Made by a program: the position numbers and the translations under genes | Source of the DNA: Deltaproteobacteria bacterium | GTDB taxonomy: Bacteria > Desulfobacterota > DSM-4660 > Desulfatiglandales > Desulfatiglandaceae | Direction: 5' to 3' | Length of the DNA stretch: 41,840 nucleotides | Assembly (NCBI GenBank): GCA_021163815.1 | Contig: JAGGTJ010000021.1 | Location: 1 to 41,840 of the forward strand | In this document: positions 1-41,840 of the stretch, piece by piece | Layout of the letters: the number at the start of each line of letters is the position of its first letter | Position numbering within the stretch: position 1 is the first letter of the stretch | Notes under the pieces: generated by a model | The model's database searches: none | What the model saw: only the letters and a program-made list of their open reading frames with translations | What the model was told of the DNA's origin: nothing

Positions 1-77
1 ACGCATGACCAAACACTATGCCTTGTATATGAAGATTTTTACTTAGCCATCGATTTGACTTTTTACAGGTGAATCAG
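1..77 (+). repeat. Family B fold-back repeat, right half (cut by window start)
   Basis: Nearly identical to the right halves of the complete copies at 28676-28829 and 31551-31700, including the ending ACTTTTTACAGGT. The left half lies outside the window. Its end overlaps a possible GTG start at 69 for the next gene, one reason to prefer the downstream ATG. Confidence 0.85.
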
Positions 78-116
78 TTTTCATCCATAAAAGAGATAAG
101 TTGTTTGAGATCAATA

Positions 117-992
117 ATGCCTCCTATTCTTAGTGTGCCGCAGGAATGGAAAAATTTATGGAAAGGAGCAGATATATTTGATGTTCTGCTCAATATGGAC
201 GGTCAGGTTTACAGAAAGGTGAAAGGCCGTACAACTCTCAGATTTGAGCTTAATCACGAAACATACTTCATAAAGATTCACCTTGGTACCACATGGAAAG
301 ACATCATAAAAGATGTTCTGTGTTTCAAAAGGCCTTTGCTTGGGGCAGAAAATGAGTGGAAGGCGATCAGCCGCCTGAAAAGACTTGGAATACATACGCC
401 GGAGCTTGTTGGTTATGGTAAACGGGGCAGAAATCTGTCTAAGATAAAATCTTTTGTTATCACAAGGGAATTAACTGGAGTAGAAAGTTTGGAGGATGTC
501 TGTCGTGACTGGAAGATATCACCCCCTGCCTATAGATTCAAGCGCACATTAATCACGGAAGTTGCGAGAGTAACAAGGATTCTGCATAAAAACGGTATCT
601 GTCACAGGGACCTTTACCTCTGTCACTTCCTGCTCGATATGCACAGAGACGGTGATAATCCTGATCCGGAAAATATAAATCTGTACCTTATTGATCTTCA
701 CAGGGTGTTTTTCAGTAGAAAACTTTCAGTGCGATGGCGGCTTAAGGACATAGCTGCCCTGTACTTTTCTGCCATGGATATAGGTCTGTCAAGGCAGGAT
801 ATCTTTCATTTTATTGAGGTGTACACAGGTATGCCATGGCAGGATGCTATCAGGAGACAGGGGTTGTTCTGGAGATGTGTCGAAAAAAGGGCGGGAAGGC
901 TTTACAGGAAATTTCAGCGGCATATGGACAGACAGAGACGGGGAACAAAAAAACAGCAGGGGAATGGGGATGTTTACAAAGACACAGATTGA
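117..992 (+). CDS. waaP: Lipopolysaccharide core heptose(I) kinase, WaaP/RfaP family
   Basis: Protein of 291 residues with a protein-kinase-like fold of the LPS kinase family, which phosphorylates the first heptose of the LPS inner core on the cytoplasmic face. Visible motifs are the ATP-binding lysine K53 in FIKIH, the catalytic loop HRDLYLCHFLL with D165, and the metal-binding D193 in LIDLHR. The stretch GVESLEDVCRDW near 121-132 is typical of RfaP. The open frame extends to a GTG at 69, but that lies inside repeat B, and family members begin close to the PEW-like motif, so I chose the ATG at 117. The gene overlaps the following aminopeptidase gene by 29 bases, suggesting co-transcription. 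Together with kdsB and the waaL cluster in this window it indicates an LPS-bearing outer membrane. Confidence 0.88.
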   Translation: MPPILSVPQEWKNLWKGADIFDVLLNMDGQVYRKVKGRTTLRFELNHETYFIKIHLGTTWKDIIKDVLCFKRPLLGAENEWKAISRLKRLGIHTPELVGYGKRGRNLSKIKSFVITRELTGVESLEDVCRDWKISPPAYRFKRTLITEVARVTRILHKNGICHRDLYLCHFLLDMHRDGDNPDPENINLYLIDLHRVFFSRKLSVRWRLKDIAALYFSAMDIGLSRQDIFHFIEVYTGMPWQDAIRRQGLFWRCVEKRAGRLYRKFQRHMDRQRRGTKKQQGNGDVYKDTD

Positions 993-2169
993 ACGGTATG
1001 CAGATGTGCTGTTATGGGGCCTTGAAACAGCACGGACAGAAAGTTATCACAAGGGAGATATTGTTGCAGTCAATTTTGATCTTGCAGCGATGAAACTTGC
1101 CGAGGCCCTCCATGTAAAATTACTTGACAAAAAAATGAATCCGGTTGTGCGTCTTTCCTTGACATCTGTTATGGAACATAATCTGTTCAGGCATGGCAGT
1201 ATGGAGCAGATAGTTTTTGTTCCTCCCGGGGAGGAGAAATTGACCAGAAACCTGAATGGCAGTATTCATCTCCGTGCGCCTGCTTCCATTACGCATCTGA
1301 AGGATGTTGATCCGAAGGCCATAGGCAAAAGACTTGTGTCCAGAAAACCCCTTCGGGACATATTGAATAAACGTGAAGAAGCAGGGCTGTATGGCTGGAC
1401 ACTTTGCACATTTACCACTGAGGAGCTTGCCAAAAAGGCGGGCATGACTGTAAAAGAGTATACTAACCAGATCATCAGGGCCTGTTATCTTGACAAGTCC
1501 GACCCTGTCAGGGAATGGCGATCTATCCATGAAAATGCCGTTTCAATCAAAGAGTGGCTTAATTCAATGAGGGCAAAGGCATTTCATGTGGAGTCAGAAC
1601 ATATTGATCTTTATATCGTTCCTGGTGAAAGACGTAAATGGGCAGGGGTATCAGGACATAACATACCAAGTTTTGAACTGTTTATATCACCCGACTGGAG
1701 AGGGACAGAAGGCATATATTATGCCGATCAGCCTTCGTTCAGGAGCGGAAATTATGTGGAGGGTGTTCGTCTGACATTCGTTAAAGGTGAAGCAGTTAAA
1801 ATAACGGCCAAAAAAGGAGAACAGTTTTTGGTTAAACAGCTTGGCCTGGATCAGGGTGCATCGAGAGTAGGTGAATTTTCGCTTACGGATAAACGTTTTT
1901 CACGTATAAACCGGTTTATGGCAGATACCCTGTTTGATGAAAATTTTGGTGGACCCTATGGGAACTGTCATATAGCTGTAGGTGCATCCTACTCCGATAC
2001 CTATGATGAAGATCCGGCAGAGCTAACCACGGAAATGAAGGAAAAACTCGGCTTTAATGACTCTGCCCTTCACTGGGATCTTGTAAATACTGGAAAAAAG
2101 AGGGTTACCGCACTTTTTGCAGGTGGGGGAAAACAGGTTGTGTATGAGGATGGAATCTTTCTTTATTAG
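964..2169 (+). CDS. M29-family metalloaminopeptidase
   Basis: About 401 residues, the usual length for the M29 (AmpS/AmpT/PepS) family of cytoplasmic aminopeptidases that use two metal ions to remove N-terminal residues. Recognisable C-terminal motifs are RVGEFSL (metal-binding Glu), the segment NCHIAVGASYSDTY (His and Tyr) and HWDLV (the His-x-Asp pair). Two ATG codons lie close together at 964 and 970; GCAGGGGA just upstream could serve either. The start lies inside the end of waaP, so translation is probably coupled. No signal peptide is visible. Function beyond general peptide turnover cannot be read from the sequence. Confidence 0.88.
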   Translation: MGMFTKTQIERYADVLLWGLETARTESYHKGDIVAVNFDLAAMKLAEALHVKLLDKKMNPVVRLSLTSVMEHNLFRHGSMEQIVFVPPGEEKLTRNLNGSIHLRAPASITHLKDVDPKAIGKRLVSRKPLRDILNKREEAGLYGWTLCTFTTEELAKKAGMTVKEYTNQIIRACYLDKSDPVREWRSIHENAVSIKEWLNSMRAKAFHVESEHIDLYIVPGERRKWAGVSGHNIPSFELFISPDWRGTEGIYYADQPSFRSGNYVEGVRLTFVKGEAVKITAKKGEQFLVKQLGLDQGASRVGEFSLTDKRFSRINRFMADTLFDENFGGPYGNCHIAVGASYSDTYDEDPAELTTEMKEKLGFNDSALHWDLVNTGKKRVTALFAGGGKQVVYEDGIFLY

Positions 2170-2172
2170 TAT

Positions 2173-2300
2173 TGATGGCGCCGTAAAAAGTCCATCTGCG
2201 TCGTTGCGAAAAAGTCTTCGTCATTGCGGCGTACTTCTATGTACGCCTCATTCCTCAGCTTTTCCGCGCCTGGCATCTGGAGCTTTTTACGACGCCATCA
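2173..2300. repeat. Family B MITE-like element with terminal inverted repeats
   Basis: A 128 bp unit bounded by TGATGGCGCCGTAAAAAGT at the left and its near-perfect inverted copy at 2281-2300. The outer end matches the left ends of the family B copies at 28676, 31551 and 32484, but the interior differs, so this is a diverged subtype. No coding capacity. Confidence 0.75.
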
Positions 2301-2359
2301 GTGTTTATGAACCCATAAAAATCTGGTTTATGCTGCTTTGCTGTATCCTATGAGGAACG

Positions 2360-2385
2360 AACTTGACGTTTGCAGGATGTAGGTT
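2360..2385 (-). repeat. Family C repeat fragment
   Basis: ACTTGACGTTTGCAGGATGT, continuing into AGGTT, is the reverse complement of the unit at 12139-12193 and matches the right half of the palindrome at 37606-37646. Only the core is present here. Confidence 0.6.
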
Positions 2386-2596
2386 AAATATCAAATAATA
2401 TAAAGTGGTTACGTGACTTTTTGCAAATTAAGTTCGTTGGAAGGCGCTAAACCCTTATGCCTGAATTCAAACTTATTCGTGTCACTTAAGCTCAATGTTG
2501 CCATAACCTTGTGATATTGAAAGCATAATTTCTTTTTTTTGAAAACAGTTGAGACGGGTTTTCAAGGTGATATTATTATAAGATGGCAAGGATGTG

Positions 2597-2625
2597 TTGA
2601 CCTTGGGAGATGTCGGCCATATTCC
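2597..2625 (+). promoter_or_regulatory. Possible sigma-70 promoter for the RNase gene
   Basis: TTGACC (2597-2602) is followed after 17 bases by TATTCC (2620-2625), placing a start site about 20 bases before the ATG. The -10 match is only fair, so this is a weak prediction. Confidence 0.25.
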
Positions 2626-2653
2626 TTTTTAAGGGCAAAAGAAAGGTTACAGG

Positions 2654-4792
2654 ATGAATGAGGGAAAAATAGTAGAATATATAGACCAATCCAGATTTAT
2701 CTGTTCTCTCTGTCTTCAGGATAAGGGGAACAAACTGCATCTGTTGACACTGACAAACCGTGAGGTGAACCTGTCTGTTAAACGGGCCATGTTGATTTCG
2801 AATTCTGTAATAGATCTTTCTATGCCGAGGGAAAACATCCTGGAATGCCTGAAACAGGAGGAGGAGACAAGAAATTCATACAAAGATCAGGTGGACGTAA
2901 AGGATCTGTGGGAGCTGATCAAGGATGAGGATGAAAGCTTTGACCACAGATATCTGGCCCAGCTTGTGTTTGGCAGCTCCATTTCTGATGAGCATATATC
3001 TGCCTTGGTGAGGGCGCTGTTTGAGAACCGTCTGTTTTTTAAGATGAAGGATGGCCGTTTTCTCCCTAACTCCGAAGAAAGGGTTGAGCAGATTATAAGA
3101 CAAAGGGAGGAGGATGCATTAAGAGAAGAGAGGCTTGTTAACGGAGCTAATTGGATTGCAGATATCCTGAAAGGCAAGCAGAGCCATCCTCCTGCCTGCA
3201 AGGACTATGTGATTGATCTTTTGACCCAGTTGGCGCTCTATGGCAAGGAGGCGCCGGAATTCAAACATGGAAAGGATCTTCTCTCGCGGGCAGGGACCAA
3301 CACATCTTATGCCAGGGATATACTGATTAAGCTTGGCGTATGGGAAGAGGATGAAAACATAGAGCTTTTACGTCTTGGCTTTCCTGTTGAATTCAGTAAA
3401 AAGGTGCTTGAAGAGGCAGAGATCTTACAGAATAAACCCTTGCCCCTTGATGGACGTGAAGATCTCAGAGATATTTTCACGGTTACAATAGACAGCGCTG
3501 AAACACGCGATTTTGATGATGCAGTAAGCCTGGAACTGCTTGAAAATGGATACAGGTTAGGCATACATATTGTCGATGTTGCACAGATGGTCGAAGTTGG
3601 CGGTCCCATCGACAATGAGGCAAAAATACGGGCACAGTCCCTTTATCTTCCCCGCAGACAGATACCCATGATGCCTCCAAGGGTATCAGAAGACCTGCTC
3701 AGTCTTACCGAAGGCAGGGACCGGCTTGCAGTCTCGTTGTTTGTGGATATGGACAGGGACTGCGATATCCTCGATTATCGTTTCACTCAGAGCATTATCA
3801 AGGTAGATCGTAGAATGACCTATAACGAGATCGATGAGATATTAAACCGGTCAGATCCGCCTCAGACCGGCCTCGATGCCCCGGATGAAGCTATGTCTGA
3901 TGATTTATCTGAAGATACTGAGATTCTTACAGACAAAGAACAGGCAAACCTGTTTCATGAGATGCATCGAATAGCTGCCTTGTTGCATAAAAAGAGGATG
4001 GATATGGGGGCCTTGAATCTCTCGCTTCCGGATCTGCAGGTCAGGTTTGATAACAGGCCGGAAAACAGGGAAGACTTTACCCTTGAATTGGTGCCACAGG
4101 ATACGCCCGCAAGGACAATAATAGCGGAATTTATGATACTTTATAACTGTCTTGCAGGCAGACTGTGCAGGGATAATGATATACCTACCCTTTTCAGGAC
4201 CCAGGCAAAACCGAATGAATTGGTTTCACAGGATAAAAGGGGGCATGTCTTTTATGTTTTTCAGCAGAGACAAAAGCTGAGTCCTCTGCAAATAACCACT
4301 ACGTCTGCGCCCCACAGCGGCCTTGGCGTTGATTCATATGTCCAGGCCACTTCGCCTTTACGAAGGGAACTTGATCTTGTTGCACAACATCAGATAAAGA
4401 GTTTGCTTAACAGAACGGATCCTGTTTATACACACAAGGAACTAAATGAAATAAAACAGTCGGTTATTCCGACGATAAAGGCAGGACAGATGTTGAGCAG
4501 AAATCGCCAGAGATATTGGATTATTAAGTTTTTGAGCCGGCACATTGACACACAGTATAAGGCCATTGTTATACATGAGCTGAGAAATAGATACCGTATT
4601 GTTCTAACGGATTTTTTGTTGGTGACGGAGGTCAAACGCAAAAACGGTGTGCTCCTTAACATGGGTGATGAAATATGGGTCGCAATAAAAAAGGCAGACC
4701 CGTGGGAAGACCAGCTTGTTGTAGACTACGTGGAAAAAAAAACAGATACAGTGAAGAGTCATAACCGTCCGTTATGGATAAGTATTTGTTAG
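2654..4792 (+). CDS. RNase II/RNB-family 3'-5' exoribonuclease
   Basis: A 712-residue member of the RNB family, which degrades RNA processively from the 3' end using two metal ions. The catalytic core motif TIDSAETRDFDDAVS carries all four expected aspartates, and the downstream motif TSPLRRELDLVAQHQ is the conserved arginine-rich active-site segment. The roughly 250 N-terminal residues resemble neither the classical double cold-shock domain of RNase R nor a domain I can name with certainty; the C-terminal 90 residues are plausibly an S1-like RNA-binding barrel. An acidic insert follows the YNEIDEIL segment. Length is between RNase II and RNase R, so I give no gene symbol. A toxin-antitoxin pair follows after 25 bases. 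Confidence 0.88.
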   Translation: MNEGKIVEYIDQSRFICSLCLQDKGNKLHLLTLTNREVNLSVKRAMLISNSVIDLSMPRENILECLKQEEETRNSYKDQVDVKDLWELIKDEDESFDHRYLAQLVFGSSISDEHISALVRALFENRLFFKMKDGRFLPNSEERVEQIIRQREEDALREERLVNGANWIADILKGKQSHPPACKDYVIDLLTQLALYGKEAPEFKHGKDLLSRAGTNTSYARDILIKLGVWEEDENIELLRLGFPVEFSKKVLEEAEILQNKPLPLDGREDLRDIFTVTIDSAETRDFDDAVSLELLENGYRLGIHIVDVAQMVEVGGPIDNEAKIRAQSLYLPRRQIPMMPPRVSEDLLSLTEGRDRLAVSLFVDMDRDCDILDYRFTQSIIKVDRRMTYNEIDEILNRSDPPQTGLDAPDEAMSDDLSEDTEILTDKEQANLFHEMHRIAALLHKKRMDMGALNLSLPDLQVRFDNRPENREDFTLELVPQDTPARTIIAEFMILYNCLAGRLCRDNDIPTLFRTQAKPNELVSQDKRGHVFYVFQQRQKLSPLQITTTSAPHSGLGVDSYVQATSPLRRELDLVAQHQIKSLLNRTDPVYTHKELNEIKQSVIPTIKAGQMLSRNRQRYWIIKFLSRHIDTQYKAIVIHELRNRYRIVLTDFLLVTEVKRKNGVLLNMGDEIWVAIKKADPWEDQLVVDYVEKKTDTVKSHNRPLWISIC

Positions 4793-4817
4793 ATGAGATG
4801 AAAATAATTTATTTTGT

Positions 4818-5078
4818 ATGACAGAGGCAAGATTAATTTATCGGTCAAAGTTGATATATCCTGATAGAGCAATAAGAGAGATGGTTATTTGGCAATTACC
4901 AGAAAAAACTCCAGAAGGGCCACATGGATTGAAATATCGTCTTTATTTTGGTGATCTGAAGGGTAATTGCGTGCGATATGATAATGAAACAGGTAAGGGA
5001 GATCATCGTCATTTGAATGATAAGGAAGAACCATATAATTTCACTACAGTAGAAAAATTGGTAGCTGACTTCCAATAG
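4818..5078 (+). CDS. tumE: TumE-family (DUF6516-like) toxin
   Basis: An 86-residue protein with the pattern typical of the TumE/DUF6516 family: an N-terminal segment ending in VIWQLPE, a central GLKYRLYF strand, and the signature YDNETGKGDHRH followed by KEEPYNF. Members are the presumed toxins of two-gene modules whose partner is a winged-helix protein, which is what follows here after 26 bases. No strong ribosome binding site precedes the ATG at 4818. Both genes look more AT-rich than their neighbours, and a mobile-looking repeat lies directly downstream, which fits acquisition by transfer. The family assignment is from motif recall. Confidence 0.72.
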   Translation: MTEARLIYRSKLIYPDRAIREMVIWQLPEKTPEGPHGLKYRLYFGDLKGNCVRYDNETGKGDHRHLNDKEEPYNFTTVEKLVADFQ

Positions 5079-5104
5079 GACATAAATAAACTTAGAGGGC
5101 AGTT

Positions 5105-5467
5105 ATGAAGGACAGAAAACTAAAAATAGGTTTGGCCACAGAGGAGAAAGTAAATAGAGACTTTATTGAGATGTGGCGCAAGGCTGAAAATGGATATATC
5201 AACATTCCGGAAGAAAATCTTTATTTCATCGATTCAGCCACATTTTTTCAAGTATTAACAAAGTGTAGGATATCACTTTTGAAAGTCTTACATAGTCATG
5301 GTGTTACTAGTATTAGGCAATTAAGTCGTATACTAAAAAGAGATTATAAGAATGTGTATCAAGATGTTCAATTGTTAAAAAAGGCTGGTTTAATTCATCA
5401 AGATAATATGAAACGGATTTATGTGCCTTGGGATAAGTTAAAGGCGGAGATAGATCTTGCTGCTTAA
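5105..5467 (+). CDS. tumA: Winged-helix antitoxin/regulator, TumA-like
   Basis: A 120-residue protein whose second half reads as a winged helix-turn-helix (about 57-110): TSIRQLSRILKRDYKNVYQD is the recognition region and LLKKAGLI precedes the wing. This resembles the HVO_A0114/MarR-like regulators that accompany TumE toxins. By analogy it would neutralise the upstream toxin and repress the operon. GAGGG shortly before the ATG can act as ribosome binding site. Toxin-first order is usual for this module type. The first 50 residues may form the toxin-binding part; that is inference. Confidence 0.7.
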   Translation: MKDRKLKIGLATEEKVNRDFIEMWRKAENGYINIPEENLYFIDSATFFQVLTKCRISLLKVLHSHGVTSIRQLSRILKRDYKNVYQDVQLLKKAGLIHQDNMKRIYVPWDKLKAEIDLAA

Positions 5468-5486
5468 CTCTTTTAAGATAAAAAAA

Positions 5487-5613
5487 GATGAACTCGCAAA
5501 AAGTAGAACCGATGGATAGGCAAAAATCTTCATATATAAGACATACAAGATGTCGTCACACGTATGGCCAAACGCTATAACACAGTATATGAAGACTTTT
5601 TACGACGCTATCA
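5487..5613 (-). repeat. Family B fold-back repeat
   Basis: Inverted relative to the copies at 28676 and 31551. Reading the minus strand it begins TGATAGCGTCGTAAAAAGTC and ends near GCGAGTTCATC. It is more diverged than those two copies, but the overall arrangement is the same. Confidence 0.75.
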
Positions 5614-5652
5614 AGCTGTAGCTGTTGATAATACAAAGGAGTTGGTGTTGTG

Positions 5653-5747
5653 TTTACCGTAAAAAACACTCAAGACCGTGCTGCAAAGCCAGGCGGTATT
5701 TTACTGTGGGTGGTTAGGATATTTTGAATTCGGCTATGTCGGTTTAA
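5653..5747 (+). repeat. Family A repeat copy 1
   Basis: Begins TTTACCGTAAAAAACACTCA and ends with CGGCTATGTCGGTTTAAA. All segments of the family are present in order, and the terminal hairpin survives through G-U pairs. Confidence 0.85.
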
Positions 5748-5795
5748 ATGAAAAGCAGCCATCTGTTATTCGGATATGGGGGAAAGATATTTCTG

Positions 5796-6986
5796 ATGAA
5801 GTTGATGACCAGGTTATTCTGGTTTGATGTGCAGGTGAGGTGTTCATTGCTTTTAATCCTGTACTGTTTGATGCTGCCCGTGTGCCTTTTTGCCTCTGAT
5901 ACACGATCCCGGAAAAACAGGGTGGATGTTATCAGGTCAACCCTGTCTGAGGAAAAACAAAAATTCAGAAGGTACAATTTTCATGAAAAGGATATGCTTG
6001 GCCAATTGGCCTTGCTTGAAAAGGAGGTGGCACGGGAGAAAAAACTGATAGAAAAGTACAGAAAAAGACTTCTTAACGGAAATAATCAGATTTTGGCCAT
6101 GCAGTGTGAGCTTGAAGGCATAAAAAAATCTATAAATAAGTTGGAAACAAAGATGGCCAAAAGACTTGTATCCATGTATAAGTATGTGAGAAACTCTTAT
6201 GCCACGGTTTTGCTGAATACCCATGATTCAGATGAGATGTGGAGGCGGCTCAAGTATCTGAAGTGTGTGGTAAAAGAAGATTTTGATACGCTGTCTGGCC
6301 TTGACAGGAAAAAGGCCCTTCAGAAAAAAAGGCTTGCCCATGTGAAATCTGTTCTGAAACGGATTCAAAATGCCAACAGGATTGAGGCAGAGCGTTTGTT
6401 TGCCCTTCAACAGGATCTGGAAAAAAAGGTTATTCGGCTTGTGGATATTCATCGGGAAAAGAAATTTTATGAAACAGCCGTTACTGAACTCCAGATGTCA
6501 TCACCAACCCTGAAAAGGGCAATGCAGCAGATAGAAAAGAAGACAGCATATCGCGATATCCCTGTCAGATTTGAAAATCTAAAGGGAAAGTTGCCATTGC
6601 CCGTGGAGAAAGGCGAGGTTGTCCGCCTGATGTCCTCCGCAGGGCTTCCATCCTGTAACGGGGTGTTTATTCAGTGCGCCTTGGATTCAGACAACACTGT
6701 CAGGGCAGTAGCCTCAGGACGGGTTGATTTCTCAGGCAGGCTGAAAGGCTATGGTAATGTTATTATTGTAAACCATGGGTCACGTTATTATACGGTATTT
6801 GCCCATCTTTTTGAAAGATACAGGGTTGCAGGAGATAAAATCAGGCAGGGGGATATTCTTGGACTTGCAGAAAGATTTGGGCCTTCAGGATCTGCAAGGA
6901 TCTATTTTGAAATCAGAAAAGGCAGAAAAGGCCTTGACCCTTTAACATGGCTGAAGGATTCAAAACAATGTATGAACTTAAGATAA
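5796..6986 (+). CDS. EnvC-like murein hydrolase activator (M23/LytM domain)
   Basis: About 396 residues: a signal peptide (hydrophobic stretch ending near LFASD), a long Lys/Glu-rich coiled coil (about 40-250), then a C-terminal LytM/M23 domain (about 280-396). The domain shows VRAVASGRVDFSGRLKGYGN, VNHGSRYYTVFAHL and the closing YFEIRKG...DPLTWL typical of EnvC. The first zinc-ligand region is not canonical, as in EnvC, whose LytM domain has no activity of its own but activates periplasmic amidases during cell division. The ATG at 5796 gives a clean signal peptide and follows GGGGGAAAG; an earlier ATG at 5748 abuts repeat A. The gene overlaps queD by 19 bases. Confidence 0.85.
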   Translation: MKLMTRLFWFDVQVRCSLLLILYCLMLPVCLFASDTRSRKNRVDVIRSTLSEEKQKFRRYNFHEKDMLGQLALLEKEVAREKKLIEKYRKRLLNGNNQILAMQCELEGIKKSINKLETKMAKRLVSMYKYVRNSYATVLLNTHDSDEMWRRLKYLKCVVKEDFDTLSGLDRKKALQKKRLAHVKSVLKRIQNANRIEAERLFALQQDLEKKVIRLVDIHREKKFYETAVTELQMSSPTLKRAMQQIEKKTAYRDIPVRFENLKGKLPLPVEKGEVVRLMSSAGLPSCNGVFIQCALDSDNTVRAVASGRVDFSGRLKGYGNVIIVNHGSRYYTVFAHLFERYRVAGDKIRQGDILGLAERFGPSGSARIYFEIRKGRKGLDPLTWLKDSKQCMNLR

Positions 6987-7339
6987 TATCTCACTTTGCT
7001 GCGGCCCACAGGTTGCGGGAATTTAATGGTGAATGCGAAAATCTCCATGGACATAACTGGAAGATAGAAGTTTATCTTGAAGGAGACAGGCTAAATGCAC
7101 AGGGCCTGTTATGTGACTTTAAGGTAATAAAAAAACATACGTCAGAGGTTTTGCAGAGACTGGATCATAAATATTTAAATGAGCTTGAGCCGTTTAAGCA
7201 TCAGAACCCATCGTCAGAAAATATTGCCCGCCATATCTTTCAATACCTTGACAAGGAATTGAAAGGAGATAACTTCAGGGTCAGTAAGGTTACTGCGTGG
7301 GAATCTGATACAGCGTGTGCAAGCTACAGTCCGGTTTAA
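6968..7339 (+). CDS. queD: 6-carboxy-5,6,7,8-tetrahydropterin synthase QueD
   Basis: A 123-residue member of the PTPS/QueD family, which converts dihydroneopterin triphosphate to 6-carboxytetrahydropterin in queuosine (7-deazaguanine) synthesis. The zinc-binding histidines are H14 (AAAHRL), H27 and H29 (HGH); C23 in CENLHGH is the catalytic cysteine; D66-H67 (LDHKY) supply the relay pair. The glutamate of WESDTACASY binds the pterin. The ATG at 6968 is preceded by AAGGA at a suitable distance and lies inside the end of the EnvC-like gene. kdsB starts 2 bases after its stop. No other queuosine genes are in the window. Confidence 0.92.
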   Translation: MYELKIISHFAAAHRLREFNGECENLHGHNWKIEVYLEGDRLNAQGLLCDFKVIKKHTSEVLQRLDHKYLNELEPFKHQNPSSENIARHIFQYLDKELKGDNFRVSKVTAWESDTACASYSPV

Positions 7340-7341
7340 AG

Positions 7342-8097
7342 ATGAGGATATTTGCCTTTATACCTGCAAGGTTTGCATCACACAGGTTTCCCGGAAAATC
7401 CCTTGCCGTTATTTCCGGCCGGCCAATGATTCAGCATGTGTATATGCGTGCCAGGGCGTGTCAGGAATTTACGGATGTCTTTGTTGCAACAGATGATGCA
7501 AGGATAGCAGACTGTGTTATTCAGTTTGGTGGGCATGCGGTAATGACGGGGAAAAAACACCGCTCAGGCACAGACAGGATTTATGAGGCGGCTGAAAAAA
7601 TCGGTGTTGATGAAGAGGATATTATCATCAATATCCAGGGAGACCAGCCTTTATTTGATCTGTCCATTGTTTCAGATCTTGTAAGGCCATTAAAGGAAGA
7701 TCCGTCTGTATCCATCAGCACGCTGAAGTGGAAAATAGAAGACCAGGAAGATGTCTGCAATCCCAATCATGTAAAGGTGGTTACGGACAAAAACGGCTAT
7801 GCCCTTTACTTTTCCCGTGCTCCTGTGCCTTACTTCCGGGATGGGGATACGGAAAAAACATACTATAAACACCTCGGTTTTTATGGCTATCGTATGGGTT
7901 TTCTTGGCCTGTTTACGAGACTTCCGGAAGGTGAACTGGAGGCATATGAAAGGCTTGAGCAGTTAAGGGCACTGGAACACGGTTACAGGATAAAGGTTAT
8001 AGAAACAGAATTTAATTCCATTGAGGTTGATATTCCCGAAGACATCAATGTTGCTGAACGCGCCCTTTTATCAAGGTCTGTATCCCGGGTTTTCTGA
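7342..8097 (+). CDS. kdsB: CMP-Kdo synthetase (3-deoxy-manno-octulosonate cytidylyltransferase)
   Basis: A 251-residue cytidylyltransferase that activates Kdo with CTP for addition to lipid A in the cytoplasm. The N-terminal nucleotide-binding motif IPARFASHRFPGK, the VATDD segment, the metal-site region NIQGDQPL and the C-terminal EQLRALEHGYRI and PEDINVAE motifs are all present and in order. Length is normal. The ATG at 7342 follows the queD stop by 2 bases, so the two are co-transcribed. It ends 27 bases before the convergent rtcB gene, with no clear terminator in that space. Confidence 0.94.
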   Translation: MRIFAFIPARFASHRFPGKSLAVISGRPMIQHVYMRARACQEFTDVFVATDDARIADCVIQFGGHAVMTGKKHRSGTDRIYEAAEKIGVDEEDIIINIQGDQPLFDLSIVSDLVRPLKEDPSVSISTLKWKIEDQEDVCNPNHVKVVTDKNGYALYFSRAPVPYFRDGDTEKTYYKHLGFYGYRMGFLGLFTRLPEGELEAYERLEQLRALEHGYRIKVIETEFNSIEVDIPEDINVAERALLSRSVSRVF

Positions 8098-8124
8098 TCC
8101 ATATAGAGATAATCTTTTGAGCTT

Positions 8125-9564
8125 TTAACCTTTAATTACAGCTAAGGGTCTTAACCTGGCCACTTTATTGGCAAGACCTGCCCCACAGACTACATCAACA
8201 ACCTGCGATACGTCTTTGTAAGCCTCGGGCATCTCCTCTTTAAGTGTCCTTTTTCCTCTTGCGCAAACAAGTATGCCTCTGTCCTCCATTTCCCTGCCTA
8301 TAGAACGGCCTTTTGCCTTTTTTATGGCCTGGTTGCGACTCAGGATGCGGCCTGCGCCATGACAGGAAGAGCAGAAGCTATGTTCCATAGCCCCATTGGC
8401 GCCTGAAAGCACGTAAGAAGTTGTTCCCATATCACCGGGAATGAGTACGGGCTGGCCTGTATCACGATATATTTCGGGTAACAGGCTATGTCCGGGAGGA
8501 AGAGCACGGGTTGTGCCTTTTCTGTGAACACACAGCGTTGTTTTATGCCCGTTAACAGTGTGTGTTTCTATCTTGGCTATGTTATGGCAAACATCATACA
8601 GCAGGTTCATTCCAAGCTCTTTTGGCCCTATTGACAGTTCCCTCATGAGAATTTCCTTTGACATGCCCATGAGGATTTGCCGGTTGGCCCATGCATAGTT
8701 TGCCGCGCAGGCCATTGCAGCAAGGTAGTTTTTGGCCATATCAGACTTTAATAAGGCGCCGGCCAACTGTCTGTCAGGTAATTCAGGTATGTTTTTTGCC
8801 GTCTGTTTTGCCATCTGTTTGAGAAAATCATCGCATATCTGGTATCCAAACCCTCTTGAACCGGTATGGATAAAGATGGTTACCTGACCTTTAAACAGTC
8901 GGTATATTTTTGCCTTTTTTTCATCATAAATACGATCTACTACCTGAATTTCCATGAAATGGTTACCTGAACCGAGTGTGCCAAGCTGATTAAGCCCCCT
9001 TTTTATAGCCCGATCGCTCAATATGGAAGGATCTGCGCCCTGCATGCAGCCTCCGTCCTCTGTGGTTTGCAGGTCTCTTGGAGACCCGAATCCCCTGTTA
9101 ATGGCCCATTGTGCTCCCTTTACTGCAACATCTGCTTCATCTGACCTGGATAGATGCACAAGGCCTGTTGATCCCACTCCAGTAGGAATATCCCTGAACA
9201 GGCCGGTAATTATTTTTTTTAAAAATGGCCTGATTTCGTCAGCTACAAGCAGGGTGGTCATTAAACGGCATCCGCAGTTAATATCATAACCAACACCGCC
9301 GGGGGATACCATGCCTTCTTCTGTATCAAAGGCTGCTACGCCACCTATGGGGAAACCATATCCCCAATGAATGTCCGGCATGGCAATGGAGTAGCCTACT
9401 ATTCCCGGTAATGTTGCAACATTGATGACCTGAATGATGCTCTGATCATCCTGGATATCCTTTATCATGTTGCTGTTTGAGAATATCAGGCCCGGTACTC
9501 GCATATGTCCCGCTTTTGGTATTAACCAACGAAATTCGTCAAGTCTTTCAAGTTTGATTCCCAT
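8125..9564 (-). CDS. rtcB: RNA-splicing ligase RtcB (3'-phosphate/5'-OH ligase)
   Basis: A 479-residue RtcB, which seals RNA ends carrying 2',3'-cyclic phosphate or 3'-phosphate to 5'-OH using GTP and Mn2+. Key residues visible are C97 in GYDINCGCR (metal), H202 in GSGNHF, H233 in FIHTGSRG, and H402 in SSCHGAGR, the position of the guanylylated histidine. It is the archaeal-length form. Its activator archease is encoded upstream on the same strand, separated by about 296 bases that contain a family A repeat. The role in bacteria is RNA repair after cleavage stress; the actual substrate is unknown. Confidence 0.95.
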   Translation of the reverse strand: MGIKLERLDEFRWLIPKAGHMRVPGLIFSNSNMIKDIQDDQSIIQVINVATLPGIVGYSIAMPDIHWGYGFPIGGVAAFDTEEGMVSPGGVGYDINCGCRLMTTLLVADEIRPFLKKIITGLFRDIPTGVGSTGLVHLSRSDEADVAVKGAQWAINRGFGSPRDLQTTEDGGCMQGADPSILSDRAIKRGLNQLGTLGSGNHFMEIQVVDRIYDEKKAKIYRLFKGQVTIFIHTGSRGFGYQICDDFLKQMAKQTAKNIPELPDRQLAGALLKSDMAKNYLAAMACAANYAWANRQILMGMSKEILMRELSIGPKELGMNLLYDVCHNIAKIETHTVNGHKTTLCVHRKGTTRALPPGHSLLPEIYRDTGQPVLIPGDMGTTSYVLSGANGAMEHSFCSSCHGAGRILSRNQAIKKAKGRSIGREMEDRGILVCARGKRTLKEEMPEAYKDVSQVVDVVCGAGLANKVARLRPLAVIKG

Positions 9565-9654
9565 ATGTCTGACTCCAAAATTTCATTTTTTCCAATCTTG
9601 CCGTTATGGAGAGGAAACCCCATAGCATTTATCCAAGGACCGGTTGTTGGGTGC

Positions 9655-9751
9655 TAAACCGGCATGGCCGGATCCAAAACATCCTGGCCACCCACGGATA
9701 TGAAAATACAGACTGGCTTTTCAACATGGTTTTGTGTGTTTTCATGGTAAA
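9655..9751 (-). repeat. Family A repeat copy 2
   Basis: Full-length inverted copy between archease and rtcB. On the plus strand it starts TAAACCGGCATGGCCGG, the intact terminal hairpin, and ends at TTCATGGTAAAA. It lies in the probable archease-rtcB transcript. Confidence 0.9.
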
Positions 9752-9860
9752 ATATTTTTGTACAAGGCCAGGTCTTCGGCCTTGTTTTTGGCATAGAGGG
9801 TGATGTTTGTAGACCCTGAAAGGGAAGGGGTTATGGAAAAATACCATTCATAGATAAAAA

Positions 9861-10292
9861 CTATACATCAAAAACGACCTTTGCCTCCCAGTGGTCATCT
9901 CTTTTTTCCACTTTTATTTCATGATAGGTAACCGCTTTTATTTCACGAATGATGGATGATGGATCAACAGAAACAGTCCGGAGCTCTGCTTCAAGCAAGG
10001 TAGGAGAGACAGATTTGATCTCAATTGTGCAGGGCGCTATACCTTCTGCCTCTGACAGGAACAGGATCTCTCCCAGCCAGCATACCATCAAATCGGAAAG
10101 ATCTGTCCCCGAAACAGAGATATTAATGGTTGCAGGTTCGCCGGTAAGTTCAGGTATATCGCCTAACATGATCGTAAGCATTGTTAGTGCAGCATTTTGA
10201 AAAAGTTCCTCAAGGTTTTTACCATAAAGGACGACACCTAAGTCAGAGGTATGGTCTATAAATCTAAATCTTGGAGTGGCTGTATCTTTCAT
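9861..10292 (-). CDS. Archease, RtcB activator
   Basis: A 143-residue archease, a small metal-binding protein that speeds RtcB guanylylation and allows multiple turnover. Diagnostic features are the N-terminal FIDHTSDLG (acidic/His metal ligands), the central WLGEILFLSE and the C-terminal AVTYHEIKVEK. Length is typical. It is transcribed toward rtcB on the same strand, and this gene pair is widely conserved, which supports both calls. The upstream gap (10293-10560) is divergent toward the small Cys-rich gene and contains another family A copy, so regulatory signals for both may lie there. Confidence 0.93.
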   Translation of the reverse strand: MKDTATPRFRFIDHTSDLGVVLYGKNLEELFQNAALTMLTIMLGDIPELTGEPATINISVSGTDLSDLMVCWLGEILFLSEAEGIAPCTIEIKSVSPTLLEAELRTVSVDPSSIIREIKAVTYHEIKVEKRDDHWEAKVVFDV

Positions 10293-10352
10293 GTCTTATA
10301 TTGAACCTAGATCTTGCAAGTATCGGATTTTGAAAACAGTTTATACGGAATC

Positions 10353-10447
10353 TGCCGTAAAAAAACAAGACCATGCTGAAAAACCAGACTCTATTTTTCA
10401 TGTTTGGGGATGGCTAGGATATTTTGAATTTAGCCACGCCGATTTAA
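10353..10447 (+). repeat. Family A repeat copy 3
   Basis: Starts near TGCCGTAAAAAAACAAGACC and ends at CACGCCGATTTA. All segments are present with about a quarter of positions diverged; the terminal hairpin is largely lost. Confidence 0.8.
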
Positions 10448-10495
10448 TAAAAGGTTGTCGGAATTTATGGTGTGGGTACTACTAACAACAAAGGT

Positions 10496-10534
10496 TATTC
10501 CGCATAGTTGCTGCTTGGGTGGTATATGCGAATA
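10496..10534 (+). promoter_or_regulatory. Leader hairpin before the Cys-rich protein gene
   Basis: TATTCCGCAT (10496-10505) can pair with ATGCGAATA (10526-10534) with one bulged base, leaving a 20-base loop, 26 bases before the ATG. It could be a structured leader or chance; no T run follows it. Confidence 0.25.
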
Positions 10535-10560
10535 ATGACTTTATCAAAGGAGGAGAAGAC

Positions 10561-10845
10561 ATGAAGATGCAATGTGTCTTTTGCAAAAAGACGTTTAAAA
10601 CACAGGATAAGATAGGCACGTCAGATATCTGTCCAAAATGCGGGAGGGCTTTGCACTGTTGCCGACAGTGCAAATTTTTTGATCCCAATGCCTACAACGA
10701 ATGCAGGCAGATCTCTCCAGAACGTGTTTTTGATAAGGATAGTGCAAACTTTTGTGATTTTTTTGTACCTAAGGGCTCAACTGTAAAAGGTCGTAACAAG
10801 GTTAGGGATGCAAAGGCGGCCCTTGAGGCATTTTTTAAAAAATAA
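10561..10845 (+). CDS. Small cysteine-rich zinc-ribbon-like protein
   Basis: A 94-residue protein of unknown function. Its Cys pattern is C5-x2-C8, C24-x2-C27, C33-C34-x2-C37, C48 and C65, so it could bind two metal ions. The second half, with CRQCKFFDP, ECR, ERVFDKDSANFCDFF, looks like a defined family signature that I recall from deltaproteobacterial hypothetical proteins. The very strong ribosome binding site AAAGGAGGAG sits at ideal distance from the ATG at 10561, which fixes the start and suggests high expression. The stop codon TAA is the first triplet of the inverted family A copy that follows, so the C-terminus may have been set by that insertion. Confidence 0.75.
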   Translation: MKMQCVFCKKTFKTQDKIGTSDICPKCGRALHCCRQCKFFDPNAYNECRQISPERVFDKDSANFCDFFVPKGSTVKGRNKVRDAKAALEAFFKK

Positions 10846-10926
10846 ACCGGTATGGCTGGATTCAAAATATCCTACCCATCTACGGACATGAAAATACAGC
10901 CTGGTTTTGTGTGTTTTCATGGTAAA
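10843..10926 (-). repeat. Family A repeat copy 4 (internal deletion)
   Basis: Inverted copy. On the plus strand TAAACCGGTATGGCTGG opens it and TTTTCATGGTAAA closes it; about 13 bases of the middle (the TTTTTCAGCACGG segment) are missing. Its first three bases are the stop codon of the preceding gene. Confidence 0.85.
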
Positions 10927-10989
10927 GATTTCACAATACGCAGACAAACTCTCTTTTCATTCAACAAGGCTTGTGTGTTTAAGTAAACG

Positions 10990-11898
10990 TTAATTGGCCT
11001 CTGTCACAGGGCTCTCTATTGACATTGTCATTGCATCAGTGTCAAGTTTTGCCGTAACACCTATGGGTACAGCAAGGTTTACTGCTCCATGCCCTGTTAG
11101 CAATCCCGTTGCCACTGGAATGTGAAGGTTAGATGTCACATCCCTTAAAAGTGCTTCGATGTTTGATTTGTCGCCACAATTCTCAAACGTCCCTGCAACA
11201 AGCCCCTTGATTCCATCCAACTGTCCTGACAGTCTCATCTGTGTTATCATCCTGTCTATGCGATACAATGCCTCACCTCTATCCTCCAGAAATAGAATGC
11301 ATCCATTGAAAGAGGGAATAAAAGGTGTGCCTATCAGGCTTGTAATCAGGGTAAGGTTTCCCCCTGTAATAGGACCCACTGCCCTTCCACGATGCAGGCA
11401 TTTTCCGCCCTTTAAGTCGAATAGTGGCATCTTTCCGGATTCAAGTGTGTTGACAAATTGTGTAAGATCATGGCCTTTGGAGATATTTCTCAGCATGGGC
11501 GCATGAAAGGTTAAAAGACCTGTCTTTTTATGGATTGCCATCAAAAGGGCGGTTATGTCACTGTATCCGGCAATAATCTTCGGATGTTGGTATATGGTGG
11601 CATAGTCAATTTTGTCAAGGAGCCGCATGCTTCCATAGCCCCCCCTTGTACAGAATATGGCCCTGATGGACTTATCCTGAAACATGGAATGGAGGTCGGA
11701 CAGACGTTCATCATCTGTTCCGGCAAGATACCCCTGTTTATTAAGGGCATTTTTTCCAATGTGTACATAAAGGCCATGTCTTTCAAGAAGCCTGATCCCG
11801 GCAGTCAATTTGTCCTTGTTGACTGGTCCTGCAGGGGATATGATTCCTATGGTGTCTCCTTTTTTGAGTGCAGGTGGCAATAGTGGTCTGGCAAGCAT
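10990..11898 (-). CDS. ldcA: Muramoyltetrapeptide (LD-)carboxypeptidase, S66 family
   Basis: A 302-residue S66 serine peptidase that removes the terminal D-Ala from murein tetrapeptides in the cytoplasm during peptidoglycan recycling. The catalytic triad is readable: S113 in GYSDIT, E205 in FLEDRGE and H270 in LTGHG. The RGGYG motif near 85-89 lines the active site. No signal peptide is seen, as expected. GGAGAAA lies just before the ATG at 11898. The gene stands alone, convergent with the Cys-rich gene; the 724-base upstream gap is rich in repeats. Confidence 0.92.
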   Translation of the reverse strand: MLARPLLPPALKKGDTIGIISPAGPVNKDKLTAGIRLLERHGLYVHIGKNALNKQGYLAGTDDERLSDLHSMFQDKSIRAIFCTRGGYGSMRLLDKIDYATIYQHPKIIAGYSDITALLMAIHKKTGLLTFHAPMLRNISKGHDLTQFVNTLESGKMPLFDLKGGKCLHRGRAVGPITGGNLTLITSLIGTPFIPSFNGCILFLEDRGEALYRIDRMITQMRLSGQLDGIKGLVAGTFENCGDKSNIEALLRDVTSNLHIPVATGLLTGHGAVNLAVPIGVTAKLDTDAMTMSIESPVTEAN

Positions 11899-12012
11899 CG
11901 TATTTTTCTCCGGGCATAGGGCCTATCTTCTGGCATATAAGTTTTCCGAAAAAACCTGTTACCTTATGCCCATACAAAAAAGGCTGTTTTACACGCGTCG
12001 TTATACGAAAAT

Positions 12013-12110
12013 TTTACCATGAAAACACACAAAACCATGTTGAAAAACCAGTCTGTGTTTTCATATTCGTGGGTGGCCAGGATATTTTGGATCCGGCCAT
12101 GCCGGTTTAA
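12013..12110 (+). repeat. Family A repeat copy 5 (best-preserved)
   Basis: The clearest copy. TGAAAACACA (12020-12029) pairs perfectly with TGTGTTTTCA (12054-12063), and CCGGC (12093-12097) pairs with GCCGG (12101-12105) around the loop CAT. These two stem-loops define the family. Confidence 0.92.
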
Positions 12111-12138
12111 TACTCGAAACACCTTGTGCCTGTTGTAA

Positions 12139-12193
12139 AACCTACATCCTGCAAGCGTCAAGTTTGTCAAAGATCTGTCTGTGGCAGACAGGT
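12139..12193 (+). repeat. Family C repeat with hairpin
   Basis: Core CCTACATCCTGCAAGCGTCA followed by AGTTTG and a hairpin, ATCTGTCT (12173-12180) with AGACAGGT (12186-12193). The same order occurs at 35322-35374, where the hairpin is kept by paired changes. Confidence 0.65.
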
Positions 12194-12269
12194 GCAAGGT
12201 GGCAAGGGCACAGACGTAGTACGATCAAGCCCTTGTCAACGTCGCAGATTGATGCGGAGGCTGTGAAAA

Positions 12270-12300
12270 GCCATTTATGGATGGAAACTATCTAAGGTTA
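12270..12300 (+). repeat. Family D repeat segment
   Basis: GCCATTTATGGATGGAAACT followed by ATCTAAG matches 28893-28920 with only a few substitutions. It may be part of a longer unit with family C. Confidence 0.45.
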
Positions 12301-12622
12301 CATCTTGATTATACTGTAAAATTCGGGTATATGCTATGCTTAACTATTTTTTTGCCCATAAACATATCTTTTTTCACAATCTCAATGCCTGTCTGTCAGA
12401 TGGCCAAAATAGCTCAATATGCAGGATCAGTGGTGATATCTGCTGTTTTGTATGAGTTGTTATAAGTGATTGGTTGCATTGTCTTTTGTGTGAAAACACA
12501 GTTGCGAAATTGGGCTTGTTTATAAGGCAGTGGGATTGAATGTTCAACAGGTATGAAAGGTTGCAGACTTTGTGGCAGCCAAAAATTGATCTGCGGATGG
12601 ATACAAAAGAGTGCTTTGAATT

Positions 12623-13954
12623 ATGACGTCTCGTGAGGATATATTTTTTATAAGTCTTGGTTGTCCAAAAAATCTTGTTGACAGTGAGCATATGCTTGGA
12701 TACCTCAATCAGGCAGGCTACAGATGTACGGACAATATAGAAGATGCCTCCGTCTGTATAATAAACACCTGCGGTTTTATTCGGGAGGCAGTGGAAGAGT
12801 CAATAGATACAATCCTTGAGGCAGCAAAATTCAAGATCAACGGTAGTCTTAAAAAACTTATCGTAACAGGCTGCATGGTCCAGCGCTATGGATATAAGCT
12901 GCGCAGGGAGATGCCCGAGGTGGATGCATGGCTGGGGACAAACGAATTTATACGTATCCTTGATGTCATGGAGTCTGACATTTCTGAGGACAAGGCGCCT
13001 TTTTTTATCAGCAGGCCATTATATCTTGCAGATCACAGTACCCCCAGGCTATTGTCCACTCCATTTTACACTGCGTATATAAAGATAGCAGAAGGTTGCT
13101 CTCACAGGTGTTCGTTTTGTACCATTCCGGCTATGAGAGGCCCTTTTCGCAGTCGTAGCATAGAATCTGTTGAGGCAGAAGTAATAAACCTGGTTGAGCA
13201 TGGTGTAAGAGAAATAAATCTCGTTGCTCAGGACACCACCATGTATGGTAGGGATCAGAATTTCTCTATAGAGGATTTGCTTGAACGGCTTGTTATGATC
13301 AGGGACCTTAGCTGGATTCGTATCCTTTACTGCTATCCGGATGGGGTTTCCGAGCGCCTTTTGGATATCATGGATTCCGAGGAAAAGATATGTCCCTATC
13401 TGGATATCCCCCTGCAACATGTTAACCGTGACATCCTCGTAAACATGAGACGACCTCCTGTATCAGAAACTCCGTGGGGGCTTGTCAACAGAATAAGGGG
13501 TCATAGGCGCAAGATATCGTTAAGGACCTCGTTTATGGTAGGATTCCCGGGAGAAACAGAATCTGCATTTAACGAACTTTACAGTTTTGTCAATGATGCA
13601 AGGTTTGATCATCTTGGTGTCTTTGTCTTTAGCAGGGAAGAGGGTACAGCTGCAGGCAGGATAGGGAACAGTGTCAGTTTTGAAACTGCAATACGGAGAA
13701 AAGAGAAGATCATGTCTCTGCAGGCAAAGATATCAGAAGAGATAAACCGTGAGTTCATAGGCCAGGTAGTGCCTGTTCTCATAGAGGGACATAGCGAAGA
13801 AACGGATCTTTTGCTAAAAGGACGGAGTGCTATCATGGCCCCGGATATTGATGGACAGATATTAATAAATAAGGGGGAGGGTGTTTATGGTAAAATTATG
13901 CCGGTTTTGATAAAAGAGGCATATTCGTATGATCTTATTGGAGAGATTAAATAA
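12623..13954 (+). CDS. rimO: Ribosomal protein uS12 methylthiotransferase RimO
   Basis: A 443-residue radical-SAM enzyme that adds a methylthio group to an aspartate of ribosomal protein S12. The N-terminal UPF0004 domain binds a 4Fe-4S cluster through C14 (SLGCPKN), C50 (NTCGF) and C84 (TGCM). The radical-SAM cluster is held by C159-x3-C163-x2-C166. The C-terminal TRAM domain (about 375-443) contains GQVVPVLIEG. The opening FISLGCPKNLVDSE is characteristic of RimO rather than MiaB. The ribosome binding site before 12623 is weak. A polyprenyl synthase gene follows after 13 bases, across a 14-base tandem duplication. Confidence 0.95.
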   Translation: MTSREDIFFISLGCPKNLVDSEHMLGYLNQAGYRCTDNIEDASVCIINTCGFIREAVEESIDTILEAAKFKINGSLKKLIVTGCMVQRYGYKLRREMPEVDAWLGTNEFIRILDVMESDISEDKAPFFISRPLYLADHSTPRLLSTPFYTAYIKIAEGCSHRCSFCTIPAMRGPFRSRSIESVEAEVINLVEHGVREINLVAQDTTMYGRDQNFSIEDLLERLVMIRDLSWIRILYCYPDGVSERLLDIMDSEEKICPYLDIPLQHVNRDILVNMRRPPVSETPWGLVNRIRGHRRKISLRTSFMVGFPGETESAFNELYSFVNDARFDHLGVFVFSREEGTAAGRIGNSVSFETAIRRKEKIMSLQAKISEEINREFIGQVVPVLIEGHSEETDLLLKGRSAIMAPDIDGQILINKGEGVYGKIMPVLIKEAYSYDLIGEIK

Positions 13955-13969
13955 TAGAGATTAAATAAT
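13942..13969 (+). repeat. 14-bp tandem duplication at the rimO/polyprenyl synthase junction
   Basis: AGAGATTAAATAAT occurs twice in tandem (13942-13955 and 13956-13969). The first copy holds the rimO stop codon; the second runs into the ATG of the next gene. With one copy only, the stop and start would overlap as TAATG. Confidence 0.9.
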
Positions 13970-14948
13970 GACGATACCCTTGGAAAACCTGTTTGAAGAC
14001 TACAAAAGACATGTTGCGAAAATAAATGCAGCGCTGAATGCAAATCTATCTCCATGTATTCCTTTGGTAAAAAAAATAGGAGACTATATTCTGCAGGGAG
14101 AGGGAAAACGATTGAGACCCCTGTTTTTTGTGCTTTCGTGTGGCCTTTGCAATTACACAAAGGCCGATATTTATCATCTGTCGACAATCTTTGAATACAT
14201 ACATGTTGCATCCCTTTTGCACGATGATGTCCTTGACAATTCTGAACTCAGACGCAAAAAGCCCTCTGCTAATATGACATGGGGCAATCATTTTGCAATC
14301 CTTGGTGGTGACTTTTTGTGTGCAAGGGCCTATGAGATAGCAATAACATCCAATAACATGGCGTTTGTGCATAACATTACCCATACCCTTTCCAGGCTTG
14401 TTGAGGGGCAGTTTCGGGAACTCCTTTATTCAAATAATCTGAATATTTCAAAAGAGGCATATCTCGATATAATAACTGGCAAAACCGCACTTCTTATGTC
14501 CTGTGCCTGTGCATGCGGGGGAATTGTTTCAGGAGCTGAAGACGAACATATCAGATTGCTGGGGCAGTTTGGATTAAATATGGGGATTGCATTTCAGTTA
14601 ATAGATGATTTGCTGGATTATACTTCTTCTGAAGAGGCCTTTGGGAAACCTGTTGGTAAGGATATCAGGGAGGGGAAAATCACGCTGCCTTTGATATACG
14701 CCCTTTCTGAACAGGACAGTTGCGAGAAAAACCGTCTCGGGGATTTATTAAAAAATAACAGAGCGAGTGAGGATGATTATCGACGTCTTGTTCTGACTGT
14801 AAGAAATTCAAAGGCTATTGATAAGGTACGGCAAGAGGCCATAAGTTTTGCAGACAGGGCGGGCAGGTGCCTCGATTCGTTTGCTGATTCGCCTTATAAG
14901 CAGGGTCTTTTGGCATTAAACAGATATGTTATTCAAAGAACTAACTGA
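13968..14948 (+). CDS. ispB: Trans-polyprenyl diphosphate synthase (IspB-like)
   Basis: A 326-residue all-trans polyprenyl diphosphate synthase that extends farnesyl diphosphate with isopentenyl units to make the side chain of respiratory quinones. Both aspartate-rich motifs are present: DDVLD at 86-90 followed by RRKKPSAN, and DDLLD at 213-217; GKRLRP near 46-51 binds IPP. Chain length cannot be read safely, so octaprenyl is a default guess. Probably co-transcribed with rimO; translation was perhaps once coupled through an overlapping TAATG. The 186 bases downstream hold no clear terminator or gene. Confidence 0.85.
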   Translation: MTIPLENLFEDYKRHVAKINAALNANLSPCIPLVKKIGDYILQGEGKRLRPLFFVLSCGLCNYTKADIYHLSTIFEYIHVASLLHDDVLDNSELRRKKPSANMTWGNHFAILGGDFLCARAYEIAITSNNMAFVHNITHTLSRLVEGQFRELLYSNNLNISKEAYLDIITGKTALLMSCACACGGIVSGAEDEHIRLLGQFGLNMGIAFQLIDDLLDYTSSEEAFGKPVGKDIREGKITLPLIYALSEQDSCEKNRLGDLLKNNRASEDDYRRLVLTVRNSKAIDKVRQEAISFADRAGRCLDSFADSPYKQGLLALNRYVIQRTN

Positions 14949-15134
14949 GTTTCTGATGGTATTGTCCAATATGCTGGGATGAGTTCAAATAGGTGTCACC
15001 CTGATTGGGGGTAAAACAATCCGAATTGCAAGGGAGTTACTGGTAACGGTAAGGTCTGAATATGTTTGGTCTAACGCAACCTGGTCACAGAATGTTTATG
15101 GAAGGGGCTTATCAGGCAGGGTTTTGTTCGTTTT

Positions 15135-16061
15135 TTAAAGGGATTCTGGTGTAAAGGCAACAATATCATCTATTCTGTCTTTATCAGTCAATATCATTAC
15201 AAGTCTGTCTATGCCAAGTGCCATGCCAGCGGCTTTTGGCATATGTTTCAAGGCACTTAGAAAATTTTTTGGCGTGGGATAGGGAGAAATCCCGAGCCCT
15301 TGCATCTTTTTTGTTTCCTGTCTGAAACGTGTCTCTTGTTCCTGTGGATCTGTTAGTTCTGAAAAACCATTGGAAATTTCAATCCCTGATATAAACAGCT
15401 CACACCTCTCTGCTACTGTTTGGTCGGTGGATTTTATACGTGCAAGGGATGCACATGATGAAGGATAATCATACAGAAAGGTTGGTTTTTTTATGCCAAG
15501 ATGTTGTTCTATTTTGAATGACATTATTTCATCAAAACAGTCCTGTCTTATTGCAGTTTCAGGGTCAATGGATGCGAACAGCGAAAAGGCATCACGCACA
15601 GTTAGGCGTTCCCATGGAGGGGTAAGGTCTATCAACCTGTTTCTGTACGGGACAAACAGTCTGCCGTTTATCTTTTTTGAAACTGAGGAAACAAGGTTTT
15701 CACAATCTTCCATTAGATCCATGTAATCGGTATTTACTGAATACCATTCCAGCATGGTAAACTCTGGAAGATGCAAGCCCCCGCGCTCTTTTGCCCTGAA
15801 ACATTTGCATATCTGAAATATCTTTTTGTAACCGGCTGCAAGGATTCTTTTCATGCATAGCTCGGGTGAGGGATGAAGATAGCTGTTTCCTGCCCTTACT
15901 GTTTCGATGTAGGCCTCTGGAGCCGGAGCAGGTATGATGTACGGAGTTTCAATTTCAAGATAATCGTTTTCAACAAAAAAGTCGCGTATTGCCTGGATTA
16001 TTTTTGCACGTTTCCGCAGTGCGTCCTTTTTTTGTTCAAGTCTTTTTTGTTCTTTATCCAC
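15135..16061 (-). CDS. epmA: EF-P lysine lysyltransferase EpmA (PoxA/GenX, LysRS-like)
   Basis: A 308-residue stand-alone class II lysyl-tRNA synthetase catalytic domain without an anticodon-binding domain. EpmA attaches (R)-beta-lysine to a conserved lysine of EF-P. Class II motifs are visible: PYIIPAPAPEAY in motif 1, CFRAKERGGLHLPEFTMLEWY in motif 2, and GMALGIDRLVM in motif 3. A GTG at 16061 is used, 9 bases after the efp stop, with AAAGGAT overlapping the end of efp as ribosome binding site. Direct linkage to efp supports the role strongly. The partner aminomutase EpmB is not in the window. Confidence 0.93.
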   Translation of the reverse strand: MDKEQKRLEQKKDALRKRAKIIQAIRDFFVENDYLEIETPYIIPAPAPEAYIETVRAGNSYLHPSPELCMKRILAAGYKKIFQICKCFRAKERGGLHLPEFTMLEWYSVNTDYMDLMEDCENLVSSVSKKINGRLFVPYRNRLIDLTPPWERLTVRDAFSLFASIDPETAIRQDCFDEIMSFKIEQHLGIKKPTFLYDYPSSCASLARIKSTDQTVAERCELFISGIEISNGFSELTDPQEQETRFRQETKKMQGLGISPYPTPKNFLSALKHMPKAAGMALGIDRLVMILTDKDRIDDIVAFTPESL

Positions 16062-16070
16062 AGAGTAATA

Positions 16071-16634
16071 CTATCCTTTGACCCGTGTGACATATTGACC
16101 TGTCCTCGTATCTATGGTTATCCTGTCTCCCTTTTCAACGAATGGTGGCACCCTGAGTTCATAACCTGATTCAACTGTTACAGGTTTGGTATCTCCTGTA
16201 ACAGAATCTCCTTTTGCCCAGGGATCACCTTTTATTACCTCCATGTCAACAAAGTTGGGCAGTGTAATACCTATCGGCTTATCATCAAAGAACAGTATGC
16301 TGACATCGAGATTATCTATCAAAAAGTTTTTTGCATCTCCCAACTGCTCATCAGTCAAAAATACCTGCTCATAGTTTTCCGTATCCATGAAACAGGCCTG
16401 ATCATTCTGGGAATACAGGTATTGCATTTTTCGTTCTTCTATGGCTGCTGGCTGAAACGTATCTCCGGATCTGTATGTCCGGTCAAAAATAATACCTGAA
16501 ATCATGTTCTTGAGCTTGCATCGGTAAAGGGACTGCCCCTTTCCTGGTTTTGAAAACTGAAAGTCAATTATTATATATGGTTCATTGTCAATCTGGATTT
16601 TTAGTCCTTTCCTCAAGTCACTTGCCGTATACAT
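16071..16634 (-). CDS. efp: Elongation factor P
   Basis: A 187-residue EF-P, the three-domain tRNA-shaped factor that relieves ribosome stalling at polyproline. The tip loop reads FSKPGKGQ, with K32 at the position that EpmA lysylates (the PGKG lysine). The C-terminal signature region PWAKGDSVTG...TKPVTVESG is complete. Start choice: the ATG at 16634 is preceded by AGGAGAG and gives a normal N-terminus (MYTASDLRKG), whereas the frame open further upstream runs into a family A repeat. The downstream gene is its modifying enzyme. The 302-base upstream gap holds the truncated repeat and no other gene. Confidence 0.95.
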   Translation of the reverse strand: MYTASDLRKGLKIQIDNEPYIIIDFQFSKPGKGQSLYRCKLKNMISGIIFDRTYRSGDTFQPAAIEERKMQYLYSQNDQACFMDTENYEQVFLTDEQLGDAKNFLIDNLDVSILFFDDKPIGITLPNFVDMEVIKGDPWAKGDSVTGDTKPVTVESGYELRVPPFVEKGDRITIDTRTGQYVTRVKG

Positions 16635-16679
16635 TTTTTTAATCTCTCCTGTTACAGTTGAAGTATGTCTGCTCAGAAT

Positions 16680-16755
16680 TTTACCGTAAAAAAACACAAA
16701 ACCGTGCTGAAAAACCAGGCCTTATCTTCATATCCGTTTGTGACCATGCCGGTTT
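16680..16755 (+). repeat. Family A repeat copy 6 (internal deletion)
   Basis: Starts TTTACCGTAAAAAAACACAA and ends ACCATGCCGGTTT. About 20 bases before the terminal hairpin are missing. It lies 45 bases upstream of efp in the 5' direction of that gene. Confidence 0.85.
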
Positions 16756-16936
16756 GGGTGTGTTTTATGCACAAATAAGGAAATCATGTCTGTAGTTACA
16801 TGATGTGAGAATATACACAGTCTGTACCTCAAAAACAAACTGTATTTTTTCTTTCTTGTCCTGTCTGTGTCAGTATGGCATGTTCCTCTTTCAGTATCTA
16901 TCTATAACTGCCTGTTTTTTTAGTAAGGAAATCTCC

Positions 16937-18328
16937 TCATACAATAATTTTTTGCCTGAAAATATGTTCAATGGCCTTCCTCTTTAATATGTCATAGTAG
17001 ATACGTATGTTTTCTACGTATTTAACAGGTTCTGTTCCCCTGCAGTAACCGTATGCAGTCTTTCTGTAATACTTGCGGTATGACAGAAGGGGTAATACCT
17101 GCTTGAGATCGGTCCAACTGTTGGGATCAAGCCCTGTGGCTTTTGCAAGTTTCTGGGCATCTAATATATGTCCTCTTCCTACATTATATGCCGCAAGGGT
17201 AATGAATGTTCTGTCCGGATCTTTTATCTCTTTGAACGTGTTGTACAACCATTTAAGGTATTTGACTCCACCCATTATGCTTTGTTCCGGGTCAAGACGG
17301 TTTTTTATCCCCATTTCTGCTGCTGTAATTTCAGTGAGCTGCATTATTCCCTGTGCCCCTGTATAACTGGTGGCCCTGGGATCAAAATGTGATTCCTGGT
17401 ATACTATGGCGGCGATCAGTCTCCAGTCAAAGCCATACCGGGCGGTTGCCTTTTTTATAATATGATCGTAAAGGGGCAGTTTTGTGTCAATGGCACGATG
17501 AAATTTGACCAGGTCTACATAGTCAAAATTATCTATGTTTGCATAGTACTTGTTGTAAATCTTTTTAAATTTTCCGTCTTTTTTTATCTTTTTTATGAAC
17601 TGGTTTATCTTGGCAAGGAGTCTGGTTTCACCTTTTTTTACGGCCCACCTCAGCCGTTGTTTGCCTCCTATTGAAAAGGCTATTGATATGGCAGGATAGT
17701 ATCGGCGATTCAGTCGGGCTATGTTAGAGTAAGATACAGTAGCTGTTATCCTTTTTTCTGCTACCATACGTATAAGTTCTTCATCAGGCCTGTTGGATAG
17801 TGCTATGTGTATGTTTATCCCCTGATTTCTCAGTGTTACCAGGTTCCGTATATAAGTGCTTCCTGCACGTACATAAACTGTTACACCGTTTAGGTCTTCT
17901 TTGTTTTTTATCTTGTGATTATTCTTATGGATGATGACCATCTGCTGGATATCGAGATATCCAAGAGAAAAATCTGCAACCTTGTCACGTAAAGGAGTGC
18001 GAGTCAGTTCACTTGCAGCAAAATCGCCCCTTTCAGACTCAAGAGCAGACAGGATATCATTCCATGGAACGATGACGACATCAAGTTGTAGTTTCATATA
18101 GTCGGCGAATGCCTTTGCCATATCATATTCAAAACCCATAGGCTCATCGCGGTAGATGTAGTAGCAATGAGGATTGTTTATCGTTATAACCGTGAGTTTG
18201 CCCGTTTTGAGTATTCTGTTAAATACATCCTGTCTTGTTTTTTTTGTTGGAATGCTCTGCCATGAAAACATCATGGAGAAAGCCAGGGCAGAAAGTATGG
18301 ATGTATAAAGAAATTTTTTAAAAGACAT
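16937..18328 (-). CDS. mltF: Membrane-bound lytic murein transglycosylase F
   Basis: A 463-residue two-domain protein. After an N-terminal hydrophobic anchor/signal (about 6-22) comes a periplasmic solute-binding-like domain (about 35-265; note MGFEYDMAKAFADYM and GVTVYVRAGSTY), then a lytic transglycosylase SLT domain (about 290-430). The catalytic glutamate is E312 in YQESHFDPRATS, followed by GAQGIMQL and AAYNVGRGH, all diagnostic of family 1 lytic transglycosylases. It cleaves the MurNAc-GlcNAc bond of peptidoglycan to form 1,6-anhydro ends. No lipobox cysteine is seen, as in MltF. The gene is probably its own unit. Confidence 0.92.
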   Translation of the reverse strand: MSFKKFLYTSILSALAFSMMFSWQSIPTKKTRQDVFNRILKTGKLTVITINNPHCYYIYRDEPMGFEYDMAKAFADYMKLQLDVVIVPWNDILSALESERGDFAASELTRTPLRDKVADFSLGYLDIQQMVIIHKNNHKIKNKEDLNGVTVYVRAGSTYIRNLVTLRNQGINIHIALSNRPDEELIRMVAEKRITATVSYSNIARLNRRYYPAISIAFSIGGKQRLRWAVKKGETRLLAKINQFIKKIKKDGKFKKIYNKYYANIDNFDYVDLVKFHRAIDTKLPLYDHIIKKATARYGFDWRLIAAIVYQESHFDPRATSYTGAQGIMQLTEITAAEMGIKNRLDPEQSIMGGVKYLKWLYNTFKEIKDPDRTFITLAAYNVGRGHILDAQKLAKATGLDPNSWTDLKQVLPLLSYRKYYRKTAYGYCRGTEPVKYVENIRIYYDILKRKAIEHIFRQKIIV

Positions 18329-18429
18329 TGGTTTTATAAATCATGTTTTTTGATGGAATTGTCGAGGTGTTGTCTCTGTTCAACGACATTGTGTGTCTAC
18401 CGATGACCTGAAACTCATTCGATTCAGGT

Positions 18430-19611
18430 TCAATGTTGTCCTATATCTTTTTTTGTATTTGCCATCAGGAGTGATAGACCTATTACTATTGCAATAGGCA
18501 GGCATACGTTGAACCACTCTTCTTTTGGCTTTGACAAAAGTCCCATACCATCTGTCTGCACTGCCGCAAGACCAAAGGCAGTTAATACAATGGAAAATAT
18601 GGATCTGTTTTTTAAGGCAAACAGAAAACATGATGCATAAAGCCCTGCAATTAGTATCAGGCCTATCAATCCACCATAAAACAGCATCTGTATGAATAAA
18701 TTGTGAGCATCATAAAATGTTCTGTGTACGTTTCTGCAAATACTATGGATCAGTATCGGGGTGTCCCAGCCATGTCCGAAAAACGGATTTTTGAATGATA
18801 TCCGCATTGCCTCTTTCCAAATGTCTATACGGATAAATCCTTTTTGCAGCATTAGTGTAGTTATATATTGCCAATTAAAGGCAATTATTATAACGATAAC
18901 AGCAAGTGACAGCCATAATATCTTACTTTTCAGGTTCATTAAGTTAAAAGGTAACAAAACAACACATACAAACAGGATGACCATTATTGGTGTTCTTTCT
19001 CTGAGCAGAAGAATGGCGCTACTCAATATGATGATATTAAACAGAGATATGATACGGAGATAGCCATGTGTTGCAAGGGCAATGGCAATCATGACAGCGG
19101 TTAAAAAACCAAGCACATGGCTGAGCATGAGGATGTTGAACATGGGCCTGACATGAGTCAAGAAGTGATTTCGGAAAAAGACAGTCAGGGATTTATGCAG
19201 AAAAAGGGTATGCCATCCCCAGTAGATCAAAAACAGGGAAACAGATGTTACACCAAGAAGAGTCGTCCAGTAAAATAGTCTTTTGTCCTTTAAAAGATAG
19301 TAAAATGAAATCGGAGTTACTCCTATAACAATGGCTCTTCTTATGGCCCTTATAATATCTGTATCAGATGCCCATAGATTGGAAAGAATCAGCCACAGCA
19401 GCACGCATATGAAAAAGAGAAACGGGATGGTTATTCTGTTTCGTTCCCTGTAGAAATAGTGGTAAGACAGAAACAGGGCAGGACATATAAACAGGGCATA
19501 TACTGCATTTTTATAACAATGTCTTGAGGGCAGGAAAAACAGCCCTGTGATGATTGTAATCCACCCAAATAAGAGAATGAAATTCGAAAGCCTGTATATC
19601 TTTTTTTCCAT
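18430..19611 (-). CDS. O-antigen ligase / Wzy-type membrane protein
   Basis: A 393-residue integral membrane protein with about 10-12 hydrophobic segments and the Wzy_C-family loop near the C-terminal third. The segment KNPFFGHGWDTPILIHS followed by YDAHNLFIQMLFYGGLIG is the typical periplasmic-loop signature (the H-N motif). The family comprises O-antigen ligases (WaaL), which transfer lipid-carried O-antigen to the lipid A core, and O-antigen polymerases (Wzy); sequence alone does not separate them well, but nearby glycosyltransferases and LPS core genes favour ligase. No good ribosome binding site is seen before 19611. Confidence 0.82.
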   Translation of the reverse strand: MEKKIYRLSNFILLFGWITIITGLFFLPSRHCYKNAVYALFICPALFLSYHYFYRERNRITIPFLFFICVLLWLILSNLWASDTDIIRAIRRAIVIGVTPISFYYLLKDKRLFYWTTLLGVTSVSLFLIYWGWHTLFLHKSLTVFFRNHFLTHVRPMFNILMLSHVLGFLTAVMIAIALATHGYLRIISLFNIIILSSAILLLRERTPIMVILFVCVVLLPFNLMNLKSKILWLSLAVIVIIIAFNWQYITTLMLQKGFIRIDIWKEAMRISFKNPFFGHGWDTPILIHSICRNVHRTFYDAHNLFIQMLFYGGLIGLILIAGLYASCFLFALKNRSIFSIVLTAFGLAAVQTDGMGLLSKPKEEWFNVCLPIAIVIGLSLLMANTKKDIGQH

Positions 19612-19692
19612 AAAACTGTGTTTAGGTCCTTGTCCGGGGACAGCAATGTTCCCAAAATCAAGGCCTTCAAAAAAATTATTTAGCCATCAAGA

Positions 19693-19761
19693 TTTACCGT
19701 GAAAATACACAAATCTGTGCTGAAAAACCAGGTTTGTTTTGAATCCGGCTATGCCGGTTTA
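19693..19761 (+). repeat. Family A repeat copy 7 (internal deletion)
   Basis: Starts TTTACCGTGAAAATACACAA and ends CCGGCTATGCCGGTTTA with an intact terminal hairpin; about 28 bases of the middle are missing. It lies between two divergent LPS genes. Confidence 0.87.
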
Positions 19762-19817
19762 GGGAAAAGGACATTGTTGTGTGACGTTTTTGATATCTTT
19801 AATCTACGGGAAAAGTA

Positions 19818-20675
19818 ATGAATACTACTACTCTTGTAACCGTTGTAATTCCGTCATATAACCATAGGCCATATATTGAACAGGCAATTTTAAGCGTATT
19901 GAATCAGACATATGCCAATATTGAATTGATTGTTATAGACGATGGTTCAACTGATAATTCTGCTGATCTAATCAGGGCATTATCTGTTAAGCATAGGTTT
20001 AGATTCATTGAAAAAGGGCACGAGGGCCTGACAAAGACATTGAATATTGCTCTGGGTATGGCAAGGGGGGAATATTTTGTCCCCTTAAGTTCAGATGATA
20101 TGATGTTGCTTGACCGTATAGAAAAGCAGGTGCAATTCATGCAAAAATACCCTGCCCTTGCTGTTTCGGCAGGGAATATGATCCGAATAGAGCCGGATGG
20201 AAGACCAAGACGGATCCAGAAATTTTATCCGGAAAGGGTTTTAACCTTTGATGATATATTTGAAAACCGTGTTAAAGGACCTCCTGCCCCTACCCTTATG
20301 TATGTAACAGATGAATTGAGGGGTATTGGGGGGTATAGGGAAGACATCCTGTTAGAGGATTTTTATACCATTCTTGCTATTGCAGCAAAGGGCAAAAAGA
20401 TCGGTGTTATGCATGATATTTTGGCCTTTTACAGGTCTCATCCATCAAATACTTACAAAAATTATTCATACATGGCGGATAATATCCTGAAGACCTATGC
20501 CCTTTTTGCTGACAGGCCTAATTATGATAAGGCAATATCCCGATATCTGAACGGTATGATCAAACGTGTATCCAGATCTGATAAAAGACTTGCAATTGAG
20601 TTATTAAAAAAGGTGCCTTTACGATTTTATAACAGGAAAACAGTAAGTGGAATCTTCAGGATTATCTTCGGATAG
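19818..20675 (+). CDS. Family 2 glycosyltransferase
   Basis: A 285-residue GT-A fold glycosyltransferase of family 2. The N-terminal VTVVIPSYNHRPYIEQAI, the VLNQTY and VIDDGSTDNS segments, and the SSDD (DXD-like) metal-binding motif near 95-98 are clear. It transfers a sugar from a nucleotide donor, probably in LPS core or O-antigen assembly at the inner face of the membrane. Donor and acceptor cannot be deduced. It has no transmembrane segment. It is transcribed opposite to both neighbours, so it is its own unit. Confidence 0.88.
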   Translation: MNTTTLVTVVIPSYNHRPYIEQAILSVLNQTYANIELIVIDDGSTDNSADLIRALSVKHRFRFIEKGHEGLTKTLNIALGMARGEYFVPLSSDDMMLLDRIEKQVQFMQKYPALAVSAGNMIRIEPDGRPRRIQKFYPERVLTFDDIFENRVKGPPAPTLMYVTDELRGIGGYREDILLEDFYTILAIAAKGKKIGVMHDILAFYRSHPSNTYKNYSYMADNILKTYALFADRPNYDKAISRYLNGMIKRVSRSDKRLAIELLKKVPLRFYNRKTVSGIFRIIFG

Positions 20676-20696
20676 TCCCCAAAGATTGATTTGCGG

Positions 20697-20724
20697 GATG
20701 AGCGCAGATTAGGCTACGCTCATC
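20697..20724. terminator. Possible bidirectional hairpin between convergent glycosyltransferase genes
   Basis: GATGAGCG (20697-20704) pairs with CGCTCATC (20717-20724) around 12 bases. It covers the last codons of the GT4 gene. No good T run follows on either strand, so terminator activity is uncertain. Confidence 0.35.
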
Positions 20725-21821
20725 TTGATCATTTCCTGTGCCAGCATGGTGTAATGGTGTCTGAATGTTTCTATGTCGTGCTCTTTTTTCAGCTTGGCAA
20801 AGGTCCTTTCCCCAATATCTTTCCTGTTTGCGTTTGCTGTTTCCATCATCTTTTGTGCAAGATCCTTGGCATCTCCCGTCTTAAATATAAAGCCCACGTC
20901 ACTGATCAGATCAGATATCGCAGGTAAGCTGGAAGCTATTACAGGTAACGATGCGGACATTCCCTCCAATAGTGCAATAGGAAGTCCTTCGCTTAGAGAG
21001 GGCATAACAAAGACATCAAAGGCCCTTGCATATTTGACTGCGTGGTTATGTGCTCCCAAGATAAATGCCCTGTTTCCCAGCCTGTGTTCCTCTATATATT
21101 TTTCCAGTTCCCTGCGGCTTTTGCCTTCACCCATAATTGCCACCGCAGCTTCAGGCAGTTTGTCCTTGATCCTGTTTAATGCATCAAGCAGATATATATG
21201 CCCCTTAACCGGAACCAGCCTGCCTATAGTGCCAAATATTAGCCTGTTTTCGGGTAGGTTAAGGGCCTTGCGTGCCTCTGCCCTGTTAAGCTGTATGGCC
21301 AATGCCGCATTTATGTCTATGGCATTGTTGATAGCGACTGTGTTTCTTTCTGTCATTCCGCAATTAAGATCTATCAGGTATTCCTTTACAGGCTGTGAAA
21401 CACCCACCATCTTCCATGTAAGAGACCTGTTTCTTTTTATGATCCTTTGACGATATCTTCTGTCAAAATCTCCTATTCCATGTATAATCCCTATCACCGG
21501 AATTTTCATCAGCCTGTTTAATGTCATTGCCACATGAATGGATTTGAAGCGATGGGCTATTATCAGGTCAAACCTTTCCTGTTTGCAGTATCTGTAAATT
21601 TTAAGAAGGAGTATCTGTCTTTTGATTCCCTTTATATTCCTATCTGAGTCACTGAATGACTTTATCCGGTTCGGTTGTTTGTCGTTCGACCTTGATCCCT
21701 GGAGGAAGGCAGAAACAACCTCATACTCATTGTTGGGTAATGCCCTGGCAATCTGTTCTCCAACATATGAAAAGGAACCGCTGTTATAGTTTTGAAGCTG
21801 CATGACCCTGAATCTTTTCAT
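20709..21821 (-). CDS. Family 4 (GT-B) glycosyltransferase
   Basis: About 370 residues with a GT-B fold: an N-terminal acceptor domain (SGSFSYVGEQIARAL) and a C-terminal nucleotide-sugar domain with FGTIGRLVPVKGH and FVMPSLSEGLPIALLEGM, the latter carrying the E-x7-E motif of retaining family 4 enzymes. Likely adds a sugar in LPS core or O-antigen synthesis. The ATG at 21821 overlaps the stop of the RNase Z-like gene as ATGA, a standard coupling arrangement; a TTG at 21836 is the less likely alternative. It is thus the last gene of an operon that starts with the M16C peptidase, an odd mix of functions. Confidence 0.88.
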   Translation of the reverse strand: MKRFRVMQLQNYNSGSFSYVGEQIARALPNNEYEVVSAFLQGSRSNDKQPNRIKSFSDSDRNIKGIKRQILLLKIYRYCKQERFDLIIAHRFKSIHVAMTLNRLMKIPVIGIIHGIGDFDRRYRQRIIKRNRSLTWKMVGVSQPVKEYLIDLNCGMTERNTVAINNAIDINAALAIQLNRAEARKALNLPENRLIFGTIGRLVPVKGHIYLLDALNRIKDKLPEAAVAIMGEGKSRRELEKYIEEHRLGNRAFILGAHNHAVKYARAFDVFVMPSLSEGLPIALLEGMSASLPVIASSLPAISDLISDVGFIFKTGDAKDLAQKMMETANANRKDIGERTFAKLKKEHDIETFRHHYTMLAQEMIKMSVA

Positions 21822-22834
21822 CTTTGTCTGCCGCAAAATGCGTTATGTGCCTCCTGTACAAGTTCTGATTCACGCCCCCGGTACCGTGGAGAAAAATGAA
21901 ACAGTTCAATATGTTTTGCCATGGCATTTTTTGCAATAAGACCTGCCTGCTTCGCTGTCAGGTGGTACTTTCTTTTTGCCATTTCCCGGTCTTTGTCTAA
22001 AAATGTGGCCTCTATAAACAGGGTGTCAGAATCTTTTACAAGGCTAACGATCTTTTTTATGTTTTCTTCACTTCCTCTTACGTCCGTAATGTAACTTATC
22101 TTCTGTCCCTTTGATATGGTTGCTATATTTTTCATAAGATACATAAGGGGGTATCTTTTTTCCTGAATAATCCTGCCATGTTTTTCCGAGACAACGGTAA
22201 TTTCCTCTTCAGGATCTGCATTGTTATATATGGCATCCTTGAATTTTTTCAGCCATGGCCCCACAGGAAGACCCATATCATCCAGTGCGTTTTTTTTGAT
22301 ATTTATATAGAAGTTTTCAGTAAGCGACAGGCCGAGACACTCGGTATGGTGGTCTAACAGGGTTCCATGGACTGAAAAAGAAGACTCTTTAAGCAATGTT
22401 CCGTCAAATGGATATGATTGGGGCCCTTCCTGGGGGCGAAATCGGTCTTTGCATGCATATCTTCTTGTAAGGATGGTGTCATGATGAACTTCATTTGCTA
22501 TGATATTAAATTTATTGGTGTAATTTGATACCATGTTCCATGTGTAACCCGAAAGCTTCCCTTCCACCTGCCGCAAAAAACCTGGCGGCCCAAAGAGGTA
22601 CAGGTCTTTGTCCCTGCCCAGCATTATCCTCAGAAGGGTGTCAAAACCTATGAAATGATCCATATGGGTATGGGTGACAAAGACATGGGTCAGCTTTAAC
22701 ATATCCCTTGCAGAAAGACGACCAAGGTCTCCGAGATCAAACATAAGCGCCCTTCTTTCAAACAAAAAAGGGATAAACAACCCTGGGTCTGAAAATGGAT
22801 CGTTGATAAGCCTGGGGATAAATGAAGGTCTCAC
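21818..22834 (-). CDS. RNase Z-like metallo-beta-lactamase-fold hydrolase
   Basis: A 338-residue MBL-fold protein with the zinc motif THTHMDH, the second-site region ITDVRGSEE and a C-terminal His in LFHFSPRYRG, the order seen in tRNase Z enzymes that trim tRNA 3' ends. It is close to ribonuclease Z in length, but a large insert between about 150 and 230 carries hydrophobic and charged stretches that do not look like the usual exosite arm. It could be true RNase Z or a related phosphodiesterase. The start is a GTG at 22834, 1 base after the M16C peptidase stop; the stop overlaps the GT4 start as ATGA. The three genes form a tight operon. Confidence 0.75.
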   Translation of the reverse strand: MRPSFIPRLINDPFSDPGLFIPFLFERRALMFDLGDLGRLSARDMLKLTHVFVTHTHMDHFIGFDTLLRIMLGRDKDLYLFGPPGFLRQVEGKLSGYTWNMVSNYTNKFNIIANEVHHDTILTRRYACKDRFRPQEGPQSYPFDGTLLKESSFSVHGTLLDHHTECLGLSLTENFYINIKKNALDDMGLPVGPWLKKFKDAIYNNADPEEEITVVSEKHGRIIQEKRYPLMYLMKNIATISKGQKISYITDVRGSEENIKKIVSLVKDSDTLFIEATFLDKDREMAKRKYHLTAKQAGLIAKNAMAKHIELFHFSPRYRGRESELVQEAHNAFCGRQR

Positions 22835-22835
22835 G

Positions 22836-25745
22836 TCACATTACCTTGACTATATCAGCCTTGGTACCTCCTATTGCCTTTTTTACCGTATTTTCGGGAC
22901 CCAGTATCTTTACAATCCCTGATCTTTTTATTTCATCAAGGACCCCTGCAAACTTCCTGAAATGCGATATCGTTGTGGTCATTATCTCTTCTCTTATCTT
23001 TTGCCTGATATGGATAGTATCTCCAGTCAGAAATCTTGTCATTGAGACAAACCCCTTTGCATCAGGGAGCCTGTACGGATCTATATCTCCCATGGTTCCG
23101 ATAATCGCCTTTGTCAGTTCCTTGTCATCTATATCCGTGTTTTTTAAAAATTCTCCCGTACTGTCAAAGGTATTAAGTGTCCTGTCTGTATTTGGATCCC
23201 TGTAGGAAACCATAGTCAGTACGCCGGAAATTCTGCCAAGGGTACAGAATGCCCCATATGCCCCTCCCTGTACCCTTACTTGGTTCCACAACCATGTGTT
23301 TCTTATGTACCTTGTTATGACAATGGCCGACCCGTGAAAACTGTAGCCGCTTTTAAAGATATTACATCCCTTTCCTACAAAGTTTATCTGTGCCGGGATA
23401 GTGAGGCCTTCTGCCTTGGTAGCATCGATTTTTTTCGGCCATGTCTCATCCTTGGTATGTCCTGATGGTATGGAAGCAACAAGATCCTCTATGCGAGTAC
23501 GGTTATATGTGAAATCCTTTTTGTCTGATGTGATATTCACTATAAGGCGTTTTTTTGTTAAGAGCCTCTTCAACATATCCTTAAAGGTGAACAGTATTGA
23601 GTCCCAGTCACTGTCTATTCTTGATACCAGTTTTCTTAAAAAGAACAGATAACTTATTCCTCTCATCTGTTCTGAAACAAAACCTGATTCATTGAAATGG
23701 GACATTAACCGTGTATTGACAAGATGATGACCTTCCGGAACCAGGCGCTGTTCCTGCCTCGCCTTTTCCTCCATAAGTATCTGTTTGAATCTTTTATGGT
23801 TATCAAATCGTGTATGGAGCATAATATCTGTTACTATGTGAAAGAGATCTTCTGCCTTGTTTCCTATGGCCTTACCCCGTATAAAAAGCATGGCCTTGCT
23901 GTCCGGTCTGTTATGCACGGAGGATATAAAAAGCTGTGGAGTAATTCCGCCGGTCTTTCTGTTTATATGCTTTGACAGAGAGACAAAGTCTTCTTTTTCC
24001 GTGCCCATTGATACAAGGGCTCTTCCAAGTAGCGGAACATAGGGCAGGTATTCAACAGGAAGAGAATGAAGGTCCAGCCCCACATCAAGATACAGGATGC
24101 CGTTTGAGAAGATATCATGGAATAAAAGTGTTGCCCCATCCTGTTGTATTTCATCGCACGGGATCGGTTTTTCCTGCCTTTCAAGATCAGAGAGTTTAAG
24201 CAAAGGGATGGTCTGAAGGGCCTCAGGGGAATCGGGGGTCTTTTGTATGCGTTCAAGTTCCAGGGTGTTTTTGATTATTTTATCTATTTGTTCAGGTGTC
24301 ATCGATGCCCTTATTTTATCAAGACGTTCCCTTTCTTCTTTTTCTTCCCTCTGTCTCTGTTCAGGATCGGGACGAAGGTAAAGTGTTGTTCTGTGTGTGT
24401 TTGTAAGAAGGAAATCTTTTATCATACCTTCAAAAAAACCCGGTATGGCCTCTTGTTTGATGCTGGCAAGAGGGTCTTCAAAGGCAATAGGTGCAACAGG
24501 ATCTGCTTCGTATAGCCATGCAGTAAGACAGCGAAGCATCATTATGAGCCCTCTTGGCATTTGACCGGTATTGTTTTCTCTTAGCCGGAATTCCACGGTA
24601 TTCAGGGCGGCATCCACTATTTCCCTGTCAATCCCCTCCCTTACAAGGGTCTTAAGGGTCTTTGTTATCAATGGTTCTACCTTTTCCATGTTTTCATTCC
24701 TGAGCCCTTTGAGCCCTACAGAAAACACGGTCTGTCTTAACTCGTTTTCAAGACCCAGGCCTGCAATATCCTCACCCAGACCCGAGTCGATCAACGCCTT
24801 TTTCAGGGGTGATGCAGACATTCCGATCAGGATATAACCAAGAATCTGAAGTGCGAGATTTGTCCTGACATCCAATGTGTCAGCAAGTACCCAATTGACC
24901 GTTACCATCCCCTTGTTACTGTCTTTTTCCTTTTCTCCTGCCATAAATGTTCTTGTTATGCGTTTCGGATGGTCAAAGGGAGGCTGTATCCTTACCTCGG
25001 AGTTTGTTTCAAGAGGTTCAAATTCCCGTAAGATTGTGTCTAAACGCCTTAAACGTTCTTCTAATGGATCATCTCCGTAAAAGTATATCCTGGCATTTGA
25101 AGGATGATAGTAGTTTCTGTGAAATTCGATAAATCTTTCAAAGGTGAGCTCCGGAATCTTTTTTGGATCTCCTCCGGAATCAAAACCATATGGGGTGTCG
25201 GGAAAAAGGGACTGAATAGACAGTTCAGACAGGAGATTGTCAGGGGATGAGTAGGCCCCCTTCATTTCATTGTAAACAACCCCTTTGATCACTAATGGCG
25301 CATTGGGGTCCTTTAATTCATAATGCCATCCTTCCTGTTGAAATATGTAGGGTGTCAGCCGCGGAAAGAATACGGCATCAAGATACACATCCATAAGGTT
25401 ATAAAAATCCTTGAGATTTTGACTGGCAACCGGGTAACATGTTTTGTCAGGATAGGTAAAGGCATTGAGAAAGGTGTTTAACGAACCTTTTAACAGCTCT
25501 ACAAAGGGCTCTTTTACCGGATACTTGCGGGAGCCGCATAGGACAGAATGTTCCATGATGTGTGGAAGGCCTGTTGAATCCTGTGGAGGCGTACGGAAGG
25601 TTATCCCAAAAACCTTGTTTTCATCCTTTGTCTCTATGGAAAGGACCTCTGCCTGGGTTTTTGCATGCCTGTAAGTCCTGGCAACAGCCCTTAATTCAGG
25701 AATCTTTTCCTCCTTTTGCAGTTTGAAACCGTGTATCAATGTCAT
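22836..25745 (-). CDS. M16C-family zinc metallopeptidase (presequence protease-like)
   Basis: A 969-residue insulinase-superfamily peptidase of subfamily M16C. The inverted zinc motif is H62-I-M-E65-H66 in PHIMEHSVLCGSRKYP, followed by LLKGSLNTFLNAFTYPDKTCYPVAS, and the distal glutamate lies in the KGVVYNEMKGAYSSP segment. Four M16 modules joined by a hinge enclose a chamber and degrade short peptides, as in mitochondrial PreP. There is no signal peptide, so it acts in the cytoplasm. GGAGAG precedes the ATG at 25745. It heads the operon with the RNase Z-like and GT4 genes; a 103-base gap separates it from the helicase gene upstream. Confidence 0.93.
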   Translation of the reverse strand: MTLIHGFKLQKEEKIPELRAVARTYRHAKTQAEVLSIETKDENKVFGITFRTPPQDSTGLPHIMEHSVLCGSRKYPVKEPFVELLKGSLNTFLNAFTYPDKTCYPVASQNLKDFYNLMDVYLDAVFFPRLTPYIFQQEGWHYELKDPNAPLVIKGVVYNEMKGAYSSPDNLLSELSIQSLFPDTPYGFDSGGDPKKIPELTFERFIEFHRNYYHPSNARIYFYGDDPLEERLRRLDTILREFEPLETNSEVRIQPPFDHPKRITRTFMAGEKEKDSNKGMVTVNWVLADTLDVRTNLALQILGYILIGMSASPLKKALIDSGLGEDIAGLGLENELRQTVFSVGLKGLRNENMEKVEPLITKTLKTLVREGIDREIVDAALNTVEFRLRENNTGQMPRGLIMMLRCLTAWLYEADPVAPIAFEDPLASIKQEAIPGFFEGMIKDFLLTNTHRTTLYLRPDPEQRQREEKEERERLDKIRASMTPEQIDKIIKNTLELERIQKTPDSPEALQTIPLLKLSDLERQEKPIPCDEIQQDGATLLFHDIFSNGILYLDVGLDLHSLPVEYLPYVPLLGRALVSMGTEKEDFVSLSKHINRKTGGITPQLFISSVHNRPDSKAMLFIRGKAIGNKAEDLFHIVTDIMLHTRFDNHKRFKQILMEEKARQEQRLVPEGHHLVNTRLMSHFNESGFVSEQMRGISYLFFLRKLVSRIDSDWDSILFTFKDMLKRLLTKKRLIVNITSDKKDFTYNRTRIEDLVASIPSGHTKDETWPKKIDATKAEGLTIPAQINFVGKGCNIFKSGYSFHGSAIVITRYIRNTWLWNQVRVQGGAYGAFCTLGRISGVLTMVSYRDPNTDRTLNTFDSTGEFLKNTDIDDKELTKAIIGTMGDIDPYRLPDAKGFVSMTRFLTGDTIHIRQKIREEIMTTTISHFRKFAGVLDEIKRSGIVKILGPENTVKKAIGGTKADIVKVM

Positions 25746-25848
25746 TTATTCTCTCCGATTTTCTTTCAGAGGGTATGTCCTCTCCCCCTACAAACCATGG
25801 CTTTTATACTGTGAAAATACTTCTTTTCCGTAAATGCAGGTTTTAGGG

Positions 25849-28077
25849 TTAATGCACAGGTTCTAACCTTGTGTATTTCATGTGCAGCAGTTTTTTTCCT
25901 GCATCTTTAAACAGGACTTCTACCTTGTCATTATCTACAAATCTTGCAACAACCCCTATACCAAAGGCAGGGTGCATAACACGTTCTCCTGTGGAAATGT
26001 CCTTGGCTTCCCTGTCCCCGTCTTTACTGTTTTCCTGTTGTGGTAAATCTTTTCGCGGCGAGTTGTACAGGTGATCATGGCTGGCAGGTCTGTTCTTTGG
26101 TTTGTTATATTTGATAGAAGATGTGAAGCTTGTTATACGTCGTCCCTGTGTGTTTTCATGAACAGCAAGGTCGTGGGGAACCGACTGTATGAAAACAGAT
26201 GGACCATTGCTGTATAGTTCCATGTTTGTCTGCCATGACCGGGTATCTTTCCTGGAATAACATATGAGCAGTTCTTCCTTTGCCCTTGTTGTCGCCACAT
26301 ACATCAGTCTGCGTTCCTCCTCCAGGGTAAATGGGTTTTTTAATGCCATTGGCGTGGGGAATTTCCCGTTTTTTGCAGAGATAATAATGACTACTGGCCA
26401 TTCCAGGCCCTTTGCAGAGTGGACAGTGGATAGGGTCAGCATATCTTTTTTCCCCTGTTCGGGCTCAATATCCAGGGTGCTTGCAGGAGGATCAAGTATC
26501 AGGGTATCGATAAATGAATCCAGGCTGTCGTGATACTCAGCCATAGCAAGTAGTTGATCCAACTCTTTTTGTCTCTTTGGATAGTCATCGAATTTTTCTT
26601 CCATAATAGGCACATAGTAGTTCATGGCTGCCTTTACTGCCATGCGGGGTGAAATTTCCTTGGTCGTAAGTATGTATAATAGGTCAGCAACAGGCCTCAG
26701 AAGATTAAGGTCTTTTTTGCTTTTGCCGGGCCACTGTGTGATATCATGCGGCATTATTCCCTCAGAGCGCATCCAGGCAATAATTTTATTGGCCTTGGCC
26801 TGGCCTATGCCTCTTATAAGTGTCAGTATACGCATCCAGCTTATCGTATCTTCCCTGTTTACCACTACTCTCAGGTGCGATAGCAGGTCTTTTATGTGAG
26901 CAGAGTCTAAAAATTTGAAACCGCCGTGTTTGACGTATGGAATACCTTGTTGTGTCAACAATGTTTCCAGCTCAAAGGAATGAAAGCCTGCACGGAAAAG
27001 GATTGCTATGTCGGAAAATCTTCTGCCTGTTTGTATCTTCTCCTTTATATAACTGTATACAAATGATGCCTGTTCAGGTTCGGTGTCTGCCTCTACAATC
27101 CTGGGAGGGATTCCACCCTGTTTTTTGGTGAAAAGACACTTTGTGTATTTTTTATCTGCAGGTTCCATCATTGCATTGGTAAAACTTAAAATGGGCTGTG
27201 TCGACCTGTAGTTTTCCTCAAGCCTTATCATTTTGGTCCCGGGAAACTGTTCAGGAAAATCAAACATGTTCTGGTAGTTGGCACCCCTGAAAGAATATAT
27301 GGACTGACAGTCATCACCCACAGCCATAATGTTTTTGTGTTCATCCACAAGCCATTTGATTATATCCGCCTGTATGGTATTGGTATCCTGGTATTCATCT
27401 ACCATAACATAGCGGTATTGCTGGCCGATCATCTGCCGAATCTCAGGGTTGTCAGACAAAAGATTGCGAAGGTATATTATCAGGTCATCGTAGTCCATTA
27501 ATCCATTGGCCCTTTTGTATTCCGTATAAAGCCTCCCTAATTTTTCTATATGATTGGTATATGTTGTAAATTGTATGTATTCTTTTGCTATGATCTGTCC
27601 TGTTGGTTCCTGCAGATTTGCTGCCTTGCTGAGAATATTTGCAATTGTGCCTCTTTTGGGAAATCTCGGAGGACGTTTTAAAAAATTTAATTCCGGAATC
27701 AGGGATGTTATTATCTGTTCCATGTCGGAACGGTCTATGATGGTAAATCCGTTGTAATAGCCTATAAGGTCTGTATGGTTCCTGAGAATCTGATTTGCAA
27801 GGGAATGGAAGGTGCCCCCTGATACGGACATGCAACCTTCATTGTAAATTTCAGCTGCCCTGTTCAGCATTTCTGTGGCAGCTTTTCTTGTAAAGGTGAG
27901 AAGCAGTATGGATTCCGGTGGTATTCCATTTTCTACAAGATAGGCTACTCTGTATACAAGGGTTCTGGTTTTGCCACTTCCAGCCCCCGCAATTACAAGA
28001 ACAGGGCCGTTGGTGGTCATAACTGCTTCCATTTGGGCAGGATTGAGGGCCTTTTTGTAATCAATTTTGTTTTCCAC
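25849..28077 (-). CDS. UvrD/PcrA-type superfamily 1 DNA helicase
   Basis: A 742-residue ATP-dependent 3'-5' helicase. Motif I is GAGSGKT at 31-37, followed by TFTRKAATEM (Ia), DEYQDTN (II), GDDCQSIYSFRGA (III), LEENYRST (IV), STVHSAKGLEWP (V) and YVATTRAKEELLI (VI). The C-terminal ERVMHPAFGIGVV...VLFKDAGKKLLHMKYTRLEP is the Tudor-like tail typical of PcrA. Its role is DNA repair and replication restart or RNA polymerase backtracking. The start is a GTG at 28077 without a clear ribosome binding site. Whether it is the UvrD/PcrA orthologue or a Rep-like paralogue cannot be decided here. Confidence 0.92.
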   Translation of the reverse strand: MENKIDYKKALNPAQMEAVMTTNGPVLVIAGAGSGKTRTLVYRVAYLVENGIPPESILLLTFTRKAATEMLNRAAEIYNEGCMSVSGGTFHSLANQILRNHTDLIGYYNGFTIIDRSDMEQIITSLIPELNFLKRPPRFPKRGTIANILSKAANLQEPTGQIIAKEYIQFTTYTNHIEKLGRLYTEYKRANGLMDYDDLIIYLRNLLSDNPEIRQMIGQQYRYVMVDEYQDTNTIQADIIKWLVDEHKNIMAVGDDCQSIYSFRGANYQNMFDFPEQFPGTKMIRLEENYRSTQPILSFTNAMMEPADKKYTKCLFTKKQGGIPPRIVEADTEPEQASFVYSYIKEKIQTGRRFSDIAILFRAGFHSFELETLLTQQGIPYVKHGGFKFLDSAHIKDLLSHLRVVVNREDTISWMRILTLIRGIGQAKANKIIAWMRSEGIMPHDITQWPGKSKKDLNLLRPVADLLYILTTKEISPRMAVKAAMNYYVPIMEEKFDDYPKRQKELDQLLAMAEYHDSLDSFIDTLILDPPASTLDIEPEQGKKDMLTLSTVHSAKGLEWPVVIIISAKNGKFPTPMALKNPFTLEEERRLMYVATTRAKEELLICYSRKDTRSWQTNMELYSNGPSVFIQSVPHDLAVHENTQGRRITSFTSSIKYNKPKNRPASHDHLYNSPRKDLPQQENSKDGDREAKDISTGERVMHPAFGIGVVARFVDNDKVEVLFKDAGKKLLHMKYTRLEPVH

Positions 28078-28205
28078 AGACAGATTCCTTATTGTTATGG
28101 CTACACACTGGCAGGTGTATAAAGATCATGGCGCTATGAGATGAATTTGTTTCCATGCCGACTCGTAAACGGAGAGGTTTGCAAAATATTCTGTTTTGGT
28201 CAAGG

Positions 28206-28300
28206 TCATTGTGAACACACAAAACCGTGCTGAAAGATCAGCCTGTGTTTTCATATCCGTGGGAGGCTGAGATATTTTGAATCCGGCTATTCCAATTTAA
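28206..28300 (+). repeat. Family A repeat copy 8
   Basis: Starts TCATTGTGAACACACAAAAC and ends CCGGCTATTCCAATTTAA. Full length but diverged at both ends; the terminal hairpin is broken. Confidence 0.82.
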
Positions 28301-28675
28301 GGGATGCAAAAGATTTAACCGTGGGCAGGTGTAAAAAACTGGCAGAAGGGACGGACGGTTATGCAAAAGTTTTAAAGAGTTATATATCGTATCCAATATT
28401 GACCCGTGGGCAGTATAATGATGTAGGACTAAAGGTTATTTATTATAATGCCAATATTATTTGATAGTCAATATAGCTCTTTGATTTTCGGAATATGATG
28501 GTATCCTGCGATGGTTTTGTGTCTTTGCCTTACATGTCCATGTATAGGGACAAGGATCGTTGGTAAAAAGATGGTGCATTTGCGATGGTTTGATGATAAA
28601 ATGGACGATGCATTTTTCTAACATATTGAAAAAAAATATGAATTACGGGTTGTTGCCTGCGCTCTAATGAGTTTT

Positions 28676-28829
28676 TGATGGCGTCGTAAAAAGTCTCCAT
28701 CTACTGTGTTATAGTGCTTGGTCATGCGTTCGACATACTATCTGTATGCCTTCACGCATGATCAAACACTATGCCTTGTATATGAAGATTTTTACTTAGC
28801 CATCGACTTGACTTTTTACAAGTTCGTCA
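28676..28829 (+). repeat. Family B fold-back repeat, complete copy
   Basis: Starts TGATGGCGTCGTAAAAAGTC and ends CAAGTTCGTCA. Its two halves (about 28678-28742 and 28743-28808) are imperfect inverted copies of each other, so the element can fold into one long hairpin, plus a short tail. Confidence 0.9.
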
Positions 28830-28892
28830 GTTTTTGATCCGAAAATAGGAATTATTGCGCCAGGCCAGGGAAATAAAGGGATTGCAGAAAAA

Positions 28893-28934
28893 GGCCATGT
28901 ATGAATGGAAACTACCTAAGTTGAAGTTACTGCA
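28893..28934 (+). repeat. Family D repeat segment
   Basis: GCCATGTATGAATGGAAACT then ACCTAAG matches 12270-12300. It continues into GTTACTGCAA, which recurs at 35315-35324 at the head of a family C unit. Confidence 0.45.
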
Positions 28935-28946
28935 AACATTTTACAT

Positions 28947-31295
28947 ATGAAAGGTGTTATAAAATATATATCTGTTTTTTTTATCCTGATTTTTTTTATA
29001 TTGGCAGGTACTGCTGGATACTTCTGGTATATATGGTCAAGTAATATGCCATATGTGGGCGCTATCAAGGATTATCAGATGCCGACTGTTACCGAGGTCT
29101 TTAGCAGTGACGGTCAGGTAATTGGCAGATTCTGGAAAGAAAGGAGGATAATTGTACCCATTGACCGTATGCCACGGCACTTGATATTGGCCTTTGTTGC
29201 TGTAGAGGATGCCCGTTTTTTTGAACATAATGGGGTGGATATAAAGGGAATTATAAGGGCATTTTTTAAAAATATCTTTGCCGGAGGCATAAGACAGGGT
29301 GGAAGTACCATAACACAACAGGTAACCAGGGCAATCCTTCTGAAAAACAAAAAGAGGACTTACAGAAGAAAGGTCCGGGAAATAGTATTGTCTTTACAGC
29401 TTGAAAAGGAATTATCCAAGAATCAGATCCTGTATCTTTACCTGAATCAGATTTATCTCGGTGAGGGTGCCTATGGAGTAGAGGCTGCAGCAAGAACATA
29501 TTTTCATAAGTCGGTTGAGGATCTGGACATAGCAGAGTCAGCCATGCTGGCAGCCTTGCCTCAGGCCCCGACCAGGTATTCTCCGCTGCTGCATTTTGAC
29601 AGGGCAAAGGATAGGCAGTTGTATGTTCTCAAAAGGATGCGTGAAGATGGCTTTATTACGGACAGGGAATTCAGAAAGGCAGTAAAGGAACCCTTGAATA
29701 TCCAGGCGCAGAGGGAACATACCTTTATAAATACCCCATGGTTTACTGAATATATCAGACAGTATCTTGTCAAAAAATATGGAAAAGGCCTCGTATATCA
29801 GGGAGGTCTTAAGGTTTACACTACTGTTGATCTTAAGATGCAGGAATATGCAAAGGCGGCTGTGCAACGAGGGTTGCTGGAACTTGACAAGAGGGAAGGG
29901 TACAGAGGCCCTCTGATGCATCTGTCATCAGACGAGGCGACAAAATTTGTGAACAGGGCAAAGGGGAAGTTTAAAGGGCATTCTCTTGTTATAGGCTCTG
30001 TTGTAAAAGCCCTTGTCCAGAGGATAGATGACAGAAAGAGACAGGTAGATGTATTAATCGGAGGTCTTTTATGCCGTCTTCCGCTTTGCAATATGAAATG
30101 GGCACGAAAACCTGATATCGAAAAGGTATACTATTTGGTACGTGTACATAGGCCGTCAGAGGTCTTGAAAAAGGGAGATGTCATTCTTGTCCGTATTCTT
30201 AAAAAGGATATCTCTCCATACAGATATGAGGTGTCTTTGGAACAGGATCCAAAGGTGCAGGGAGCGCTGTTATGCATGTCGCCTGTCACGGGTTATGTGA
30301 AGGCAATGATAGGTGGCAGGGATTTTTTTAAAAGCCAGTTTAATCGTGCAATTCAGTCAAGACGTCAGCCAGGCTCGGCATTTAAGCCCATTATATATTC
30401 AGCGGCATTGGATAAGGGTATGACTCCTGCTACGGTAATAATGGATTCGCCAATTATATTTTCTGTGAATTCAAAGGGGGATGAATGGAAACCGAAAAAC
30501 TACAAGGAAAAGTTTTTTGGGCCAACCTTGCTGAGAACAGCGCTTGCTGAATCCAGAAATATCATTACAATAAAGATATTAAGGAAGATAGGAATAGATT
30601 ATGTTATTAACTATGCAAGGGTAATGGGCATTAAATCTCCTTTAAGTCGTAATTTTTCCCTGGCCCTCGGATCATCTGGCCTGTCTTTGCTTGAACTTGT
30701 ACGATCATATGCGGTCTTTGCAAATGGTGGGAATCTGCCGCAGGCAATATTTGTCAAGCGTATTGTTGACAGAAAGGGAGAGATAATAGAAGAAAATCGT
30801 CCGGATCTCCAAAATGTTATTTCGGAGCAAACGGCCTTTGTAATGACAGATATGTTAAAGGCTGTCATACAGGAGGGCACTGCCTGGCGGATAAAGGCAC
30901 TGAAAAGGCCTGCAGCAGGAAAAACCGGCACTACAAACAATCTGTTGGATGCCTGGTTTATGGGTTATACGCCTTCACTTGTGGCAGGGGTATGGGTAGG
31001 TTATGATGACTATAAGGCAATGGGGAAGGGCGAAACCGGTTCAAGGGCGGCGAGTCCCATATGGTTATACTTTATGCAGAAGGTATTAAAGGATAAACCG
31101 GTAGTTGATTTTCATGTTCCCAAGGGCATTGTTTTTGTAAAAATAGATGCTGATACCGGATTGCTGGCCAGTCCATACTCTACAAATACAGTTGTTCAGG
31201 CGTTTAGAGAGGGTAATGAACCCAAGGAGTATACCCCAAAACCCAGGACGGCACGACCAAGTGATTTTTTTGAATTTGATATGGATAACAGGTAG
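28947..31295 (+). CDS. mrcA: Penicillin-binding protein 1A (bifunctional glycosyltransferase/transpeptidase)
   Basis: A 782-residue class A PBP. A single N-terminal membrane anchor (about 7-30) precedes the GT51 glycosyltransferase domain (about 55-230) with VEDARFFEHNG, RQGGSTITQQ and KVREIVLSLQLEKELSKNQILYLYLNQIYLG. An OB-like insert (about 310-430) separates it from the transpeptidase domain, with the nucleophile motif SAFK within RQPGSAFKP, SRN as the SxN motif and KTGTTNN as the KTG box. It polymerises and crosslinks peptidoglycan in the periplasm. There is no clear ribosome binding site before the ATG. A GC-rich fold-back follows its stop. Confidence 0.95.
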   Translation: MKGVIKYISVFFILIFFILAGTAGYFWYIWSSNMPYVGAIKDYQMPTVTEVFSSDGQVIGRFWKERRIIVPIDRMPRHLILAFVAVEDARFFEHNGVDIKGIIRAFFKNIFAGGIRQGGSTITQQVTRAILLKNKKRTYRRKVREIVLSLQLEKELSKNQILYLYLNQIYLGEGAYGVEAAARTYFHKSVEDLDIAESAMLAALPQAPTRYSPLLHFDRAKDRQLYVLKRMREDGFITDREFRKAVKEPLNIQAQREHTFINTPWFTEYIRQYLVKKYGKGLVYQGGLKVYTTVDLKMQEYAKAAVQRGLLELDKREGYRGPLMHLSSDEATKFVNRAKGKFKGHSLVIGSVVKALVQRIDDRKRQVDVLIGGLLCRLPLCNMKWARKPDIEKVYYLVRVHRPSEVLKKGDVILVRILKKDISPYRYEVSLEQDPKVQGALLCMSPVTGYVKAMIGGRDFFKSQFNRAIQSRRQPGSAFKPIIYSAALDKGMTPATVIMDSPIIFSVNSKGDEWKPKNYKEKFFGPTLLRTALAESRNIITIKILRKIGIDYVINYARVMGIKSPLSRNFSLALGSSGLSLLELVRSYAVFANGGNLPQAIFVKRIVDRKGEIIEENRPDLQNVISEQTAFVMTDMLKAVIQEGTAWRIKALKRPAAGKTGTTNNLLDAWFMGYTPSLVAGVWVGYDDYKAMGKGETGSRAASPIWLYFMQKVLKDKPVVDFHVPKGIVFVKIDADTGLLASPYSTNTVVQAFREGNEPKEYTPKPRTARPSDFFEFDMDNR

Positions 31296-31545
31296 GAGCG
31301 CTGTAAAAAGGGGTTTTTTCGTAATAGCCCCCAACAAACAGGGGCAGGAGACTTTTTCCTCTGCTCCGAGCCTCCGGGCTGGTCTCTTCAGTAACTTATC
31401 TGCGGGGGATATCTGCCCCCTCCGCATTCTCGACTTCGTCGAGCTGCGGCTTCCCCCACCGATAAGTCACGAAGAAACGGCACCCTCTCGGCAGTCGCGT
31501 CAGAAAAAGCCTCCTACCAGCGCTACGTTCGCTGTTATTCCCCTA
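31296..31545. repeat. GC-rich nested fold-back after the PBP1A gene
   Basis: Distinctly GC-rich compared with the surrounding intergenic DNA. A strong central hairpin pairs CCGCA (31422-31426) plus CTCGAC (31429-31434) with GTCGAG (31438-31443) plus TGCGG (31445-31449). Around it CTTCAGTAACTTATC (31386-31400) pairs with GATAAGTCACGAAG (31461-31474), with GGGGG/CCCCC inside. A second hairpin GCCCC/GGGGC lies near 31327-31345. It has no coding capacity and no long T run. Confidence 0.6.
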
Positions 31546-31550
31546 ATTAT

Positions 31551-31700
31551 TGATGGCGTCGTAAAAAGTCTCCATCTACTGTGTTATATTGTTTGGCCAT
31601 AGGTTAGACATCTTGTATGCCTTTACGCATGACCAAACACTATGCCTTGTATATGAAGATTTTTACTTAGCCATCGACTCGACTTTTTACAGGTTCATCA
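31551..31700 (+). repeat. Family B fold-back repeat, complete copy
   Basis: Starts TGATGGCGTCGTAAAAAGTC and ends CAGGTTCATCA. Very close to the copy at 28676-28829, with most differences in the central loop region. It directly precedes the frameshifted DnaJ-domain gene. Confidence 0.9.
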
Positions 31701-31744
31701 TTATTGAGCTGATACATTTTTTCCAAGAAAATATGGTGCATAGC

Positions 31745-32472
31745 ATGAGTAATACGAATCAGATAATAAAAGTTGAGGCATCTGTTGAGTCAAGGAGATG
31801 CCTTGCATGTGGAACTGACAAGATAAAACTGGGCAGGAGGTATTGTTCCAGACAGTGCCGACAGAAAATCTTATGGGTTCTTTCCCTGTCCAAGGGGTTG
31901 TTACGGGCACTTTCTGCAAAACAGGCCGCTTTTTTTTTACCTCTGACCATGTTGTTCTCGATGTGCTGCCCGTATGGTCTGATGGTGTGTCAAGGTTTAT
32001 GATGAACCGTAAAAAAGGTAATAAACCTGCCGATGATTTGAAGACTCTCATCCTTGAGTGTGGGGAAAAATGGCACAGTATGGTCAGCCATAACACCTCA
32101 CAGAGCTATGCGTCGTTTTATCTTGCCACGGAAAATCTGAAAAAGGGGGTTAGCCCTGATTCAATACAGCCTGACAGGACTGCCAAGCCCAGGCTGTCAG
32201 AGATAGAAAGAAGATATATAAGGGTCCTGCATATTAAAAAAAGCGACCTTGTCAAAGACAGCAGCATGGATGTAATAAAACGTGCCTATAAAAAGATGGC
32301 AAAGGTATATCATCCTGATGCCGGTGGTGATGAGGATAAGTTCAAACTGTTGAATGAGGCTCATCAAAAGATGCTGTTGTGGGCAGAAAATCCCCAGTAT
32401 ACCTGTCGCAGGGCGCTGAAAGGATGTTGGGCATATGACGGAAATACGGGGAGATGGTCACCTCCCCTGTAG
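31745..32472 (+). pseudogene. DnaJ-domain protein gene with a frameshift at a T9 run
   Basis: Two overlapping frames together encode one protein of about 240 residues. The first (from ATG 31745, or 31733) carries a Cys cluster, CLACG...YCSRQCRQ, then LWVLSLSKGLLRAL; the second begins FTSDHVVLDVLPVW and ends with a J domain (about the last 85 residues) bearing the HPD motif in KVYHPDAGGDE. The switch point is the run of nine T at 31930-31938: one extra T, or -1 slippage there, would join them seamlessly as AAFFFTSD. The Cys-cluster plus J-domain architecture is one I recall from deltaproteobacteria. It may be a true mutation, an assembly error or slippage-controlled expression. The J domain implies a partner Hsp70; its role is unknown. 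Confidence 0.75.
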
Positions 32473-32483
32473 AAACGCCGTCT

Positions 32484-32502
32484 TGATGGCGTCGTAAAAA
32501 GT
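32484..32502 (+). repeat. Family B left-end fragment
   Basis: TGATGGCGTCGTAAAAAGT is identical to the left ends of the complete family B copies, but the following sequence does not match, so this is a solo end or a remnant. It lies between the convergent DnaJ and glycosylase genes. Confidence 0.65.
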
Positions 32503-32552
32503 AAACCCGATGGCGGAGGCAATGTGGCAAAAGGACTCCAAGTACAGTCTCT

Positions 32553-33206
32553 CTAAGGGTGGATATCAGTCCAGTTTTTGAGCGGGCAGCCTTCACATAC
32601 AGGTCTTTTCTTACAGTAGGTTTTGCCTGTCTGTACTATCAGGGCGTGAAATTCGTTAAAAAGTTTATGGTCATCAGGCAAGTGATCCATAAACAGGTTC
32701 TGTAACTCATCATATGTTCCCTCTTCAGGGGACATATGATGGCGGCTCATTATGCGGTGAGTGTATGCGTCTATGACAAAAACCGGTCGTTTGGCGGCGT
32801 AAAGCAAGATGCTATCAGCCGTTTCAGGGCCGATTCCTTTTACGGAAAGAAGACCCTTCCTTAAATCTTCTGTTTCATCTGCAAGACATTCCTCAAGCTT
32901 CCCATTGTATCTGTCCATAACAAAATCGACAAGATTTTTCAGACGTACGGCCTTTAGATTGTAATATCCGGCAGGTCTGATTTCCTTTGCCAGGATTTTT
33001 GCTGGAACATGGTGTAGGGCATTTAAATCAAGCAGCTCTTTTTCAGTAAGGTTGGCAATAGCCTTTTCCACGTTTTTCCAGTTGGTATTTTGCGTAAGGA
33101 TTGCTCCTATCATAACTTCAAAGGCTGTGTCAGCCGGCCACCAGTTTTGATGCCCAAAGTGTTCAAGCATAAGCCTGAACATATCCATGAGTTTTTGTCC
33201 TGTCAT
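32553..33206 (-). CDS. EndoIII-superfamily DNA glycosylase, MagIII-like
   Basis: A 217-residue HhH-GPD protein. LTQNTNWKNVEKA (38-50) is the substrate-loop region; the helix-hairpin-helix is VKGIGPETADSILLYA with catalytic D146 in VIDAYTHRI. E128 occupies the position where endonuclease III has its lyase lysine, so a monofunctional glycosylase is expected, as in Helicobacter MagIII, which removes 3-methyladenine. The C-terminus has only three of the four usual iron-sulfur cysteines (C198, C204, C207). I chose the ATG at 33206, one base after the hisD stop, over a TTG at 33215. It is therefore co-transcribed with hisD. Confidence 0.83.
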   Translation of the reverse strand: MTGQKLMDMFRLMLEHFGHQNWWPADTAFEVMIGAILTQNTNWKNVEKAIANLTEKELLDLNALHHVPAKILAKEIRPAGYYNLKAVRLKNLVDFVMDRYNGKLEECLADETEDLRKGLLSVKGIGPETADSILLYAAKRPVFVIDAYTHRIMSRHHMSPEEGTYDELQNLFMDHLPDDHKLFNEFHALIVQTGKTYCKKRPVCEGCPLKNWTDIHP

Positions 33207-33207
33207 A

Positions 33208-34500
33208 CTATTCAAATCTTGCTTTTATGGTCCTTGCATGTATGGGAAGTCCCTCTTCTTCTGCCAGGGTAATGACAATATCTTTGAGTCCTTCAAGGCC
33301 TTTTTTGCTAAGATATTGAAATGTCGGTTTTTTTATAAAATCGTCGACAGAAAGGCCTGAGAACATCCTTGCACACTGACCCGTGGGGAGGACATGGTTT
33401 GTTCCCGATGCATAATCCCCTACAGGTACAGGTGCATATGGTCCCATGAATATGGACCCTGCATGTTTTATACTGTTTAATGTTATAAAGGGGTCTTTTG
33501 TTATAATCTGAAGATGTTCGGCTGCATACCTGTTGGTAAAATCAATGGCTTCTTCCATATCTTCCGCAATAAGGACAGAGGAATGTCCGGAAAGGGATGA
33601 TTCAAGAATCTCTTTTCTGTCTAAGCTGTCAAATTCCCGTTTTATAATACTGCATACATCTTTTGCCAGTTGTTCGGAGGTGGTAACAAGTACTGCGGCA
33701 GAATTTGGATCATGCTCTACCTGTGACAGGAAGTCGATTGCTATCCATTCAGGATTTCCTGTTTCATCTGATAAGATCAACGCCTCGCTTGGTCCTGCAG
33801 GAGAATCTATATCCACTTCACCGTAGACCAGCATTTTGGCGGCAGTAACATATTTGTTTCCAGGACCTACTATCTTGTCTACCTTTGGCATGGCTTCTGT
33901 TCCATATGCCAGGCTGGCAATTCCCCATGGCCCTCCAACCTTGAAGATGCGGTCACAACCTGCTATGTCTGCTGCTACAAGGGTTGCAGGATTTGCGGTC
34001 ATTCCCTCTGATGGAGGGGTTATGGCCACAACCTGTTTTACTCCGGCGACCTTGGCAGGCAGTACGGTCATGAGTACTGAGCTGGGATAGGTTGCGCTGC
34101 CGCCTGGAACGTAACAGCCAACAATGTCCATAGATCTTGTAATACGACCGGCCAGAATTCCATCCTTGACCTCTATTGACCACATCTCCCTTTCCAGTTG
34201 TGCCCTGTGGAATTTGATTATATTTTCAGCCGCCTCTTTAAGACAGGTCACAACCTTTGGATCTACCTTGTTATATGCCTCCTCTATCTCTTCTTTTGTG
34301 GCCTCAAGATCTTCAGGCTGTATATCTTCCTTATGCTTTTTGTAATGTTGCAGGGTAACTGCATCTCCTCTATCCTTTATGTCAAACACTATTTTTTTTA
34401 CATCATTGAAAATGGAAGAAATATCTTCCATTGATCTTTTCATCAGGGATTTCATCCGTTCCGCACCAATATTACTGATCCTTTCCGGTGTTAAATTCAT
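33208..34500 (-). CDS. hisD: Histidinol dehydrogenase
   Basis: A 430-residue zinc enzyme that oxidises L-histidinol to L-histidine in two NAD-dependent steps, the last reactions of histidine synthesis. Characteristic stretches include GCYVPGGSATYPSSVLMTVLPAKVAGV (N-terminal half), SEALILSDE, QVEHDPNSAAVL with the zinc histidine, and RYAAEHLQI near the active site. Length is normal. AAGGAGA lies at good distance before the ATG at 34500. The MagIII-like glycosylase follows immediately. No other his genes are adjacent. A family A copy separates it from the cation transporter gene upstream. Confidence 0.96.
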   Translation of the reverse strand: MNLTPERISNIGAERMKSLMKRSMEDISSIFNDVKKIVFDIKDRGDAVTLQHYKKHKEDIQPEDLEATKEEIEEAYNKVDPKVVTCLKEAAENIIKFHRAQLEREMWSIEVKDGILAGRITRSMDIVGCYVPGGSATYPSSVLMTVLPAKVAGVKQVVAITPPSEGMTANPATLVAADIAGCDRIFKVGGPWGIASLAYGTEAMPKVDKIVGPGNKYVTAAKMLVYGEVDIDSPAGPSEALILSDETGNPEWIAIDFLSQVEHDPNSAAVLVTTSEQLAKDVCSIIKREFDSLDRKEILESSLSGHSSVLIAEDMEEAIDFTNRYAAEHLQIITKDPFITLNSIKHAGSIFMGPYAPVPVGDYASGTNHVLPTGQCARMFSGLSVDDFIKKPTFQYLSKKGLEGLKDIVITLAEEEGLPIHARTIKARFE

Positions 34501-34537
34501 CTTGTTTCTCCTTATAGTTATAATCTCTGTCTTGTTA

Positions 34538-34634
34538 TTTTACCGTAAAAACACACAAAACCGTGCTGAAAAACTATGCGGTATTTTCATATCCGTGGGT
34601 GAATAGGATATTTGAGTTCGGTCATGTCGGTTCA
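34538..34634 (+). repeat. Family A repeat copy 9
   Basis: Starts TTTACCGTAAAAACACACAA and ends CATGTCGGTTCA. Full length. On the minus strand its last triplet reads TGA and is the stop codon of the cation transporter gene. Confidence 0.87.
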
Positions 34635-35246
34635 GGCTGCTGCCTTAAGTTCTGTTATGGCTGAAGTAATAACATGAATAGCCGAACGTATCAAGAGACA
34701 TACGAGGCCTGATGCAATCAGAATATCGGGCCATCCGGAATGTGTTAGCCACACTGCGCCTGCTGCAATAATAACGGAGATGTTTGATGCGATATCATTT
34801 CTTGAGCATTCCCATACTGAATTCATGTTTACGTCTTCACCTCGATATTTCCACAGAAGAAACAGGCATAGTGAGTTTGCGGCAAGACTGATAAGGCTGA
34901 ATATACCCATGGTCTCAAAAATTGGAACAATTGGGACAAACAGCTTGTAGATGATCTGAGCTGCAACAGCGAATCCTGCAAGCATAATTAGCCCTCCTTT
35001 AAAGAGAGCGACTTTTGCCTTGGTAGTGATACCTTTTGAAACTGCATAAAGGCTTAAAGCGTATGCCAGTGCATCTCCGAGATTGTCAAGACTGTCAGCG
35101 AGCAGGGCAGTTGATTTGCCGTGAAGAGCGGCGGCAATTATGACAAAGAACATAACGGCATTGATACCGAGTACGATCTGCAGTGTTTCCCGCTGATGTT
35201 CTTGGAATTGATTTAAGGAAGAATTATTATTACAGCAACCATTCAT
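34632..35246 (-). CDS. Short cation diffusion facilitator-type transporter
   Basis: A 204-residue membrane protein of the CDF superfamily with about six hydrophobic helices. The metal-site motifs are ADSLDNLGDA in helix 2 and RNDIASN in helix 5. The C-terminal cytoplasmic domain of classical CDF proteins is absent, but short members starting with a Cys-Cys motif, as here (NGCCNN), are known, so this is probably not a truncation. The likely substrate is zinc or another divalent cation. The stop codon TGA lies within the end of family A copy 9, so the last few residues may have been altered by that insertion. Confidence 0.8.
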   Translation of the reverse strand: MNGCCNNNSSLNQFQEHQRETLQIVLGINAVMFFVIIAAALHGKSTALLADSLDNLGDALAYALSLYAVSKGITTKAKVALFKGGLIMLAGFAVAAQIIYKLFVPIVPIFETMGIFSLISLAANSLCLFLLWKYRGEDVNMNSVWECSRNDIASNISVIIAAGAVWLTHSGWPDILIASGLVCLLIRSAIHVITSAITELKAAA

Positions 35247-35321
35247 TTTTATGTCCTGTGTTGTTGCTGAGTTACACCCATGTCGAGGCCCTTGAAAGAG
35301 CCGTCTGTCTGACAGTTACTG

Positions 35322-35374
35322 CAACCTAAATCTTGCGCGTTAAGTTTGCCGAAGACCTGCCTGTAGCGGCAGGT
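35322..35374 (+). repeat. Family C repeat with hairpin
   Basis: Core AACCTAAATCTTGCGCGTTA, AGTTTG, then hairpin ACCTGCC (35355-35361) with GGCAGGT (35368-35374). Aligned with 12139-12193, T12178-A12188 is replaced by C35360-G35369, and the wobble pair T12174-G12192 by C35356-G35373. Confidence 0.65.
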
Positions 35375-35497
35375 TTTCGGTGCAATTGTTTGGTTTTGAA
35401 CAATTGGGCCTGCAATAGGTTGGATATCGCATGTGTAGTGGCTTTAAGAGATAACCAGGACAAACAAATTGACAAATAAGGTGGTGTATTGTACTAC

Positions 35498-35596
35498 TTT
35501 ACCATGAAAACACACAAAATCATGTTAGAAAACCAGTCTGTATTTTCATGTCCGTGTGTGGCCATGATATTTTGAATCCAACTATGTCTGTCTAAA
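35498..35596 (+). repeat. Family A repeat copy 10
   Basis: Starts TTTACCATGAAAACACACAA and ends ATGTCTGTCTAAA. Full length with a degraded terminal hairpin. It ends 10 bases before the riboswitch, so the riboswitch promoter must overlap it. Confidence 0.87.
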
Positions 35597-35598
35597 AT
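35572..35598 (+). promoter_or_regulatory. Possible promoter of the riboswitch-dynamin transcript
   Basis: TTGAAT (35572-35577) and TAAAAT (35593-35598) are 15 bases apart, and TATATT follows at 35598-35603. Either -10 would start transcription at the first base-paired nucleotides of the aptamer. The -35 would lie inside repeat A. Spacing is not ideal. Confidence 0.3.
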
Positions 35599-35606
35599 AT
35601 ATTACT

Positions 35607-35661
35607 ATAGTGATGAAGTCCACTATCAAATTGCCTCTTTATATGGGCTGATGACTTCTAC
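35607..35661 (+). promoter_or_regulatory. Fluoride riboswitch aptamer (crcB motif)
   Basis: The aptamer fits the fluoride (crcB, RF01734) class. P1 is ATAGTG (35607-35612) with CACTAT (35621-35626), enclosing the loop ATGAAGTC. The loop bases GAAGTC (35615-35620) are exactly complementary to GACTTC (35653-35658), forming the pseudoknot. P3 is GCCT (35633-35636) with GGGC (35645-35648). The conserved strand GGGCTGATG leads into the pseudoknot and CTAC. Compared with the well-known Thermotoga aptamer, the loop/3' pairing is GAAGTC/GACTTC instead of GAGGCC/GGCCTC, a set of compensating changes. It would sense Mg-bound fluoride and turn on the gene downstream, which is a dynamin-like GTPase. Confidence 0.88.
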
Positions 35662-35729
35662 TTCACGGGAGTGGGATTATGTGCATCCCTGCCCCATTTG
35701 AGCTGTCTTGTGGGGTCGTTACATTAATA

Positions 35730-35762
35730 CCCTGCAGGTATTACACCTGACAGGGCTTTTTT
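35730..35762 (+). terminator. Terminator-like hairpin in the riboswitch expression platform
   Basis: CCCTG+CAGGT (35730-35739) pairs with ACCTG+CAGGG (35745-35755) with one bulged A, followed by C and six T (35757-35762). It ends only one base before the ribosome binding site TAGGAGG. A competing perfect hairpin, TAATACC (35725-35731) with GGTATTA (35737-35743), uses the same bases and would prevent it, so this looks like a terminator/antiterminator pair. Confidence 0.72.
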
Positions 35763-35775
35763 GTAGGAGGAAGTT

Positions 35776-37554
35776 ATGCTTAATCATTATAAAGAGATCA
35801 GGGCAAAACTCATCGAGGGAATAGAAAGGTTGTCAGAGCTGTCTTCCCGGAGAGGCAATGAGAAAATTACAGAAAATCTCAAAGAGATTCGAGAAAAACT
35901 TGTTGAGAACAAATTTCACCTTGTAGTTCTCGGTCAGTTTAAAAGAGGGAAATCAACATTTATCAACAGTATTATTGGAGACAAGATCCTTCCTGTTTCT
36001 GTTGTGCCTCTTACCTCTATTGTAACTCTTATCAGGTATGGGCAAGAGGAAGAAATCAGAGTCCTTTTTGAGGATGTGGGCAAAAAGATAATATCACGGG
36101 ATGAACTCCCCGGGTATGTCACAGAGGCCGGAAATCCTAAAAATGTCAAGGATGTGAAGCAGGTGGAAATTTCTTTTCCTTCTCCCTTCTTGAAGGATGG
36201 TGTCTCTATCATAGATACTCCAGGTGTGGGTTCCACCTTTGAAAATAACACCGAGATGACCTATAATTACCTGCCCAAGGTAGATGCCGCCCTTTTTCTG
36301 CTCGCTGTTGATCCTCCCATCAGTCAGTCAGAGATAGATTTTCTCAAGGATGTTCAGGAGTACGTGGAGAAGATCTTTTTCATCCAGAACAAGATTGACT
36401 ATCTTAGTAAGGAGGAGCGTGAAGAGTCTATGATGTTTTCGAAGAGGGCAATTGAAGATGCTCTTGGCAGGAACGACATAGAGATTCATCCCCTGTCTGC
36501 AAAGCTTGCATTAGAGGCCAAGCAAACAAACGATAAGAGTATGCTCGATCAGAGCAGGCTACCGGAATTTGAGGCCGTGTTGAGTCAGTTTTTGCTCAAT
36601 GCCAAGGGCAGGATTGTGTTACGTTCGGCCCTCAACGGTACCAGGAAGCTCCTTTCGGATGAGGAGATGACCCTTAAACTGGAAAAACAGGCCATCGAGA
36701 CACCTCTTAAACAGCTTGAAGAAAAGCTTCGCCTGTTTCAGGAAAAGATGCACGTTATAAAGCAGGATCGTGATGACATAAAATATTATTTTGACGGGGA
36801 GATACAGCGTGTTATTGACGTGCTGGACAGGGATATTGAAAGACTCAAGGAGCGAGCAATACCTGAATTATTGGTTGATCTTGAAGAGGAGGGCAAGGCA
36901 AACAGGGATAAAAGTATTTCAGAATATATTAAGCTGATGGAGTCAAAACTGCACGATGGGGTTGTCTCCATTTTTGATTCCTGGGTAGCGAGGGAAGAAG
37001 AGCGATTAAATGAACATTATGCACAGGTATCAAAGCGGTTTTCGGATAGTACCAATGATATAATTGAGGCGATTTTGAAGGCATCTGAAGAATTGTTTGA
37101 CCTTGAAATTGAACGGGTAAAGACAGATGAGAGCATAGTGAGTGATAGCAGTCTGTATTATATGCTGGGAGATCCGCCCAAATTTTTTGATCTTGAAGGT
37201 GCCTTTGATTTTTTTTCAAAGCGTATTGTTCCCCGCGTATTTTCCCACAACATGGTCATGAAGGATATCAAAAAAAAGCTTCCCGAGATGATCGACAAGA
37301 ATTGCGGCAGGGTACGGTGGGATTTTATGGACCGTATAAAGCGTAGTTTCATGAATTTTCGCTGGGACCTTAATCTGAAAATTGATGCCACGGAACAGGG
37401 CATAAGGCAGGCCATAGATAAGGCTGTTTCCCTTAAAAAGCAGAGTGTTAATGATGTGGACAAGGCCAGGGAAGCTATCGAGACCGAACTTAACAATATC
37501 CATGCCCTTAAAAGAGAGCTCAGTGAAATTGAATCTGATCTTCAATCTGTTTAG
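35776..37554 (+). CDS. Bacterial dynamin-like GTPase under riboswitch control
   Basis: A 592-residue dynamin-family GTPase. The P-loop GQFKRGKS is at 53-60, the switch threonine T80 in VVPLTSIV, G3 is DTPG at 147-150 and G4 is NKID at 205-208. After the GTPase domain (about 45-280) come long charged helices and coiled coil to the C-terminus, as expected for the stalk of bacterial dynamins, which bind and remodel membranes. No transmembrane helix stands out. TAGGAGG precedes the ATG at good spacing. The leader carries a fluoride aptamer and a terminator hairpin, so expression is probably induced by fluoride. It is followed by a perfect 17-bp hairpin with a T run. It is a single dynamin gene; the usual second dynamin partner is absent. 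Confidence 0.9.
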   Translation: MLNHYKEIRAKLIEGIERLSELSSRRGNEKITENLKEIREKLVENKFHLVVLGQFKRGKSTFINSIIGDKILPVSVVPLTSIVTLIRYGQEEEIRVLFEDVGKKIISRDELPGYVTEAGNPKNVKDVKQVEISFPSPFLKDGVSIIDTPGVGSTFENNTEMTYNYLPKVDAALFLLAVDPPISQSEIDFLKDVQEYVEKIFFIQNKIDYLSKEEREESMMFSKRAIEDALGRNDIEIHPLSAKLALEAKQTNDKSMLDQSRLPEFEAVLSQFLLNAKGRIVLRSALNGTRKLLSDEEMTLKLEKQAIETPLKQLEEKLRLFQEKMHVIKQDRDDIKYYFDGEIQRVIDVLDRDIERLKERAIPELLVDLEEEGKANRDKSISEYIKLMESKLHDGVVSIFDSWVAREEERLNEHYAQVSKRFSDSTNDIIEAILKASEELFDLEIERVKTDESIVSDSSLYYMLGDPPKFFDLEGAFDFFSKRIVPRVFSHNMVMKDIKKKLPEMIDKNCGRVRWDFMDRIKRSFMNFRWDLNLKIDATEQGIRQAIDKAVSLKKQSVNDVDKAREAIETELNNIHALKRELSEIESDLQSV

Positions 37555-37605
37555 GCCGATGTCGAAGATGAACAATAAGACGGATGATGCCTGTTCTGCT
37601 TGTAA

Positions 37606-37646
37606 TGCCTAAATCCTGCAAACTTGACGTTTGCAGGATTTAGGCA
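37606..37646. terminator. Perfect 17-bp palindrome, likely terminator of the dynamin gene
   Basis: TGCCTAAATCCTGCAAA (37606-37622) and TTTGCAGGATTTAGGCA (37630-37646) are exact inverted copies around the loop CTTGACG; ACATTTTTTG follows. The arms match the family C core, so a repeat-derived palindrome probably serves as terminator between the two genes. Confidence 0.7.
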
Positions 37647-37678
37647 ACATTTTTTGATTAGGGGAAAGGGTGTTTGTT

Positions 37679-38500
37679 ATGGCTTTTTCTGTTATAGATC
37701 TTTATGCAAAGGTATTGCCCAAAACCAACTGTAAGGAATGTGGATTTTCTACCTGTTTTGCTTTTGCAAGTATGGTGGTTTCTGAAAGGTATCCTTTAAA
37801 AAATTGTCCGTACATTGCCCCTGATATCCTGAGAGATGTTGAAAGGGAGCTTGAATCTCAGTACAGGGAAGGCAAGTGGCTGAAAAAGGATATGGCGGCA
37901 GAAGCTCTTGTATTGGCAAAACAGAGGGTCACCTCTATGAAACTGGATGATATTGCTGAACGAACAGGAGGTGAATTTACAGTATGCAATGGTACAGAGC
38001 AGATAATCCTTCCTTACTTTAATACGACCCTTATAATCACAAGAGATGGAATACAGGAGCGTTCAGGAAGAAAACTCACCAAAAATGAGAATACCTTTAT
38101 ATATATTTATATGGCCCATGGCGGAACAGCTTATCCCTCTGGGCGGATGCAGAGTTTTAAAGAATTTCCCAATACCGTATCCAAAACGGTATCCATGAAA
38201 AGGCATGTAGAGATCCCGCTGGCAAAGGCGTTTTCTTCAAGGCTGGATGAGCTGGAAAAGGCATGTAAAAAGGTTGGTGGAAAAGATGTAAAAGCTCAAT
38301 ATGATTCACCTGACCTTGCTTTTCAGTTTATGGTTTTTCCTAAGATACCGGTTGTCCTTTTGTTCTGGGATGAAAATGATGAATTTGAGGCCGAAGTGAA
38401 ACTGTTATTTGATGAAACAATTATCCAGCATCTTGATATTGAATCGATAATGTTTTTAAGCGAGCATATTTGTGAAATGCTCATCAGAGACATCGAGTAG
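37679..38500 (+). CDS. DUF3786 protein with N-terminal Fe-S domain
   Basis: A 273-residue protein. The N-terminal 40 residues form a cluster-binding module: KTNCKECGFSTCFAFA followed by a fourth Cys in KNCPYI, the C-x2-C-x4-C-x(n)-C pattern found in corrinoid Fe-S proteins and redox proteins. The remainder (about 75-273) is the DUF3786 domain, with IYMAHGG, SFKEFP and FPKIPVVLLFWDENDEF as recognisable segments. Its function is unknown; the fusion suggests a redox or corrinoid-linked role. GGGGAAAGGG lies 9 bases before ATG 37679, which I prefer over a GTG at 37670. A terminator-like palindrome lies between it and the dynamin gene, so it may be independent of the riboswitch. Confidence 0.82.
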   Translation: MAFSVIDLYAKVLPKTNCKECGFSTCFAFASMVVSERYPLKNCPYIAPDILRDVERELESQYREGKWLKKDMAAEALVLAKQRVTSMKLDDIAERTGGEFTVCNGTEQIILPYFNTTLIITRDGIQERSGRKLTKNENTFIYIYMAHGGTAYPSGRMQSFKEFPNTVSKTVSMKRHVEIPLAKAFSSRLDELEKACKKVGGKDVKAQYDSPDLAFQFMVFPKIPVVLLFWDENDEFEAEVKLLFDETIIQHLDIESIMFLSEHICEMLIRDIE

Positions 38501-38610
38501 AATCTCCTGTCTTGTTATGGCATAGATACGGTAGCTTTTTTCAGGGCAGTCCGTTTAATAATCAAATGTCCCGTGGGGTTTTTAAGGTATCCGATGGTAT
38601 GCTGATCTTA

Positions 38611-39291
38611 TCAGGCCGACAGAAATACGGCAAGAAGAACGGCTATGATGCCGTTTAGAAAAATACCGTCAAAGGTTCCGGCACCGCCAATGGAAGCTAC
38701 TGGGGCACCCAGGTTCTTGATTTTATTCAGGTTGAGAATGTCTGCTCCTATCAGAGTACCGATACTACCGGAAATGTATGCTACAACAGGTGCGCCATGA
38801 TAAGCGATACAAATGGAAACGAGTGCAGCAATGGCAGGGGGAAGGAAGGCGGGCAGGGCAATCCCTACACCTTTAATAGGTCTTGCAAATCGGTGGGTTA
38901 GTATGGTTATTATGACGGTTGCTATGGCTGCCTTTTCCCATAATCCGGTTTTAAAAAGCAGATAGATTGATATGAGAACAGGGATAATGGCTCCTCCAAC
39001 ATTAACCGCAAGTACGGTTTCCTCTTTTTCCCAGTTTGGGATTCGGTATTTAAAACCAAAAAAGCGCACGGATGTTTCATTGGTCATACTCTGTTGAGGG
39101 ATCTTTTTTATAGGGATGTTTATAAAGCTTCCTACGAGAGAAACGAACAGGGCTGTGAATACATACTCACTCGGGATGCCGATCTTTATAAATGCGATGG
39201 CAATCAGATTGATTTGAACCAGGAAGAAGAAAAATACGATGTAAAAAAAGAACAGCAGCATGAATATAAATGTCATGGGACCAAAAAACAT
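38611..39291 (-). CDS. DUF1614 integral membrane protein
   Basis: A 226-residue membrane protein of the DUF1614 family. The strongly hydrophobic N-terminus, the conserved SFINIPI segment after helix 2, VNVGGAIIPVLIS, and the closing ASIGGAGTFDGIFLNGIIAVLLA are typical. About six or seven helices are predicted by eye. Function is unknown. The ATG at 39291 is chosen because family members start at this point; the frame stays open for about 100 bases upstream, but that part overlaps the end of a decayed gene. Oriented as the last gene after the DltA-like and MBOAT-like genes. Confidence 0.82.
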   Translation of the reverse strand: MFFGPMTFIFMLLFFFYIVFFFFLVQINLIAIAFIKIGIPSEYVFTALFVSLVGSFINIPIKKIPQQSMTNETSVRFFGFKYRIPNWEKEETVLAVNVGGAIIPVLISIYLLFKTGLWEKAAIATVIITILTHRFARPIKGVGIALPAFLPPAIAALVSICIAYHGAPVVAYISGSIGTLIGADILNLNKIKNLGAPVASIGGAGTFDGIFLNGIIAVLLAVFLSA

Positions 39292-39380
39292 GATATTCCT
39301 CTCTGATACCTCTGCAGTTATTTGGAAAATGCCTACGAAGACACAATCATCTGAAAATATCTCTTTTTTTGCAAGTTCTT

Positions 39381-39897
39381 TTATGGCTGTTCCTTCCTAA
39401 AAAATGTTGGATAGAAGAAAAATGATATCAGCATCTCTTTGAAGTAATAGTAATATCTGTTCCAGAACTCGGCAATTGACCTTGATTCCAGTGGACGGTA
39501 GGTGTTTCTGAGAGTGGCAAATCCTGCCATTCGGCAGGTGCCTATGATGATATGTCCCCAGATTGACAGATCGAGAAATGAAGACATGAAATTTGCCGCA
39601 AGAGATAACCAGGACTGGTACAGTGGCAATGGTCTTCCTGATAGATATCTTGTGATGACATCTTCGTAGTGTGGGACAGATAGATGGAGGGAAAGAGAAA
39701 GGCCTGGAATTAAGATACCGAAAGGAGGTGCATAACTATAAGTATGGCCGTTGTTTCTATGAAGTAGCTTTTTCTGTGAAGGGCAAGTGCAAGAGCAAAG
39801 CCCAAGAGCAGGCAGGTTTTGCGAGGGCAGGTCTGGGCAAAACGTACCAGGTCCGGACGGGTCTCTATGGCAGGGATTATGCAGAGAACCTTGACAT
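39381..39897 (-). pseudogene. Remnant of an MBOAT-family O-acyltransferase gene
   Basis: The best-preserved part (39381-39720) reads, in one frame, SWLSLAANF, LSIWGHIIIGTCRMAGF and NTYRPLESRSIAEFWNRYYY followed by a Phe-rich segment ending YPTFF, which resembles the C-terminal half of MBOAT acyltransferases (the arS-x-EFWnR motif). It then stops early after RKEQP. Upstream (39720-39900) another frame encodes a hydrophobic stretch, ALALALHRKSYFIE, that ends in a stop at 39710-39712, so at least two frame breaks are needed. No intact start codon in frame is seen. It follows directly after a DltA-like gene on the same strand, the arrangement of D-alanylation operons. Most of an MBOAT protein's usual 350 or more residues is missing. 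Confidence 0.55.
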
Positions 39898-39900
39898 CGC

Positions 39901-41484
39901 TTATTTTTCCAGCATGGAGATAAGTGCGCTTCTTGATACCTTACCGTTCGTATCTAAAGGAAGTCTGTCCAGCTCTATGATTTTTTCAGGGACCATATAT
40001 GATGGCAGATATTCTTTCATATATCTGTTTATTGCCGGGATATCATTGGTATTACCATTGACAAATCCGGTTATATGACTTGCCGAGCCGTTTTTTATCG
40101 GCCAGGCTATTACGGCCACGGTGTCACACCCGGCTGCCTTTCTCAAACATGCCTCTATCTCTTCTATCCCTATACGGTTTCCGAGAACTTTGACCTGATT
40201 ATCTGTCCTGCCTAAGTAGTGAAAGATTCCGTTTTTATCTTTATAGACAAGATCTCCAGTAAGATACCAAATTTCCTTTTTATGATCGGAATTTTCATGT
40301 AAGAGATAACGCTTTTTTGTCAGGTTTTCATCCTGCCAGTAACCTGCTGTTACCTGTGGGCCGCTTAGTGCAAGCTCTCCCTCAAGATCGGGGGTGTCTG
40401 TAAACTGTCCATTTTTATCCACTATGGTTGCCTTTGTGTCGCCGCGAGGCTGTCCTATGGCCACAGTTCCCAGCTTTGAGGTCAGACATGAAGGATCATC
40501 TTCTTTAAACCTTTGTGACATGCACATTACCGTGGCCTCGGTTGGACCATATACATTTTCGATTATGCTGTTTGGAGCGGCCTTTTGCCAGGTTCCGGCC
40601 AGTGTGGCAGTAAGGGCTCCCCCTCCAAAAATTGATATCCTGAGTGACGGAAAGACTCCTGGCTTCAGCATGTTCATTTTTTTCATGAAACCTGCTATGG
40701 AAGGGGCAGATATCCATACCGTCAATTTGTTCTCCCTGATAAATTTAACCGGAGCCATGACCTGATTGGCAGGGATTACATGGATGGATGCCCCGCTGAA
40801 AAATGCCATAAATATTTCAAAAACCGATTGATCAAAGGTTGTTTCGGCCAGTTGGGCAAATCTGTCTCTATCTGTAAACTGAAAGTGGTTATGTATGGAC
40901 TGCAGCATAGCTGCTACATTTTCTGCTGTTACCATCACTGCCTTTGGTGTTCCCGTAGAGCCGGAGGTGAACATCATGTAGACAATATCTTCCGGCAGTA
41001 CAAAAACGGGGTGTCTGGAAGGGGATCTTAACATCTCCAAGAACTCTGCACCTACAAAACCCTTTTTTGTGTTTCTTTTGCTGTTGATCATTGGAGAAAG
41101 GATGTGGTGAGGAAAGGTTTCAGAGATATCATCATCAAGGAGGTTTATACATGATTTGTCTATAATCAATGCATTTAGTTCGGACTGTCGTATCAAAAGA
41201 GCGAGTCTCTTTTTGGGCCATGCAGGGTTCAGGGGCACATAGATGCATCCTGCCCAGCATATTCCCATAATGCCTGCTATGGTATCTATACTCCTTCTGG
41301 CCAGGATACCCACCCTTAGAATACGCTTTAAGGAAAATGTCTCGATCCATGCACTTATCTTCATCGCCAGCGAAGTCATATCGGCATATGTATAGGTTTC
41401 ATTATCCACTGTCAGAGCAATCCTGTCCGGGTGCTCAGATGAGTTTTTATAGAGTGGGTATGCTGGATTATGATTTTTGTCCAT
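39901..41484 (-). CDS. AMP-forming amino acid adenylating enzyme, DltA-like
   Basis: A 527-residue ANL-superfamily adenylation enzyme that activates a carboxylic substrate, probably an amino acid, as acyl-AMP and passes it to a carrier protein. Core motifs in order: FTSGSTGTPKAVMVT (A3), NVYGPTEATV (A5), YLTGDLVY (A7), GRTDNQVKVLGNRIGIEEIE (A8) and the catalytic lysine region LPLDTNGKVSR (A10). There is no fused carrier, condensation or thioesterase domain, so it is free-standing as in DltA. No carrier-protein gene is visible nearby, and the adjoining MBOAT gene is broken, so the pathway may no longer work here. Substrate specificity cannot be predicted by eye. Confidence 0.85.
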   Translation of the reverse strand: MDKNHNPAYPLYKNSSEHPDRIALTVDNETYTYADMTSLAMKISAWIETFSLKRILRVGILARRSIDTIAGIMGICWAGCIYVPLNPAWPKKRLALLIRQSELNALIIDKSCINLLDDDISETFPHHILSPMINSKRNTKKGFVGAEFLEMLRSPSRHPVFVLPEDIVYMMFTSGSTGTPKAVMVTAENVAAMLQSIHNHFQFTDRDRFAQLAETTFDQSVFEIFMAFFSGASIHVIPANQVMAPVKFIRENKLTVWISAPSIAGFMKKMNMLKPGVFPSLRISIFGGGALTATLAGTWQKAAPNSIIENVYGPTEATVMCMSQRFKEDDPSCLTSKLGTVAIGQPRGDTKATIVDKNGQFTDTPDLEGELALSGPQVTAGYWQDENLTKKRYLLHENSDHKKEIWYLTGDLVYKDKNGIFHYLGRTDNQVKVLGNRIGIEEIEACLRKAAGCDTVAVIAWPIKNGSASHITGFVNGNTNDIPAINRYMKEYLPSYMVPEKIIELDRLPLDTNGKVSRSALISMLEK

Positions 41485-41797
41485 TCAATATGCTCCATGC
41501 TAAGAATAATTGTATATGCGATACATACAAATCAGTTTTGAATCTTTCAGAGTGTCTGTGTTTGTTTGCCTCTGACTAATCGCTGGGTTTCCCTTAACGG
41601 GGCAAAGGATGAAAAGATCTGCCGTATCCCTGGCCTGTTTGTGGATAAGGACTGTTTTTGTTAATCCTAAGTCCAGAGTAACCATCGTAATCAATTGGAA
41701 TAATTAGGGAAAATCTAAACATTTTGTTGCAAAAAAGGGCTCCAACAGGGTATAATTTTTTTAAAGAAAGAAAACAAACCCAAGGAGGAGCCCATTT
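41485..41797. other. Gap before the partial gene at the window end
   Basis: About 230 bases with no recognisable gene, then a probable promoter (41727-41756) and an inverted repeat GGGCTCC/GGAGCCC (41737-41743 and 41787-41793) in front of the partial gene. Confidence 0.5.
41727..41756 (+). promoter_or_regulatory. Sigma-70 promoter of the partial gene
   Basis: TTGCAA (41727-41732) and a consensus TATAAT (41751-41756) are 18 bases apart, about 42 bases before the ATG. This is the best sigma-70 match I noticed in the window. Confidence 0.6.
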
Positions 41798-41840
41798 ATG
41801 AAAATAGCACGCCAGGTAAGGAGAAAACAAGAGAGAAAAA
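41798..41840 (+). CDS. Start of a basic protein, possibly a transposase (partial)
   Basis: Only 14 codons are in the window, giving MKIARQVRRKQERK, strongly basic. AAGGAGGAG precedes the ATG. The upstream inverted repeat GGGCTCC/GGAGCCC would sequester this ribosome binding site in transcripts that enter from outside but not in those from the local promoter at 41727, an arrangement known from insertion sequences. On that basis a transposase is the best guess; the rest of the gene and the other end of the element lie beyond the window. Confidence 0.35.
   Translation, partial: MKIARQVRRKQERK

Follow-up and report, generated by a model that had tools for sequence, protein, structure and literature searches.

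A fluoride riboswitch precedes a dynamin-like GTPase gene in two bacterial phyla and very probably places it under fluoride control

Why should a fluoride riboswitch stand directly in front of a gene for a dynamin-like GTPase? In the literature consulted, the genes named for this riboswitch class are those for exporters, Na+/H+ antiporters, pyrophosphatase, K+ or Cl- transport, mutS and formate hydrogen lyase (PMC11139923, PMC2864571). The usual description of fluoride resistance comprises export, pH control and the protection of sensitive enzymes. The locus that raises the question lies in a stretch of DNA of 41,840 nucleotides, which is called the window below. Our best reading, with a probability of roughly 0.8 and without any experiment, is that the riboswitch raises production of the dynamin when fluoride enters the cell, and that the protein, by inference, is a fluoride-induced membrane-remodelling GTPase.

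A search of the whole window with the Rfam model RF01734 gave a single match of 40.2 bits (E 7.6e-8), covering all 64 model positions, while the curated gathering score of the model is 34 bits. It is also the only match in the draft genome (1.6 Mb, 71% complete). The match and its helices are as follows, in window positions.

35600-35667, plus strand: fluoride riboswitch aptamer (RF01734), full length by covariance model
35609-35624, plus strand: P1 helix, AGUG 35609-35612 with CACU 35621-35624, from the Rfam alignment
35615-35620, plus strand: 5' pseudoknot strand GAAGUC, partner of 35653-35658
35633-35648, plus strand: P3 helix, GCCU 35633-35636 with GGGC 35645-35648, from the Rfam alignment
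35653-35658, plus strand: 3' pseudoknot strand GACUUC, from the Rfam alignment

P1, P3 and the pseudoknot are all intact in the window, and this aptamer has the lowest score among the Rfam-detected aptamers preceding its nearest-relative dynamins. In an alignment of 59 aptamers, 97.4% of the cells of the three helices are paired, compared with 88.3% in shuffles, and changes on both sides occur in 11 of the 14 helix pairs. Four of these two-sided pairs are in P1. Pairing reaches 100% of the cells in the pseudoknot, where 4 of the 6 pairs have two-sided changes, and at one pseudoknot position that is changed in the window, A-U and G-C occur 29 times each. When the partners were slid by 1-3 columns, the pairing signal was lost. 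A genuine fluoride riboswitch of class RF01734 in the window, and its conservation, are shown by computation; fluoride binding and a change in expression are inferred.

The next gene on the strand begins with the ATG at 35776, and 108 nt separate it from the aptamer. Its product matches the Dynamin_N domain (PF00350) with 101.6 bits at a cut-off of 27. The relevant features of the gene and its 3' side are listed below.

35776-37554, plus strand: dynamin-like GTPase (PF00350), 592 aa (P0001)
35932-35955, plus strand: G1/P-loop GQFKRGKS, residues 53-60, conserved in two protein alignments
36214-36225, plus strand: G3 motif DTPG, residues 147-150, invariant in 39 aligned proteins
36388-36399, plus strand: G4 motif NKID, residues 205-208, with N205, K206 and D208 invariant in the 39 aligned proteins
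37111-37230, plus strand: hydrophobic stretch including YYMLGDPPKFFDLEGAFDFFSKRIVP, residues 446-485, of low confidence in the AlphaFold2 model
37606-37646, plus strand: intrinsic-terminator-like hairpin of 18 pairs with a T-run, 3' of the dynamin gene

The AlphaFold2 model (mean pLDDT 78.5, pTM 0.60) consists of a G domain with a long helical neck and trunk. The closest solved relatives in sequence are BDLP (2j68, E 4.8e-49 with a profile) and IniA, and the best fold matches are IniA (6j72) and BDLP (2j69) with TM-scores of about 0.5. Such a value suits flexible multi-domain dynamins, yet it is not a close match. The fold family is established by computation, and from the resemblance to the IniA and BDLP membrane dynamins we infer membrane binding and GTP-dependent remodelling. 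Residues 446-485, which lie between the trunk helices 381-441 and 487-554, have a pLDDT below 50, and the stretch is conserved and aromatic-rich in close relatives. It may be a membrane-contacting tip; this candidate rests on a low-confidence part of a predicted model, and no membrane-binding data exist. Because the strong hairpin at 37606-37646 follows the gene, the dynamin probably forms a transcription unit by itself. The gene behind it (37670-38500), beyond that terminator-like hairpin, carries an Fe-S domain and DUF3786.

The initial annotation, made from sequence alone, had claimed a fluoride aptamer with P1, pseudoknot and P3, compensating changes in the pseudoknot, a bacterial dynamin as the next gene and no exporter in the window. 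The first three claims held, and so did the fourth, in that the window genes that were scanned yielded no fluoride exporter. Its gap of 115 bases is corrected to the 108 nt given above. It had also named a sub-threshold score in an Rfam covariance search as grounds for refutation, and this refutation failed since the score is above the cut-off.

The same annotation proposed a survey of genomes for crcB motifs upstream of dynamin genes, and it is this survey that carries the argument. An initial protein search of GTDB genomes gave 17 loci with relatives, and at every one of them whose 5' end is inside the contig, an aptamer was found just upstream on the same strand. Fifteen of these aptamers are above the Rfam cut-off, while the one at locus L046, from Actinomycetota, fell slightly short of it with 32.9 bits (E 3.4e-7) in a targeted search. 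A profile of the family then matched in 79 of the 395 sampled genomes of the window's phylum. At least 50 of 85 profile matches have an aptamer upstream on the same strand, and scanning the remaining loci added more. Desulfoferrobacter suflitae DRH4 (locus L038) is one of the species with the pair. After merging and de-duplication, the tree contained 110 proteins, 94 of them of this dynamin family. Among the 94, all from the phylum, 73 have an aptamer directly upstream and 7 are further behind one on the same strand, while one is encoded at a contig edge and the other 13 lack an aptamer (L025 was scored positive from an aptamer detected in a separate scan). Two large branches of the family carry the aptamer: proteins of the window type have about 590-640 aa, those of the second type about 555 aa. 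The window's own clade is positive in all of its 22 members, and in each of them no other gene stands between aptamer and dynamin.

This linkage, which is established by computation, is not a property of dynamins as such. When the other PF00350 dynamins of the phylum were scanned as a control, none of the 19 loci had an aptamer, whereas the aptamer of a positive locus added to the scan (L156) was detected. The notion that all dynamins carry the aptamer was rejected on this result. Chance co-location was rejected as well: where a genome of 2-5 Mb contains about one aptamer, and only 400 nt upstream on the gene's strand are counted, it is expected about once in ten thousand genes, and it is seen in most of the family. 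No close plasmid copy was found when plasmid carriage was considered.

Intact aptamers were also observed before broken or shortened dynamin genes (L044/L053, L047/L008, L004 and L156). These may reflect decay of the gene in some lineages, or assembly errors.

The pairing recurs in a second phylum. In a search started from the genome of L046, the family was matched in 31 of 247 Actinomycetota genomes. Each of the 15 matches that exceed 500 bits is closely preceded, on its own strand, by an aptamer. Eight of these aptamers are above the Rfam cut-off and seven were detected by a covariance model built in this study; L160 is the same locus as L046, whose aptamer helped to build that model. The Actinomycetota pseudoknot is mostly of another sequence type, GGAGCU or GAAGCU with AGCUCC or AGCUUC, which is again a compensated change.

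A first alternative is that the riboswitch is a relic of a lost exporter operon and that the dynamin is unregulated. In its favour, no CrcB/FluC (PF02537) match exists in the genome of the window, which says little at 71% completeness, and the leader in the window is degenerate. Against it stand the adjacency of aptamer and dynamin in 22/22 clade members and in another phylum, on which it was rejected, and the expression-platform helices that sit between aptamer and dynamin. We consider it all but excluded. The more specific possibility raised in the initial annotation, that an exporter gene between aptamer and dynamin was lost only here, is excluded by the position of the dynamin as first gene throughout the clade.

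How the aptamer would act on the gene must be read from the leader. Fluoride has been proposed to raise expression in this riboswitch class (PMC2864571, PMC11139923). In the mechanism that we propose, fluoride together with Mg2+ would stabilise the pseudoknotted aptamer, and the stabilised aptamer would withhold the 3' pseudoknot strand from a competing helix, so that the dynamin is made. The competing helix would differ between species, being either a terminator, an anti-pseudoknot stem or a helix that blocks the Shine-Dalgarno sequence. The candidate elements in the window are the following.

35656-35676, plus strand: possible anti-pseudoknot stem, UUCUACUUC 35656-35664 with GGAGUGGGA 35668-35676, from sequence
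35730-35762, plus strand: terminator-like hairpin CCCUGCAGGU..ACCUGACAGGG, followed by C and U6, from sequence
35763-35770, plus strand: Shine-Dalgarno region GUAGGAGG, complementary to CUUCUAC 35655-35661, from duplex prediction

In 73 leaders, the first ten nucleotides of the 3' pseudoknot strand were paired against the rest of the leader and compared with 200 dinucleotide shuffles each. It was found that 50 of the 73 leaders have a competing partner significant at 5% or less by shuffling, where about 4 are expected; for the relatives, such competing helices are established by computation. Many of the partners run directly into a U-run, for example in L063-L075, and these are predicted to be terminators whose formation excludes the pseudoknot. 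Among the leaders of the second subfamily, overlap of the partner with the Shine-Dalgarno region is frequent (L112, L114, L115 and L128). A competing partner in 50 of 73 leaders, often a terminator, fits a switch by which fluoride turns the gene on. All versions of the leader predict more dynamin expression with fluoride, a prediction without experimental support. Leaders of the window's clade contain further hairpins after the stem, and from inspection we infer that in several members a second pair could form an antiterminator.

The picture is least clear for the leader in the window itself, which has a weak expression platform and whose competing partner was not significant in the same shuffle test. 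The best-pairing partner in the ten-nucleotide test is the Shine-Dalgarno region of this leader at -9.2 kcal/mol, and 10.5% of the shuffles are as low, so that Shine-Dalgarno sequestration was rejected as the mechanism in the window. The anti-pseudoknot stem is weak, with 4 of its 9 pairs being G-U, while a strong stem lies at the same place in relatives. The hairpin at 35730-35762 is predicted to form both with and without the pseudoknot, and a similar second hairpin is found in several relatives. One may therefore suppose that the linkage in the relatives is real while the copy in the window has lost switching, the dynamin here being constitutive or weakly expressed. The low-scoring aptamer, the weak competing helix and a terminator predicted in both states speak for this. 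On the other hand, all three helices are intact, the score is above the cut-off and the leaders of near relatives share the same layout, and we consider lost switching unlikely.

Under the preferred reading of a fluoride-regulated dynamin, the neighbouring genes are informative. They were identified by Pfam on one representative per cluster, and the remainder by BLAST clustering. At L065, L069, L073 and L085, CrcB/FluC is divergently transcribed with its own back-to-back aptamer. Riboswitch-dynamins also adjoin genes for CBS-DUF190 proteins, for Na+/H+ exchangers, for enolase and for a universal stress protein. Fluoride has already been linked to certain kinds of gene, namely those for exporters, Na+/H+ antiporters and fluoride-sensitive enzymes (PMC11139923). 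The window's genome has one CLC transporter, far from the dynamin.

Several further arrangements were noted. Back-to-back aptamers that share one intergenic region, one of them facing the dynamin, occur at the four FluC loci, where the oppositely directed aptamer faces FluC, and also at L084 and L062 and at L161, L163 and L173. Locus L105 (G258:C1 1000-14000) is a fluoride island with four aptamers in 10 kb, two dynamins of different subfamilies, a DUF190 protein and others. Single genomes can have unusually many fluoride aptamers, such as G352 (11 matches) and G407 (7 matches). A 392-aa protein without a Pfam match lies between aptamer and dynamin at L123 (4556-5731), and a relative of it is behind an aptamer in L135. 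The aptamer at L003 (1675-2013) is followed by a frame that leaves the contig and looks transposase- or RNase-H-like by eye. A small protein of the prenyltransferase-type alpha-alpha toroid kind (PF00432, checked on L110) also recurs beside riboswitch-dynamins, at these positions of the respective loci.

L110 1915-2715, L120 1212-2096 and L122 3125-4003: small PF00432-type protein
L045 6853-7644, L041 1622-2410 and L074 708-1514: small PF00432-type protein

In L110 it lies between aptamer and dynamin, and in L019 the ORF behind another fluoride aptamer resembles it by eye. It is possible that the toroid protein is a further member of the fluoride regulon.

The neighbours bear on another alternative, namely that the dynamin acts on some other target, such as phage defence or cell division, with fluoride as a mere cue. 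The bacterial dynamin DynA can act against phage (PMC8844932), and PADLOC gave matches to its LeoA/LeoBC models. These matches are only distant and a defence-system reading was rejected for this reason; moreover, fluoride would be an odd cue for phage, and the neighbours are fluoride-stress genes. This alternative appears very unlikely to us.

Because the pairing is conserved in two phyla, is absent from other dynamins and adjoins FluC, Na+/H+ exchangers and enolase, we place the dynamin in the fluoride response. Fluoride regulation of the gene, which the initial annotation had inferred, is strongly supported and very likely on this comparative evidence, without an experiment. In our proposal, the dynamin would be a member of a conserved fluoride regulon with FluC, Na+/H+ exchangers and enolase, and the GTPase would assemble on the cytoplasmic membrane and remodel, tether or patch it during fluoride stress. 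As regards the cellular job, the initial annotation had offered two guesses, membrane protection and compensation for an inhibited GTPase. Compensation would mean that AlFx, BeFx and MgFx trap the GTPase in a transition-state-like form and that the cell makes more of it. The same argument is made for enolase and pyrophosphatase, of which the latter is a known riboswitch-linked gene (PMC11139923) and the former adjoins several riboswitch-dynamins; trapping is chemically plausible, as the GTPase motifs of the dynamin are complete. Nevertheless, the dynamin gene is present in only 5 of the 85 genomes of the window's class and is thus an accessory gene, the inhibition of which hardly needs offsetting, and the other dynamins of the phylum lack the riboswitch. 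For these two reasons membrane remodelling is favoured and compensation is judged unlikely, though both remain inferences.

Membrane protection or remodelling as the dynamin's job is inferred by analogy with DynA, and we would neither press it nor dismiss it. Altered membrane structure and integrity are among the effects of fluoride given in a 2024 review (PMC11139923). The route from fluoride to membrane damage that requires a dynamin is not established. This and the 13 of 94 family members without a detectable aptamer are the weak points of our account; a contribution of the dynamin to fluoride tolerance is likewise inferred, as there are no deletion data. A bolder reading, on which we would not bet in either direction, is that many bacteria from at least two phyla meet fluoride with a dedicated, riboswitch-controlled dynamin that seals or remodels the membrane. 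If this is true, fluoride resistance has a membrane arm besides ion export and metabolic compensation, and there is a dynamin with a defined inorganic inducer. The riboswitch-dynamin of two phyla points to membrane remodelling as such a third arm. As the natural cues of bacterial dynamins are mostly unclear, fluoride would offer a precise and titratable inducer with which the cellular role becomes directly testable.

When compared with known systems, the RNA is the same as the RF01734 class in its aptamer, pseudoknot and P3, and as in the class, terminators overlap the 3' part of the motif in related leaders (PMC2864571, PMC13273304). The target gene is what differs. No dynamin is mentioned in the main text of the 2010 motif paper, where mutS, K+ or Cl- transport and formate hydrogen lyase are named (PMC2864571). 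No paper with fluoride, riboswitch and dynamin together was found in the open-access full text searched, which did not include the 2012 founding paper (PMC4140402), whose supplement could list dynamins; of the papers pairing a fluoride riboswitch with a GTPase, none appears on-topic by title and abstract. The dynamin as a fluoride-riboswitch target is apparently undescribed in the searchable literature, and priority is not certain. On the protein side, IniA of Mycobacterium and BDLP of Nostoc share the G domain with the long helical neck and trunk that are predicted for the window protein, but the identity is only about 17% over the fold alignment, and to our knowledge the genes for IniA or BDLP have not been reported behind a fluoride riboswitch. 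DLP1/DLP2 of C. jejuni are related GTPases (5owv) that form a heterotypic pair, whereas the riboswitch-dynamin mostly has no second dynamin beside it. DynA of B. subtilis has two GTPase domains in a two-headed fusion, in contrast to the single one in the window protein. It is nevertheless the model for the proposed role, being a stress-linked dynamin, thought to act under pore-forming stress, that forms clusters where membranes are damaged and has a protective role in the cell (PMC8844932).
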